Part shown: piece by piece, positions 1 to 64,000 of the stretch
Position numbering within the stretch: position 1 is the first letter of the stretch
How the letters are laid out: each line of letters begins with the position of its first letter
Assembly (NCBI GenBank): GCA_029834535.1
Contig: JAQMWT010000367.1
Location: 51,924 to 115,923, forward strand
DNA length: 64,000 nt
Direction: 5' to 3'
DNA from: Chrysophaeum taylorii
Lineage: Eukaryota; Sar; Pelagophyceae; Pelagomonadales; Pelagomonadaceae
Notes under the pieces: model-generated
What the model saw: only the letters and a program-made list of their open reading frames with translations
What the model was told of the DNA's origin: nothing
Databases searched by the model: none
Translations under genes and position numbers: made by a program

Positions 1-19
1 TCCCAGCTCTGAAACAGAG

Positions 20-650
20 TTGTACATCAATTCGCACTTTGCCACCCTCCTTGGCAAGCTGGAGTTCATGCAAGTTGCCTGCAGACCTGACTTCTCGCAG
101 GCCTTGGGCAGATGTTCGCGTGGTATGCATGCACCTACGTATGTTCACGTCCAAATGCTAGAGCATTTGCTTTGCTACCTCAAGAAGCCGGAAAACCGCT
201 TACTTCGCCTCTGGTTCCATCCTAAAGGTAATGCCATTGAAGCTCACCTTCGCACTGTCTCCGCTAATCGAATTGATCTATCCACTGTGGTCGACTACCA
301 ACCGCAGGATGTATCTACTGGACAGTTTGACCCCTTAGTTGCCATGGTTGACGCTGACAATGCCCCTTCCTTAGCACAGGAAGATAGGAAATCTACCACC
401 GGGTTTGTCTTCTATCTTTTCAACTGGCTTATTGGTTGGAAAAGCCAACTTCAACCGATTGTCTCCTGCTCAACTCACGAAGCTGAGTTAATTGCCCTCA
501 GTATTTGTGCTGATGAGGCTGTTTGGCTACGCAGGCTGCTGTTGGAACTCTCCTTTGTCGCCAACCCCACCTTCTACGTCAACAATGCTAATGGTGAGAA
601 CACCGCTGACCCTGTCGACTTCGATGACAATGACAACCCAATTGCTGAAG
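20..650 (+). pseudogene. Ty1/copia polyprotein fragment: end of RT and RNase H
   Basis: This is the C-terminal part of a copia polyprotein. RNase H removes the RNA strand of the RNA/DNA hybrid during reverse transcription. The frame is open from before base 20. It shows the copia block VDADNA..., then RKSTTGFVF, then SWKS-like GWKSQLQPIVS, then STHEAELIAL with the catalytic Glu context, then DEAVWLRRLL and YVNNANG. These are the usual copia RNase H signatures in the usual order. The upstream part holds the RT-to-RNase H linker (ALGRCSRGMHAP, LEHLLCYLKK). The copia-like homology stops near 640-680, where sequence of a minus-strand gag-like relic starts, so the element is cut at its 3' end and no LTR is seen. 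The rest of the element lies outside the window. Confidence 0.85.
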
Positions 651-679
651 ATATGCGCTTCATCAGAAGCCTACCTCTC

Positions 680-2120
680 TTAGGTGGCATCCAAGGAGGC
701 AAGAATGGTGTGGAGGACGGCGCGGGTTTCGGAGTAGGAGTTGCGGATGTCAGCGAGGGCAGTTTCGAGTGCCTTGAGCTGGATGTCCTCGAGATGGAGT
801 TCAGCGTGGGTGGAGGCCGGTTCGCGGGCTTGGATGGCGAGCTTGGCGGTGGCGAAGGCTAATGCAGCGTCGGCTATGGTGAGTTTGGCGGCTGTGGAGG
901 ACAAAGCGTCATCCTTGAGGGTGAGCGTGGCCTTGGTTGTGGCTAAGTCGGCGGTTTGGGAGTCGAGTGCAGCCTGGGTGGTGGCCAACTCGCGTTGGAG
1001 CGCAGACGGAGGTGCATTGGAACTTGGAGAAAGAAGGTGGAGTGATGCTTGGGTGGTGACGGGAGAAGGGTCGTAGCCGTGGAGTGCGTAATATGCGGGT
1101 GGAGGTGGAAATCGGGGGGACAGCGACTTTCGAAAGGTGATGAAGATCGGGCAGGAGAGTCCGATGTTGTGGCGGCGGGAGCTTGAGCCGCGGAAGGAGC
1201 TTGGGTAGGAATGGAAGTGCCGGGGCCGTCGTGGCCGTAGGTGGCATGGTCTTGTGGGTGGAGATGAAAGTCGTGAGGAGAGTGACTTGCGGAAGATGAT
1301 GGATATCGGACAGGAGGGTCAGATGGTGGGGCGGCAGGAGCTTTAGCCGCGGTGGGGGCTTGGACATGAATTGCGGTGCCGGGGCCGTTATGGCCATAGG
1401 TGGCATGATCGTCGGGAAGGGAGTGGGTGTTGCAGCGAGTGGGTGGACGAGGATGTTGGGGAACTTGAAGAGATGGTGAAGGGGGAGTCGCCGAAAGTGG
1501 GGAGCTAGGCTCCAGTGAAGGAGGCGGAGGCTCCGGTGGAGTTGGTGGAGTGAAGGGAGTAATGAAGAGTGGTGGTGGTGGTGGAGTGTTCAACATCGCT
1601 GGTGCGATATTCGAACAAGGTGGAGTGTCCTCGTGTATGTGGGGTGTGCCGGGTTGTGGAGTAACATGGGCGATGCCAGGGTCCGGAGTGACGGCTGTTG
1701 AGGCCGAGACTTTGGCGTGGGGGGTGTGACATCCGGCGGGGTGGACGGCAGAGGGTGGTGGTTGTCCATTTTCGAGAACTTGTTGGATAACAGGAGGGGG
1801 GGGGGGGCATCGAGACAGTGGGGTCTTGGGTCGCAACTTCGAGGAAGTTTGCTTGAGGGGGTTTCCATAAGAACAGCTGGTGGGGAAGCCAGTTCAAGTT
1901 GCTCGTCCTGGTCTTGTTGCTCGTTCAGAGCTTCGATTCTTGCGGCGAAATTAGCATGTTCGGCAGCAAGTTTTGCGGCGAGCGCATCATGTTTGGCATG
2001 GAAATCAGCGTTGATATCTTTGATCTCTTGCAAGAGCCAGTGAGCTTATTCTTGTGATGGGGTGAATTGCATCAAATAATCCAGACTCAGACTTGTGACG
2101 TTGGGGTCTTGAGTCGCCAT
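680..2120 (-). pseudogene. Gag-like relic with proline-rich and coiled-coil segments
   Basis: Reading leftwards from an ATG at 2120, the frame starts MATQDPNVTSLSLDYL and meets a TAA near 2046. It then continues in the same frame with a charged helical stretch (QEIKDINADFHAKHDAL, AAKLAAEHANFAARIEAL). A long Pro/Thr/Ser-rich stretch follows over about 950-1850, split over several frames. An Ala/Leu/Thr heptad-like stretch ends it (about 680-988). The sequence just upstream of the ATG looks like an LTR or leader. I read it as the gag end of a copia-type element because it sits among copia fragments, but no zinc knuckle or capsid motif is visible. A host coiled-coil pseudogene is the alternative. 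Confidence 0.45.
1109..1411. repeat. Two tandem copies of a ~145 bp coding repeat
   Basis: Two diverged head-to-tail copies, about 1109-1266 and 1267-1411, share blocks such as GTGCCGGGGCCGT, GTAGGTGGCATG/ATAGGTGGCATGAT and GGATATCGGACAGGAGG versus AAGATCGGGCAGGAGAG. They lie in the proline-rich part of the gag-like relic, so the repeat would have lengthened a disordered protein segment. Confidence 0.7.
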
Positions 2121-2478
2121 GTTGTTGGGGTTGCTTTTTGCGCTGTTGCTTGGTTGCTTTCACACTTTTTGCACCAGTAGCAAGCGATTAGACTTGACTA
2201 CGGTCTTGGAAACTTCAGGAACTTCCAGAGATTGCTCTTACCTGGAAATCCGGGTCTTTGTCCGAGACGTCGATCGAGATCGATGTCTTTCGGAGGGACG
2301 TTTCTCTACCAGTACCGGACTGGGGCCAAACCTAGAGACACGCGAAAATCACGGTGCTCCTGGTAGATAATGATGGCAGTCGTAGTGCTGCCCTGACGCC
2401 CTGTTCCTAACGACACAAAGAGCAGCACGGTGTTCGACACTGCGATTTTATTGGTGATTGGGTGTGAGCGTGATAGGA
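2121..2478 (-). other. Putative LTR/leader upstream of the gag-like relic
   Basis: No coding signal is supported here. On the minus strand this stretch lies directly upstream of the gag-like ATG at 2120. It separates that relic from the truncated copia RT, which ends at a long homopolymer. It is the expected place for a 5' LTR and primer-binding site. I could not find a matching second LTR in the window, nor a clear tRNA-complementary site. Confidence 0.3.
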
Positions 2479-2495
2479 GGGGGGGGGGGGGGGGG
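2479..2495. repeat. G17 homopolymer at a copia truncation point
   Basis: A run of 17 G. On the minus strand the copia RT frame (ending LLLAIARDRKFDL) runs straight into this poly-C, and the homology stops. The break therefore coincides with the homopolymer. Confidence 0.9.
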
Positions 2496-3540
2496 ACTGA
2501 CCCTAAATCAAACTTTCTATCTCTAGCAATAGCGAGCAACAGTCGGTTGGTAGCGGGCATTGCGGTCGGCGAGGAAGTGGCATAGAAGTCAATGCCAACA
2601 CGTGCCAAGAAACAGCTGGCAACTAGGCGAGCTTTATAGCGATCAGAAATGCCGTCAGCAAAATACTTAATCTTCAGCACGAGGTTCGTTGAGATGGACT
2701 CGTTGAGATGGACGAACGATCCGGCGGCAGTGGTTCCAGCTCGAAGACACCATTGGAGCATAATCCTTCAATCTCCTTGCGAATCGGCGCGATGTGATTT
2801 AACTTATCTTCTTCGCTGAGACCCTTGAGTTCTACGATCTTTTCAGGTTCATATACGATGTTGTCGGAGGTTACGAGCTGTAACGCGACATGGTCAATTT
2901 GCTGTGAGTCATAGTCCACAACTTCCCGAATGATGTCTTGGTTCGGGTCGCTTTGGCTTAAGAAGAGATGTCCAAGTTCGCCGGAGTCGTGCATAAAGGC
3001 GTGCCTGTGGCGAGAAGCTACATGGTAGTGCTGGTGTGCAGCGACGTCCCAACTGAGAGAGGAGCTCATACAACAGTAGTATTGATTCCATTGTCGTGCG
3101 TAATACTCTTCGGGTGAGAGTTCGTCATAACACGTGTAGTTCTCGAGAAGATTGTTATCGTTGTCTAGATGGTCGACTAGAACAGACGAATGGTGCGGCT
3201 TCTTAGGGAAGTCGACATGCAAGAGTTCAGCGTCTGTTTCTATCTGCAGATCCAGCGCGGTGCCGCCTGACATACCATAGTCTTTAGTAGTTTGTGCGAG
3301 AAGGCATGCTCTCGGGACATCATCCGGTTGCTTAGTATGTCTCCTTATGTTCAGATCTGACACAATGCTGGCGGCATGAACTTGGTGCAGATCGCGGACG
3401 CTGATGAGAAACATCAATGTGCTAGACATGTTGGCGGTGGCGCGTGCTGTGGGCTGATCCTGCTGGTACTTCCAGTTGCGACCATACTTGGAGGCGAGAA
3501 TGCATCTGGTGAACAATTGTCCGTGTTCAACGCGGTACAC
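2496..3540 (-). pseudogene. Copia reverse transcriptase, N-terminal part, with upstream linker
   Basis: The RT start is clear: NGVFELEPLPPD, then (in another frame) LVLKIKYFADG, DRYKARLVA, RVGIDFYATSSPTAMP and ATNRLLLAIA. These are the copia RT N-terminal motifs, normally ending in TFSPV. The YVDD active site lies beyond the truncation and is absent. The 2674-3540 frame upstream gives the acidic, poorly conserved integrase-RT linker. There is a frameshift near 2690, where a short duplication (ATGGACTCGTTGAG) disturbs the frame. Confidence 0.8.
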
Positions 3541-3556
3541 TATGAAGAGTTCATCC

Positions 3557-5073
3557 TTAGGGATGCGGAAACCGCGGTCGTCCGTGAAATCTGCTTGAGT
3601 TTGTCACTCTGATTGCGATGGACAATGACCTGGGTAAACCTGAGTCATCGAGGACAACCTGTAGGTGGTCATATCGCTTTGGCATCGGGATGCTGCCGTC
3701 AGGTGGAGGCGGCCTGTTGAGGAATGAGAAGTCCTGCTTGGGCGGCTCTTCATCGTCTGAATTTGGGTTGATACCAGAGGGTTGTTGGTCCGAGTCGGTG
3801 TCTTTGTCATCGGGTTTGTCGTCGTTGTCGGAGACATGAGTCTCGCCCTCTGATGGTGTTTCGCCCTCAGTCAATGATTCCTGTCGCGTTGGCTGGTTGC
3901 TGAAAGCCGGAGGCGGAGTGTGTTGCCGAGGGTCGGTTAGGAACTGAGCCTTGATGTGCTCAATTTCTATGTTGCGATTTACTGGCAAATCTGCGTCGAC
4001 ATGGAAGTCGTTTGACGTGACGATTTTTCCGTACTTCCCCTGATGTACAAGCAAGATGGAGCTATGGGCATCACGAACAAATCTGTCAGTGCCGGGGAGG
4101 TTGGCCAAGTAGTTGCTGCTGTGGAAAAAGGATGCGGACACGCTGGAGGGTTCCAGTTTCTGGCGTTTCGGGTACACGAAGGTGACAGGTTCGCCAAACG
4201 GGAGGAGTTTAAGAAGCGGCGCCTTTGACTACATGATACGTATGGGAATGGTGCAAGATATGTGATTGCGTGAGCGCAAGACAGGAGAGCGTTGATTGTC
4301 AGCCTGGACCTTGTGCAGCAGAGCAAAGGGGTAGTAATACTCAACGCGAATGGACTTCCCTCAATGCGGATGTGGTGTAAGTTCAAGAGGCGAATGACAG
4401 TGCCTCGAGTGTTCTCCTTGATGGTGTTTTCTGCGAGGTTCCGCTGGTGGAGGTGGCAACCAAGGATCTGAATTTGGATACCGAGCTGCACCTTGAGTGG
4501 GTGAAAGACTTCAGAGCGAAATGTCGAGAAGGCGTCGGAGGATATCATCGTTAGTGTACGTCGAATTCGACCTTAACGACGTTGACCACATAGAGAATGC
4601 CTGCGAGAACATCTTGTGCGTCCAATTTTCGCAGGAAGTACAACCATTTGTGAGCCGAGACGACGCAAAATAAAGTGCACTATGCAACGAAATCTACCAT
4701 AGCACTTGCTGATACTCGGGTAGGGAACATCCATGTGGAGATGCTGGCCAGGAGCATAGGCCAATTCGTCATGCGACCAAGAATGATTCTTATGGTTGAA
4801 ACCAATGTGCGACTTGCAGCGCTTGAAGTCGCCGTAGTCCTGCAGGTACCGACCATCACCTGGGCGGAGGTTGGTGACATTAGCGGCGATAGTGCGGCGA
4901 AGAACGTCTGGCTGTTGGTGGTGGATGCGGTGCCAGCGAGTTACCATTATCACTCTTTGGGCATGCCGAATGGTGCCGGGCTTGTGAAAGTGGGGCAATG
5001 CGGCGGTCGATGTGCTTGGAGGGTTGGCTCTTTTGTCGACTCTTACATTGGCGGCGGTAGCGGCGGCGAGCAA
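3557..5073 (-). pseudogene. Copia integrase with GAG-pre-integrase zinc region
   Basis: Integrase inserts the cDNA into the chromosome. The upstream part has RWHRIHHQQPDVLRR and FKRCKSHIGF, matching the copia pre-integrase His-His-Cys zinc region (usual form LWHRRLGH...C..C). PGQHLHMDV follows and holds the first catalytic Asp. In another frame (3979-4548), SEVFHPLKVQLGIQIQ and HQRNLAENTIKENTRG hold the catalytic Glu region. The downstream 3557-4177 frame (DRFVRDAHSSILLVHQGKYG and a Glu/Asp-rich tail) is the integrase C-terminal extension. At least two frameshifts separate the parts. Confidence 0.75.
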
Positions 5074-5229
5074 GGTTTCGCGATTTGTCGAGTCGTGCGA
5101 CTATTGAATCGCAGCGCGGCGCGCGTCCGCAACAGCACCGAACAGGGAGGCGAATTTGAGTTCCTCTACTGCTAGGAGACGGCCAGATATTGTTGAGAAG
5201 AAGTCCGTGATATGGCAGATGGCTCCAGG

Positions 5230-6990
5230 ACTAGAAATGCCATTGCGAAGAGTGTCCCATTCGAGATGAAGGTTCACGTGGTGATGCGAGGCATGGAGGG
5301 TGAGGACAGCATCGTACCTGGCCAGCAGCATGTTGTGCGGGACAGCGTTGTCCAGTGCCTTAAACGCGAAGAACGGTGGGTGCTGACGGAACCGGCGGAG
5401 GAGCTCTGGGTCCGAGTGGTGACCGAATCGTGCGATCTCGTTGAGAGTCGCGTATCGAATGCGATCTGGGGAGACCAGGAAGGGTGCGTTCGAGTAACTG
5501 TTGTTGGTGGGGTACGAGCCAGTGACCGAGTAGCACTTGGTGCTTTTCTGGAGTGTGTCGCCGACATGGCCGACATAGTCCGCGTACGTGGGGCGTGCCT
5601 CGGACATTATTAGTCCTGTGGGGTCATCGATAGTAATTATCCCTCGTGAGTCGATCGCGGCAAAGCCTGGATGCGAACGGTTCATATAATGGACCCACGT
5701 TGAGCGGCGCGAGGAGTTGTGTGCGGCAGCTAAAGAGGTGGTGAAAGCCACGACTAGAAAGGCGGTACCCTCGGGAACAGACATAGAGGAGGCGTGTAGC
5801 GGCGAAAAGGCGGCGGTCTGGTGGGGACAATCCAGGATCTGGGGAACTCGCGAATGGATCGTGAGAGATGCGCGCTCGAAGTAGCCGCATGCGAGCGCGG
5901 TAGCGGCAGTGCCTGGGATGGGTCCATCCAACTGGTATGCGTGTGCAGACTCTGATGCATGATAGCAGCGAAGCGTGATCCAAGCAGCAAGAGTGGGATG
6001 CGATAGCAGATGATAGTGCAGCAATGTGAAGACCAGGAGATTTGGTATGAAAGCCATGGAGGCAAGGGGGTGCCGTCTGCGTCCAGTCCGAGATCCAGGA
6101 AGGGCGCCTTTAGACGTGCGACCATCTGACAGATGCGGGCGTTTTCGGAAATCGAGAGCCACGCATCGGTTGTGGGTGTGTACAAGAAGAGGGCCTTGTG
6201 GCTATAATAATCCAGGGTCGAGCGAGCGACAGTGCCGCGAAGAGCGGGGGCAGATACCCATAGGACTGCTTGGATGGTTTGAACTGGATCCAAGAAGGGA
6301 ACCATGCTCGGAGGGGATATGAGCCAGGGGGAGGCATTTTTCTCGCGATTGTAGCCATCTAGAGGGTGCCGAGCGAAAACTGCGAGGTAGCGGTTCTTGC
6401 TGATGGCGTCGCCGAAGGATGAGGCGTTGTAGACACCGGAGTGTGACGGAAGTAGCCCATACCTTTATAATGTTTGGCGAGTTGCAAATACTCGTGGTGT
6501 GTTTTCGGGTTTGGGGGAACGTTCTCGACATAGCGTAGGTTGGGAGCGTACAACGAACGAAGCGAGCTTGCTCCTTGACAAAAAGGTCGGCAGTCGCTGG
6601 GGTCGCATAGCCGTCGTAGTCTTTCATGATGCTCAGATGTTGACATGGTAGAGTGAAAACTGCCATATCGAATCGAGGCATGCGAACTTTTCCGTTTTGG
6701 AGGTCGGCAGTGAGTTGCCGAAGATCCCCATAGTGCTGGGCGTCTGGAAACAGACGTTGCGTGCGAGCACGCAGGGTGGGGTTAATTTCGCAGGTGGCTA
6801 CGACAATGATTTGTTTGTCGAATCTTTTTGCGAAAGGAAGCGAAACCCTCTTGGTGGAGTCCACCTGCAATGATGGCAACGTGTAGCGGAGGTGGTTGTG
6901 TGGACACAGGGAGGTCCGCGGTGCCAGTGAGTGCATATTCTAAATAAGGGCTGGGCAGTCTGAAAGACTCCGTCAAGAAAGCAGAGTGGA
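5230..6990 (-). pseudogene. C5-cytosine DNA methyltransferase domain inside the copia element
   Basis: All diagnostic C5-MTase blocks are present in order over several frames. Motif I is HVAIIAGGLHQEGF (about 6862-6893). Motif II is ATCEINPTLRARTQRLFPD with following GDLRQL. Motif IV is DMAVFTLPCQHLS, with the catalytic Cys codon at 6643-6645. Motif VI is YVENVPPNPK (about 6500-6535). Motif VIII is SKNRYLAVFARHP (about 6364-6410). After a long target-recognition stretch come IX (RIRYATLNEIARFG, about 5420-5465) and X (ALDNAVPHNML, GN changed to DN, about 5325-5360). The family transfers a methyl group from SAM to C5 of cytosine. Frameshifts between motifs show this copy is dead. The same-strand position between the upstream region and integrase argues that it belonged to the retrotransposon. 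Confidence 0.85.
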
Positions 6991-7165
6991 CTTGTAGTTT
7001 GGCGAAATCGAGGGTGTGAGACATGGACCGAGCTTTTGAGACCTTAGTGGTGATTGCACAGAACTTAGTAGTGATTGCACAGAATTCGACTAGGCAGTGG
7101 TTAAGGCACTGAGAGACCATCCCGCCCCACCGTGTGATTTTGGCAGGGCAGATTTCAGGGAACAA

Positions 7166-7771
7166 AGGTTAGGTCCCCCTAGCCTCGGCACACGACAGAC
7201 GATACATAGAAACACACCAGGTTAACATGTGGTCCTACATACGTACGGGACGCGCTAGTTCATGACGAGCTTGGACGCAAATCAGGGACTAGAGATTTGG
7301 TGTGAAAAGGGAAAAAAAAAGGTAAGGAAGAGATCGCGTTCTCGACGGACGGAATTAGGGTAGGAGTTAGCAGATTTCTCTGCACCCCCTCGAGATGTCT
7401 TGATGCAGAGCAATATGGCATCTCGTTTGAGAAATGTGATAAGAAGGACGAAAGGACGAGATCGGGACGAACAAGTAGTGCACCTCAGAGGTCACATAAG
7501 TGGTACAACATGTTCATCATCAGACACAAAGGTGTCAGGACTTAGATGACTTGGTCAGAGAGGTAACGCTCTGAATGCTTTCGGCGAGAGAAGCTTTGAA
7601 AGAAGGTAGCGTATGTGGGGTAGTTAATGGTGACGGTGAGGAGATTGCTTGATCCTCGAGTATTTCGCATATGGCGGAAACATCATCATCCTCAGGTTCA
7701 GCAGAGGGATTGATGCTCTTTGCTGAGCAATGCTGAGGTATGATGCGGTGAGTAAGTGCAAGCAGTTGATT
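7166..7771. other. Non-coding stretch, nothing recognised
   Basis: No open frame of note on either strand. It contains a short A-run near 7313-7320. It could hold remains of the copia 5' LTR, but no paired LTR was found. Confidence 0.4.
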
Positions 7772-8667
7772 TCAGATTTGCGGAATGAGACTGCTCAATT
7801 GTAGATCGTCGAGATGATCTTCAATAAACTGCGGAGTAGCAAAAGAGTCTTGGAGTGACTCCACCTGTTGTAGAGACGGGTGATGAGTCAGTTGAATTAG
7901 ATCATGACGAAGTCGAAGAAGGGTGTCATCGGGCACACCATACTTGAGATCATGTTGGTCGTGAAGCGCAAGGGTGAGTCGATTCAACAGTCACACACTT
8001 TGAATAATGTCACTAGTAGAATATTGGTGCTGGAAGTAGCAGGGAATAGTCGGTTCTCCATGTCACTTATGTTTGTGACATCATTGCGCAAGTCAGACCG
8101 TAGATCGGCATTTTCAGTTGTCAGGTCATGGATGCGTCGCGGGGAGAGATTTGACCCTCTCCGGGTACATGGTAGAGGCCGCGTGCGGCCTTAGGCGTGT
8201 ACAGACCATTCCGCTTGTCACATGCTACTACACAAGGTAGGGATTTAGGCCCTAACTCCTTAAGGACATTAGGTCCCATAGAAGCTTTTACACTGACAAC
8301 GAGGAACGAAGCTTCTGCTAATTAAGCAGAAGACCCCATACCTAACGGTACGCACCTGGTGGATTTCTCATTGTTGGAAGAAAGCTTCAGACCTAGTTCT
8401 TCATAGTCTTGAAAGTAATAATTGCGGAAGGGCAAGGAAGAGGGAGATATGAGGGAAAGCCGTGTTACAGAGAGAAAACCCTCATGTATAAGGAGTGAGA
8501 AAAGAGGTGCGAGAAATTCCAGCGTCGTTCACATTATGGTGTAGCTCTCTGGACCCCCTCAGCGTGTGGAAAAAGCTTAATGCGTTCCAGATGTTCTTGA
8601 GTGTGAAGCTTGTGTACGATACATGAAAGCATCGAGTAACTTAAACAAAAACAACAACATAAACGAT

Positions 8668-8896
8668 AACTAACTAACTAACTTCAGACCTCTCCCGAGC
8701 ATGGGAGCCAGGCCGGACCGACAGGAGCCAGTCCGGAATCACGGGCCTGTAGACGAGGAGCGCCGAAAGGTCGGTCGGCGGAGAGTGACCATCAAGCTTG
8801 TCGCCATACGACGAGGAGACCGCGATGTGACTGACAACCAACTCGTCGATGACCTTCCGTCTTCGCCCCCCAGCCATACCCCATATTTATGTTTAT
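8668..8896 (-). mobile_element. 5'-truncated non-LTR retrotransposon tail with 14 bp TSD
   Basis: A 229 bp minus-oriented insert ends at its 3' side in a (TTAG)n tail, read on + as (CTAA)n from 8668. Perfect 14 bp target duplications flank it: ACAACATAAACGAT at 8654-8667 and 8897-8910. It matches the 3' two-thirds of the 9041-9410 copy in inverted orientation. Variable 5' truncation, a short tail and long TSDs are the marks of target-primed reverse transcription by a LINE machinery. It sits inside the broken coiled-coil gene. Confidence 0.88.
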
Positions 8897-9040
8897 ACAA
8901 CATAAACGATGAGGTTACATAACAATTAACATGAGGAGGATGAAGTTGGACGTGTCGTTACGTTACGTAACGAGTCTGCATCCATCGTGTCTGACGTATG
9001 GTCCAATTCATCATCACTATTTTCGTCAAGTTTCTTTCCC

Positions 9041-9410
9041 CTTACCCTGATCGCCGACTGCGGTTGCGATGGAGGACGGTGCCTCATGAATCCTGAGCCT
9101 TGCGAGGGCATCCGCCCTCCCGGCGTAGGTTGGCACCTATTCGCCTCCCGGGCGGGCCGGTTGGCAGCCGGAACGTTCGCAGTGGGACGGGGTATGGCCG
9201 GGGGGCGAAGACGGAAGGTTATCGACGAGTTGGTTCTCAGTCACATCGCGGTCTCCTCGTCGCATGGCGACAAGCTTGATGGTCACTCTCCGCCGACCGA
9301 CCTTTCGGCGCTCCTCGTCTACAGGCCCGTGATTCCGGACTGGCTCCTGTCGGTCCGGCCTGGCTCCCATGCTCGGGAGAGGTCTGAAGTTAGTTAGTTA
9401 GTTAGTTAGT
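9041..9410 (+). mobile_element. Full-length copy of the (TTAG)-tailed short element
   Basis: It starts CTTACCCTGATCGCC and ends with five TTAG units, and is nearly identical over its length to the 11502-11865 copy. The flanks TTTCTTTCCC and TTTCTTAAAT look like a decayed TSD (7 of 10 bases match). With the 8668-8896 copy it forms an inverted pair separated by about 145 bp, so the transcript could fold back on itself. Confidence 0.82.
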
Positions 9411-10561
9411 TTCTTAAATTATGGGGAAGACGTGACATGGTCTTCGAGATCATCGTTATTAGTAGTGTTGTTCACAGCCGTCGCGTCACCGAGATCAGCA
9501 AGTGGTGAAATCACGGAAGACAAGTAGGACATAGCAGCAGCAGGTGGTAGAGTACGCAACTCTGTTGCAGGGATAACATGTTCCTGTGCGTCAGACATAG
9601 CGGTATGTAAACCAACAGCTGTATTTTCGATTATAAGTCGTTGCGCTTCCTCAAACGTGTTTGGAGGAGACTGACCAACTGAAGTGATGAGTGACTTTGA
9701 AACGAGGTGAGCTAAAACAGCAAGAGTGGGCAATATGGCATCCTGACATCTGGTAGTTAGAAAGCAAATCATCCAAGAGTGACACATGCTTGGTGTTATC
9801 AGTTAATTGCGCGGTGAGAGCATCATTTGTACTTTGAAGTTGAGTGATGGTCTCCAAAGCATCGGAAATTCGTTGGTCACGTTCTGATAGTTGCTTATCA
9901 CGCTTGGCGATGTGCAAAGAAAGTGACTGGATTTCCTCTTTTCGAAGTCGCAAAGTTTCGGGAACGTTATCGAGAGGCTCTGCTGTAGGGGTAAGCACAG
10001 CTTGTTCATGTTCGTACTCAACTTAAGACAATTTAGTGTCTGAAAATGAGTCTATGATTACGGAGGGATAACCAGCATAAGCACATTCTTGAATGCGGTC
10101 TGGTGATCTGGGACTATTTAAGGCAGTAGTCCACCATCGGCGGCAATGTCTCACGAGAGGAAGTGTGAATCTGACGTGAGACATCGCTAACGAAACACTC
10201 AATGAGAACTGCAAGAAGTTCTTCAGGGTTTGTGACGACACAAACTTTGTCTTCGACGGACTGTAACAGTGACCAGGACGTGACAAGTATTTCAATGTTT
10301 ACAATTGAAATATGGGGAAGTTGCAAAAGAAGCGGAAAGTTATCATCGTCTGGGCTGACTACTATGTCAGAGCTATCAATGTTGTGAGCAGCCATGTATT
10401 TTAGTAGCGCGCTTTGAGCAGTTTTTATTAATTGGAATGGACTTTCCAAAGCGCGGAATGGCGGCTCTAATATGGGCTGAAGGGTCATTATCACATGAAA
10501 GTAGAAACTGGTATAGACGGCTCTTCATTAATGCGGCACCGTGCTGTGAGAGGTTACACAT

Positions 10562-11430
10562 AACACATATCCATAAGTAGATGGGGCGTGCGATTGCAAA
10601 GAAATCTGCTGCCTCTTACCCTTATCCGTCCGTTGAGAACGTGATCTCTTCCTTACCCTTATTCTTCCTTTATACACAATCAAATAATCCTCTGATTTTT
10701 GCTTGCGCTCATCATCATGGTATAGCGCGTCCCGACGTATGTAGCACTATACACTTTACCTTTCTCGTGTAGTTCTAGATGCCGCCTGTCGTGTTCTGAG
10801 GATATAGGGAACATACCTTTTCATTTCCCGAATTAAACACTTCCAGACGTTCATGATGAGACGGGATGGTTACCCAGGTGACTTACCACTGCTTGCTAAA
10901 TGCTCTGCAGGTTATGGGCCCAGGCGGGTCCCTGAGAAACCATGTGTAAAAACGCGCACGTAACCTATGGGTATTGGGCTGTTACCGCGCCGGCCCAGCC
11001 TCGCCACGTAAACACGCTTGTGAATACAGCGCCATTACCATCGGGCTGTATATAATATTTTTTTGCACACGTGATCGTGTAACCTTGTGTGCACCTGTTC
11101 ATAGTATCGTATTGTCATGCCAATGTTGATGTGTGTGTAATTGGCTAACCTGTACTCTTGCACACATGTTATGGAATATTTTGGGTACGTCCACTCGTAC
11201 ATTCCATGGCAATGCACTTAACAAGCTCCTTGAGAGCACCAAAACCAACCAGCTGCCTGAGTGACTACGCTCAGCGACACTACTCTGGACTCACAGCTTG
11301 CACAGTCGTCAAATAGACATCTTTCCATCGAAAACGATGAGTGTACATAGACACCGATAGACAGACCCCCTTAGAATGTCTAGACAGTGTCAACTGCGTG
11401 ACCGAACCCACAGGTTCCCCGTCAACTGCT
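10562..11430. other. AT-richer non-coding stretch, nothing recognised
   Basis: No frame with recognisable homology on either strand, and no repeat or RNA gene that I can support. It ends at the ATG of the gag-like gene at 11431 and may hold that element's LTR or leader, but no partner LTR was found. Confidence 0.35.
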
Positions 11431-13290
11431 ATGGCAGAACACGCAGCACGAGCCGCACCCAAGGCGATCACAGGTGCGGATATATTGAAGCTCGAAGCTC
11501 CCTTACCCTGATCGCCGACTGCGGTTGCGATGGAGGACGGTGCCTTATGAATCCTGAGCCTTGCGAGGGCATCCGCCCTCCCGGCGTAGGTTGGCACCTA
11601 TTCGCCTCCCGGGCGGGCCGGTTGGCAGCCGGAACGTTCGCAGTGGGACGGGGTATGGCCGGGGGGCGAAGACGGAAGGTTATCGACGAGTGGGTTGTCA
11701 GTCACATCGCGGTATCCTCGTCGCATGGCGACAAGCTTGATGGTCACTCTCCGCCGACCGACCTTTCGGCGCTCCTCGTCTACAGGCCCGTGATTCCGGA
11801 CTGGCACCTGTCGGTCCGGCCTGGCTCCCATGCTCGGGAGAGGTCTGAAGTTAGTTAGTTAGTTAGAAGCTCCTGTAGTTGAGTTTCTTAACGATGGAAG
11901 TCGATTTCAGCTTCAGAACCGCAAGGTATCCTTGCAAATCAAGCATATTAAGCAATTATTACGGTCCAGTCATGCCGATGCCTTCCTCGAGTACGACTCG
12001 TACGAAGCATATACTCGGTCGTGCAAGGACTACGAGATCCTCCGGAATCAAATTCTCGATCGCGTTTTCCTGGAATGGAAGACCGATAGGGCTGCTGATC
12101 TCCGTTTAGCTGTTGATGAATTGCCCCCTGAGTATCAGGAATGGCATTTCACCAACGAAGCTTCCCCCAATTTACCTGATGCAGAAGTAGCTCAGCTAGC
12201 TACTGTCTGTTACGACAATGAAGTAAAGGCATTACGTCCTGAAATCAATGCCCGTTTCTTAGAAGAGGAACGAATCTTAAATCGCGCGCACCCGAAGGCA
12301 TTAGCTTTCGACACCCGTGTTCGTGCCCCTGTTACTATGTTTTCGTTAACTGCTGCTGACTGGCACACTTATCAGAACACTCATGCTACATTCTTGCATA
12401 CTTACTTCAATCTCGAAAGTGTTGAAAAAACAACACTTGCGGCCTGGCCCGCCATCAATGAGGTATATAACAAAAGTTATTTACCCAACAAGGCTCGAGC
12501 CATTATGCTCGTCGCTTTTAGTCACCACGAGTCTGTTACGACTACTGATGTGTCCTATTTGAAACAGCAATTTAACTCTGTTGTTTATAATCATAACTGG
12601 TATGTCCATGTGTTTATCGAAGCTGTCCTAGCATTTAGGCAAATCTCTTACCAACTTAACCAGGAAGAGACTGACCTTCAATTCGACTTTGGTACTCTTT
12701 GTATAAAAATCTATGAAGAGATACATCGGCACTATGCCGATAATACCAGCAACAATCGTTACGATCGTGGTTGGGTAGATTGGTGCTATATGTATGAAAC
12801 CCGATCTTTATCTTGGCCTGTGCCAGAAGCTGAACGATTGTGTCACCCTACCAACCCTAGCTACATTTTAGAATATGCATTAGACCTATATAGTGTAGTA
12901 TCAAATGGGTCGAACAAAAGACGCTTAGAACGCCCCGTTTCTTGGCAGCCCTATGTCGAAGGTTTATCATCTCAACCAAAGCCAAAGTTACTACTTACAA
13001 ATACGCAGGATTTAGCAGACAAAAGTATGACTCAGACTGCTAACACACTCGCCTTCATCACTGCGTCTCAACCTGGTACATCTTCCACGTTTAATGCTAG
13101 ACGCGTGCGTAACTCTAATGATGCTCGCCAGCCTTTCTCTAGCAGCGACTTATCGTATTATCGTTCTGGTGATTCTTAAGTCACCAAGAAAACTACTGGA
13201 CAGTCCCATGACCGTCCAATTTACCCCCGCACTTTTGACTGGTCCTCTCGGTGACGGTGAGTCGGACAGTAACTCCCAGAGTCGAAAGGG
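11431..13290 (+). pseudogene. Gag-like gene interrupted by a non-LTR insertion
   Basis: The frame begins ATG at 11431 (MAEHAARAAPKAITGADILK). It is interrupted at 11501 by a 364 bp non-LTR element and resumes in the same frame at 11874 (VVEFLNDGSRFQLQNRK), running to a TAA at 13177-13179. A reader removing the insert plus one TSD copy obtains a single open frame of about 460 codons. The product is a mixed charged protein with many aromatic residues (EYQEWHF, WPAINEVY, YDRGWVDWCYMYE), as in retrotransposon capsid proteins. No zinc knuckle is seen. Downstream, sequence resembling a C-terminal extension (VTKKTTGQSHDRPIYP) follows the stop and runs into a minisatellite. The Asp/Glu-rich piece at 24772-24981 may be its displaced tail. 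The family was not identified. Confidence 0.6.
11502..11865 (+). mobile_element. (TTAG)-tailed non-LTR element inserted in the gag-like gene
   Basis: A 364 bp insert with the 8 bp target duplication GAAGCTCC at 11494-11501 and 11866-11873 and a (TTAG)n 3' tail. Excision of the insert and one TSD joins the gag frame exactly, which fixes both boundaries. It is almost identical to 9041-9410, so these two copies are young relative to the decayed genes around them. Confidence 0.92.
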
Positions 13291-13726
13291 TAAAATCCCC
13301 GTCCCCGCACCTTCCCCGCGCCCCGCACCTTCCCCACCCCCGCACTTTCTCTCCCCGCGCCTTCCTCGCTCCCCGCACCTTCCCCGCGCCCCGCACCTTC
13401 CCCGTCCCCGCACCTTCCCCTCCCGCACCTTCCCCGTTCCCCGCACCTTCCCTCCCCGCACCTTCCCCGTCCCCGCGACCTCCTCGTCCCCACGACTTCC
13501 CCGCTCCCCGCACCTTCCTCTTCCCCCCGATCTCCCCGTCCTCGCGCCTTCCCCTTTCCCCGCGACTTCCTCGCTCCCCGCACTCTCCTCGTCCTCGCGC
13601 TCTCCCCGTCCTCGCGCCCTCCTCGTCCCCGCACCTTCCCCGACCTCGCACCTTCATCTTCCCCGCGATGTCCCCGCTCCCCGCACCTTCCTCTTCCTCG
13701 CGACATCCCTGTCCTCGCACCTTCCC
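13291..13726 (+). repeat. C-rich minisatellite
   Basis: Degenerate tandem units of about 13-16 bp with a consensus near CCCCGCACCTTCCCCGT fill this stretch. The opposite strand is a G-run-rich sequence that could form G-quadruplexes. The gypsy element is inserted at its right edge, and the same repeat continues after the element at 23980. Open frames crossing it are low-complexity and not genes. Confidence 0.9.
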
Positions 13727-14053
13727 TGTAGTGGTTTTCTCAGATACCCGCCCCTCCTGGCCGGACCGGGGGCCTCAACAACCCTTTCTCCCTACCCGAA
13801 CCGCGGGCGAAACCACCACACGCCCGATCTCAGCGTAATACCTCACGCCATCACGAAATCGACAATCAAAAGATGGTAATATCAAGAAGACAGCAAGAAA
13901 GCAATACAAATGCCCGGTACATTGGGTCCAGTGGAAGCGCAGGTGAAGGTGTCGAGATGACACCCCCCCCCATAAATGCAAGGTCAATACCAGGGCAACA
14001 ACCAGGGTAAGTCAGGTGGCAGGCAAGTGGGGGAAATGGGCGTTGCTGCCACA
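13727..14053 (-). repeat. 3' LTR of the left gypsy element
   Basis: 327 bp, reading on the minus strand TGTGGCAGCAACGCC... to ...GAGAAAACCACTACA. It matches 23649-23979 with scattered differences, for example in an 8-10 base C-run and near the ends. A purine-rich tract lies just inside it. Confidence 0.92.
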
Positions 14054-14066
14054 GGAGCCCCCTACT
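14054..14066 (-). promoter_or_regulatory. Polypurine tract of the left gypsy element
   Basis: Minus strand AGTAGGGGGCTCC abuts the start of the 3' LTR. This is the position and composition expected for the plus-strand primer of an LTR retrotransposon. The right copy has the same tract just before 63678. Confidence 0.65.
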
Positions 14067-14088
14067 TGAGATGAAGTCGTCCTCGACT

Positions 14089-15600
14089 TCAAGGGTGACG
14101 AAGGTCACGCTCACGAATGGTACGATAAGCTCGTTCAGCTACATCAGCAGGAACTTTGTTGCTGTGGAGATCGAAGTTAGTGACGAGGACATCGATTTTA
14201 TCCGGGCGAAAATCAGTCACACAGGGTTCATAGCCCTCCATGTTTGGTCGTAGGCGTGTGAAGCTACCTCCGTCAGGGTCTTTGTATTCTGGTCTTAAGC
14301 GCCGCTCAGCCAGAGGCTTAGTAGGATCAAAGACGCGAGGATCATCGCGTGGTCCCAAATCGGTATAATAGTGAAGCGCAACTGTATCATTGTCGTGGTC
14401 ATATTCTTCGTAGACTTCGGCAACATAGATACGCTTCGTCCACGCGTTGGATCGTCCTTTCACCCTGAAAATCACGAACTTACCATGTTTGAACCGGTCG
14501 CGGTCCGAGGGTAAATGTAGAGGGGCTGAAGAATTGTCGATGGTTGGCACTTTCAAAGGCACAATCTGTTGGACAGATACTACAGCCGATTCAGCATCAT
14601 CGTCGTTAACGTCATGAATTTCATAAACGACGGGAGAGATCTTTCTAGTAACCATGTAAGGTCCGCGCCAAATGGGCCGTAGCTTGTGGCGTGTTTTAGG
14701 CACGAAACGCAGAACATAATCACCTGGGGAAAACTGGATGTCAACTTGGTGGGCATCATAGTTGAGTTTTTGACTCTCCTGTGCTTTCTGATGAGCTCGT
14801 GTAACGAGTCGACTGTAAATTCAAACCTGTTCTTAAAGTCCACCAAAATCTGATGACGTGATTGCGGTAGATCACGCTGTTCACTCAAGAGATTGTAATC
14901 GGGTGGTAACAGGGGTTGCTCGCCAGTACGCATCATGAAAGGTGAAATCTTCGTTCCCGGAATGTACATCCTATTGTACATGAATGACACATATGGGAGG
15001 AAATTCGACCAGTCTGGCTGACGCTGTTCATCGATCGCAGTTCGCAAGAAAGCTTTAATGAATCGATTGACACGCTCAGTATGATTACTCTGAGGATGAT
15101 ACGGAAGGGTAGTACGATAACGTACGTTGAATTGACGAACAAACGTGCGAAATAACCTGTTCGCGAACTCATTTCCATTATCCGTGACTATGCACCGTGG
15201 GAGACATCCCTCAAGTAAAATCTTGTCCACGAACGCGCTCAAAATCGATAATCATGTTTCGTGTTGATCAGAGCCAATTTCAAGAAATGTGATGCTGCAT
15301 CGTACATTGCGAGTATGTACGTGTACAGGTCAGCGCCTCGTAGAGGTCCAATCAAATCCATACCTAGGACATAGCAGTCTCCGACGCGATTCGGTTGACA
15401 GAGCAAGCCATGGCGCTTAGGCATGGTGGATCGAATCTTCTTGCAAATAATGCAGGCATTGACGAACTCTTTTAACGGATGATGAGACGTTTGGCCACCA
15501 TTACCGTTCTAAGATTTGATTCGCTGTGGAATCTCGTCCTACATGGCCTCAGAACAAGCCTCAGTGATGCATGGCGATCACACGCTTCTGCATAGACAGA
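14089..15600 (-). pseudogene. Gypsy integrase plus a conserved C-terminal domain
   Basis: Integrase blocks are MDLIGPLRGADLYTYI (first Asp), IVTDNGNEFANRLF (second Asp), and YHPQSNHTERVNRFIK (catalytic Glu), followed by SFMYNRMYIPGTKISPFMM. Then comes a GPY-type segment (PIWRGPYMVTRKISPVVYEI) and a tail of about 140 residues with HGKFVIFRVKGR, VALHYYTDLGP, RPEYKDPDGGSFTRL and PCVTDFRPDKIDVLV, ending in TAG at 14089. The N-terminal zinc region is damaged in this copy by stops at 15561, 15549 and 15501 and by frameshifts near 15480 and 15247. The right copy reads through the same region as MHHRGLFGGHVGRDS... NACIICQKI, showing the HHCC pattern. Confidence 0.88.
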
Positions 15601-18020
15601 GGGACCACAATAAGACGTTGAGAAGCTGAATCATCGACCTTATACAACACGTTGTCATCAATCTCATATGGTACGGATGACTGCTCGTCTTGATCTTTCT
15701 GTTCCGAATCGAGCTTTCGTCTGATGCGCTTGCATGTTTCATCTTCAGCTTGTTCTTTCGCTATCTCATCGAGAGTGATCTCATCCTCCGCTTGATCCGC
15801 AAAAGGGAGACGTTCGACGGAGTCAACTGGCTCGGATTCGTACGAGAATCGAGGCGGTTGTACGTTCTGTCGCGTACTAACTGCTACCATAGCTGCGGTG
15901 GGTCCGCTGTCCGTCAGCATAGGCATCGTCACCGAAGACAAGGTGAAGCAAGCGGTGCCAGGGACATCGGCGGGGATTTCTTGGAAAATCAAAAAAGCTT
16001 CATTGATCGGTTCCCCGTCTTCATCTTTCTCGATCAATTTGTCGATAGGGTTGCGCGACAGACAACCCCGAATACGCATGCCAGGGGAGCTTCCAGGTTT
16101 GTATCCGAGCTCCCGGTCGAACGCAGCAAGCCGCATAGCCCATCGTGCTAACTGTCCAGACGTATGATTCGAATCCCGCAGAAACGTTAAATTACGATGA
16201 TCCGTCTCTAACTTCGTATGATGACCTTCGATATAAAATCGGAAATTTTCGAGAGCAGAGAGTACTGCGAGGAGTTCCAAGCGCCGAGGATCATACTTCC
16301 TCATCGACTTAGGCACGGTTCGACTCCAGTACTCGATAACTCTCTCTTCGATTCTTTCTCTTCCATCGTCGTCAACGACTGGTACTTTTTGAAATAGGTA
16401 AGCACCCAACCCATGCGCGGAAGCATCAGTTCGAATGTAAAAGGGCAACGAGTAATCAGGGTGGTAGACGCCCTTCGACGTGACAATAGCCTCGATGATG
16501 GCATCCCAAGCTTCCTGACACTCTTTCGTCCACTTGAATTTCACGTCCGGCAACGTCAGTTGTCTTAATGGCTCTGCAACTTTCGCAAAATTCCTTACAT
16601 AACGCCGGCAAAAGCTCCCCATTCCAAGGAAAGATCGCACTTGCTTCTTATGGTCAGCATCCGACAAAGTGCCAGGAATTGGCATGTGTCTGATGGCTTC
16701 TAAAGATCTTGGTGATGGAAGAAGTCCGTTCGGGGTAGATAAATGACCCAAAAACTCAATGACTTCTTGCATAACATGAATCTTCTTGATCTTGGCGCTG
16801 TACCCCTTCAAGGCGGTATGGGGAATAACTTGCACAAGGCACTGCAAGTGATTCTTTGTATCTGCGTGACCGGCGAGAATATCGTCGATATATGCCACGA
16901 GATCACGATATAGCCATTGCGACAAGTCGGTGTTCGACTACTTGCAAAACAAACTTCCGGCTGGTTTGACTCCCAAAGGTAGACGCATGTAGCTGTACGC
17001 TCCCAGAGGACTAGTGAAGGTGACCACATCTTGTGCATCCAGCGACAATCGTAAATTGTGATAGCCCCAACGAATATCCAAACTGGAACGACAAAACTTG
17101 TCAATGAGAAACATCAACGCGTCAGCCATGCTCACACTCGGCCAGCTATCATCCTTGAGCAATGCATTGAGGCGCCGTAGGTCGACAGCTGCTCTGTAAG
17201 CATTGGAAGTGCCAGGCTCAGCACCTTTCTTAGGCAACATCAAAATAGGGAAACCCCATGGAGAATTCGCGGGACGAATAACTCCGTCTCGGGTCCATGC
17301 TTCAATCTGCATCCGCAAACATTCAATCTTTTCTTTCGACAACCGATATGCCGAGAGTTTGACGGGAGTCGGGTTCTCTTCTTTGAACCGGAACGTCACT
17401 TCAGGTGAATCAACAGGTGTCATCACATCATCGAAAAATGCCCACGAATACGAGATTAAATGCTGCATCATCAGCTTCTCGTCATCATCTAAAGCAGGAT
17501 GCTCTGTAATACCCAATTCAGTCATCACCTCTTCGACCTGCGCGACGGTCGGAGGGATGACCTGCATGCTCTCCTGATCCGCTAAATGAGGAGGCATCAC
17601 CGGTGAAGTTTGACCATGTTCGTCGTGAGGCGCGTCCGCCCACGGAACGTCGTACGTATTGAAATACGCTGGTCGCTCTTTCGCGGTGCCTTCTTCTTCA
17701 TCAGTTGCGGAGGGCTGGTTATCGACTTGGTTGCTCTGCATAACAGCAGTGGCGACGGTGCCCCCTGCAAAAGATGACGCCGTCCCAGGCGATGTAACTG
17801 AAGGCGGGGGCGGGGTGGTGGTGGCAGCAGCTGATGGTGCAGGACTCGCAGGAGAATAGAGTTCATCGGGCGCAATCCATGATACACTTCGAGTGGCAGG
17901 GTCGAGCGTTGGAATGCGCGACTCTACAGCAAAAGGTGAAAACCGTAGAATATGGTGATCAGGTTGGGCTAGCGTAGTCGTCGCAATATTCCGCAACTTA
18001 CCCAAATTTCGAAGTGAAGG
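15561..18020 (-). pseudogene. Gypsy reverse transcriptase and RNase H
   Basis: RT blocks are RDGVIRPANSPWGFPILMLP, YRAAVDLRRLNALLKDDSWP, SLDIRWGYHNLRLSLDAQD, VTFTSPLGAYSYMRLPLGVK, and the YxDD box VAYIDDILAG (about 16880-16900). RNase H follows with FYIRTDASAHGLGAYLFQ, then LELLAVLSALENFRFYIEG and ETDHRNLTFL. The tail reads LARWAMRLAAFDRELGYKPG. A TAG at 16938-16940 interrupts the RT just before the YxDD box. The right copy has CAG there (60792-60794). The upstream 17600-18000 stretch is Pro/Thr-rich linker. Apart from stops the frame is continuous with the DNMT upstream. Confidence 0.92.
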
Positions 18021-19310
18021 TTCAAACGAATTGTGCACTGCTAGCGCAATCCGCGTCATAGTCGCGGGTGGCACCATACTGCCAAGCATCTTCATAGCTA
18101 CTGTCTCGGCAACTGTCGCACCCCGTTGCCACGTAGCAGGAACGGTCCTAATTTCCTGGTGCATCTGCAACGTGAGTGGACGGGTGTTCGAGAAATGAGG
18201 ACCTAAGCGGAGCTTATTGCGCGTCACCGTGAAGGCAGGGCCGATAGCCGGGCGCGTAGATGAGAAACTGTTCACTATAATGAGCGGGTGACCACCGGTA
18301 AATCCCAACGCTGGGCCAAAACGGTCCCGTAAATTCGGTGGTACACGCGATAATAACGGCAGTTCCAAGCGAACATTGCAAGCAAGTAGGCGCGTGCGCG
18401 AGCACAGCAGCTCTGGCGTGATACTATAGAAATCAACAATACGCGGCACATAAAATTGGTGATGCACAAAAGGGATCACTGATGGTTCCTGCTCGAGTGT
18501 CCATCGTCCAATCACATAAGGTGCGTTGCGGAAGTGACGAAGGACCCAAGAAGTAATAGTAGCGCCTTTGCGTGCGTCCCTGTAGTGCAAATTGGCAGTC
18601 GATCCATAGATACACGGCGGACTGGCGTGAAAACAAGAATGCTTCCAAAACTAACTAACTAACTAACTTCAGACCTCTCCCGAGCATGGGAGCCAGGCCG
18701 GACAGGCAGGAGCCGATCCGGAATCACAGAGGAAAATCACGCAGTTGGGGCTGAGGCGAGGGACGAGGACTCGTTGATGACGGACCGCCACTGCGCGCGG
18801 TCTTGTGCGAAGTCGTGCAAAAGCGTCGCACGCCGCAAACGTGTTGGTCCACGAACAATCGACCTGTCCGTCGCGTTCTGCCCAACCGAGCGAACCCCAT
18901 CCCAGCGCGGACTTTCCGGGTGCTAACCGGCCAGCCCGGGAGGCGAGCAGGCACCGTCTCACTCCGGGACGGCCGGGGCCGCCGCAGGGAGCAAGCGTGT
19001 TAGGCGCCGTCCTCCATCGCAACCAACGGTTAGCGATCGCAGGGTTACCACGCTCCCAAAAATCTGAGTGTAAATACGACAACACCAGGTCGTATGTACG
19101 ACGATGAGATTTCCCCAGCTCATGCAAAACATAGGGAATCTTCGGAAAATCGAGCTCAAAGGTGGCTCGGGCTTGAGGACAAGCATCCAAAGCCAGGACA
19201 ATGCGAAATGAACTGCCATATAGCTCATTGCATCGCCGGATACCCAACGTTGATCCTCCCGCGCCAGCAAAGTAGACGACGACAAAGGTGTAGGTGATGG
19301 GTATCCAAAC
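18021..19310 (-). pseudogene. C5-cytosine DNA methyltransferase domain inside the gypsy polyprotein
   Basis: Upstream of the insertion are motif I FVVVYFAGAGGSTLGIRR (about 19240-19300), motif II IVLALDACPQARATFELDFP, and a motif III region ending YDLVLSYLHSDF. The non-LTR insert 18651-19051 follows. On the far side, in the frame obtained by removing the insert and one TSD, are motif IV FHASPPC (Cys codon 18612-18614), motif VI-like IGRWTLEQEP, motif VIII-like CSRTRLLACNVRLELP, motif IX TRPLTLQMHQEIRTVP and motif X MKMLGSMVPPATMTRIA (about 18041-18110). The SPPC form of motif IV is known from some phage and bacterial cytosine methyltransferases and differs from the PCQ form in the copia element here. 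It lies between protease and RT in a continuous polyprotein, so it was made as part of gag-pol. Confidence 0.87.
18651..19051 (-). mobile_element. Non-LTR tail inserted in the gypsy DNMT
   Basis: A 401 bp minus-oriented insert has a (TTAG)n tail (on + CTAA repeats from 18651) and flanks GCTTCCAAAA (18641-18650) and GCTCCCAAAA (19052-19061), a 10 bp TSD with one mismatch. It begins AACCCTGCGATCGC like the 31781 copy. The internal sequence holds a degraded LINE ORF2 C-terminal motif (around AQDRAQWRS). The insertion separates motif III from the catalytic motif IV of the DNMT. Confidence 0.9.
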
Positions 19311-19817
19311 CAAGGAGGCGTGCTTAGATAGCAGCTCCTTAACAGTCGCCTCCATCTCCATTTCTGGTGTTTTTTTCACTTCTTCATCTGGAGGTGGCCG
19401 AGGAGGAGGTCTGTCACTCAAGACATCCTCCTCGACTTCATCGTCGTCAACAGCAGCCGTAAGAGTGGCATGACACACGTCATCAGTGGCTTCTAGCTGC
19501 ATGTTGACACATCCTTCATGCGGCATGATCTCGCCTTCGACCACCGGGACTTCGGGGTCGATACCAATGGGTTCGTCACCAATGTGCTCCACAGCCACAT
19601 GAACTTTCGTTGGGCTCATCAGCACAATACGATGAATAGGAACCAGGTACAAGGCGGAGATCTTTGAGGAGTGACCGATATAAGGTCGGAATACGTGACT
19701 CTTTTCCAGCGGCACATCGCACTCCATCTCCAAGAAGTATGGTTGGTTTGGAAGAAGAAATCGAGTACTCGTCACGTACGCGAAATGAGGGATGATATCT
19801 TCCTCGTCTGCAGGGCA

Positions 19818-22800
19818 TTAAAGTTGGTCTTCAGCTTTTCCAGCAGTCTGATCGCCGGAAGGAATGTGATGGTGATTCGCTCTGATACGAATAGAACGCA
19901 ATAGACTGTCATAACTCCACGGTTTACCAACTGGCGTCCAAGTTTGGATATTTCCGTATTGCACAGCAAGCTTAGCTGTCGGAAACATCTGCACTACCTG
20001 CGGAGTCGCATCGTATGCATCATTGTAAAGGACAATTCCATGCTGGTCTTGTGGCGAGGCGGAAGTCCGATTCTTGAGAACTCCAATGGTCACTTCAGAA
20101 CGCCGAAAAATAGCTCTCTCTGTCGCATAATCAAAAATCGTACCCAAGAGTCGTAATTCTCGTGCTCCTAATAGTAACTGCCCATTCGTTTGACCAACGA
20201 AGAACATGAGCAGCATGGATGTCGTCGGCACCAAGGAGATCCGGAGAATGACCCATTCTCGAATAGCAGCTCCCGAACGTCCTGATCCATTTAGAGTACG
20301 AATAGTAGGGAGTGGCTGACGATAGATGATTTTGCCGTCACGATCAAGTTTGCGATACAAGCGGTGATCGATGTAGGGGGAATCAGCCATGCCATCCAAA
20401 CCGGCAGCAATGATGGAATATTTCGAACCATCTTGCGAAAAGATAGCCACAGGCACATACGTCAAAGAGGCGGATCTCGTGCCATCGTACCTTACGGCTT
20501 TATTTTCACGATGGTCGGGATCCTGAGTGATATTCAACGCAGTCTGAGGGCAGAAATTCTCGAAATCCGAAGAGATGGAAGGGTGAGCAACATAACGCTC
20601 GGCACAGTCGTCCCTCGGTGGCACTATATCCATGGCAACCAAGGTATCTTGTCCCACACGAACAATCGTATACCCCAATTCGTCACGATTATCTTCGTCT
20701 TCCGAAAGAACTCTAGATGCAACTCCAGTCACTTCGGTACTTTGTTCCTGCTCCTCCACCCATGCATCTTCAGTGATGACCAACAAGGAAGGAGGTTCCA
20801 TGGGGTCACCAGGGGAATAGCCTTCTGCAGAGAAGCTATCATCATCGCCCCCAACCTCGTCATCGTCATACACGTTGCCCTCCATGAGCTCAGAATACTG
20901 TACAGTGCAGTAATCCGCTCGCTTAGTGTCATCCTGATCTTCGCCAAGCACTTCAAGCCACTGAGCGGCGACAACATCATTGTGCTGGCTAGGGTTCGCT
21001 CTCTGAGACTGTCGCCCTCTACCCGGCGGAGCCGTCTGCTGTGCCTGACGAATCAAGTTCATCGTGTTGAGAGCCGTAGTCAGATCCTCCAGGCGCACCG
21101 AGGTCTGAGCGGTCCGCTGCACTGCGGGCTGCCTTCGGACCACCTGTTGTTGAGAGCCTGCAACCAAACGCTGCTGAGTCCCTGCAACCAGCTGCTGTTG
21201 ACCTGCACCTGGCACCTGTGCTGCTGTGTAGACCACCTGCGGCTGTTGCACAACGCGCGGCGCCAGCTGAGTCACTGAAGCCTGTCCTGCTGCAGCTAAA
21301 AGCGTCCGTCGGTATTGCTCCTGTCCCTCTGGTGTTGCTGGAAAACCCGCAGCCGTCAACGTCTGAGCAGCACGCCTCTTCCTCGAGGGATTGTCCGGCA
21401 CAGGACATACACCGTTGTCGTGGTAAAAACTACCATGCCGGCCGCAACTGAGGCACGTCGTAATTGCTTGACGCGTATGGTTATATATCCCCCCCGGTGG
21501 TAGCCAGGTTCCAACTCCCGAGTCAGTAACATAACCAACCCGTTGGACTGGCTGCAACTGCTGCCTCTGCTGCTGCTGCTCTCTCCTCATTCGTGGTGCG
21601 TGCTCCTTTCCTTTCTCCTTCTTAATCGCATCTTCGATGTTGGCAGTAGGGTTGGCTTCCAGAATCTTGGAAATTTGGATGGTCAATTGAATGACATCGT
21701 TGAGGGTGAGAGTAGATGCTTTCATATGCGGTGAGGCCTGAGCAAGTTCGACGCTCGTCCGCAAGCGCTCAGAATTGAGACCAGCAATAAAGTGCGAACG
21801 GAACGCAGCCGGATCAGTATCGCGACCTGACATTGCTCTCCACTGGCCGAATTTCTGCACCCATCGCGCGATATACTTATTCAATGACAAATTCCCTTGC
21901 CGTAAATTGAACCATTCACGTTCAAGCTCCTCAACCGTAGCCCGAGGTGGACAAGGAAGCTTCGTCGCCTCTTGCATAGCATCCAGACAGTCCTCATCAT
22001 GCTGGCGCAACTCTTTCATTGTGATGGTCCCATCCTTGTATTGTTTCCACATCTGCGGTCGTTAAACTTCCCACTTGCGATAAGCTGCCATAGGGGCGAG
22101 TTGATACTCGCCTCCAATCGCATTCATCGCTATTGAAGGTTTATCAATCTTGCCTTCCATCATACGCCGCAATTGCATCCACCACGCGTCCACCTCATCA
22201 CGGTCCTTGGTAATTTGCCCCGTGAGATTCGAAAATGTGATACTTGTCATACCAGCAGCCCCCTTCTTGACACGAAGTATCTCTTCTTCGTCACGAGGAC
22301 GCGCCGAACCGGGGTCAGTATGATGGTGCGGGGTAGGCTCCGGTCGACTTCGCGGTGGCTGATCGTCGGTCAGTGCCGATACAGCGTCATCATCGTCGTC
22401 GGGCGTAACACGCGTAGCATTCGGAGAGGCTGGCCGTGCCTCTCGAGCATGCGCCCGCATAGATTCCTCCATCATTCGCCGAAGTCGATCGCTATCGATC
22501 CGCTGTCGCTCCACTTCTGAGCGTTGTTGTTGAGCGTCGCGGCGGGTGTTCTCAAGTTCACGTATGATTTGCTCCATCTGCGACTGGTACATCTCGAATC
22601 GTTCGTTGATGGTCTGCAGAACCTCGGGGTCGACATCCCCGCGAAAATCTGTCGCTCTCGTATTCACAGATGGTGGCCTAGGAGGCGCACTCTCCTCTGG
22701 TCCACGCATCGCCGTAAACGGTTCGGGTTCCGCTCGAGATGACTCCGTAGTATTCATCGCACGTTCGTAGTGTCGTGCGTACGGGAACGTCGGATCACCT

Positions 22801-23069
22801 GGTCTTGAAGTTGCGTCTGGCGCAACCGTAGCCCCCCCTTCGCCGCCGCGTGGATCCGGAAGGATGACCACGCTTGGGGGGCTGTCGAGGCTATCATATG
22901 ATCTTGCCTCTCTTCCGATGCCGCTTTCCTCGGCTTCCTGTCGTTGAAAGGGTGTACTGAACGGTGTTCTTCCAATAGACGCAAATGGAGTCCCTGCACT
23001 GAATCATTGCAGACGCCCCTGTGCGTCCCGAAACCACTGCGATCGTTCTGTCATTGGTCTCTCTACCAT
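19818..23069 (-). pseudogene. Gypsy gag and protease
   Basis: The most upstream ATG in frame is at 23069 (MVERPMTERSQWFRDAQG). The frame has TGA at 23004-23006, TAA at 22062-22064 and TAA at 19818-19820. Each is a sense codon in the right copy, and after the last stop the frame runs on into the DNMT. Gag shows a coiled-coil region (RFEMYQSQMEQIIRELENTR, QQRSEVERQRIDSDRLRRM). A capsid-like region follows (WWMQLRRMMEGK, FNLRQGNLSLNKYIARWVQK, FRSHFIAGLNSERLR), then a Gln-rich stretch. The zinc knuckle is CLSCGRHGSFYHDNGVC (about 21401-21470), spaced C-x2-C-x7-H-x4-C. The protease region has IIAAGLDGMADSPYID and LLGARELRLLGTIFDY; the usual DSGA/DTGA active site reads DGMA in both copies. Confidence 0.88.
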
Positions 23070-23225
23070 GATCGCGATTTGCCCGGATAATAGGTTTGTT
23101 CCGGACGTTCTCAACTCACTTGTTGTATTCTTTTCGTCAGACGACAATTGCCGGCAGCCGTCTGACTACTGCGCGCTGTACCGGTGCGCTGGTCTTATGG
23201 AAGTAGTAGCCTTGCGCGTGAAGAC

Positions 23226-23453
23226 TATGGACGGTCTTCCCGGTGTAGTCGCTCGCCGTCAGGGAGGTGGTCTGCCTCGCGCGAGCTAGGTTAGGACTTA
23301 TAACAATGCCTTACGATATGCAAAAGTATGCAAAATGAGTATGGACGGCCTTCCCGGTGTAGTCGCTCGCCGTCAGGGAGGTGGTCTGCCTCGCGCGAGC
23401 TAGGTTAGGACTTATAACGATGCCTTACGATATGCAAAAGTATGCAAAATGAG
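23226..23453 (-). repeat. Two tandem 114 bp units in the gypsy leader
   Basis: Units 23226-23339 and 23340-23453 both start TATGGACGG and end TATGCAAAATGAG, with only a few differences (TCTTCC/CCTTCC, AACAATG/AACGATG). They lie in the untranslated leader between the 5' LTR and gag. The right copy keeps both units. Packaging, dimerisation or internal-promoter roles are possible, but nothing in the sequence proves one. Confidence 0.9.
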
Positions 23454-23602
23454 TCGTAGTGACTCCGCTCCCCGTTCGATCCGAATCACGTAAAATGAAC
23501 CCCGCGGCGGTACCCGTGATCCTCTGGATCTTCACCCACAAATGCGTCGGCTTCGCACTCACTCGACCGTTACGAACCGACTCGCCGCCGAAAAACAGGA
23601 GG

Positions 23603-23629
23603 TCGATAGTCCGGGAGTTGGACTATCGA
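23603..23629 (-). promoter_or_regulatory. Perfect stem-loop next to the gypsy 5' LTR
   Basis: Arms TCGATAGTCC (23603-23612) and GGACTATCGA (23620-23629) with a 7-base loop, about 20 bases inside the 5' LTR on the transcript side. The base stretch between it and the LTR (minus strand GTGGTCTCGGAAACGG) is where a tRNA primer-binding site should be. A TGG lies one base from the LTR end, but I cannot name the tRNA. Confidence 0.6.
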
Positions 23630-23648
23630 TTCCCGTTTCCGAGACCAC

Positions 23649-23979
23649 TGTAGTGGTTTTCTCAGATACCCGCCCCTCCTGGCCGGACCGGGGGCCTCAA
23701 CAACCCTTTCTCCCTACCCGAACCGCGAGTGAAACCACCACACGCCCGATCTCAGCGTAATACCTCACGCCATCACGAAATCGGACAATCAAAAGAGGGT
23801 AATATCAAGAAGACAGCAAGAAAGCAATACAAATGCCCGGTACATTGGGTCCAGTGGAAGCGCAGGTGAAGGTGTCGAGATGACACCCCCCCCATAAATG
23901 CAAGGTCAATACCAGGGCAACAATCAGGGTAAGTCAGGTGGCAGGCAGGCAAGTGGGGGAAATGGGCGTTACTGCCACA
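23649..23979 (-). repeat. 5' LTR of the left gypsy element
   Basis: 331 bp, TG...CA ends, matching 13727-14053. Differences between the two LTRs (for example CGGGCG/CGAGTG, AACCAGGG/AATCAGGG, one extra GGCA unit) show the element is not a fresh insertion. Confidence 0.92.
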
Positions 23980-24260
23980 TCCCCTTTCCCCGCGATCTCC
24001 CCGTCCTCGCACTCTCCTCGTCCCCGCATCTTCCCCAACCTCGCACCTTCCTCTTCCCCACGATATCCCCGCTCCCCGCACATTCCTCTTCCTCGCGACC
24101 TCCCCGTCCTCGCACTCTCCTCGTCCCCGCACCTGCCCCATCCCCGCGTTATCCCCGCTCCCCGCACCTTCCTCTTCCTCGCGACCTCCCCGTCCTCGCA
24201 CTCTCCTCGTCCCCGCACCTGCCCCGTCCCCGCACCTTCCTCTTACTCCGCGGCTTCCCC
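23980..24260 (+). repeat. C-rich minisatellite, continuation after the gypsy insertion
   Basis: Same units as 13291-13726 (CCGCACCTTCCTCTTCC, CTCGCACTCTCCTCGT). The gypsy element therefore split one array. The repeat fades near 24260. Confidence 0.88.
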
Positions 24261-24499
24261 GCTTTCCGAGGATCCTCTTTCCTCGCGAAGCCACACCCTC
24301 TCTCAGGGTGGTTTACGAGTAAACCGGGGGGGGGGGGGGGGCGTTTCCGCGGGAGTTCCTCGCGCCCAAGGACTCCTTAACCCGGGACCACCGCGCACTC
24401 TGATCCCCCCTACCCCCCCAAGCTTTCTCTCTCGTGCGTCCCGCCGGTTCAGTCCTGTAAACGTGCAGCTCTAGAAGGACAAGTACCTTAAGAGGCATA
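24261..24499. other. Spacer between opposite-facing minisatellites, with a G16 run
   Basis: No gene seen. It contains a run of 16 G at 24326-24341. The matching place in the right arm has 13 C, so this tract is length-variable or mis-called. The sequence marks the switch from C-rich to G-rich minisatellite on the + strand. Confidence 0.6.
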
Positions 24500-24742
24500 A
24501 GGGGAACGGGGAAAGTCGCGGGGACGGGGAAGAGAAGGTGCGGGGAGCGAGGAAGGTGCGGGGACGGGGAAGGTGCGGGGACGGGGAAGGCGCGGGGAGC
24601 GGGGAAGGTGCGGGGAGGGAAGGCGCGGGGACGGGGAAAGTACGGGGACGGGGAAAGTGCGGGGACGGGGAGATGGCGGGGACGGGGATGTGAAGGGGAG
24701 CGGGGAAGGTGCGGGGACGGGGAAGGTGCGGGGACGGGGTGG
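24500..24742 (-). repeat. G-rich (inverted) minisatellite
   Basis: Units GGGGACGGGGAAGGTGC repeat in the opposite orientation to the C-rich arrays at 13291-13726 and 23980-24260. Together they form an inverted minisatellite that could fold back or form G-quadruplexes. Confidence 0.88.
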
Positions 24743-24771
24743 TCGCGGGCAAAAAGGAAGGTGTAGCGGAT

Positions 24772-24981
24772 ACCCGTTTCTCCCGCCCCTCTAGGCCGGA
24801 CCGGCTGTCACAACGCTGGCAAAAGTACAAGGAACTTCGTCAAGATACGCGCCAAGGTGGTTTTTCCGCGTGGTACGACGAGGATGAGGAACCGGAGACT
24901 GAACCCGAAGAACCCGAGGATGACGTTGAAGAGGAGGACGAGGAGGGCGTTATCGACTTCTGCGATGACGCCGACTACTAA
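24772..24981 (+). pseudogene. Acidic C-terminal protein fragment
   Basis: An open frame runs from the minisatellite into LSQRWQKYKELRQDTRQGGF, SAWYDEDEEPETEPEEPED, DVEEEDEEGVIDFCDDADY and a TAA at 24979-24981. The composition and clean stop suggest a genuine protein end. It lies on the same strand as the gag-like gene at 11431-13290 and across the minisatellite from it, so it may be that gene's displaced 3' end. No family was recognised. Confidence 0.4.
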
Positions 24982-25186
24982 GACGACGCCGCGACATCTC
25001 CGTCCCCACGACCTCGCCGTCCGCGCACACTCCTCTTTCCTTACACCTTTGTGACAGTAACGCCCTTCCCTCTACTTACCCTGCCTCTTGTCTTGAACTT
25101 GGAGATGACACCCTGCCATCTCCATACTCCATATGCTTTCCCAGGAACCTCAGTTACTTGAGATTCCTGTTTCCGAACCTGTTCTC
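24982..25186. other. Short non-coding gap before hAT
   Basis: No gene seen. It should contain the 3' terminal inverted repeat of the hAT element, but I could not pair it with the other end. Confidence 0.35.
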
Positions 25187-28100
25187 CTACCAATCTATTG
25201 ATTCTTGCTTGAATTCCCCTACATCCCTCATCAATAACGACTGTCCAGCCTCAAGATGGTGCGCGGGTTGGGCGCGAGGTTGGAACCACCCTCGGTTCGG
25301 GCTATTTGAAATGCCGATCTCGTCGTAAGTCCAGGGCAGCTTGTCCGAGTTCATCGCGATGAACATTATGGCCCTCAGCAGCTCCGAGCCGAGGCGGTTG
25401 CGGAGCTTGCCGACGGCACGACCCGCGTGCGAGAAGATGCTCTCAACGTCCGCCTCCGTCATCGGCGCCGAGAGGTGCGCTCGAAGGAGCGCGGCGTGGA
25501 TGGGGTACTCGTCTTTGAAGGCAGCGAGGAAGGCGAACATGTCGACCCCAGACTTCTTCTTCTTGAACTGCCTGAAGGCACCTGTATTCAGCTTGAGGTT
25601 GGCGAAGGCGGTCTTCTCCTTGTGTCGCGCGTCATTGTTATACTTGGACGCCGGTAGCACGAACGGCTCGGTGGCCGGCGGGGGCGTCGTCGCTGTCGTC
25701 GTCGTCGCTGTCGGCATCAAAGCCGCCGGCTGCGTGGGCACGAGCCAGATTGGCACGGCGCCCAGCGTGATCGTCTTCGTCCGGGCCGTCGACAACGACG
25801 ACGGCGTCTTCGTTTTCCTCTTTTGTGGAGCGGCGCTTCGTGCCTCGCTTGCTAGGTGAAGGGGCAGTTCCCTTGTTCACGCCGCCACGAGCGACGGCGA
25901 ACTGTGCCAAGTGCTCATCTTGCTGCCGTTTCCACGCCGCTTTCTCCGCGTCGTGCAGCAAGTCGGCGTACTTCTCGAACTCCTGCGAGTAAATTTTCTC
26001 GGCTTTATCTTTATCTGCTGCAGAGAAAATCGGTCGCTCCTCAGAGTCTATCGTCCTCGTCGCCGATGTCCAGCTGAAGCCAACGTCCAACATGGCGCAC
26101 ATGAGCACATTGCTGTCCGGACATGAAACGCGCCTGTCGATGGACTTGACGGCAGCCTCGAGCATCTTCTTGATCATGGGGACCATCCCTGTTTGCGTCG
26201 TGTTCACGAGCTCATCGTGATTCAGGCGCTTCGTCCTGTCGCGCTCGTCCAGTTTCGGCAACACCAGAGTCCCTCGCTTGTAATGGTTGCGCAATTGGAT
26301 GGTGAGACGGTATACGCGGTGCGGCTCGACAACGCCCTTGATCGTATCCGACTTGTGGGCTTGCGTCTTGTTGGTGACTTCGCCTAGCGGATCAAGAAAG
26401 GCCTCGACCTGGCGATCCTCTTGCTTCAGATCTGGGTTGCGGTAGTGCGGGGACTTGGTCGAGTCTGTCGTGTTGCTCAGGTACTTGCGCCGCATCGTCG
26501 TCTTGGGCGGAACCTCGGGCTCGGCTGTGTCAGCCATTTCAACGTCGTCCCAATCACCCGCGGCACCCTCGGCTGCTCTGGCGACAACGACCGCGGCACC
26601 GTCCTGGTCGTCATCATCCGCATGAACAACTCGCGGTGGCAGCGCGTCCTCGATGTCCTCAATGACGACCGTTCTCAAGTCACCAATTTCCTCCTCAAGC
26701 TCCAAATCAACGTCATATTCGGCAGCAGCCCTCGCGTATACCCCCGGAAAGTGCCTGTTGACGGTCCTGTTCATAAAACTGGCAGTAATATTGTCCAGCC
26801 TTAGCATGCGGAGATCACCTCCCCAACGCGTTAGGTTCCGGCCGCCGAGGACGCTCAGAGTCTGGTAAGCCTTGACGCCGGCGTCGATCTGCAACTTCTT
26901 AAAGCAGTTCTGCGCCTTGGTCGATCCACGAACAGCCGCGTGCCTAGTTCGGAGCGCCTTCATGTGCGCTGCGTACTCCGGCACGTCCTTTTCAACGTCG
27001 CTCTCGACAAGGGCGAGGATGTGGGGCGTGCACCAGCGCGCGACAATTCCGGCAAGGCGCATGGCGAGACGGCCGTTTGCCGCTCCGTCGAGAACAATCT
27101 TGACGAGGTCGTCCAGCCGGACGTTGACTTCCTTTAGAGCCTTGACGGTGAAGTGCAGGATATTCTTGCCGGTGTGCTCATTATCGTCGAAAGAGTCGAA
27201 GGCGATGAGGAACTCTTCGGTTTTTGCCGTATCGGTAACGTACGTAGGATTTTCGATCATCCTGGCGTACTTCTCCTCGTCGCCCGAGTGCCTGGCCTCG
27301 CGGAGTTCCTCGACCGTGTACGACACATCCATCTTCCCAAGCTGGACTATTTTCAAAGTGATGGCAACAAACGAGCGGCTGACGTTCTCAACGGTCCAGA
27401 TGTCCATGCCAGCGCTCGCATACGGGCCTCGGACTTCTTCCCGGACGGTGCTGACGAGCTTAACGAGGTGGCCGCGCAGCACCTCGAAGATGGAATGCAA
27501 GATCAAGTTGAGCGTTGGCCGTGACGGGGCGCGGTACCTTGGGTCCAATTTACCGAAGAAGTTCCTGGCCGCTTTGGTGGAACCCAACATCAGCGCGCGC
27601 ATGTCCTTCGCCATCCAAACCGCGCAGTCGACATGAAAAGACCACGCCGCCTCCAGCGTATAGCGCTTGACGATCTGGCCGTCGGCGCCCGTAGTGATCG
27701 AGGTCTGGGTTTGCTCGACGTATGCGCTATAGACGTCGGGAAAGTCCCGTTTGAGGTAGCGGAAAAACTCCTTGGTGCTCGAGCCCGGTTTATCCTTTGT
27801 GCCACCCCAGGTCCAGTACACCGTCTTCTTCGGCTTCAGGTCGAGAACGCAACGATAGCCCCACTTCCAGCTGCCTTCTTCCCCATTCCTGCAAACCTGC
27901 TGCTTGACGTGTGGCTCGATCAGCTCGAAGAAGCTCGCAGCGGTAGACAAAGTAGAAATCTCTTCAGTGGCTGCTGCCGCGCCCTCGATGCGCCTGTGGA
28001 GTCCCGGGTTGCTGGCGAGATGCTGCTGCGCCTTGCTGAGTAGCTCGGCGCGCTCTGCCGTTTTGTTGAAGTCCCGGGCCCAGGTCTCAACCACCGCCAC

Positions 28101-28626
28101 CGACTCCCACTGTAAATTCTCGTCGCCGCGGCCTTCCTGGTTTTCCAGCGTGAACTTGGCCATCGCCATCGTCTTGATGCCGGGCGGGTTGTTCTTCCGC
28201 CCTTGAATCACGGGATGCCTCGGGTCGAAGTCGATTATAGTGGCCGTGTCCTTCTTCTTTCGCGCCGATCCCGGCACCGTGCTCGGGTCCCACCACCCTC
28301 CAGGCACCAAAATCTTTTGCCCACACCGCACGTATGTTTTAAATCTCCCCTCTAGGTCCGGCGTCACGGTCAACTTGCTGACCGAAGCCAGTTTCTTCGA
28401 CGCCGCCGGTTTCTTGCCGCTGCCTCCCATTTTGCCGCCGCTCAGGACCCCTCGCTGTCCTGTTCCAGCTCTTCTTCGCTCGCGCCGCCCACCCACCACA
28501 ACATCCCCACGCCCAACGCGCCCAGACCCACGCGAGGCACGTCCTCTTCCGCTTCCAATTTCCATCACACTTTTCGATCTTTGGCTATGGTTGGGGTGTT
28601 GGGTGGTCCTTAGCGTCGGTATCCAT
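25187..28626 (-). pseudogene. hAT-family transposase (left copy)
   Basis: A cut-and-paste transposase of about 1,100 residues. A long frame runs 28568 to 25638 and, after a frameshift near 25690 in an Asp-rich stretch, continues to TAG at 25187. An ATG at 28626 (MDTDAKDHP) is in the leader, but its frame stops soon after; the right copy joins it directly to the main frame. Key hAT blocks are AGMDIWTVENVSRSFVAITL (first Asp), KIVLDGAANGRLAMRLAGI followed by ARWCTPHILALVESD (second Asp and C-x2-H), NLTRWGGDLRML, and the C-terminal dimerisation region ADVESIFSHAGRAVGKLRN, RLGSELLRAIMFIAMN. The N-terminal part has a Cys/Trp-rich stretch (WKWGYRCVLDLKPKKTVYW) where a BED finger is usual. Terminal inverted repeats and TSD were not found. 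Confidence 0.88.
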
Positions 28627-28713
28627 GGGTAGATTTTGTTTGAAATTATCTAGATTCTGGGAACGTGACGAAGGAAGCGAAATAACGAAGGAATCTTCAA
28701 TACAGTGAAATCG

Positions 28714-28760
28714 AGAGGCGCAGCCTGTTTGTCGTGTCTGTCGTGGGAGGCTGCGCCTCT
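28714..28760. repeat. 13 bp perfect inverted repeat upstream of hAT
   Basis: AGAGGCGCAGCCT at 28714-28726 pairs with AGGCTGCGCCTCT at 28748-28760 with a 21-base loop. It lies about 90-130 bases upstream of the transposase ATG and may be a subterminal transposase site or a transcript hairpin. Confidence 0.75.
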
Positions 28761-28794
28761 GATTTTCACCGCATTGACTGATTTTCACCGCATT

Positions 28795-28945
28795 GAAGAT
28801 TCCTTCATTTTCCCGCTTCCTTCGCAGAGGTCGTGGGCTCTAAGACTTATATACTAAAAATTGTGCACGTGCATCGAAGATTCCTTCATTATCCCGCTTC
28901 CTTCTCAGAGGTCGTGGGCTCTAAGACTTATTACTAAAAATTGTG
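28795..28945. repeat. Tandem duplication of ~75-80 bp
   Basis: Two units, 28795-28875 and 28876-28945, share GAAGATTCCTTCATT, CCCGCTTCCTTC and AGAGGTCGTGGGCTCTAAG. In the right arm the second unit is fused to sequence from about 29085 by a deletion. Confidence 0.85.
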
Positions 28946-29317
28946 TGCATCGGTTGCACAAGCCCCTTCGACCATAAACCCAACCTGCGGTTTTTTGAAG
29001 GGGTAAATCGGTCGATGAGTTTCGATGAGTTTCGTTCGGGTCTCTGAGGGGGTCCTCTAGGGCTGTGCTTAAAAGTGCACGTGACTCCGGGGGAGCCCGT
29101 ATGGCTTATGCACACTATGCCTGAAGTTGGCGACAGTGTAGCGAGTCCAACTTCGGCGCCCTACGTCCCGCCAGCGGTCGGAAGCGACTCAAGTCGGACC
29201 GCAGAGCGGCCCCGAAACGCGAGGGGACTGTTCCCTTTCCTCTCGCCACGCTTTTCGTATGCCGAGGTCACCACCAGGGTCATGCATATAGCTAGTCAGC
29301 GACGTTATCTTGCAGAG
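28946..29317. other. Non-coding stretch between hAT and the DDE-like relic
   Basis: No gene recognised. About 28925-29085 is absent from the right arm. Confidence 0.4.
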
Positions 29318-30313
29318 TCACCGCGGATAGAACTGACACGTCGATCGCGCGATGGGAGGAGTGTTTGCGCTTGAGACGCGCGGCCTCTCTTTGTCGCTCG
29401 ATTTTGGCGTGTTCGAACTGGGCGGTGCCACCGTCCTCGGAGCGGCACACGAGTTTATACTCGCGGGCGACGCGAGAGCCGCATGAGCCGGAAGAGGCGG
29501 AAGGTTTTCGGGGAAAATGATGTCGAAGACGCGCCCACGTTGTCGCCGCGCCATCTCACTTTCTGTTCCGGTGTTATGTTGGCGGTAGTGCCGCTTTGAC
29601 TGGCCCCAGCCGTACTCAACGCCAACTCCGGCGAGCTCTTGGTGGCATTCGGTGACGAGAGTAGGATGTGGCAAGGGTCAAGGGCGGGCTGCTAATACGA
29701 CAGCCGCTTCTAGGGAATCAAACCAACCGCGCTCGAAGATCGCTTTGTGAATTCCTTCGCTTTGCCGACGTAGGCCTCGGGCTTCCAGTCGGGGTGGGTG
29801 GGTCACCCGGCTGGAAGTTCATGTGCTGGTCTTGGCCAGGCTCGAGCTTGACGTTCCACTAATCGACCACCTTCTGCCGCTCGCCCTTTGCGCTGCGCTC
29901 CGACCTTGAGTTCGAAGATGGCCGAATGAGCTTCGATGCAGCCCGCATCGAGTTTCGTCGAGGTTTGGAGGAGGTGCTGCGTCTTGACGCCGACGCCGGC
30001 GGACATGTTGTTGACGTTGAAGCTGTCGGGTTTGAATTTGTCGTGTTCCGACGGTCAACCTCAATTAGGATCTGGTGATGAGGGAACCAAATCTCCATGA
30101 CATCGAGGACGTCCTCGACCTGAAAACGAAAATTGTCCGAGTCCCAGAAGCCTTGGTGCTGAATGCCAATCTTGATCGTCTGGAGAGCCGGAGATTGGAA
30201 CCACTTGACGCCGTCGCCGCTATCAAAGAGGAAGACCTTTTCAAAGGGATGCTTGAGTGTCGGATCGATCGTGAGGTCGACATCGTTTTCGCCGTCGTCG
30301 TCGTATTCGTCAT
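29318..30313 (-). pseudogene. Decayed DDE-type transposase-like gene
   Basis: Several frames line up leftwards. In one (reading on minus from about 30310) are DEYDDDGENDVDLTIDPTLK, HPFEKVFLFDSGDGVKWFQS, FRFQVEDVLDVMEIWFPHHQ and ILIEVD. In the next frame are MSAGVGVKTQHLLQTSTKLD and AGCIEAHSAIFELKVG. A third, further left, has HPTLVTECHQELAGVGVEYG and WGQSKRHYR. The pattern of spaced acidic residues in hydrophobic strands (LFDSGDG, ILIEVD) resembles an RNase H-fold transposase core. A superfamily was not assigned, and an unrelated nuclease or host gene is possible. About 235 bp of it (29710-29945) is missing in the right arm. Confidence 0.4.
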
Positions 30314-30627
30314 AAACCCTCTGGCACGTTGGTCGCTACTTGGCGAAGCTTGTCACCTGAGTTGTAAAACCCGTGGAGCCACGCGTTTCGTTCGTGGAGG
30401 CCATCAACAGTAGCAGGAGCGTCCAGCACCACTTCCAGTACATACGCTGCCGACCTGGTATCGCGCTCTTCGGCTGGTCAGCAGCGGCACGCAAAAGACA
30501 CACATGAAGCACCACAAACCCTTACCCATCGATTATACTCCATAACCCTGTGGCTTTCTCCCTTACCGCCTTTGTTTTCTCCCTTACCACCTTTCTTTTT
30601 ACCTTCCTAACTACTAATCGACAGATG
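30314..30627. other. Non-coding stretch, nothing recognised
   Basis: Pyrimidine-rich near 30540-30600 (CTTTCTCCCTTACC repeated). No gene seen. Confidence 0.35.
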
Positions 30628-30658
30628 TTTGTCTGTCTGTCTGTCTAATTGTCTGTCG

Positions 30659-30692
<34 letters not shown>

Positions 30693-30698
30693 TTGTCT
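30628..30698. repeat. (GTCT)n microsatellite
   Basis: About 17 GTCT units with a few interruptions (AATT, GGT, TTGT). The mirrored place in the right arm (about 47893-47960) is shorter and irregular. Confidence 0.92.
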
Positions 30699-30783
30699 TT
30701 AAATGTCGACTGCTAAGAGGGGGGTGTGTGTGGGGAGCATGAAGTTTGTCTGTTTGTCCCTCGATTTAGGGTAAGGATCAGGT

Positions 30784-31358
30784 AGGCCCGCGAGCCAGGC
30801 AGGCATTGATCCTCCAAGCCGTCTACGGCGACCTCGCAGACTGTTTCCACGACCCGCGGCGGCTCTTTCAGCGCGCCATTCTCACGCCCCGTCGAAACGA
30901 TGTTGTCGATGCTGACAACGCGCGCATGACCGCGGCCATTTTCCCTCGGAGACGAGGCGTCGGAGTTCTTTTCGGCAGACTAGGTTGGGTCGGAAGACGA
31001 CGCCTCGCTCGCAAGAGTCGAGTTTTGAACTCCCTGACAACCAACGGCATGCTGACTTTGATCGCGAGCTTAAAGTCTTCGCAACCTCGACCCGTCGCAC
31101 GGCCACTGCAACGGTACCAGATACATGATCGATCGTGTCGTTGTCACCGAGGCTCCTCCAACCTGTATCCCTTAAGGCCCGCCTACGCCAAACGATCAAC
31201 AAGAGCCAGGACCAGACGCCCCGCGAGGTCCGCGTTCTCTTGCCCACAAGCCCGTCTTCTGTCACGTCCAGCTCTACGTGGCTCTCTGTCGATCGGCAAC
31301 CCCGAGAATATGCTCTTCTGAGTCGACGACTCCACCCTACCCCACACGTGCTGCGCAA
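30784..31358. other. GC-rich stretch with open frames of unknown coding status
   Basis: Overlapping open frames occur on both strands (for example 30806-31321 on + and 30882-31358 on -). Neither shows a recognisable motif or clean composition. It may belong to the decayed transposase next to it. I do not assign a product. Confidence 0.25.
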
Positions 31359-31389
31359 TACCGATAAGCCCCCTCCCGGCGTCTACACG

Positions 31390-31712
31390 CGCACTGTAGG
31401 TGAACTTACTGGGACCAGGTGAACTTACTAGGGTTCGAGATTGGGACTAGGTGAATATAGTGACCAGGTGAGCTTACTGGGGGTTTTAGAGTAAACTGAA
31501 AGGTTAGCGGCGTGTGCGGATCGAAGCAGCTTAGATTGACGGAGGCGACAGCGACGAGCTCGAAGGAGTGGTGTGAGCACGAGTGGGTTTACGCCGAACT
31601 TACTGGGGTTAGAGATTTGGACTAGGTGAACTTACTGACCAGGAGAACTTACTGGGACCAGGTGAACTTACTGGGGTTAGAGATTGGGACTAGGTGAACT
31701 TACTGGCGAACT
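31390..31712. repeat. Degenerate tandem repeat of GGTGAACTTACTGG units
   Basis: The core GTGAACTTACTGG, often followed by GACCA or GGTTAGAGATTGGGACTA, occurs about ten times in two clusters (31395-31475 and 31590-31712) separated by about 110 bp. The first cluster is partly deleted in the right arm. Confidence 0.88.
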
Positions 31713-31780
31713 TACTGGCCTGCACTTGTACCACCTTAATTTCCCCTTTACCCTTAAATTACACTTCATACCACTCCTAA

Positions 31781-32177
31781 ACCCTGCGATCGCTAACCGT
31801 ATGGTTGCGATGGAGGACGGCGCCTAACACGCTTGCTCCCTGCGGCGGCCCCGGCCGTCCCGGAGTGAGACGGTGCCTGCTCACTTCCCGGGCTGGCCGG
31901 TTAGCACCCGGAAAGTCCGCGCTGGGATGGGGTTCGCTCGGTTGGGCAGAACGCGACGGACAGGTCGATTGTTCGTGGACCAACACGTCCGCGGCCTGCG
32001 ACGCTTTTGCAAGACCTCGCACAAGACCGCGCGCAATGGCGGTCCGCCATCAACAAGTCCGTCCTCGTCCCTCGCCTCTGCCCCGACTGCGTGATTTTCC
32101 TCTGAGATCCCGTACCGGCTCCTGCCGGTCCGGCCTGGCTCCCATGCTCGGGAGAGGTGGTCTGAAGTTAGTCAGTT
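31781..32177 (+). mobile_element. Non-LTR tail, first of three in series
   Basis: Starts AACCCTGCGATCGC and ends TTAGTCAGTTA. The flanks CATACCACTCC and TATACCACTGA suggest a TSD around ATACCACT. Inside, the frame LAQDRAQWRSAIN resembles the C-terminal end of LINE ORF2 proteins, so the family is probably LINE 3' ends. Same orientation as the next two. Confidence 0.8.
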
Positions 32178-32200
32178 ATACCACTGAATTCATGAACGCC

Positions 32201-32494
32201 GTAGGTTGGCACCTGTTCGCCTCCCGGGCTGGCCGGTTGGCAGCTGGAACGTTCGCAGTGGGACGGGGTATGGCCGGGGGGCGCAGACGGAAGGTTATCG
32301 TCGAGTTGGTTGTCAGTCACATCGCGGTCCACGTCGCGTGGCGACAAGCGTGATGATCACTCTCCGCCGTCCCACCTTTCGGCGCCCCTTGTCTACAGAC
32401 CCGTGATTCCGGACTGGCTCCTGTCTGTCCGGCCTGGCTCCCATGCTCTATGCTCCTATGCTCGGGAGAGGCCCGAGGTTAGTTAATTAGTTAG
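32201..32494 (+). mobile_element. Non-LTR tail, second of three, 5'-truncated
   Basis: Begins GTAGGTTGGCACC, inside the consensus, so it is 5'-truncated. It ends in TTAGTTAATTAGTTAG and is flanked by TTCATGAACGCC (32189-32200) and TTTATGAACGCC (32495-32506). Confidence 0.82.
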
Positions 32495-32506
32495 TTTATG
32501 AACGCC

Positions 32507-32747
32507 CTGCGCGCAGATGACGTACGGGAGGACGCTCGCCAAGGCACTCCGGAAATGCGACATCCCCTTCAACTCGTGGCACGACCTCGCACAAGACCGC
32601 GCGCAGTGGCGGTCCGCCATCAACGCCTTTTCATCCCTCGCCTCTACCCCAACTGTGCGTTTTTGCTCTGTGATCCTGGACCGGCTCCTGCCGGCCCAGC
32701 CTGGCTCCCATGCCCTGGAGAGGTCCGAAGTTAGTTAGTTAGTTAGT
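32507..32747 (+). mobile_element. Non-LTR tail, third of three, LINE ORF2 end
   Basis: Contains RTLAKALRKCDIPFNSWHDL and AQDRAQWRSAINAF, typical of the C-terminal end of LINE ORF2 reverse transcriptases. It ends GAAG(TTAG)n. The same target string ATGAACGCCCTGCG lies on both sides (from 32498 and from 32750). This is the clearest evidence that the tail family derives from a LINE. Confidence 0.83.
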
Positions 32748-32763
32748 TCATGAACGCCCTGCG

Positions 32764-33045
32764 TGCTCACCAACTCACCCTAGATCTTGGCACATTTTAG
32801 GTAGGTTTTTGGGTTCAAATTGATACTGGACGTCGAAAAGAGGCCGAGGGCGCGTCGATCGGCGTCCTAGCCTGCGGCAGTAGCGACACTGAGCAGATTT
32901 TACAGACGAAAGTAGTTATTAGTCCCAGTCTAGATGCGTGCTATCGACGCATGCAGCTAAGGCTTAGTTGCCGATCGAAGCGACTTAAACCCTCCTGGAT
33001 GTCCGAACTATGGCGGCACAGAAAAACCTTCCCGACCCCCGGGTG
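32764..33045. other. Flank of the DNA transposon, nothing recognised
   Basis: No gene seen. With 37722-37999 it would form the pre-insertion site, possibly an LTR of the second gypsy element. Confidence 0.35.
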
Positions 33046-33429
33046 ACAAAGGTAGGGTCGGATAAGGAACTCGGGGGTCCCGCGCCGGGGCCGAAAATCC
33101 CCAAGGATTGGCGGGCTTTTTTGTCCGTCGCCAAGTTGACCCAAAATGGTGCCGATTTTATCTTGGAACGAAGTCCGTAGCTGCCGATTTGGCGAATCTA
33201 CTTGGGAGTGAGGTATTTGGCGCCTCGGTGGAGGCGGGGGCCTAGGTGGCTCTACTCTGCACGACGCCATCGGCTCCAAATACAACAACCGGCGCATCGG
33301 GAATGTCCGTAGGCCCAATGAGGGTCGTGTGGGCGTTTAGACGGCGCCTTTTGTTCGCTGGGGCCAGTTCTAGTGTCCTCGTCTTTCCGGGCGTCCTCGG
33401 GAGACCGGCGTCGGGGCCCGCGAACGCAG

Positions 33430-36400
33430 CTATGCGTAGTCGTCGTCGTCGACGTCCATCGCGTCCTCCTCCTCCTCGTCGTCGTCGTCGTCGTCGTATT
33501 CGTTGTCCTCGGACACGAAGCGCCAGGAAGCCGGCTTGGAGCCGTTGAAGAAGGTGGGGCGGTTCGCGAGGAGCCACCCGCTGAAACCGTCGTCATAGGA
33601 AACGAAGATCCAACCCAGCCCGAGTTTCTTGCGACCGTCCTTGGAGTTCTCGTCGGATACCGCCTCGATGGTGCCGGGCATCCAGTAGCAGCCCGGGTGC
33701 CCCGACAACTCCCAGAGAACCTCGACGCGTGACCCGACCAACGCCACGTCAATCGTCGGTAGCTTCGAACGGCCACTCGTTGTCCGCGTCCGCTTCCTCG
33801 GATGGCGAAAGGCGCGGCACTCCTCAACCTTGGCCTTGAGCTCGTCAACGCTCAAGTGCCGCCTCGCGTCGAGTTCGAGACGCTGGGCCGTCGCGGTCCC
33901 GAGCACTGGCAGCTGCCGTCGGCGCTCGCCCGGGACTACCGCCTCGGCGACCAACTCGCGGGAGTTGGTCTTGATCTGCTCGTAGACGTACTCGAGGTGC
34001 GCGGTGAGGAATTCGATGTTGGCCTTGGAACCGGCCGAGCCGATCGTCGGGTCCTTGCCCGAGGTGTAGGACTTGGGTTTGAGGTCGCCCATGCCCATGT
34101 CGACGACGTGCCTGTCGATGTTCTCCTTGAGGACCTTCGACCGCGCAGCGTCGCTCGAGATCTGCGTAAGTGCCGCATCAAGTCGCTTCTTGACCGTCGA
34201 GAGCAGGGTCCTCCCGACGAGGGCCTGCTCGTCGACGACAGGCTTGACTTTCATGGCCTCCTGGGCCTTGGCGTAGTCGTTCACCTGGCGCTCGAGGGCC
34301 TTCTCGACGAACGCGGCGGCGCGACGGCGATGGTGCTCCTTCGCCGCCTCCGCGCGCGCGGCAGCCTGCTCCTTGTGGTTCTGCCGACCACGACGAACCG
34401 CCTCCATCAACACTCCTCGAAAGTCGTCGCCGAGCGTGGCGAGACGTCCTCCACCAACTCGATCGCGCATTCGAGCCTTCGTCGTCGTTCGACCAGCGAC
34501 CTCGTCGGCGACGCGTCGCCGGCGCTTGGTCGTAAAACTCGTGGCGGCCCGGTCGAACATGTGGTCCCGTTGGCACGCGACGACCCCGACGCAGTTCGCG
34601 ACGCTCATGTTGACGTAGGAGGCGTTGTAATACTTCAATACGCCAAACTCGCCTTCGACCTCGTTCGAGTTCCGCCGCGCGCCGTCGAAGGCCCTCCGGA
34701 GCTCCGACGTCTGGTTGACCGCCGCGAGGTCGCCGTCGCCGACGTAGCGCATAGACTGCCCCCTCGAACGTGCGGCGCATGCCGCGGCCCCAGGCCCGGA
34801 GCGCGTCGAGCATGGTCTTGGCCTCTGGATCATTGGTGTCAGTCGGAGCGTAGAGCCGCGCCCGAACGGCCGCGACGTCGCGGATCGTGGACTGGCCGTC
34901 GACGGACAGCTTCGCCGACCCGGCCCGCGTCTCGAGGAACTGGGCGTAGGTGGCGATCTCAGTGTCGAAGGCCGCGTAACCGGCGGTCGCAACGAGTTGT
35001 GGATTATCCTGGCAGACTTGGAAGAAGGCATGCACTCGCTCGAGAACGCCCGCCATGTCGAGAACCGACCAACCCTCGAGGGCGTCCGATGCGGCGAAAA
35101 ATCGGAAAGGCACCGTGAACTTGTCGTCGATGATCGCTCGGGCTCGAATGGCTCCGGCGACCTCCTGCGAGGACAAGGTCGAGAAGAGGTTGTTCCTGAG
35201 GATGTTTGCGACGCGTAGCTCGCGTTCTCGAGGAACTCGACGAGAAACGGGAGGTTGTGGAAGATGACCCAGGCGGCGTTGGTGCACGCGTCTTGCCGCA
35301 TCCCCTTGTCCGGACGAGCGTGAGGTTGAGCTTCGACGGGTGCTTCTCTTCGAGGAATGCCCGGTGAGGTTTCCCAAGGCCATTCCCGTATCGGTTCGCG
35401 CCCTCGCCGATACACTTGGACAGGGCATGGACGACCTTGTTCAACTCGCCGGTGAGGCGCAGGTGCTTCGCCTCCGAGCTCTCGATGCTATCCTTCAGCA
35501 GCGTGTCGAGCATCTTGGCCTCCTCGGCGGCGCCGCCGTCGAGCCATGTGTTGCCTGCTCAACAAATTGATGGTGGGACGGCACGACGTACCGAGATGTC
35601 GCTGGCAGTTCCCGTGAAAGACACGAGTCTTCGCGTCGCGCTCGTCTTGCGTCATCAAATTCCACAGCTCTTCCCCGATCTCCTTCTGCACCGCCGCGAG
35701 GACATGCTCCTGGAGCTCGCGGACCGATGCGATGGCGGCGGAGGCGTTGTCGGTAACGATGGCCCGGCTGGCGAGATTCTGCACGCCGGCGCTGCCGGCG
35801 GCCGGGAGCGCCTCCGCAGCAGCGTCGGCTCCGTAGAGCTCCTGGTAAACTTGATTAACGAGCTGGAGCGCTCGATTCAGGTCACCAAACCGATCGTTGA
35901 TCGCCTTGGCCTCGCCAGGCGCGCTCTGGTCGGAGATCTCGCTCGCGCCAGCGTCCAGTTCTCCGTCACGCCGCCGCGTGTGACGCGAAGTTGGGTAGTC
36001 GCGATCTCCTTGCCGTCGAGCGGCGACGCGTCCGTCGCCGCGTCGACGACGTCACCGTATCCCACGGCGAGGGCGACGGCGGCCTCGTGAAGGACACCCA
36101 TCTCGGAGCGCAGGTCGCGAATGAAGCGTGCGGACGGGAGCTCCATGTCGCGCACTCGCTCCGGGCCAACGACCGCCTCGACGACCGAGACCAGGACCTC
36201 GGGGATTTCCGCAGGCGCAACCCGCGAGGCGAGCAGTTTCATACACAGCACCCTGAGCTTCGAGTCCCACGGAGTGCCCTTGCCGGATCCCTTGCCGGAC
36301 GGCTTCCGCGGTACCCACACTTCGGCGTTCTGCTTCTCGAGGACCGCGACCCGCTCCCGCAGCCGCTCGATCTCCTCCTCCCGGGCCTGGACGCGGTCCT

Positions 36401-37575
36401 CGGCAGCCGCGAGCTTTATCTCCATTTGCTTCGCTTCCTGGTTGAGGGCGGCGTAATTGTTCTTGAGTTGTCGCATGGCCCGAGGGTCCGATTTCTTCAG
36501 TCGGTTCCTCTCCCGAAACTCGGCCGCCGCCGCAGCCTGTCTCGCCGCCTCGTTCGGCTGGGCCTTGGTCGCGTTGAGCTCGTCGATGGCTCGCTGCAGC
36601 CTCGCGGCATCGCGGTCGCGCTGCTTCTCATTGGAGGCCTGGTGGCGTTCGATGCGGACCTGGAGCCGTGCCTCCCGACGTGCGGCATCCCGGACCTCGT
36701 CCTCGTACTTCCACTTGGCCTCGAGACGCGCCGCGTCTGCCTTGGCGGCCGCCATTTCCGCGGCGAAGGCGTCGGCGTGGGCTTCTTTCGTCTCGCGTTC
36801 GGCGGTGACAGAGCGAGAGTGCTGAGCCGTCTTGGCCGCCGTGAGCTTGTCGACCGTGCTCCGGAGTTTCGACACCTCCTTCTCGAGCTCCGAGATCCGC
36901 ACATTCGAGTCCGACGACGACGACAGTGTGGAGATAACCGATGACCCACTCGATCCAAGCGTCGGACGCGCTGGCCGTCCGGGTGGTAGTCGCCGAATCG
37001 GGGGTGTCGTTCTCCTTGTCGGGCTTGGCCTTGACGTGGGAGAACGGGACGCGGATCTCTCCCTGCTGAATCGTTTTCACGTCGTATGACTCGACCCGAC
37101 ACACAGTGTTGTTGTAGATTAGGCCCAGGACAACGCCGTTGCCGCCCTGGATGTTGTGCCCCGCCGAGAAGTCGTGCTCGATGAGGACCTCGTCCCCGCT
37201 GCGGATGGTTGTCTTGAGAGTCCTAGTTAGCGACGCGGAGATCCGGGCGAGAACGGCCTTCGCGCCCTTCGTCGTGTGTAGCTTGCTCGGGGTGAAGTCG
37301 TCCCGGCACATTTTCGAGCACACGTAGAACTTGTCGGGCAGCTCGCCCTCGATATTCAGGAGTCGCTCCAGGTCGAGCGGCTGGCCCCTGGCCGTCTCGT
37401 CGGGGTCGAGCCTCGCTACGCAGCACACGCACTCTCCCCTCAAGAGGTTTTTTCGCCGTTGACGTTTGGCAGCGGGTTTTTTCGACACTTTCGTCAACTC
37501 AGCCGGGACCGAAGGGTCCACAGGGGTTACAGAAGGACCCGGGGCCGACTCTTTGCTCGTTTCGGCCGATTCCAT
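33430..37575 (-). pseudogene. Putative DDE transposase of the TIR element (left copy)
   Basis: About 1,380 codons from ATG 37575 (MESAETSKESAPGPSVTP) to TAG at 33430, broken by several frameshifts. In order: a Cys-rich finger (GECVCCVARLD ... FYVCSKMCRDDF); an SH3-like stretch (RSGDEVLIEHDFSAGHNIQG); a long coiled coil (about residues 190-390); and a probable catalytic core with VDAATDASPLDGKEI, RAIVTDNASAAIASV plus HGNCQRHLG, and NSNEVEGEFGVLKYYN as candidate D, D and E blocks. The end is a Tudor/Agenet-like segment (VGSRVEVLWELSGHPGCYW, GWIFVSYDDGFSGWLL) and a poly-Asp/Glu tail. The right copy keeps the first half open as a single 652-codon frame. Confidence 0.65.
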
Positions 37576-37602
37576 GGGCGGAACGCCGATTTTGTGATTT
37601 TG

Positions 37603-37627
37603 CAGGCTATGTTTGAAACATAGCCTG
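37603..37627. repeat. 25 bp near-perfect palindrome in the transposase leader
   Basis: CAGGCTATGTTT, a single G, then AAACATAGCCTG: 12 bp arms, 28 bases upstream of the likely ATG. The right arm keeps it (about 41166-41190). It may be a subterminal transposase-binding site or an operator-like self-regulatory site. Confidence 0.85.
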
Positions 37628-37721
37628 AGACAATCCACTTTTGAATGAGGGTTTCTCGTTTGGTGTTCGAAATGTAGGCTAGGGCCTAGTTTTGAGCTTT
37701 CTTATCCGACCCTAACAAAGG

Positions 37722-37999
37722 GGGTACTCACCGACTCGTCCGAGACCTCACTGAACGAGGAAAACACGGACGCGGGGTCGGATATGCTCGCCACACACCT
37801 TGCTCACGCTCACCAAGCCTCTCAACAAGATGGAGAGATGGAATACGATAGCAAGGAAACTACAAGAATACGGCAAGAATGCCTCTCACAAAAGAGAGGT
37901 GTGATGTCACTAAGAAGATCGGGAAAGGTGTCCCGTTGAACGGGTATCAAGCCTCGAGAGAGGGGGGGTAAGCCTTAGCGGTCAGGAGTTGCCGCCACA
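37722..37999 (-). repeat. Probable LTR part of the second gypsy element
   Basis: It ends GCCGCCACA at 37999 and is followed by GGATTCCCCTGGTGAG. This resembles the first gypsy's LTR end and polypurine tract (GCTGCCACAGGAGCCCCC). The LTR start is not resolved because the DNA transposon lies at its left side. Confidence 0.5.
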
Positions 38000-38029
38000 G
38001 GATTCCCCTGGTGAGAACACGAGCTGCCC

Positions 38030-39389
38030 TCAGCGAGTCCGGTGAGAAGCACGAGCCTTGGCTGAATGAGCATCTCGAGAACGAATCTCCTTGTAGGCAC
38101 GTTCAACGACACGTTCAGGAACGCGTCCACCACGCAGAGTGAACTTAGGAATCAACACATCGATCTCATGCGGATCGAAGTCGGTGACACAAGGAGTGGT
38201 ACTGTTGTTGACCTTGGTCTTGTCGGTGAAACTGCGGCCGTCCACGTCCTTGTATTCCGGCTTAAGCTTGCGAGTAGAGAGATGTGAAGTAGGCTTGTAA
38301 TAAGAAACCTTGTCATGGGGACCGAGATCAGCATAGAAATGCAGAGCGACTCGATCATTCACAAAATCATAGGGTTCATAAACTTCAGCGACATAAATCT
38401 TCTTTCGCTAATCGGACCGTTTATTATCCGGAATCCGAAAAATAACGAACTTACCATGCTTGTAATCATCCCGAAAGGTCTCCTTGGGCTTGGGCACAGC
38501 TCGATCGACCACTGGAGAAACCATCACAGGGGTGATCTGGCTAACATGAACACAACGGCGTTCGGGAGGATAATCAAGAGACTCAATCCTGTAAGTGACC
38601 GGGGACAAGCGTTCCAAAATAACGAATGGACCGCGCCATTCCGGTCGAAGCTTGTTCTGAAGAAAAGGGATGTAGAGCAGAACATGTGAACCTTCTTCAT
38701 ACTCCACATCAACATGGTCCGCATTATAGGCGAGACGTTGTTTACGAAGAGCCTTCTCACGAGCTTCGTTCACCGTAGCGGTATAGAACTTCAGCCTCTC
38801 GCGAGTCTCTGCCACAACATCGGAGCGAGTTCTCGGCAGGCGGCGGACATCAAGATCCATGATCGTGTAATCGGTTGGCAATAAAGGCTGCCGGTTAAGA
38901 CGAAGCATGTAAGGTGAGATCTGAGTCCCCGGAATAAATTTACGATTATAACAGAAAGCAATGTACTCCGCGAACGGCGCATGGCAAGACAAGCCAAAGC
39001 ATCATCTTGACGAATATTCGGCCAACTGTCATTGACTAGCTGATCATTGAGCTGACGCAAGTCAACGGCAGCACGAAAAGCATTCGACGTCCCGGCCTCG
39101 GCTCCCTTCTTGGGCAGCATCAGTACAGGAAATCCCCACGGAGAGTTCGCCGGTCGGATGACTCCATCGCGACACCACTCAGTGATCTGCTTTCTGAGAC
39201 ACTCGAGCTTTGCTGGCGTCAACCTATAAGGCGTCATCTCGATCGGTACGTCGTGGGTTTGCGATCTTTAAAGCGTAAAGAAAAACCGGTGGCGAGTCAC
39301 GGTTCTCATAATCGATCAAAGACAGCCCCGCGTATTGCACGCATGTGCTCAACATCTCTTCGCATCCATCATCCATGCGGGTTGTCGGG
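38030..39389 (-). pseudogene. Internally deleted second gypsy: RT start fused to integrase end
   Basis: From the palindrome axis leftwards the frames give the RT entrance (MTPYRLTPAKLECLRKQI, RDGVIRPANSPWGFPVLMLP, AFRAAVDLRQLNDQLVNDSW, SWPNIRQDDALA). They pass directly at about 38985 to an integrase end (FAEYIAFCYNRKFIPGTQIS, LRPEWRGPFVILERLSPVTY). Then comes the tail domain shared with the first gypsy (HGKFVIFRIPDNKR, VALHFYADLGPHDKVS, LKPEYKDVDGRSFTDK, PCVTDFDPHEIDVLI). The RT active site, RNase H and the integrase core are absent. It is a different, diverged gypsy lineage from the 13727-23979 element. Confidence 0.82.
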
Positions 39390-39425
39390 CAATTCTAATC
39401 TCGGAACAACCTTCTCATCTTCATT
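39390..39425. other. Palindrome axis and spacer
   Basis: GCGGGTTGTCGGG (39377-39389) and CCCGACAACCCGC (39426-39438) are exact reverse complements, placing the axis at 39407/39408. The 36 bases between are only loosely symmetric. The axis falls inside the second gypsy's pol region, not at an element boundary. Confidence 0.92.
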
Positions 39426-40788
39426 CCCGACAACCCGCTCTGATGATGATGCGAAGATGATGTTGAGTCCATTGCGTGCAATACGCGTGGCTTTTCTTTG
39501 ATCCGATTATGAGACCGTGGACTCGCCACCAGGTTTCTTTTACGCTTAAGACGCCACCCACGACGTCGAGATGAAGCCTTATAGTTTGACGCCAGCAAAG
39601 CCGGTGTCCAGAAAGCAGATCACTGAGTGGTGTCGCGAGAGTCATCCGACCGGCGAACTCTCCGTGGGATTTCCTGTACTGAGCCTGGCCAAGAAGGAGC
39701 CGAGGCCGGGACGTCGAATGCTTTTCGTGCTGCCGTTGACTTTGGCTTCAGCTCAATGATCGCTATATCAATGACAGTTTGCCGAATATTCGTCAAGATG
39801 TGCTTTGCTTGTCTTGCCATGCCCGTTCGCGGAGTACATTGCTTTCTGGTTTTATAATCGTAAATTTATTCCGGGACTCAGATCTCACCTTACTGCTTCG
39901 TCCTTAACCGGCACCCTTTTTGCAACCGATTACACGATCATGATCTTGATGTCCGCGCGCCTGCCGAGAACTCGCTCCGATGTGTGGCAGAGAACTCGAG
40001 AGAGGCGAGTTCTATACTGCTACTGTGAACGAAGCTCGTGAAAGCTCTTCGTACAAGTCTCGCCTATACTGCGGTTAACCATTTTGATGTGGAGTATGAG
40101 AAGGTTCACATGTTGCTGCTCTACTCCCTTTTCTTCATAACAAGTTCGACCGGACAGTGGCGCGGTCCATTCGTATTTTGGAACGCTTGTCCCCGGTCAC
40201 TTACAGGATTGAGTCCTCTTTTTATCCTCCGGACGCCGTTGTGTGCATGTTACCAGATCACCCCTGTGATGGTTTCTCCAGTGGTCATCAGCTGTGCCCA
40301 AGCCAAGGAGACCTTCGGGAGATTTACACGCATGGTAAGTTCGTTCATTTTTCGGATCCGATAATAAACGGTCCGATTAGGCGAAAGAAGATTTATGTCG
40401 CTGAGTTTTCTGAACCCTATGATTTTTTGTGAATGACGATCAAAAATCGCTCTGCATTTCTATGCTGATCTCGTCCCATGACAAGGTTTCTTATTACAGC
40501 CTACTTCACATCTCTCTAATCGCAAGCTTAAGCGGAATACAAGGAGTGACGGCCGCAGTTTTCACCGACGCAGACTCAAGGTCAACAACAGTACCACTCC
40601 TTGTTCCCGACTTCGATCCGCATGAGATCGATGTGTTGATTCTAAGTTCACTCTGCGTGGTGGACGCTGTTCCTGAGACGTGTCTTTGAACGTGCCTTAC
40701 AAGGAGTTCGTTCTCGAATGCTCATTCAGCCAAGGCCTCGTGCTTCTCACCGGCTCGCTGAGGCAGCTCGTGTTCTCACCAGGGGAAA
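39426..40788 (+). pseudogene. Mirror copy of the second gypsy relic
   Basis: Same fused RT-start and integrase-end as 38030-39389, now on + (MKPYSLTPAKP, then YNRKFIPG near 39853-39875). Frames are broken every 50-150 bases by small indels, making this the most divergent part of the right arm. Confidence 0.8.
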
Positions 40789-41072
40789 ATCCTGTGCGCA
40801 ACTCCTGACCGCTCAGGCTTACCCCCCCTCCTTCTCGAGGCTTGATACCCGTTTCAAACGGGACACCTTTCCCGATCTTCTTAGTGACATCACACCTCCT
40901 TTTGTGAGAGTCATTCTTGCCGTATTCTTGTAGTTTTCCTGCTATCGTATTCCATCTCTCCATCTTGTTGAGTAGGCTTAGGTGAGCTGACAGGTGTGTG
41001 GCGATCATATCCACCCCGCAGTCCGTGATTTTCTCGTTCGTGAGAGTCCTCGACGAGTCCGGGAGTACCCCC
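40789..41072 (+). repeat. Mirror of the second gypsy LTR part
   Basis: Matches 37722-37999 in reverse complement with small indels. No gene. Confidence 0.6.
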
Positions 41073-41079
41073 TTTGGTT

Positions 41080-44000
41080 AGGTCGGATAAGAAAGCTCAA
41101 AACTAGGCCCTAGCCTACATTTCGAACACCAAACGAGAAACCCTCATTCAAAAGTGGATTGTCTCAGGCTATGTTTCAAACATAGCCTGCAAAATCACAA
41201 AATCGGCGTTCCGCCCATGGAATCGGCCGAAACGAGCAAAGAGTCGGCCCCGGGTCCTTCTGTAACCCCTGTGGACCCTTCGGTCCCGGCTGAGTTGACG
41301 AAAGTGTCGAAAAAACCCGCTGCCAAACGTCAACGGCGAAAAACCTCTTGAGGGGAGAGTGCGTGTGCTGCGTAGCGAGGCTCGACGCCGACGAGACGGC
41401 CAGGGGCCAGCCGCTCGACCTGGAGCGACTCCTGAATATCGAGGGCGAGCTGCCCGACAAGTTCTACGTGTGCTCGAAAATGTGCCGGGACGACTTCACC
41501 CCGAGCAAGCTACACACGACGAAGGGCGCGAAGGCCGTTCTCGCCCGGATCTCCGCGTCGCTAACTAGGACTCTCAAGACAACCATCCGCAGCGGGGACG
41601 AGGTCCTCATCGAGCACGACTTCTCGGCGGGGCACAACATCCAGGGCGGCAACGGCGTTGTCCTGGGCCTAATCTACAACAACACTGTGTGTCGGGTCGA
41701 GTCATACGACGTGAAAACGATTCAGCAGGGAGAGATCCGCGTCCCGTTCTCCCACGTCAAGGCCAAGCCCGACAAGGAGAACGACACCCCCCCGATTCGG
41801 CGACTACCACCCGGACGGCCAGCGCGTCCGACGCTTGGATCGAGTGGGTCATCGGTTCTCTCCACACTGTCGTCGTCGTCGGACTCGAATGTGCGGATCT
41901 CGGAGCTCGAGAAGGAGGTGTCGAAACTCCGGAGCACGGTCGACAAGCTCACGGCGGCCAAGACGGCTCAGCACTCTCGCTCTGTCACCGCCGAACGCGA
42001 GACGAAAGAAGCCCACGCCGACGCCTTCGCCGCGGAAATGGCGGCCGCCAAGGCAGACGCGGCGCGTCTCGAGGCCAAGTGGAAGTACGAGGACGAGGTC
42101 CGGGATGCCGCACGTCGGGAGGCACGGCTCCAGGTCCGCATCGAACGCCACCAGGCCTCCAATGAGAAGCAGCGCGACCGCGATGCCGCGAGGCTGCAGC
42201 GAGCCATCGACGAGCTCAACGCGACCAAGGCCCAGTCGAACGAGGCGGCGAGACAGGCTGCGGCGGCGGCCGAGTTTCGGGAGAGGAACCGACTGAAGAA
42301 ATCGGACCCTCGGGCCATGCGACAACTCAAGAACAATTACGCCGCCCTCAACCAGGAAGCGAAGCAAATGGAGATAAAGCTCGCGGCTGCCGAGGACCGC
42401 GTCCAGGCCCGGGAGGAGGAGATCGAGCGGCTGCGGGAGCGGGTCGCGGTCCTCGAGAAGCAGAACGCCGAAGTGTGGGTACCGCGGAAGCCGTCCGGCA
42501 AGGGATCCGGCAAGGGCACTCCGTGGGACTCGAAGCTCAGGGTGCTGTGTATGAAACTGCTCGCCTCGCGGGTTGCGCCTGCGGAAATCCCCGAGGTCCT
42601 GGTCTCGGTCGTCGAGGCGGTCGTTGGCCCGGAGCGAGTGCGCGACATGGAGCTCCCGTCCGCACGCTTCATTCGCGACCTGCGCTCCGAGATGGGTGTC
42701 CTTCACGAGGCCGCCGTCGCCCTCGCCGTGGGATACGGTGACGTCGTCGACGCGGCGACGGACGCGTCGCCGCTCGACGGCAAGGAGATCGCGACTACCC
42801 AACTTCGCGTCACACGCGGCGGCGTGACGGAGAACTGGACGCTGGGCGCGAGCGAGATCTCCGACCAGAGCGCGCCTGGCGAGGCCAAGGCGATCAACGA
42901 TCGGTTTGGTGACCTGAATCGAGCGCTCCAGCTCGTTAATCAAGTTTACCAGGAGCTCTACGGAGCCGACGCTGCTGCGGAGGCGCTCCCGGCCGCCGGC
43001 AGCGCCGGCGTGCAGAATCTCGCCAGCCGGGCCATCGTTACCGACAACGCCTCCGCCGCCATCGCATCGGTCCGCGAGCTCCAGGAGCATGTCCTCGCGG
43101 CGGTGCAGAAGGAGATCGGGGAAGAGCTGTGGAATTTGATGACGCAAGACGAGCGCGACGCGAAGACTCGTGTCTTTCACGGGAACTGCCAGCGACATCT
43201 CGGTACGTCGTGCCGTCCCACCAGCAATTTGTTGAGCAGGCAACACATGGCTCGACGGCGGCGCCGCCGAGGAGGCCAAGATGCTCGACACGCTGCTGAA
43301 GGATAGCATCGAGAGCTCGGAGGCGAAGCACCTGCGCCTCACCGGCGAGTTGAACAAGGTCATTCATGCCTTGTCCAAGTGTATCGGCGAGGGCGTGGAT
43401 CGCTACGGGAAGGGCTTCGGGACCCCTCACCGGGCATTCCTCGAGGAGAAGCACCCGTCGGAGCTCTACCTCACGCTCGGCCGCACGGACAAGGGGACGC
43501 GGCAGGACGCGTGCACCAACGCGGCCTGGGTCATCTTCCACAACCTCCCGTTTCTCGTCGAGTTCCTCGAGAACGCGAGCTACGCGTCGCAGAACATCCT
43601 CAGGAACAACCTCTTCTCGACCTTGTCCTCGCAGGAGGTCGCCGGAGCCATTCGAGCCCGAGCGATCATCGACGACAAGCTCACGGTGCCTTTCCGATTT
43701 TTCGCCGCATCGGACGCCCTCGAGGGTTGGTCGGTTCTCGACATGGCGGGCGTTCTCGAGCGAGTGCATGCCTTCTTCCAAGTCTGCCAGGATAATCCAC
43801 AACTCGTTGCGACCGCCGGTTACGCGGCCTTCGACACTGAGATCGCCACCTACGCCCAGTTCCTCGAGACGCGGGCCGGGTCGGCGAAGCTGTCCGTCGA
43901 CGGCCAGTCCACGATCCGCGACGTCGCGGCCGTTCGGGCGCGGCTCTACGCTCCGACTGACACCAATGATCCAGAGGCCAAGACCATGCTCGACGCGCTC

Positions 44001-45744
44001 CGGGCCTGGGGCCGCGGCATGCGCCGCACGTTCGAGGGGGCAGTCTATGCGCTACGTCGGCGACGGCGACCTCGCGGCGGTCAACCAGACGTCGGAGCTC
44101 CGGAGGGCCTTCGACGGCGCGCGGCGGAACTCGAACGAGGTCGAAGGCGAGTTTGGCGTATTGAAGTATTACAACGCCTCCTACGTCAACATGAGCGTCG
44201 TGCGACTGCGTCGGGGTCGTCGCGTGCCAACGGGACCACATGTTCGACCGGGCCGCCACGATTTTTACGACCAAGCGCCGGCGACGCGTCGCCGACGAGG
44301 TCGCTGGTCGAACGACGACGAAGGCTCGAATGCGCGATCGAGTTGGTGGAGGACGTCTCGCCACGCTCGGCGACGACTTTCGAGGAGTGTTGATGGAGGC
44401 GGCTCGTCGTGGTCGGCAGAACCACAAGGAGCAGGCTGCCGCGCGCGCGGAGGCGGCGAAGGAGCACCATCGCCGTCGCGCCGCCGCGTTCGTCGAGAAG
44501 GCCCTCGAGCGCCAGGTGAACGACTACGCCAAGGCCCAGGAGGCCATGAAAGTCAAGCCTGTCGTCGACGAGCAGGCCCTCGTCGGGAGGACCCTGCTCT
44601 CGACGGTCAAGAAGCGACTTGATGCGGCACTTAAGCAGATCTCGAGCGACGCTGCGCGGTCGAAGGTCCTCAAGGAGAACATCGACAGGTACGTCGTCGG
44701 CATGGGCATGGGCGACCTCAAACCCAAGTCCTACACCTCGGGCAAGGACCCGACGATCGGCTCGGCCGGTTCCAAGGCCAACATCGAATTCCTCACCGCG
44801 CACCTCGAGTACGTCTACGAGCAGATCAAGACCAACTCCCGCGAGTTGGTCGCCGAGGCGGTAGTCCCGGGCGAGCGCCGACGGCAGCTGCCAGTGCTCG
44901 GGACCGCGACGGCCCAGCGTCTCGAACTCGACGCGAGGCGGCACTTGAGCGTTGACGAGCTCAAGGCCAAGGTTGAGGAGTGCCGCGCTTTCGCCATCCG
45001 AGGAAGCGGACGCGGACAACGAGTGGCCGCTCGAAGCTACCGACGATTGACGTGGCGTTGGTCGGGTCACGCGTCGAGGTTCTCTGGGAGTTGTCGGGGC
45101 ACCCGGGCTGCTACTGGATGCCCGGCACCATCGAGGCGGTATCCGACGAGAACTCCAAGGACGGTCGCAAGAAACTCGGGCTGGGTTGGATCTTCGTTTC
45201 CTATGACGACGGTTTCAGCGGGTGGCTCCTCGCGAACCGCCCCACCTTCTTCAACGGCTCCAAGCCGGCTTCCTGGCGCTTCGTGTCCGAGGACAACGAA
45301 TACGACGACGACGACGACGAGGAGGAGGAGGAGGACGCGATGGACGTCGACGACGACGACTACGCATAGCTGCGTTCGCGGGCCCCGACGCCGGTCTCCG
45401 AGGACGCCCGGAAAGACGAGGACACTAGAACTGGCCCCAGCGAACAAAGGCGCCGTCTAAACGCCCACACGACCCTCATTGGGCCTACGGACATTCCCGA
45501 TGCGCCGGTTGTTGTATTTGGAGCCGATGGCGTCGTGCAGAGTAGAGCCACCTAGGCCCCCGCCTCCACCGAGGCGCCAAATACCTCACTCCCAAGTAGA
45601 TTCGCCAAATCGGCAGCTACGGACTTCGTTCCAAGATAAAATCGGCACCATTTTGGGTCAACTTGGCGACGGACAAAAAAGCCCGCCAATCCTTGGGGAT
45701 TTTCGGCCCCGGCGCGGGACCCCCGAGTTCCTTATCCGACCCTA
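41080..45744 (+). mobile_element. DNA transposon with TIRs (right copy)
   Basis: TIRs TAGGTCGGATAAG (41080-41092, one G short) and CTTATCCGACCCTA (45731-45744). Length is about 4665 bp, close to the left copy. The outside flanks CCTTTGG and CCTTTGT correspond to the left-arm TSD with one difference. Confidence 0.88.
41217..45369 (+). pseudogene. Putative DDE transposase of the TIR element (right copy)
   Basis: Same gene as 33430-37575. After a frameshift at about 41348 (AAAACC run) a single frame of 652 codons covers the Cys finger, coiled coil and the first two candidate catalytic blocks (ATDASPLDG, VTDNASAA). The rest continues over 43281-44070 (KDSIESSEAKHLRLTGELNK, CTNAAWVIFHNLPFLVEFLE), 44070-44200 (NSNEVEGEFGVLKYYN), 44240-44990 and 44990-45369 (Tudor-like end and acidic tail) after further indels. 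Between them, the two copies support one complete domain order. Confidence 0.65.
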
Positions 45745-46040
45745 CCTTTGTCACCCGGGGAGGGAAGGTTTTCTGTGCCGCCATAGTTCGGACATCCAGG
45801 AGGTTTTAAGTCGCTTCGATCGGCACTAGCCTTAGCTGCATGCGTCGATGCACGCATCTAAGAGACTGGGAAAACTAATAACTACTTTCGTCTGTAAAAT
45901 CTGCTCAGTGTCGCTAGCCGCAGGCTAGGACGCCGATCGACGCGCCCTCGGCTCTTTCGACGTCCATATCATTTGAACCCAAAAACCTACCTAAATGTGC
46001 CAAGATCTAGGGTGATTTGGGTGAGGTCACGCAGGCGTTC
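45745..46040. other. Mirror of the transposon flank, no gene
   Basis: Reverse complement of about 32764-33052. Nothing recognised. Confidence 0.4.
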
Positions 46041-46045
46041 ATGAA

Positions 46046-46288
46046 CTAACTCACTAACTAACTTCGACCTCTCAGGGCATGGGAGCCAGGCTGGGCCGGC
46101 AGGAGGCCGTCCAGGATCACAGAGCAAAAACGCACAGTTGGGGTAGAGGCGAGGGATGAAAAGGCGTTGATGGCAGACCGCCACTGCGCGCGGTCTTGTG
46201 CGAGGTCCGTCCACGAGTTGAAGCTGGGGGGATGTCGCATTTCCGGAGTGCCTTGGCGAGCGTCCTCCGTACGTCATCTGCGCGCAGG
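46046..46288 (-). mobile_element. Non-LTR tail, mirror of 32507-32747
   Basis: Tail CTAA units at 46046, body with the AQDRAQWRSAINAF frame on the minus strand, TSD string GCGTTCATGAA/GCGTTCATAAA on both sides. Confidence 0.8.
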
Positions 46289-46301
46289 GCGTTCATAAAC
46301 T

Positions 46302-46583
46302 ACGATTAACTAACCTCGGGCCTCTCCCGAGCATCGGGTCATTAGACATGGGAGCCAGGCCGGAAGACGGAGCCAGTCCGAATCACGGGTCTGTAGACAA
46401 GGGCGCCGAAAGGTGGGACGGCGGAAGTGATCATCACGCTTGTCGCCACGCGACGTGGACCGCGATGTGACTGACAACCAACTCGACGAACCTCCGTCTG
46501 CGCCCCCCGGCCATACACCCTCCCACTGCGAACGTTCCAGCTGCCACCGGCCAGCCCGGGAGGCGAAACGTGCCAACCTACGG
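46302..46583 (-). mobile_element. Non-LTR tail, mirror of 32201-32494
   Basis: Between GGCGTTCATAAA and GGCGTTCATGAA. Several 1-3 nt gaps relative to the left copy. Confidence 0.78.
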
Positions 46584-46603
46584 CGTTCATGAATTCAGTG
46601 GTA

Positions 46604-46987
46604 TAACTGACTAACTTCAGACCACCTCTCCCGAGCATGGGAGCCAGGCCGACCTTCGGAGCCGTACGGATCTCAGAGGAAAATCACGCAGTCGGGGCAG
46701 AGGCGAGGACGAGGACGGACTTTGATGGCGGACCGCCATTGCGCGCGGTCTTGTGCGAGGTCTTGCAAAAGCGTCGCAGGCCGCAGACGTGCTGGTCCAC
46801 GAACAATCGACCTGTCCGTCGCGTTCTGCCCAACCGAGCGAACCCCATCCCAGCGCGGACTTTCCGGTGCTAACCGGCCAGCCGGGAAGTGAGCAGGCAC
46901 GTCTCCTCCGGACGGCCGGGGCGCCGCAGGGAGCAGCGGTTAGGCGCCGTCCTCCATCGCAACCATACGGTTAGCGATCGCAGGGTT
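46604..46987 (-). mobile_element. Non-LTR tail, mirror of 31781-32177
   Basis: Ends CGATCGCAGGGTTTAGGAG. Same TSD region (AGTGGTATAA). Small gaps relative to the left copy. Confidence 0.78.
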
Positions 46988-47040
46988 TAGGAGTGGTTGA
47001 AGTGTAATTTAGGGTAAGGGGAAATTACGGTGTACAAGTG

Positions 47041-47300
47041 CGGCATAAGTTCGCCAGTAAGTTCACCTAGTCCCATCTCTAACCCCAGTAATTCACCTGG
47101 TCCAGTAAGTTCTCCTGTCAGTAAGTTCACCTAGTCAAATCCTAACCCAGTAAGTTCGGCGTAAACCCACTCTTGCGCTCACACCACTCCTTCGAGCTCG
47201 TCGCTGTCGCCTCCGTCAATCTAACTCTTCGATCCGCACACGCCGCTACCTTTCAGTTTACTCTAAAACCCCCAGTAAGCTCACCTGGTCACTATATTGG
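47041..47300. repeat. Tandem CCAGTAAGTTCACC repeat, mirror and shortened
   Basis: Reverse-complement of 31390-31712. One cluster is largely lost through a deletion whose ends share AATAT in the left arm. Confidence 0.85.
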
Positions 47301-48278
47301 GGGTGCCGATCGACAGAGAGCCACGTAGAGCTGGACGTGACAGAAGACGGGCTTGGGGCAGAGAACGCGGACCTCGCGGGCGTCTGGTCCTGGCTCTTGT
47401 TGATCGTTTGGCGTAGGCGGGCCTTAAGGGATACAGGTTGGAGGAGCCTCGGTGACAACGACACGATCGATCATGTATCTGGTACCCGTTGCAGTGCCGT
47501 GCGACGGGTCGAGGTTGCGAGAAGCCTTTAGCTCGCGATCAAGCAGCATGCCGTTGGTTGTCAGGGAGTTCAAAACTCGACTCTTGCGAGCGAGCGTCGT
47601 CTTCCGACCCAACCTAGTCTGGCCGAAAGACTCCGACGCCTCGTCTCCGAGGGAAAATGGCCGCGGTCATGCGCGCGTGTTTTCAGCATCGACAACATCG
47701 TTTCGACGGGGCGTGAGAATGGCGCGCTGAAGAGCCGCCGCGGTCGTGGAAACGTCTGCGAGGGGTCGCCGTAAGACGCTTGGGAGGATCAATGCCTGCC
47801 TGCTCGCGGGCCTACCTGATCCTTACCCTAAATCAGGGACAAACAGACAAACTTCATGCTCCCACCACCCCCCCTCTTAACAGTCGACATTTAACGACAA
47901 ACGACAACGACAGACAGACAGACAGACATACCGACGACAATTATACCGGTTGACAGACGGGAGACAAACATCTGTATTAGTAGTTAGGAAGGTAAAAAGA
48001 AAGTGGTAAGGGGAAAACAAAGGCGGTAAGGGAGAAAGCCACAGGGTTATGGAGTATAATCGATGGGTAAGGGTTTGTGGTGCTTCATGTGTGTCTTTTG
48101 CGTGCCGCTGCTGACCAGCCGAAGAGCGCGATACCAGGTCGGCAGCGTATGTACTGGAAGTGGTGCTGGACGCTCCTGCTACTGTTGATGGCCTCCACGA
48201 ACGAAACGCGTGGCTCCACGGGTTTTACAACTCAGGTGACAAGCTTCGCCAAGTAGCGACCAACGTGCCAGAGGGTTT
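47301..48278. other. Mirror of 30314-31320, no gene recognised
   Basis: Contains a degraded GTCT/GACA microsatellite (about 47893-47960). No supported coding region. Confidence 0.4.
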
Positions 48279-49038
48279 ATGACGAATACGACGACGACGG
48301 CGAAAACGATGTCGACCTCACGATCGATCCGACACTCAAGCATCCCTTTGAAAAGGTCTTCCTCTTTGATAGCGGCGACGGCGTCAAGTGGTTCCAATCT
48401 CCGGCTCTCCAGACGATCAAGATTGGCATTCAGCACCAACGCTTCTGGGACTCGGACAATTTTCGTTTTCAGGTCGAGGACGTCCTCGATGTCATGGAGA
48501 TTTGGTTCCCTCATCACCAGATCCTAATTGAGGTTGACCGTCGGAACACGACAAATTCAAACCCGACAGCTTCAACGTCAACAACATGTCCGCCGGCGTC
48601 GGCGTCAAGACGCAGCACCTCCTCCAAACCTCGACGAAACTCGATGCGGGCCGGCTGTCGTATTAGCAGCCCGCCCTTGACCCTTGCCACATCCTACTCT
48701 CGTCACCGAATGCCACCAAGAGCTCGCCGGAGTTGGCATTGAGTACGGCTGGGGCCAGTCAAAGCGGCACTACCGCCAACATAACACCGGAACAGAAAGT
48801 GAGATGGCGCGGCGACAACGTGGGCGCGTCTTCGACATCATTTTCCCCGAAAACCTTCCGCCTCTTCCGGCTCATGCGGCTCTCGCGTCGCCGCGAGTAT
48901 AAACTCGTGTGCCGCTCCGAGGACGGTGGCACCGCCCAGTTCGAACACGCCAAAATCGAGCGACAAAGAGAGGCCGCGCGTCTCAAGCGCAAACACTCTC
49001 CCATCGCGCGATCGACGTGTCAGTTCTATCCGCGGTGA
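48279..49038 (+). pseudogene. Decayed DDE-type transposase-like gene, mirror, with 235 bp deletion
   Basis: Same pieces as 29318-30313 on +. The junction GACAGCCG/GCCCGCATC near 48650-48665 lacks the segment that contains the AGCIEAHSAIFELKVG part in the left copy. Confidence 0.4.
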
Positions 49039-49572
49039 CTCTGCAAGATAACGTCGCTGACTAGCTATATGCATGACCCTGGTGGTGACCTCGGCATACG
49101 AAAAGCGTGGCGAGAGGAAAGGGAACAGTCCCCTCGCGTTTCGGGGCCGCTCTGCGGTCCGACTTGAGTCGCTTCCGACCGCTGGCGGGACGTAGGGCGC
49201 CGGAGTTGGACTCGCTACACTGTCGCCAACTTCAGGCATAGTGTGCATAAGCAATACGGGCTCCCCCGGAATTAATCTTAGAGCCACGACCTCTGAGAAG
49301 GAAGCGGGATAATGAAGGAATCTTCGATGCACGTGCACAATTTTTAGTATATAAGTCTTAGAGCCCACGACCTCTGCGAAGGAAGCGGGATAATGAAGGA
49401 TCTTCAATGCGGTGAAAATCAGTCAATGCGGTGAAAATCAGAGGCGCAGCCTCCCCCGACAGACACGACAAACAGGCAGCGCCTCTCGATTTCACTGTAT
49501 TGAAGATTCCTTCGTTATTTCGCTTCCTTCGTCACTTTCCCATAATCTAGATAATTTCGAACAAAATCTACC
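49039..49572. repeat. Mirror of the hAT upstream region with hairpin and one lost tandem part
   Basis: Reverse-complement of 28627-29317. The 13 bp inverted repeat is kept with small changes. A deletion of about 155 bp joins the second tandem unit to sequence from about 29085, with a few extra bases (TTAATT) at the junction. Confidence 0.8.
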
Positions 49573-52500
49573 CATGGATACCGACGCTAAGGACCACCCA
49601 AGGCAGCGGCAAGAAACCGCGGCGTCGAAGAAGCTGGCTTCGGTCAGCAAGTTGACCGTGACGCCGGACCTAGAGGGGAGATTTAAAACATACGTGCGGT
49701 GTGGGCAAAAGATTTTGGTGCCTGGAGGGTGGTGGGACCCGAGCACGGTGCCGGGATCGGCGCGAAAGAAGGACACGGCCACTATAATCGACTTCGACCC
49801 GAGGCATCCCGTGATTCAAGGCGGAAGAACAACCCGCCCGGCATCAAGACGATGGCGATGGCCAAGTTCACGCTGGAAAACCAGGAAGGCCGCGGCGACG
49901 AGAATTTACAGTGGGGAGTCGGTGGCGGTGGTTGAGACCTGGGCCCGGGACTTCAACAAAACGGCAGAGCGCGCCGAGCTACTCAGCAAGGCGCAGCAGC
50001 ATCTCGCCAGCAACCCGGACTCCACAGGCGCATCGAGGGCGCGGCAGCAGCCACTGAAGAGATCCTACTTTGTCTACCGCTGCGAGCTTCTTCGAGCTGA
50101 TCGAGCCACACGTCAAGCAGCAGGTTTGCAGGAATGGGGAACAAGGCAGCTGGAAGTGGGGCTATCGTTGCGTTCTCGACCTGAAGCCGAAGAAGACGGT
50201 GTACTGGACCTGGGGTGGCACAAAGGATAACCGGGCTCGAGCACCAAGGAGTTTTTTCCGCTACCTCAAACGGACTTTCCCGACGTCTATAGCGCATACG
50301 TCGAGCAAACCCAGACCTCGATCACTACGGGCGCCGACGGCCAGATCGTCAGCGCTATACGCTGGAGGCGGCGTGGTCTTTCATGTCGACTGCGCGGTTT
50401 GGATGGCGAAGGACATGCGCGCGCTGATGTTGGGTTCCACCAAAGCGGCCAGGAACTTCTTCGGTAAATGGACCCAGGTACCGCGCCCCGTCACGGCCAA
50501 CGCTCAACTTGATCTTGCATTCCATCTTCGAGGTGCTGCGCGGCCACCTCGTTAAGCTCGTCAGCACCGTCCGGGAAGAAGTCCGAGGCCCGTATGCGAG
50601 CGCTGGCATGGACATCTGGACCGTTGAGAACGTCAGCCGCTCGTTTGTTGCCATCACTTTGAAAATAGTCCAGCTTGGGAAGATGGATGTGTCGTACACG
50701 GTCGAGGAACTCCGCGAGGCCAGCACTCGGGCGACGAGGAGAAGTACGCCAGGATGATCGAAAATCCTACGTACGTTACCGATACGGCAAAAACCGAAGA
50801 GTTCCTCATAGCCTTCGACTCTTTCGACGATAATGAGCACACCGGCAAGAATATCCTGCACTTCACCGTCAAGGCTCTAAAGGAAGTCAACGTCCGGCTG
50901 GACGACCTCGTCAAGATTGTTCTCGACGGAGCGGCAAACGGCCGTCTCGCCATGCGCCTTGCCGGAATTGTCGCGCGCTGGTGCACGCCCCACATCCTCG
51001 CCCTTGTCGAGAGCGACGTTGAAAGGACGTGCCGGAGTACGCAGCGCACATGAAGGCGCTCCGAACTAGGCACGCGGCTGTTCGTGGATCGACCAAGGCG
51101 CAGAACTGCTTTAAAGAAGTTGCAGATCGACGCCGGCGTCAGGCTTACCAGACTCTGAACTTCCTCGGCGGCCGGAACCTAACGCGTTGGGGGGTGATCT
51201 CCGCATGCTAAGGCTGGACAATATTACTGCCAGTTTTATGAACAGGACCGTCAACAGGCACTTTCCGGGGGTATACGCGAGGGCTGCTGCCGAATATGAC
51301 GTTGATTTGGAGCTTGAGGAGGAAATTGGTGACTTGAGAACGGTCGTCATTGAGGACATCGAGGACGCGCTGCCACCGCGAGTTGTTCATGCGGATGATG
51401 ACGACCAGGACGGTGCCGCGGTCGTTGTCGCCAGAGCAGCCGAGGGTGCCGCGGGTGATTGGGACGACGTTGAAATGGCTGACACAGCCGAGCCCGAGGT
51501 TCCGCCCAAGACGACGATGCGCCCAAGTACCTGAGCAACACGAAGACTCGACCAAGTCCCCGCACTACCGCAACCCAGATCTGAAGCAAGAGGATCGCCA
51601 GGTCGAGGCCTTTCTTGATCCGCTAGGCGAAGTCACCAACAAGACGCAAGCCCACAAGTCGGATACGATCAAGGGCGTTGTCGAGCCGCACCGCGTATAC
51701 CGTCTCACCATCCAATTGCGCAACCATCAAGCGAGGGACTCTGGTGTTGCCGAAACTGGACGAGCGCGACAGGACGAAGCGCCTGAATCACGATGAGCTC
51801 GTGAACACGACGCAAACAGGGATGGTCCCCATGATCAAGAAGATGCTCGAGGCTGCCGTCAAGTCCATCGACAGGCGCGTTTCATGTCCGGACAGCAATG
51901 TGCTCATGTGCGCCATGTTGGACGTTGGCTTCAGCTGGACATCGGCGACGAGGACGATAGACTCTGAGAGCGACCGATTTTCTCTGCAGCAGATAAAGAA
52001 AAAGCCGAGAAAATTTACTCGCAGGAGTTCGAGAAGTACGCCGACTTGCTGCACGACGCGGGGAAAGCGGCGTGGAAACGCCAGCAAGATGAGCACTTGG
52101 CATGCACGAAGCGCCGCTCCACAAAAGAGGAAAACGAAGACGCCGTCGTCGTTGTCGACGGCCCGGACGAAGACGATCACGCTGGGCGCCGTGCCAATCT
52201 GGCTCGTGCCCACGCAGCCGGCGGCTTTGATGCCGACAGCGACGACGACGACAGCGACGACGCCCCCCCGGCCACCGAGCCGTTCGTGCTACCGGCGTCC
52301 AAGTATAACATGACGCGCGACACAAGGAGAAGACCGCCTTCGCCAACCTCAAGCTGAATACAGGTGCCTTCAGGCAGTTCAAGAAGAAGAAGTCTGGGGT
52401 CGACATGTTCGCCTTCCTCGCTGCCTTCAAAGACGAGTACCCCATCCACGCCGCGCTCCTTCGAGCGCACCTCTCGGCGCCGATGACGGAGGCGGACGTT

Positions 52501-52758
52501 GAGAGCATCTTCTCGCACGCGGGTCGTGCCGTCGGCAAGCTCCGCAACCGCCTCGGCTCGGAGCTGCTGAGGGCCATAATGTTCATCGCGATGAACTCGG
52601 ACAAGCTGCGCTGCCTGACTTACGACGAGATCGGCATTTCAAATAGCCGAACCGAGGTGGTTCCAACCTCGCGCCAACCCGCGCACCATCTTGAGGCTGG
52701 ACAGTCGTTATTGATGAGGGATGTAGAGGAATTCAAGCAAGAATCAATAGATTGGTAG
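49573..52758 (+). pseudogene. hAT-family transposase (right copy)
   Basis: ATG at 49573 runs MDTDAKDHPRQRQETAASKK and then the main frame, without the roughly 173 bp that separate these parts in the left copy. It then breaks repeatedly by small indels (about 49830, 50230, 50350, 50730, 51030, 51190, 51535 and later). All hAT blocks seen in the left copy are present in pieces, including ADVESIFSHAGRAVGKLRN near 52490-52560. It ends TAG at 52756-52758. Confidence 0.85.
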
Positions 52759-52965
52759 GAGAACAGTTCGGAACAGGAATCTCAAGTAACTGAGGTTCCT
52801 GGGAAAGCATATGGATATGGAGATGGCAGGTGTCATCTCCAAGTTCAAGACAAGAAGGAAGTAGGTGTAAGATAGAGGGAGGGCGTTCTGTCACAAAGGT
52901 GTAAGGAAAGAGGAGTGTGCGCGGACGGCGAGGTCGTGGGGACGGAGATGTCGCGGCGTCGTCTT
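52759..52965. other. Mirror of 24982-25186, no gene
   Basis: Non-coding; nothing recognised. Confidence 0.4.
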
Positions 52966-53160
52966 AGTATCGGCGTCATCGCAGAAGTCGATAACGCCCT
53001 CCTCGTCCTCCTCTTCAACGTCATCCTCGGTTTCTTCGGTTCAGTCTCCGGTTCCTCATCCTCGTCGTACCACGCGGAAAAACCACCTTGGCGCGTATCT
53101 TGACGAAGTTCCTTGTACTTTTGCCAGCGTTGTGACAGCGGTCCGGCCTAGAGGGGCGGG
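52966..53160 (-). pseudogene. Acidic C-terminal fragment, mirror
   Basis: Reverse-complement of 24772-24981 with indels that break the acidic frame. The stop matches the left copy. Confidence 0.38.
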
Positions 53161-53199
53161 AGAAACGGGTATCCGCTACACCTTCCTTTTTGCCCGCGA

Positions 53200-53432
53200 C
53201 CACCCCGTCCCCGCACCTTCCCCGTCCCCGCACCTTCCCCCCTCCCCTTCACATCCCGTCCCCGCTCTCCCCGTCCCCGCACTTTCCCGTCCCCGTACTT
53301 TCCCGTCCCCGCGCCTTCCCGTCCCCGCGCCTTCCCCGCTCCCCGCGCCTTCCCCGTCCCCGCACCTTCCCCTGCCCGCACCTTCCTCGCTCCCCGCACC
53401 TTCTCTTCCCCGTCCCCGCGACTTTCCCCGTT
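53200..53432 (+). repeat. C-rich minisatellite, mirror of 24500-24742
   Basis: Units CCCCGCACCTTCCCCGT on +, with shortened C-runs compared with the left arm. Confidence 0.88.
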
Positions 53433-53564
53433 CACCCGGTTAAGATCCTTGGGCGCGAGGAACTCCCGCGAACGCCCCCCCCCCCCGGGTTTACTCGTAA
53501 ACCACCCTGAGAGATGTGTGGCTTCACGAGGAAAGAGGATCCTCGGAAGCGGGGCCGCGAGTAA
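53433..53564. other. Mirror spacer with C13 run
   Basis: Run of 13 C at about 53477-53489 opposite the left G16. No gene. Confidence 0.6.
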
Positions 53565-53819
53565 GAGGAAGGTGCGGGGACGGGGCAGGTGCGGGACGAG
53601 AGAGTGCGAGGACGGGGAGGTCGCGAGGAAGAGGAAGGTGCGGGGCGCGGGTATAACGCGGGATGGGGCAGGTGCGGGGACGAGGAGAGTGCGAGACGGG
53701 GAGGTCGCGAGGAAGAGGAATGTGCGGGGAGCGGGGATATCGTGGGGAGAGGAAGGTGCGAGGTTGGGGAAGATGCGGGGACGAGGAGAGTGCGAGGACG
53801 GGAGATCGCGGGGAAGGGA
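53565..53819 (-). repeat. G-rich minisatellite, mirror of 23980-24260
   Basis: Units such as GAGGAAGAGGAAGGTGCGGG, directly abutting the 5' LTR of the right gypsy. Confidence 0.88.
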
Positions 53820-54145
53820 TGTGGCAGTAACGCCCATTTCCCCCACTTGCCTGCCTGCCACCTGACTTACCCTGATTGTTGCCCTGGTATTGACCTTGCA
53901 TTTATGGGGGGGTGTCATCTCGACACCTTCACCTGCGCTTCCACTGGACCCAATGTACCGGGCATTTGTATTGCTTTCTTGCTGTCTTCTTGATATTACC
54001 CTCTTTTGATTGTCCGATTTCGTGATGGCGTGAGGTATTACGCTGAGATCGGGCGTGTGGTGGTTTCACTCGCGGTTCGGGTAGGGAGGGGTTGTTGAGG
54101 CCCCCGGTCCGGCCAAGAGGGGCGGGTATCTGAGAAACCACTACA
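53820..54145 (+). repeat. 5' LTR of the right gypsy copy
   Basis: 326 bp from TGTGGCAGTAACGCC to GAGAAACCACTACA, followed by GTGGTCTCAGAAACGG where the primer-binding site is expected. Confidence 0.92.
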
Positions 54146-54713
54146 GTGGTCTCAGAAACGGGAATCGATAGTCCAACTCCCGGACTATCGATCTCCTGTT
54201 TTTCGGCGGCGAGTCGGTTCGTAACGGTCGAGTGAGTGCGAAGCCGACGCATTTGTGGGTGAAGATCCAGAGGATCACGGGTACCGCCGCGGGGTTCATT
54301 TTACGTGATTCGGATCGAACGGGAGCGGAGTCACTACGACTCATTTTGCATGCTTTTGCATATCGTAGGCATCGTTATAAGTCCTAACCTAGCTCGCGCG
54401 AGGCAGACCACCTCCCTGACGGCGAGCGACTACACGGGAAGGCCGTCCATACTGATTTGCATACTTTTGCATATCGTAAGGCATTGTATAAAGTCCTAAC
54501 CTAGCTCGCGCGAGGCAGACCACCTCCCTGACGGCGAGCGACTACACGGAACCGTCCATAGTCTTCACGCGCAAGGCTACTACTTCCATAAGACCAGCGC
54601 ACCGGTAGCGCGCAGTAGTCAGACGGCTGCCGGCAATTGTCGTCTGACGAAAAGAATACAACAAGTGAGTTGAGAACGTCCGGAACAAACTATTATCCGG
54701 GCAAATCGCGATC
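54146..54713 (+). promoter_or_regulatory. Leader of the right gypsy copy, with stem-loop and two tandem units
   Basis: The stem-loop TCGATAGTCC...GGACTATCGA lies at about 54165-54191 with the same arms as in the left copy. Two tandem units of about 110 bp at roughly 54330-54553 mirror 23226-23453. No coding frame. Confidence 0.7.
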
Positions 54714-57700
54714 ATGGTAGAGAGACCAATGACAGAACGATCGCAGTGGTTTCGGGACGCACAGGGCGTCTGCAACGATTCAGTGCAGGGACTCCATTTG
54801 CGTCTATTGGAAGAACACCGTTCAGTACGCCCTTTCAACGACAGGAAGCCGAGGAAAGCGGCATCGGAAGAGAGGCAAGATCATATGATAGCCTCGACAG
54901 CCCCCCAAGCGTGGTCATCCTTCCGGATCCACGCGGCGGCGAAGGGGGAGCTACGGTTGCGCCAGACGCAACTTCAAGACCGGGTGATCCGACGTTCCCG
55001 TACGCACGACCCTACGAACGTGCGATGAATACTACGGAGTCATCTCGAGCGGAACCCGACCGTTTACGGCGATGCGTGGACCAGAGGAGAGTGCGCCTCC
55101 TAGGCCACCATCTGTGAATACGAGAGCGACAGATTTTCGCGGGGATGTCGACCCCGAGGTTCTGCAGACCATCAACGAACGATTCGAGATGTACCAGTCG
55201 CAGATGGAGCAAATCATACGTGAACTTGAGAACACCCGCCGCGACGCTCAACAACAACGCTCAGAAGTGGAGCGACAGCGGATCGACAGCGATCGACTTC
55301 GGCGAATGATGGAGGAATCTATGCGGGCGCATGCGCGAGAGGCACGGCCAACCTCTCCGAATGATACGCGTGTTACGCCCGACGACGATGATGACGCTGT
55401 ATCGGCACTGACCGACGATCAGCTACCGCGAAGTCGACCGGAGCCTACCCCGCACCATCATACTGACCCCGGTTCGGCGCGTCCTCGTGACGAAGAAGAG
55501 ATACTTCGTGTCAAGAAGGGAGCTGCTGGTATGACACGTATCACATTTTCGAATCTCACGGGGCAAATTACCAAGGACCGTGATGAGGTGGACGCGTGGT
55601 GGATGCAATTGCGGCGTATGATGGAAGGCAAGATTGATAAACCTTCAATAGCGATGAATGTGATTGGAGGCGAGTATCAACTCGCCCCTATGAAAGCTTA
55701 TCGCAAGTGGGAAGTTGAACGACCGCAGATGTGGAAACAATACAAGGATGGGACCATCACAATGAAAGAGTTGCGCCAGCATGATGAGGACTGTCTGGAT
55801 GCTATGCAAGAGGCGACGAAGCTTCCTTGTCCACCTCGGGCTACGGTTGAGGAGCTTGAACGTGAATGGTTCAATTTACGGCAAGGGAATTTGTCATTGA
55901 ATAAGTATATCGCGCGATGGGTGCAGAAATTCGGCCAGTGGAGAGCAATGTCAGGTCGCGATACTGATCCGGCTGCGTTCCGTTCGCACTTTATTGCTGG
56001 TCTCAATTCTGAGCGCTTGCGGACGAGCGTCGAACTTGCTCAGGCCTCACCGCATATGAAAGCATCTACTCTCACCCTCAACGATGTCATTCAATTGACC
56101 ATCCAATTTCCAAGATTCTGGAAGCCAACCCTACTGCCAACATCGAAGATGCGATTAAGAAGGAGAAAGGAAAGGAGCACGCACCACGATGAGGAGAGAG
56201 CAGCAGCAGCAGAGGCAGCAGTTGCAGCCAGTCCAACGGGTTGGTTATGTTACTGACTCGGGAGTTGGAACCTGGCTACCACAGGGGATATATACCATAC
56301 GCGTCAAGCAATTACGACGTGCCTCAGTTGCGGCCGGCATGGTAGTTTTTACCACGACAACGGTGTATGTCCTGTGCCGGACAATCCCTCGAGGAAGAGG
56401 CGTGCTGCTCAGACGTTGACGGCTGCGGGTTTTCCAGCAACGCCAGAGGGACAGGAGCAATACCGACGGACGCTTTTAGCTGCAGCAGGACAGGCTTCAG
56501 TGACTCAGCTGCGCCGCGCGTTGTGCAACAGCCGCAGGTGGTCTACACAGCAGCACAGGTGCCAGGTGCAGGTCAACAGCAGCTGGTTGCAGGACTCAGC
56601 AGCGTTTGGTTGCAGGCTCTCAACAACAGGTGGTCCGAAGGCAGCCCGCAGTGCAGCGGACCGCTCAGACCTCGGTGCGCCTGGAGGATCTGACTACGGC
56701 TCTCAACACGATGAACTTGATTCGTCAGGCACAGCAGACGGCTCCGCCGGGTAGAGGGCGACAGTCTCAGAGAGCGAACCCTAGCCAGCACAATGATGTT
56801 GTCGCCGCTCAGTGGCTTGAAGTGCTTGGCGAAGATCAGGATGACACTAAGCGAGCGGACTACTGCACTGTGCAGTATTCTGAGCTCATGGAGGGAAACG
56901 TGTATGATGATGACGAGGTTGGGGGCCATGATGATAGCTTCTCTGCAGAAGGCTATTCCCTGGTGACCCCATGGAACTTCCTTCCTTTTTGGTCATCACT
57001 GAAGATGCATGGGTGGAGGGGTAGGAGCAAAGTACCGAAGTGACTGGAGTTGCATCTAGAGTTCTTTCGGAAGACGAAGATAATCGTGACGAATTAGGGT
57101 ATACGATTGTTCGTGTGGGACAAGATACCTTGGTTGCCATGGATATAGTGCCACCGAGGGACGACTGTGCCGAGCGTTATGTTGCTCACCCTTCCATCTC
57201 TTCGGATTTCGAGAATTTCTGCCCTCAGACTGCGTTGAATATCACTCAGGATCCCGACCATCGTGAAAATAAAGCCGTAAGGTACGATGGCACGAGATCC
57301 GCCTCTTTGACGTATGTGCCTGTGGCTATCTCTTCGCAAGATGGTTCGAAATATTCCATCATCGCTGCCGGTTTGGATGGCATGGCTGATTCCCCCTACA
57401 TCGATCACCGCTTGTATCGCAAACTTGATCGTGACGGCAAAATCATCTATCGTCAGCCACTCCCTACTATTCGTACTCTAAATGGATCAGGAGGTTCGGG
57501 AGCTGCTATTCGAGAATGGGTCATTCTCCGGATCTCCTTGGTGCCGACGACATCCATGCTGCTCATGTTCTTCGTTGGTCAAACGAATGGGCAGTTACTA
57601 TTAGGAGCACGAGAATTACGACTCTTGGGTACGATTTCTGATTATGCGACAGAGAGAGCTATTTTTCGGCGTTCTGAAGTCACAATTGGAGTTCTAAGAA

Positions 57701-57960
57701 TCGGACTTCCGCCTCGCCACAAGACCAGCATGGAATTGTCCTTTACAATGATGCATTCGATGCGACTCCGCAGGTAGTGCAGATGTTCCCGACAGCTAAG
57801 CTTGCTGTGCAATACGGAAATATCCAAACTTGGACGCCAGTTGGTAAACCGTGGAGTTATGACAGTCTATTGCGTTCTATTCGTATCAGAGCGAATCACC
57901 ATCACATTCCTTCCGGTGATCAGACTGCTGGAAAAGCTGAAGACCAACTTGAATGCCCTG
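54714..57960 (+). pseudogene. Gypsy gag and protease (right copy)
   Basis: Starts ATG 54714 (MVERPMTERSQWFRDAQG), with a frameshift at the GGG run near 54765 and others near 55060, 56105, 56165-56510, 56960-57030 and 57700. The coiled coil, capsid (LSLNKYIARWVQKFGQWRAM), zinc knuckle region (broken) and protease (IIAAGLDGMADSPYIDHRL, LLGARELRLLGTISDY) match the left copy. The DGMA protease signature is the same in both. Confidence 0.86.
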
Positions 57961-58474
57961 CAGACGAGGAAGATATCATCCCTCATTTCGCGTACGTGAC
58001 GAGTACTCGATTTCTTCTTCCAACCAAACCGTACTTATTGGAGATGGAGTCCGATGTGCCGCTGGAAAAGAAGAGTCACGTATTCCGACCTTATATCGGT
58101 CACTCCTCAAGATCTCCGCCTTGTACCTGGTTCCTATTCATCGTATTGTGCTGATGAGCCCAACAAAGTTCATGTGGCTGTGGAGCACATTGGTGACGAA
58201 CCCATTGGTATCGACCCCGAAGTCCCGGTGGTCGAAGGCGAGATCATGCCGCATGAAGGATGTGTCAACATGCAGCTAGAAGCCACTGATGACGTGTGTC
58301 ATGCCACTCTTACGGCTGCTGTTGACGACGATGAAGTCGAGGAGGATGTCTTGAGTGACAGACCTCCTCCTCGGCCACCTCCAGATGAAGAAGTGAAAAA
58401 ACACCAGAAATGGAGATGGAGGCGACTGTTAAGGAGCTGCTATCTAAGCACGCCTCCTTGGTTTGGATACCCAT

Positions 58475-59705
58475 CACCTACACCTTTGTCGTCGTCTACT
58501 TTGCTGGCGCGGGAGGATCAACGTTGGGTATCCGGCGATGCAATGAGCTATATGGCAGTTCATTTCGCATTGTCCTGGCTTTGGATGCTTGTCCTCAAGC
58601 CCGAGCCACTTTGAGCTCGATTTTCCGAAGATTCCCTATGTTTTGCATGAGCTTGGGAATCTCATCGTCGTACATACGACCTTGTGTTGTCGTATTTACC
58701 TCAGATTTTTGGGAGCGTGGTAACCCTGCGATCGCTAACCGTTGGTTGCGATGGAGGACGGCGCCTAACACGCTTGCTCCCTGCTGCGCCCCGGCCGTCC
58801 CGGAGTGAGACGGTGCCTGCTCGCCTCCCGGGCTGGCTTAGCACCCGGAAAGTCCGCGCTGGGATGGGTCGCTCGGTTGGGCGACGCGACGGACTCGATT
58901 GTTCGTGACCAACACTTTGCGGCGTGCGACGCTTTTGCACTTCGCACAAGACCGCGCGCATGGCGGTCCGTCATCAGATTCCTCGTCCTCGCCTCAGCCC
59001 AACTGCGTGATTTTCCTCGTGATTCCGTCGTCCTGTCCGGCCTGGCTCCATGCTCGGGAGAGGTCTGAATTTAGTTGTTAGTTTTTTGGAAGCATTCTTA
59101 TTTTCACGCCAGTCCGCCGTGTATCTATGGATCGACTGCCAATTTGCACTACAGGGACGCACGCAAAGGCGCTACTATTACTTCTTGGGTCCTCGTCACT
59201 TCCGCAACGCACCTTATGTGATTGGACGATGGACACTCGAGCAGGAACCATCAGTGATCCCTTTTGTGCATCACCAATTTTATGTGCCGCGTATTGTTGA
59301 TTTCTATAGTATCACGCCAGAGCTGCTGTGCTCGCGCACGCGCCTACTTGCTTGCAATGTTCGCTTGGAACTGCCGTTATTATCGCGTGTACCACCGAAT
59401 TTACGGGACCGTTTTGGCCAGCGTTGGGATTTACCGGTGGTCACCCGCTCATTATAGTGAACAGTTTCTCATCTACGCGCCCGGCTATCGGCCCTGCCTT
59501 CACGGTGACGCGCAATAAGCTCCGCTTAGAGTCCTCATTTCTCGAACACCCGTCCACTCACGTTGCAGATGCACCAGGAAATTATGACCGTTCCTGCTAC
59601 GTGGCAATGGGGTGCGACAGTTTCCGAGACAGTAGCTATGAAGATGCTTGGCAGTATGGTGCCACCCGCGACTATGACGCGGATTGCGCTAGCAGTGCAC
59701 AATTC
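58475..59705 (+). pseudogene. Gypsy DNMT domain (right copy)
   Basis: Motif I FVVVYFAGAGGSTLGIRR and motif II IVLALDACPQARATL are open in one frame. The inserted non-LTR tail follows at 58717-59083, then the SPPC block (about 59105-59130) and, in pieces, WTLEQEPSVIPF, CSRTRLLACNVRLELP and MKMLGSMVPPATMTRIA. It has the same domain architecture and the same insertion site as the left copy. Confidence 0.85.
58717..59083 (+). mobile_element. Non-LTR tail in the right gypsy DNMT
   Basis: TSDs TTTTGGGAGC (58707-58716) and TTTTGGAAGC (59084-59093), the same one-base mismatch as the left copy. The body is about 34 bases shorter through many 1-4 nt gaps. Confidence 0.88.
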
Positions 59706-59749
59706 GTTTGAACCTTCACTTCGAAATTTGGGTAAGTTGCGGAATATTG

Positions 59750-62156
59750 CGACGACTACGCTAGCCCAACCTGATCACCATATTCTACGGTTTTCACCTT
59801 TTGCTGTAGAGTCGCGCATTCCAACGCTCGACCCTGCCACTCGAAGTGTATCATGGATTGCGCCCGATGAACTCTATTCTCCTGCGAGTCCTGCACCATC
59901 AGCTGCTGCCACCACCACCCCGCCACCGCCTTCAGTTACATCGCCTGGGACGGCTTCATCTTTTGCAGGGGGCACCGTCGCCACTGCTGTTATGCAGAGC
60001 AACCAAGTCGATAACCAGCCCTCCGCAACTGATGAAGAAGAAGGCACCGCGAAAGAGCGACCAGCGTATTTCAATACGTACGACGTTCCGTGGGCGGACG
60101 CGCCTCACGACGAACATGGTCAACCTTCACCGGTGATGCCTCCTCATTTAGCGGATCAGGAGAGCATGCAGGTCATCCCTCCGACCGTCGCGCAGGTCGA
60201 AGAGGTGATGACTGAATTGGGTATTACAGAGCATCCTGCTTTAGATGATGACGAGAAGCTGATGATGAAGCATTTAATCTCGTATTCGTGGGCATTTTTC
60301 GATGATGTGATGAGACCTGTTGATTCACCTGAAGTGACGCTCCGGTTCAAAGAAGAGAACCCGACTCCCGTCAAACTCTCGCCATATCGGTTGTCGAAAG
60401 AAAAGATTGAATGTTTGCGGATGCAGATTGAAGCATGGACCCGAGACGGAGTTATTCGTCCCGCGAATTCTCCATGGGTTTCCCTATTTTGATGTTGCCT
60501 AAGAAAGGTGCTGAGCCTGGCACTTCCAATGCTTACAGAGCAGCTGTCGACCTACGGCGCCTCAATGCATTGCTCAAGGATGATAGCTGGCCGAGTGTGA
60601 GCATGGCTGACGCGTTGATGTTTCTCATTGACAAGTTTTGTCGTTCCAGTTTGGATATTCGTTGGGGCTATCACAATTTACGATTGTCGCTGGATGCACA
60701 AGATGTGGTCACCTTCACTAGTCCTCTGGGAGCGTACAGCTACATGCGTCTACCTTTGGGAGTCAAACCAGCCGGAAGTTTGTTTTGCAAGCAGTTGAAC
60801 ACTGACTTGTCGCAATGGCTATATCGTGATCTCGTGGCATATATCGACGATATTCTCGCCGGTCACGCAGATACAAAGAATCACTTGCAGTGCCTTGTGC
60901 AAGTTATTCCCCATCTCGCCTTGAAGGGGTACAGCGCCAAGATCAAGAAGATTCATTTTATGCAAGAAGTCATTGAGTTTTTGGGTCATTTATCTACCCC
61001 GAACGGACTTCTTCCATCACCAAGATCTTTAGAAGCCATCAGACACATGCCAATTCCTGGCACTTTGTCGGATGCTGACCCTAAGAAGCAAGTGCGATCT
61101 TTCCTTGGAATGGGGAGTTTTTTTTGCCGGCGTTATGTAAGGAATTTTGCGAAAGTTGCAGAGCCATTAAGACAACTGACGTTGCCGGACGTGAAATTCA
61201 AGTGGACGAAAGAGTGTCAGGAAGCTTGGGATGCCATCATCGAGGCTATTGTCACTTCGAAGGGCGTCTACCATCCTGATTACTCGTTGCCTTTTTACAT
61301 TCGAACTGATGCTTCCGCGCATGGGTTGGGTGCTTACCTATTTCAAAAGTACCAGTCGTTGACGACGATGGAAGAGAAAGAATCGAAGAGAGTTATCGAG
61401 TACAGGAGTCGAACCGTGCCTAAGTCGATGAGGAAGTATGATCCTCGGCGCTTGGAACTCCTCGCAGTACTCTCTGCTCTCGAAAATTTCCGATTTTATA
61501 TCGAAGGTCATCAGACGAAGTTAGAGACGGATCATCGTAATTTAACGTTTCTGCGGGATTCGAATCATACGTCTGGACAGTTAGCACGATGGGCTATGCG
61601 GCTTGCTGCGTTCGACCGGGAGCTCGGATACAAACCTGGAAGCTCCCCTGGCATGCGTATTCCGGATTGTCTGTCGCGCAACCCTATCGACAAATTGATC
61701 GAGAAAGATGAAGACGGGGAACCGATCAATGAAGCTTTTTTGATTTTCCAAGAAATCCCCACCGATGTCCCTGGCACCGCTTGCTTCACCTTCTCTTCGG
61801 TGACGATGCCTATGCTGACGGACAGCGGACCCACCGCAGCTATGGTAGCAGTTAGTACGCGACAGAACGTACAACCGCCTCAATTCTCGTACGAATCTGA
61901 GCCAGTTGACTCCGTCGAACGTCTCCCTTTTGCGGATCAAGCGGAGGATGAGATCACTCTCGATGAGATAGCGAAAGAAAAAGCAGCTGAAGATGAAACA
62001 TGCAAGCGCATCAGACGAAGCTCGATTCGGAACAGAAAGATCAAGACGAGCAGTCATCCGTACCATATGAGATTGATGACAACGTGTTGTATAAGGTCGA
62101 TGATTCAGCTTCTCAACGTCTTATTGTGGTCCCTCTGTCTATGCAGAAGCGTGTGA
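59750..62156 (+). pseudogene. Gypsy RT and RNase H (right copy)
   Basis: After a frameshift near 60475, a frame of 573 codons (60435-62156) reads through the RT, including CAG at 60792 where the left has TAG. It has GAYSYMRLPLGVKPAGSLFC, YIDDILAGHADTKNHLQCL, FYIRTDASAHGLGAYLFQ and the RNase H tail. This is the most intact RT in the window. It ends after a frameshift near 62025. Confidence 0.9.
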
Positions 62157-63643
62157 TCGCCATGCATCACCGAGGCTTGTTCGGAGGCCATGTAGGACGA
62201 GATTCCACAGCGAATCAAATCTTAGAACGGTATTGGTGGCCAAACGTCTCATCATCCGTTAATGAGTTCGTCAATGCCTGCATTATTTGCCAGAAGATTC
62301 GATCCACCATGCCTAAGCGCCATGGCTTGCTCTGTCAACCGAATCGCGTCGGAGACTGCTATGTCCTAGGTATGGATTTGATTGGACCTCTACGAGGCGC
62401 TGACCTGTACACGTACATACTCGCAATGTACGATGCAGCATCACATTTCTTGAAATTAGCTCTGATCAATACGAAACATGATTATTCGATTTTGAACGCG
62501 TTCGTGGACAAGATTTTACTTGAGGGATGTCTCCCACGGTGCATAGTCACGGATAATGAAAATGAGTTCGCGAACAGGTTATTTCGCACGTTTGTTCGTC
62601 AATTCAACGTATGTTATCGTACTACCCTTCCGTATCATCCTCAGAGTAATCATACTGAGCGTGTCAATCGATTCATCAAAGCCTTCTTGAGAGCTGCGAT
62701 CGATGAACAGCGTCAGCCAGACTGGTCGAATTTCCTCCCATATGTGTCATTCATGTACAATAGGATGTACATTCCGGGAACGAAGATTTCACCTTTCATG
62801 ATGCGTACTGGCAAGCAACCCCTGTTACCACCCGATTACAATCTTTTGAGTGAACAGCGTGATCTACCGCAATCACGTCATCAGATTTTGGTGGACTTTA
62901 AGAACAAGTTTGAATTTTATAGTCGACTCGTTACACGAGCTCACCAGAAAGCACAGGAGAGTCAAAAACTCAACTATGATGCCCACCAATTGACATCCAG
63001 TTTTCCCCAGGTGATTATGTTCTGCGTTTCGTGCCACAAGCTACGGCCCATTTGGCGCGGACCTTACATGGTTACTAAAAGATCTCTCCCGTCGTTTATG
63101 AAATTCAAGACGTTAACGACGATGATGCTGAATCGGTTGTAGTATCTGTCCAATCATGTACCAACAGATTGTGCCTTTGAAAGTGCCACCATCGACACTT
63201 CTTCAGCCCCTCTGCTTTACCCTCGGACCGCGACCGTTCAAACATGGTAAGTTCGTGATTTTCAGGGTGAAAGGACGATCCAACGCGTGGAAGAAGCGTA
63301 TCTATGTTGCCGAAGTGTCTACGAAGAATATGACCACGACAATGATACAGTTGCGCTTCACTATTATACCGATTTGGGACCACGCGATGATCCTCGCGTC
63401 TTTGATCCTACTAAGCCTCTGGCTGAGCGACGCTTAAGACCAGAATACAAAGATCCTGACGGAGGTAGCTTCACACGCCTACGACCAAACATGGAGGGCT
63501 GTGAACCCTGTGTGACTGATTTTCGCCCGGATGAAATCGATGTCCTCGTCACTAACTTCGGTCTCCACAGCAACAAAGTTCCTGCTGATGTAGCTGAACG
63601 AGCTTATCGTACCATTCGTGAGCGTGACCTTCGTCACCCTTGA
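62000..63643 (+). pseudogene. Gypsy integrase and C-terminal domain (right copy)
   Basis: The zinc region is open here: MHHRGLFGGHVGRDSTANQI and VNACIICQKIRSTMPKR give the HHCC pattern. The catalytic blocks GMDLIGPLRGADLYTY, IVTDNENEFANRLF (Gly to Glu against the left) and QSNHTERVNRFIKAF follow. The tail domain (HGKFVIFRVKGRSN, VALHYYTDLGPRDD, PCVTDFRPDEIDVLV) ends TGA at 63641-63643 after frameshifts near 63010-63310. Confidence 0.9.
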
Positions 63644-63677
63644 AGTCGGGACGACTTCATCTCAAGTAGGGGGCTCC

Positions 63678-64000
63678 TGTGGCAGTAACGCCCATTTCCC
63701 CCACTTGCCTGCCACCTGACTTACCCTGATTGTTGCCCTGGTATTGACCTTGCATTATGGGGGGGGTGTCATCTCGACACCTTCACCTGCGCTTCCACTG
63801 ACCCAATGTACCGGGCATTTGTATTGCTTTCTTGCTGTCTTCTTGATATTACCCTCTTTTGATTGTCCGATTTCGTGATGGCGTGAGTATTACGCTGAGA
63901 TCGGGCGTGTGGTGGTTTCACACGCGGTTCGGGTTGGGAGAAAGGGTTGTTGAGGCCCCCGGTCCGGCCAGGAGGGGCGGGTATCTGAGAAAACCACTAC
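63678..64000 (+). repeat. 3' LTR of the right gypsy copy (cut by the window edge)
   Basis: Starts TGTGGCAGTAACGCC after the purine tract AGTAGGGGGCTCC and ends GAGAAAACCACTAC at the last base, one base short of the full LTR. Confidence 0.92.

What the first reader, a model, noticed from the sequence alone, without database searches (positions are those of the whole stretch)
18021..19310. Gypsy polyprotein carries a C5-cytosine methyltransferase between protease and RT
Seen: FAGAGGSTLG (motif I), ALDACPQARATFELDFP (II), HASPPC (IV), WTLEQEP (VI), CSRTRLLACN (VIII), TRPLTLQ (IX) and GSMVPPATM (X), in order and in frame with RT once the later insertion is removed. Known: DNMT capture by LTR retrotransposons has been reported in dinoflagellates and charophytes. 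Inferred: the element made its own cytosine methyltransferase, which could mark its cDNA or alter host silencing. The SPPC form of the catalytic loop suggests a source different from eukaryotic DNMT1/DNMT3.
Basis: partly seen in the sequence, partly recalled or inferred. Interest (0 to 1): 0.92.

Follow-up and report, generated by a model that had tools for sequence, protein, structure and literature searches.

The report
Methyltransferase carried by algal retrotransposons
Many copies, whole or broken, of a jumping gene in an alga carry a cytosine-methyltransferase domain inside their replication polyprotein, and a second kind of jumping gene in the same alga carries a different such domain in a similar slot.

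Summary
The window's minus strand holds a Ty3/Gypsy element (LTRs 13727-14053 and 23649-23979) with a C5-cytosine methyltransferase (MTase) between protease motif and reverse transcriptase. The window copy is broken by in-frame stops and a 411-bp repeat inside the MTase. Unbroken copies elsewhere in the genome match PF00145 at about 1e-9 and keep protease motif, MTase, RT, RNase H and integrase in one frame. Genome searches counted 157 matches of the window's clade and 132 of a sister clade (MTase 43% identical). Between subfamilies the MTase is the best conserved of six stretches compared (85% identity, dN/dS 0.056; RT 0.054). Unexpectedly, a Ty1/Copia family of the same genome (154 matches) carries a different C5-MTase, also the next domain after its protease motif. 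The other C5-MTases found were DNMT2 and DNMT5, in searches that can miss divergent ones. The host is an unnamed photosynthetic alga, probably of the chlorophyll-c kind. Precedents are Klebsormidium Gypsy and Symbiodinium DIRS/LINE elements (de Mendoza 2018). New here: the host, an enzyme without evident Dnmt3 features, and two LTR superfamilies in one genome. cDNA methylation is inferred. Structure prediction failed; no clear methylation footprint was found.

The parts
13727..23979 (-). whole Ty3/Gypsy element, LTR to LTR (10,253 bp), inserted in a C/T-rich minisatellite; flanks share the 4 bases TCCC, weak evidence in such a repeat
   Evidence: LTR pair and flanks; minisatellite
23649..23979 (-). 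5' LTR (331 bp, TG...CA)
   Evidence: 321 matching columns, 5 mismatches (4 transitions), 6 gap columns against the other LTR
13727..14053 (-). 3' LTR (327 bp, TG...CA)
19821..23003 (-). gag region and protease region, one frame with an in-frame stop at 22062-22064
   Evidence: ORFs; Retrotrans_gag E=0.018, below cut-off
20142..20408 (-). protease-like stretch (AAGLDGMADSPYI ... LLLGARELRLLG)
   Evidence: positions; named by motif reading, no Pfam hit
19062..19310 (-). C5-methyltransferase, N-terminal part (motifs I and II)
   Evidence: homologous to the L042/L039 domains with PF00145 hits
18651..19061 (.). 411-bp repeat insertion that splits the methyltransferase; TTTTGG duplication, (TTAG)n end
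   Evidence: limits; ends read
18021..18650 (-). C5-methyltransferase, C-terminal part (motifs IV, VI, VIII, IX, X; catalytic Cys in HASPPC at 18612-18629)
15564..17414 (-). reverse transcriptase and RNase H; YIDD at 16869-16892; in-frame stop at 16938-16940
   Evidence: RT_RNaseH E=1.4e-26; RVT_1 in two pieces, both below cut-off; positions
14092..15251 (-). integrase region, its last part in another frame
   Evidence: rve E=0.00064 and Integrase_p58_C E=3e-5, both below cut-off; frames

Best explanation
Shown: the domain belongs to the C5-cytosine methyltransferase family by sequence, is built into the Pol part of a high-copy Ty3/Gypsy family of an alga in one reading frame with RT, RNase H and integrase, and is held by strong purifying selection. 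Inferred: the element's protease releases it as a Pol subunit, it is packaged with RT and integrase, and it methylates the element's cDNA before or at integration, so that each new copy arrives already marked. That would shield the cDNA from surveillance of unmethylated DNA or set the chromatin state of the new copy. The host's DNMT5, of a maintenance type by recall, could then perpetuate the mark. A Copia family in the same genome took up a different C5-MTase in an equivalent place, which suggests a shared benefit rather than an accident.
For: C5-MTase identity: Pfam 8.7e-10 and 1.1e-9, PHROG DNA methyltransferase 8.6e-12, hhalign 97.6% with two phage C5-MTases over 86 columns, motifs I to IV. 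One frame with RT/RH/IN in natural loci L040 and L063. Copies: 157 matches, 132 of the sister clade. Selection: MTase dN/dS 0.056 (85% aa identity), RT 0.054 (83%), pro 0.130, linkers 0.23 and 0.41; second pair of subfamilies 0.042-0.046. In 42 distinct copies in hand: PPC 42, RxR 42, VPP 41, motif VI Glu 40. Copia MTase: PF00145 1.1e-7 in one frame with RVT_2 1.6e-38, dN/dS 0.10-0.15, 154 matches. Host DNMT2 and DNMT5. Analogy: SymbioDIRS-Dnmt3 methylates CG de novo (PMC5890265, abstract and section 11).
Against: No activity data. The residue after the catalytic Cys is I or V instead of Q, and motif VI reads EQE instead of ENV (canonical forms recalled). The tested SymbioLINE DNMT did not methylate DNA in yeast (PMC5890265 section 11), so retroelement DNMTs need not be DNA enzymes. 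Mutation spectra give no clear methylation signature: columns with majority C and some T number 49 of 356 at CpG against 31/304 (CpC), 41/402 (CpA), 38/312 (CpT); columns with majority T and some C number 46, 37, 27 and 39 in the same order. CpG observed/expected of the element is 1.08. Retroelements without an MTase replicate elsewhere. Both AlphaFold models were unusable (mean pLDDT 38.5 and 31.5).
Confidence: 0.55

Rival explanations
1. The enzyme methylates RNA, for example the primer tRNA or the packaged genomic RNA, not DNA.
For: Small domain without recognised companion domains. Sarre 2025 (PMC12344493, section 5) notes that RNA-associated DNMT2/DNMT6 lack companion domains and that orphan DNMTs could be either. 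Weak PDB matches of the profile include DNMT2 (E=1.8 and 1.9). de Mendoza 2018 raises RNA as a target for the LINE DNMTs.
Against: The nearest PDB matches are entries named cytosine-specific methyltransferase, though only at E=0.03-0.85. In the polyprotein it precedes RT, where cDNA is made.
Confidence: 0.2
2. Self-restraint: the MTase silences newly integrated copies, lowers the element's load on the host, and so prolongs its survival.
For: de Mendoza 2018 lists this possibility (section 11). Many copies are present, and a DNMT5 is in the genome.
Against: Selection on the MTase equals that on RT, as expected for a domain needed in each replication cycle; group-level restraint would be weaker (inference).
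Confidence: 0.13
3. The domain is catalytically dead and is kept as a nucleic-acid-binding or structural part of Pol.
For: Unusual motif IV (PCI/PCV) and motif VI (EQE); poor match to solved MTases.
Against: Catalytic Cys and motif VIII Arg pair in 42 of 42 distinct copies, motif VI Glu in 40 of 42; these are invariant among the subclade representatives, which are 40-43% identical across the deepest split.
Confidence: 0.1
4. Chance motifs, or a host methyltransferase gene fragment trapped once in one copy.
For: The window copy alone is broken and matches Pfam weakly.
Against: Very many copies, one frame in natural loci, purifying selection.
Confidence: 0.01

Closest known systems
KnitGypsy-Dnmt3 of Klebsormidium nitens (de Mendoza et al. 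2018, PMC5890265; section 9 read)
   Same: LTR Gypsy element with a cytosine MTase inside the Pol polyprotein; purifying selection on the MTase (Ka/Ks < 0.2 there, 0.056 here); multicopy
   Different: There a Dnmt3-type enzyme (recalled loop: PCN) and a DIRS-like arrangement of repeats; here an SPPC-loop enzyme without evident Dnmt3 features, ordinary paired LTRs, another host lineage, and a different MTase in a Copia family of the same genome
SymbioDIRS-Dnmt3 and SymbioLINE-Dnmt of Symbiodinium (same paper; section 6 read)
   Same: Retrotransposon-encoded C5-MTases in high copy number; the LINE type also belongs to no known eukaryotic DNMT class
   Different: DIRS (tyrosine recombinase) and LINE elements, no DDE integrase; DNMT3 or orphan LINE lineage
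DIRS elements with Dam-like adenine methyltransferases (as cited in PMC5890265, section 6)
   Same: A methyltransferase in a retroelement's coding region
   Different: Adenine enzyme, structurally unrelated to cytosine DNMTs; another element class
Phage C5-MTases (L045, L046; PHROG 116/363)
   Same: Motifs I, II, IV, IX and X line up
   Different: 24-25% identity over the alignment, whose middle part is misaligned; PCQ and ENV present there; not in a polyprotein

Membership tests
C5-cytosine methyltransferase (PF00145) | Profile match above the curated cut-off (22 bits) | tested here: met
   38.6 and 39.0 bits for unbroken copies L039 and L042, 23.8 bits for L043, 22.7 bits for L063; not met by the split window pieces
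C5-cytosine methyltransferase (PF00145) | Ordered motifs I, IV (PC), VI (E), VIII (RxR), X (VP) | tested here: met
   of 42 distinct copies PPC 42, motif VI Glu 40, RxR 42, VPP 41; F.GAGGS in the same open frame upstream 27 (the others lack it there, for example through stops, insertions or a changed residue). Departures from the recalled canon: PCI/PCV for PCQ, EQE for ENV
C5-cytosine methyltransferase (PF00145) | Rossmann-like MTase fold | tested here: inconclusive
   AlphaFold models with mean pLDDT 38.5 and 31.5; not searched further
C5-cytosine methyltransferase (PF00145) | Methylation of cytosine | not testable with these tools
   needs an enzyme assay
Ty3/Gypsy LTR retrotransposon | Order RT-RNase H-integrase in Pol, RVT_1-type RT | tested here: met
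   on natural loci; window pieces
Ty3/Gypsy LTR retrotransposon | Paired LTRs with TG...CA ends | tested here: met
   window copy
Ty3/Gypsy LTR retrotransposon | Recognisable retropepsin | tested here: inconclusive
   motif reading only (D-G-M-A-D); no Pfam protease match
Ty1/Copia LTR retrotransposon (the second family) | RVT_2-type RT, integrase before RT, LTRs | tested here: met
   RVT_2 1.6e-38 at 1686-1933; rve at 1016-1110 weak and below cut-off (E=0.0061) in L051; direct repeats near 60.5 and 69.9-70.1 kb of C96, ends not delimited
KnitGypsy-Dnmt3 | MTase belongs to the Dnmt3 clade | tested here: inconclusive
   loop SPPC rather than the recalled Dnmt3 form, and no DNMT3 among PDB matches up to E=10; no Dnmt3 rows were available for the tree
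KnitGypsy-Dnmt3 | DIRS-like arrangement of terminal repeats | tested here: not met
   ordinary LTR pair
Host DNMT2 or DNMT5 lineage | Element enzyme groups with the host's cellular DNMTs | tested here: inconclusive
   no supported grouping seen (Copia with the DNMT5 row at 66/64 only), and branches of 8-10 changes per column make the tree unreliable

The most novel reading that the evidence does not exclude
In an alga whose only cellular C5-MTases found here are DNMT2 and a DNMT5, two LTR superfamilies (Ty3/Gypsy and Ty1/Copia) each captured a different C5-MTase into the slot after the protease, so that the MTase becomes a subunit packaged with the replication complex. The retrotransposons would then supply the missing de novo methylation, marking their cDNA before integration, and the host's DNMT5 would copy the mark. 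This would be a convergent answer to host surveillance of unmethylated DNA, and transposons would be the source of new 5mC in a DNMT5 genome.
Probability: 0.25. Interest if true: 0.88.

Novelty: new variant of a known kind. Interest (0 to 1): 0.66.

Why it matters
Retrotransposons are usually the targets of DNA methylation. Elements that carry the enzyme themselves have been described in two lineages (de Mendoza 2018). This case adds another kind of host and an enzyme that does not look like Dnmt3. It also gives what look like two separate gains, by two LTR superfamilies in the same genome and, by order of domains, in an equivalent place. That turns a curiosity into a repeated pattern with a possible shared cause, and gives a single-genome system in which to ask whether transposons can be the de novo source of 5mC where a DNMT5 maintains it.

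Tried and rejected
Prokaryote genomes: 142 pattern stretches, none confirmed. Viral contigs: the first scan found 2 phage MTases at 32-33% identity over 93-94 residues; later scans with the Gypsy and Copia profiles confirmed none of 73 and 94 stretches.

Structure: two AlphaFold jobs gave unusable models, so no fold search was made. PDB by sequence: marginal (E=0.03-0.85; one search also lists an unrelated glycosyltransferase at 1.7); nothing for the Copia enzyme.

Phylogeny: a 36-row tree (6 Gypsy, 2 Copia, 2 host, 26 phage rows; the phage rows are every third of the 80 loci) showed the Gypsy enzymes as one group (100/100) and the Copia enzymes as another (100/100), but branches of 8-10 changes per column leave their source undecided. 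Profile comparison saw no link between the two (hhalign 0.1%); at this distance that does not exclude one.

Methylation footprint: pairwise transition rates were 0.033 at CpG and 0.026 at other C, and seemed raised at CpT (0.048); counting segregating columns removed the CpT excess and left CpG slightly highest. 28 of the 30 fetched loci were used (two of other length dropped).

My first motif count ran on 46 loci, four of which repeat places held under another id, and its patterns allowed Asp for Glu; the count in the report is the stricter recount on 42 distinct copies.

Host name: not found. 84 light-harvesting matches. One of these proteins against the PDB: the four best rows are LHCI chains of entry 9vfj (3e-37 to 2e-30; organism not shown), followed by fucoxanthin chlorophyll a/c-type and other light-harvesting chains from 3e-29; so chlorophyll-c kind is a likely reading, not proof. 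An rRNA motif pattern had no match; '697 contigs' found no fitting paper.

Literature: searches. No title or abstract start in those listings, apart from de Mendoza 2018 (charophyte and dinoflagellate), reports a C5-MTase in LTR elements, and none reports two LTR superfamilies of one genome with one. Four papers were opened, in parts: PMC5890265, PMC12344493, PMC9998398 and PMC11347835 (passages: methyltransferases there concern DMSP). Sarre 2025 names 'LTR Copia and DIRS' for the DNMT3 cases and cites de Mendoza 2018, whose text says Gypsy.

Full report
WHAT IS THERE. The minus strand of window 13727-23979 is a Ty3/Gypsy element with two LTRs of 327 and 331 bp, 5 mismatches in 326 compared positions plus 6 gap columns, TG...CA ends. 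It sits inside a C/T-rich minisatellite, so the shared flanking TCCC is weak evidence for a target duplication. The motifs checked from 23003 down to 15042 are all in one frame, which is interrupted by in-frame stops (at least 22062-22064, 19818-19820, 16938-16940 and 15561-15563) and by a 411-bp insertion at 18651-19061; the last part of the integrase region runs on in another frame. The insertion has a TTTTGG duplication and a (TTAG)n end (read).

IS IT A C5-METHYLTRANSFERASE. The window pieces match Pfam weakly because the domain is split. I therefore used unbroken natural copies from the same genome instead of joining the window pieces. Their domain matches PF00145 at 8.7e-10 and 1.1e-9, PHROG DNA methyltransferase families at up to 8.6e-12, and two phage C5-MTases in profile comparison at 97.6%, over 86 columns covering motifs I to IV. 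NCBIfam dcm matches weakly and far below its cut-off (5e-5 to 3.4e-3). PDB matches are marginal: entries named cytosine-specific methyltransferase at E=0.03-0.85, DNMT2 at 1.8-1.9, no DNMT1 or DNMT3 up to E=10. In 42 distinct copies in hand, PPC is present in 42, RxR in 42, VPP in 41, the motif VI Glu in 40, and F.GAGGS in the same open frame upstream in 27. These copies are not a random draw: 30 are the best matches of one search, and the count is anchored near motif IV. Departures from the canon as I recall it are I/V after the catalytic Cys and EQE in motif VI.

IS IT PART OF THE ELEMENT. Yes. In L040 one natural frame of 1,798 aa holds DNA_methylase, RVT_1, both RNase H models, H2C2 and rve (rve below cut-off). 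In L063 a natural frame of 2,959 aa within the fetched stretch has the MTase between a protease motif and RT, with RNase H and integrase after it. The search with the window's C-terminal half counted 157 matches (150 of 750 candidates scored, not all shown); a search with a 43%-identical sister domain counted 132 (132 of 999 scored). Matches include fragments, and a broken copy can give more than one; on the other hand many candidates were left unscored. Frames of 1,800 aa or more without a stop inside the match stand at 4 places of the list and 10 of the 132.

SELECTION. Comparing L041 with L039 in six stretches: MTase 85% identity, dN 0.093, dS 1.67, ratio 0.056; RT and the start of RNase H 83%, 0.054; protease 73%, 0.130; pro-MTase linker 54%, 0.229; MTase-RT linker 73%, 0.413; gag 50%, 0.097 with saturated dS. 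Most dS values exceed 1.4, so the ratios are rough. Two comparisons between two further subfamilies give 0.046 and 0.042 for the MTase; across the deepest split dS is saturated. Integrase was not compared. The MTase is kept as strictly as RT, which points to a job in replication.

A SECOND, DIFFERENT CASE. Of the 57 PF00145 matches (123 of 474 candidates scored), two are cellular genes: L001 is DNMT2 (PDB 1g55, 3.9e-39) and L002 is DNMT5 (PDB 7r76, 1.1e-128; that this entry is fungal DNMT5 is recalled, the record calls it Rad8). The other 55 all overlap matches, compared by eye; so do the other 10 of the 12 matches of the dcm model. The one search list holds no Gypsy copy, so other divergent or intron-split DNMTs may be missed too. 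The second family is Ty1/Copia: L051 has one natural 1,952-aa frame with a DGGAS protease motif, then PF00145 (1.1e-7), then rve (E=0.0061, below cut-off), then RVT_2 (1.6e-38), and short direct repeats at both ends. 154 matches were counted with one subfamily's domain as query (150 of 497 scored). Its MTase has FTLPCQ and ENV motifs and a long stretch before the last motif, and dN/dS of 0.10-0.15 over 235 codons. Profile comparison sees no kinship with the Gypsy MTase (0.1%), although each resembles phage C5-MTases (97.6% and 55%). So two captures are likely, in both families as the next recognised domain after the protease motif, with a linker of a few hundred residues; a common origin too old to see is not excluded.

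HOST. The assembly is 70.8 Mb in 697 contigs, unnamed. 84 matches to light-harvesting proteins make it a photosynthetic alga. The one such protein compared matches LHCI chains of PDB 9vfj best and fucoxanthin chlorophyll a/c-type chains next, so a chlorophyll-c alga is likely; the species was not found.

MECHANISM. Position and selection suggest a Pol subunit released by the protease and packaged with RT and integrase. The most economical use is methylation of the element's cDNA. de Mendoza et al. report de novo CG methylation by SymbioDIRS-Dnmt3, none by the tested SymbioLINE enzyme, and propose cDNA methylation (PMC5890265, abstract and sections 6, 9 and 11 read). Steps shown here: family identity, in-frame embedding, selection, two element families. 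Steps inferred: processing, packaging, activity, substrate, effect. No clear mutational footprint of methylation was found: columns with majority C and some T are 49 of 356 at CpG, 31 of 304 at CpC, 41 of 402 at CpA, 38 of 312 at CpT, and the reverse columns 46, 37, 27 and 39. CpG observed/expected is 1.08 in the element, 1.12 in the rest of the window, and 1.26-1.46 in four host-gene loci.

NOVELTY. Retrotransposon-borne DNMTs are known in dinoflagellates (DIRS, LINE) and in a charophyte (Gypsy). The passages of Hoguin 2023 that I saw (PMC9998398, 12 of 16 places) mention no such element in haptophytes or pelagophytes; Sarre 2025 (PMC12344493, section 5 and passages) mentions the earlier cases and 'orphan' DNMTs. 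Hence a new variant of a known kind: another host lineage, an enzyme without evident Dnmt3 features, ordinary LTRs, and what looks like convergent capture by two LTR superfamilies in one genome.

Noticed in passing
window 59194-59712 (+): A second, broken copy of the Gypsy MTase C-terminal half (79% identity, 4 stops; C367:111117-111635).
   Followed up: no
window 6511-6831 (-): A fragment of the Copia-type MTase (77% identity; C367:58434-58754), so both MTase families are present in this window.
   Followed up: no
window 20370-20408; L043, L063: The Gypsy protease motif reads D-G-M-A-D where retropepsins usually have D-[ST]-G-A (recalled); the same in the frames read of L039-L044 and L063. 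The Copia protease motif reads D-G-G-A.
   Followed up: no
window 18651-19061 and 31781-32353: A short repeat with a (TTAG)n end inserted in the MTase; a similar stretch is open in frame at 31781.
   Followed up: partly
window 25638-28649 (-): A 1,003-aa frame whose C-terminal end looks by eye like a hAT-type transposase dimerisation region; no Pfam match.
   Followed up: no
L002 (G000:C621): Host DNMT5-like gene in a 2,086-aa open frame; with DNMT2 the only non-element C5-MTase found (introns, divergence and unscored candidates may hide others).
   Followed up: partly
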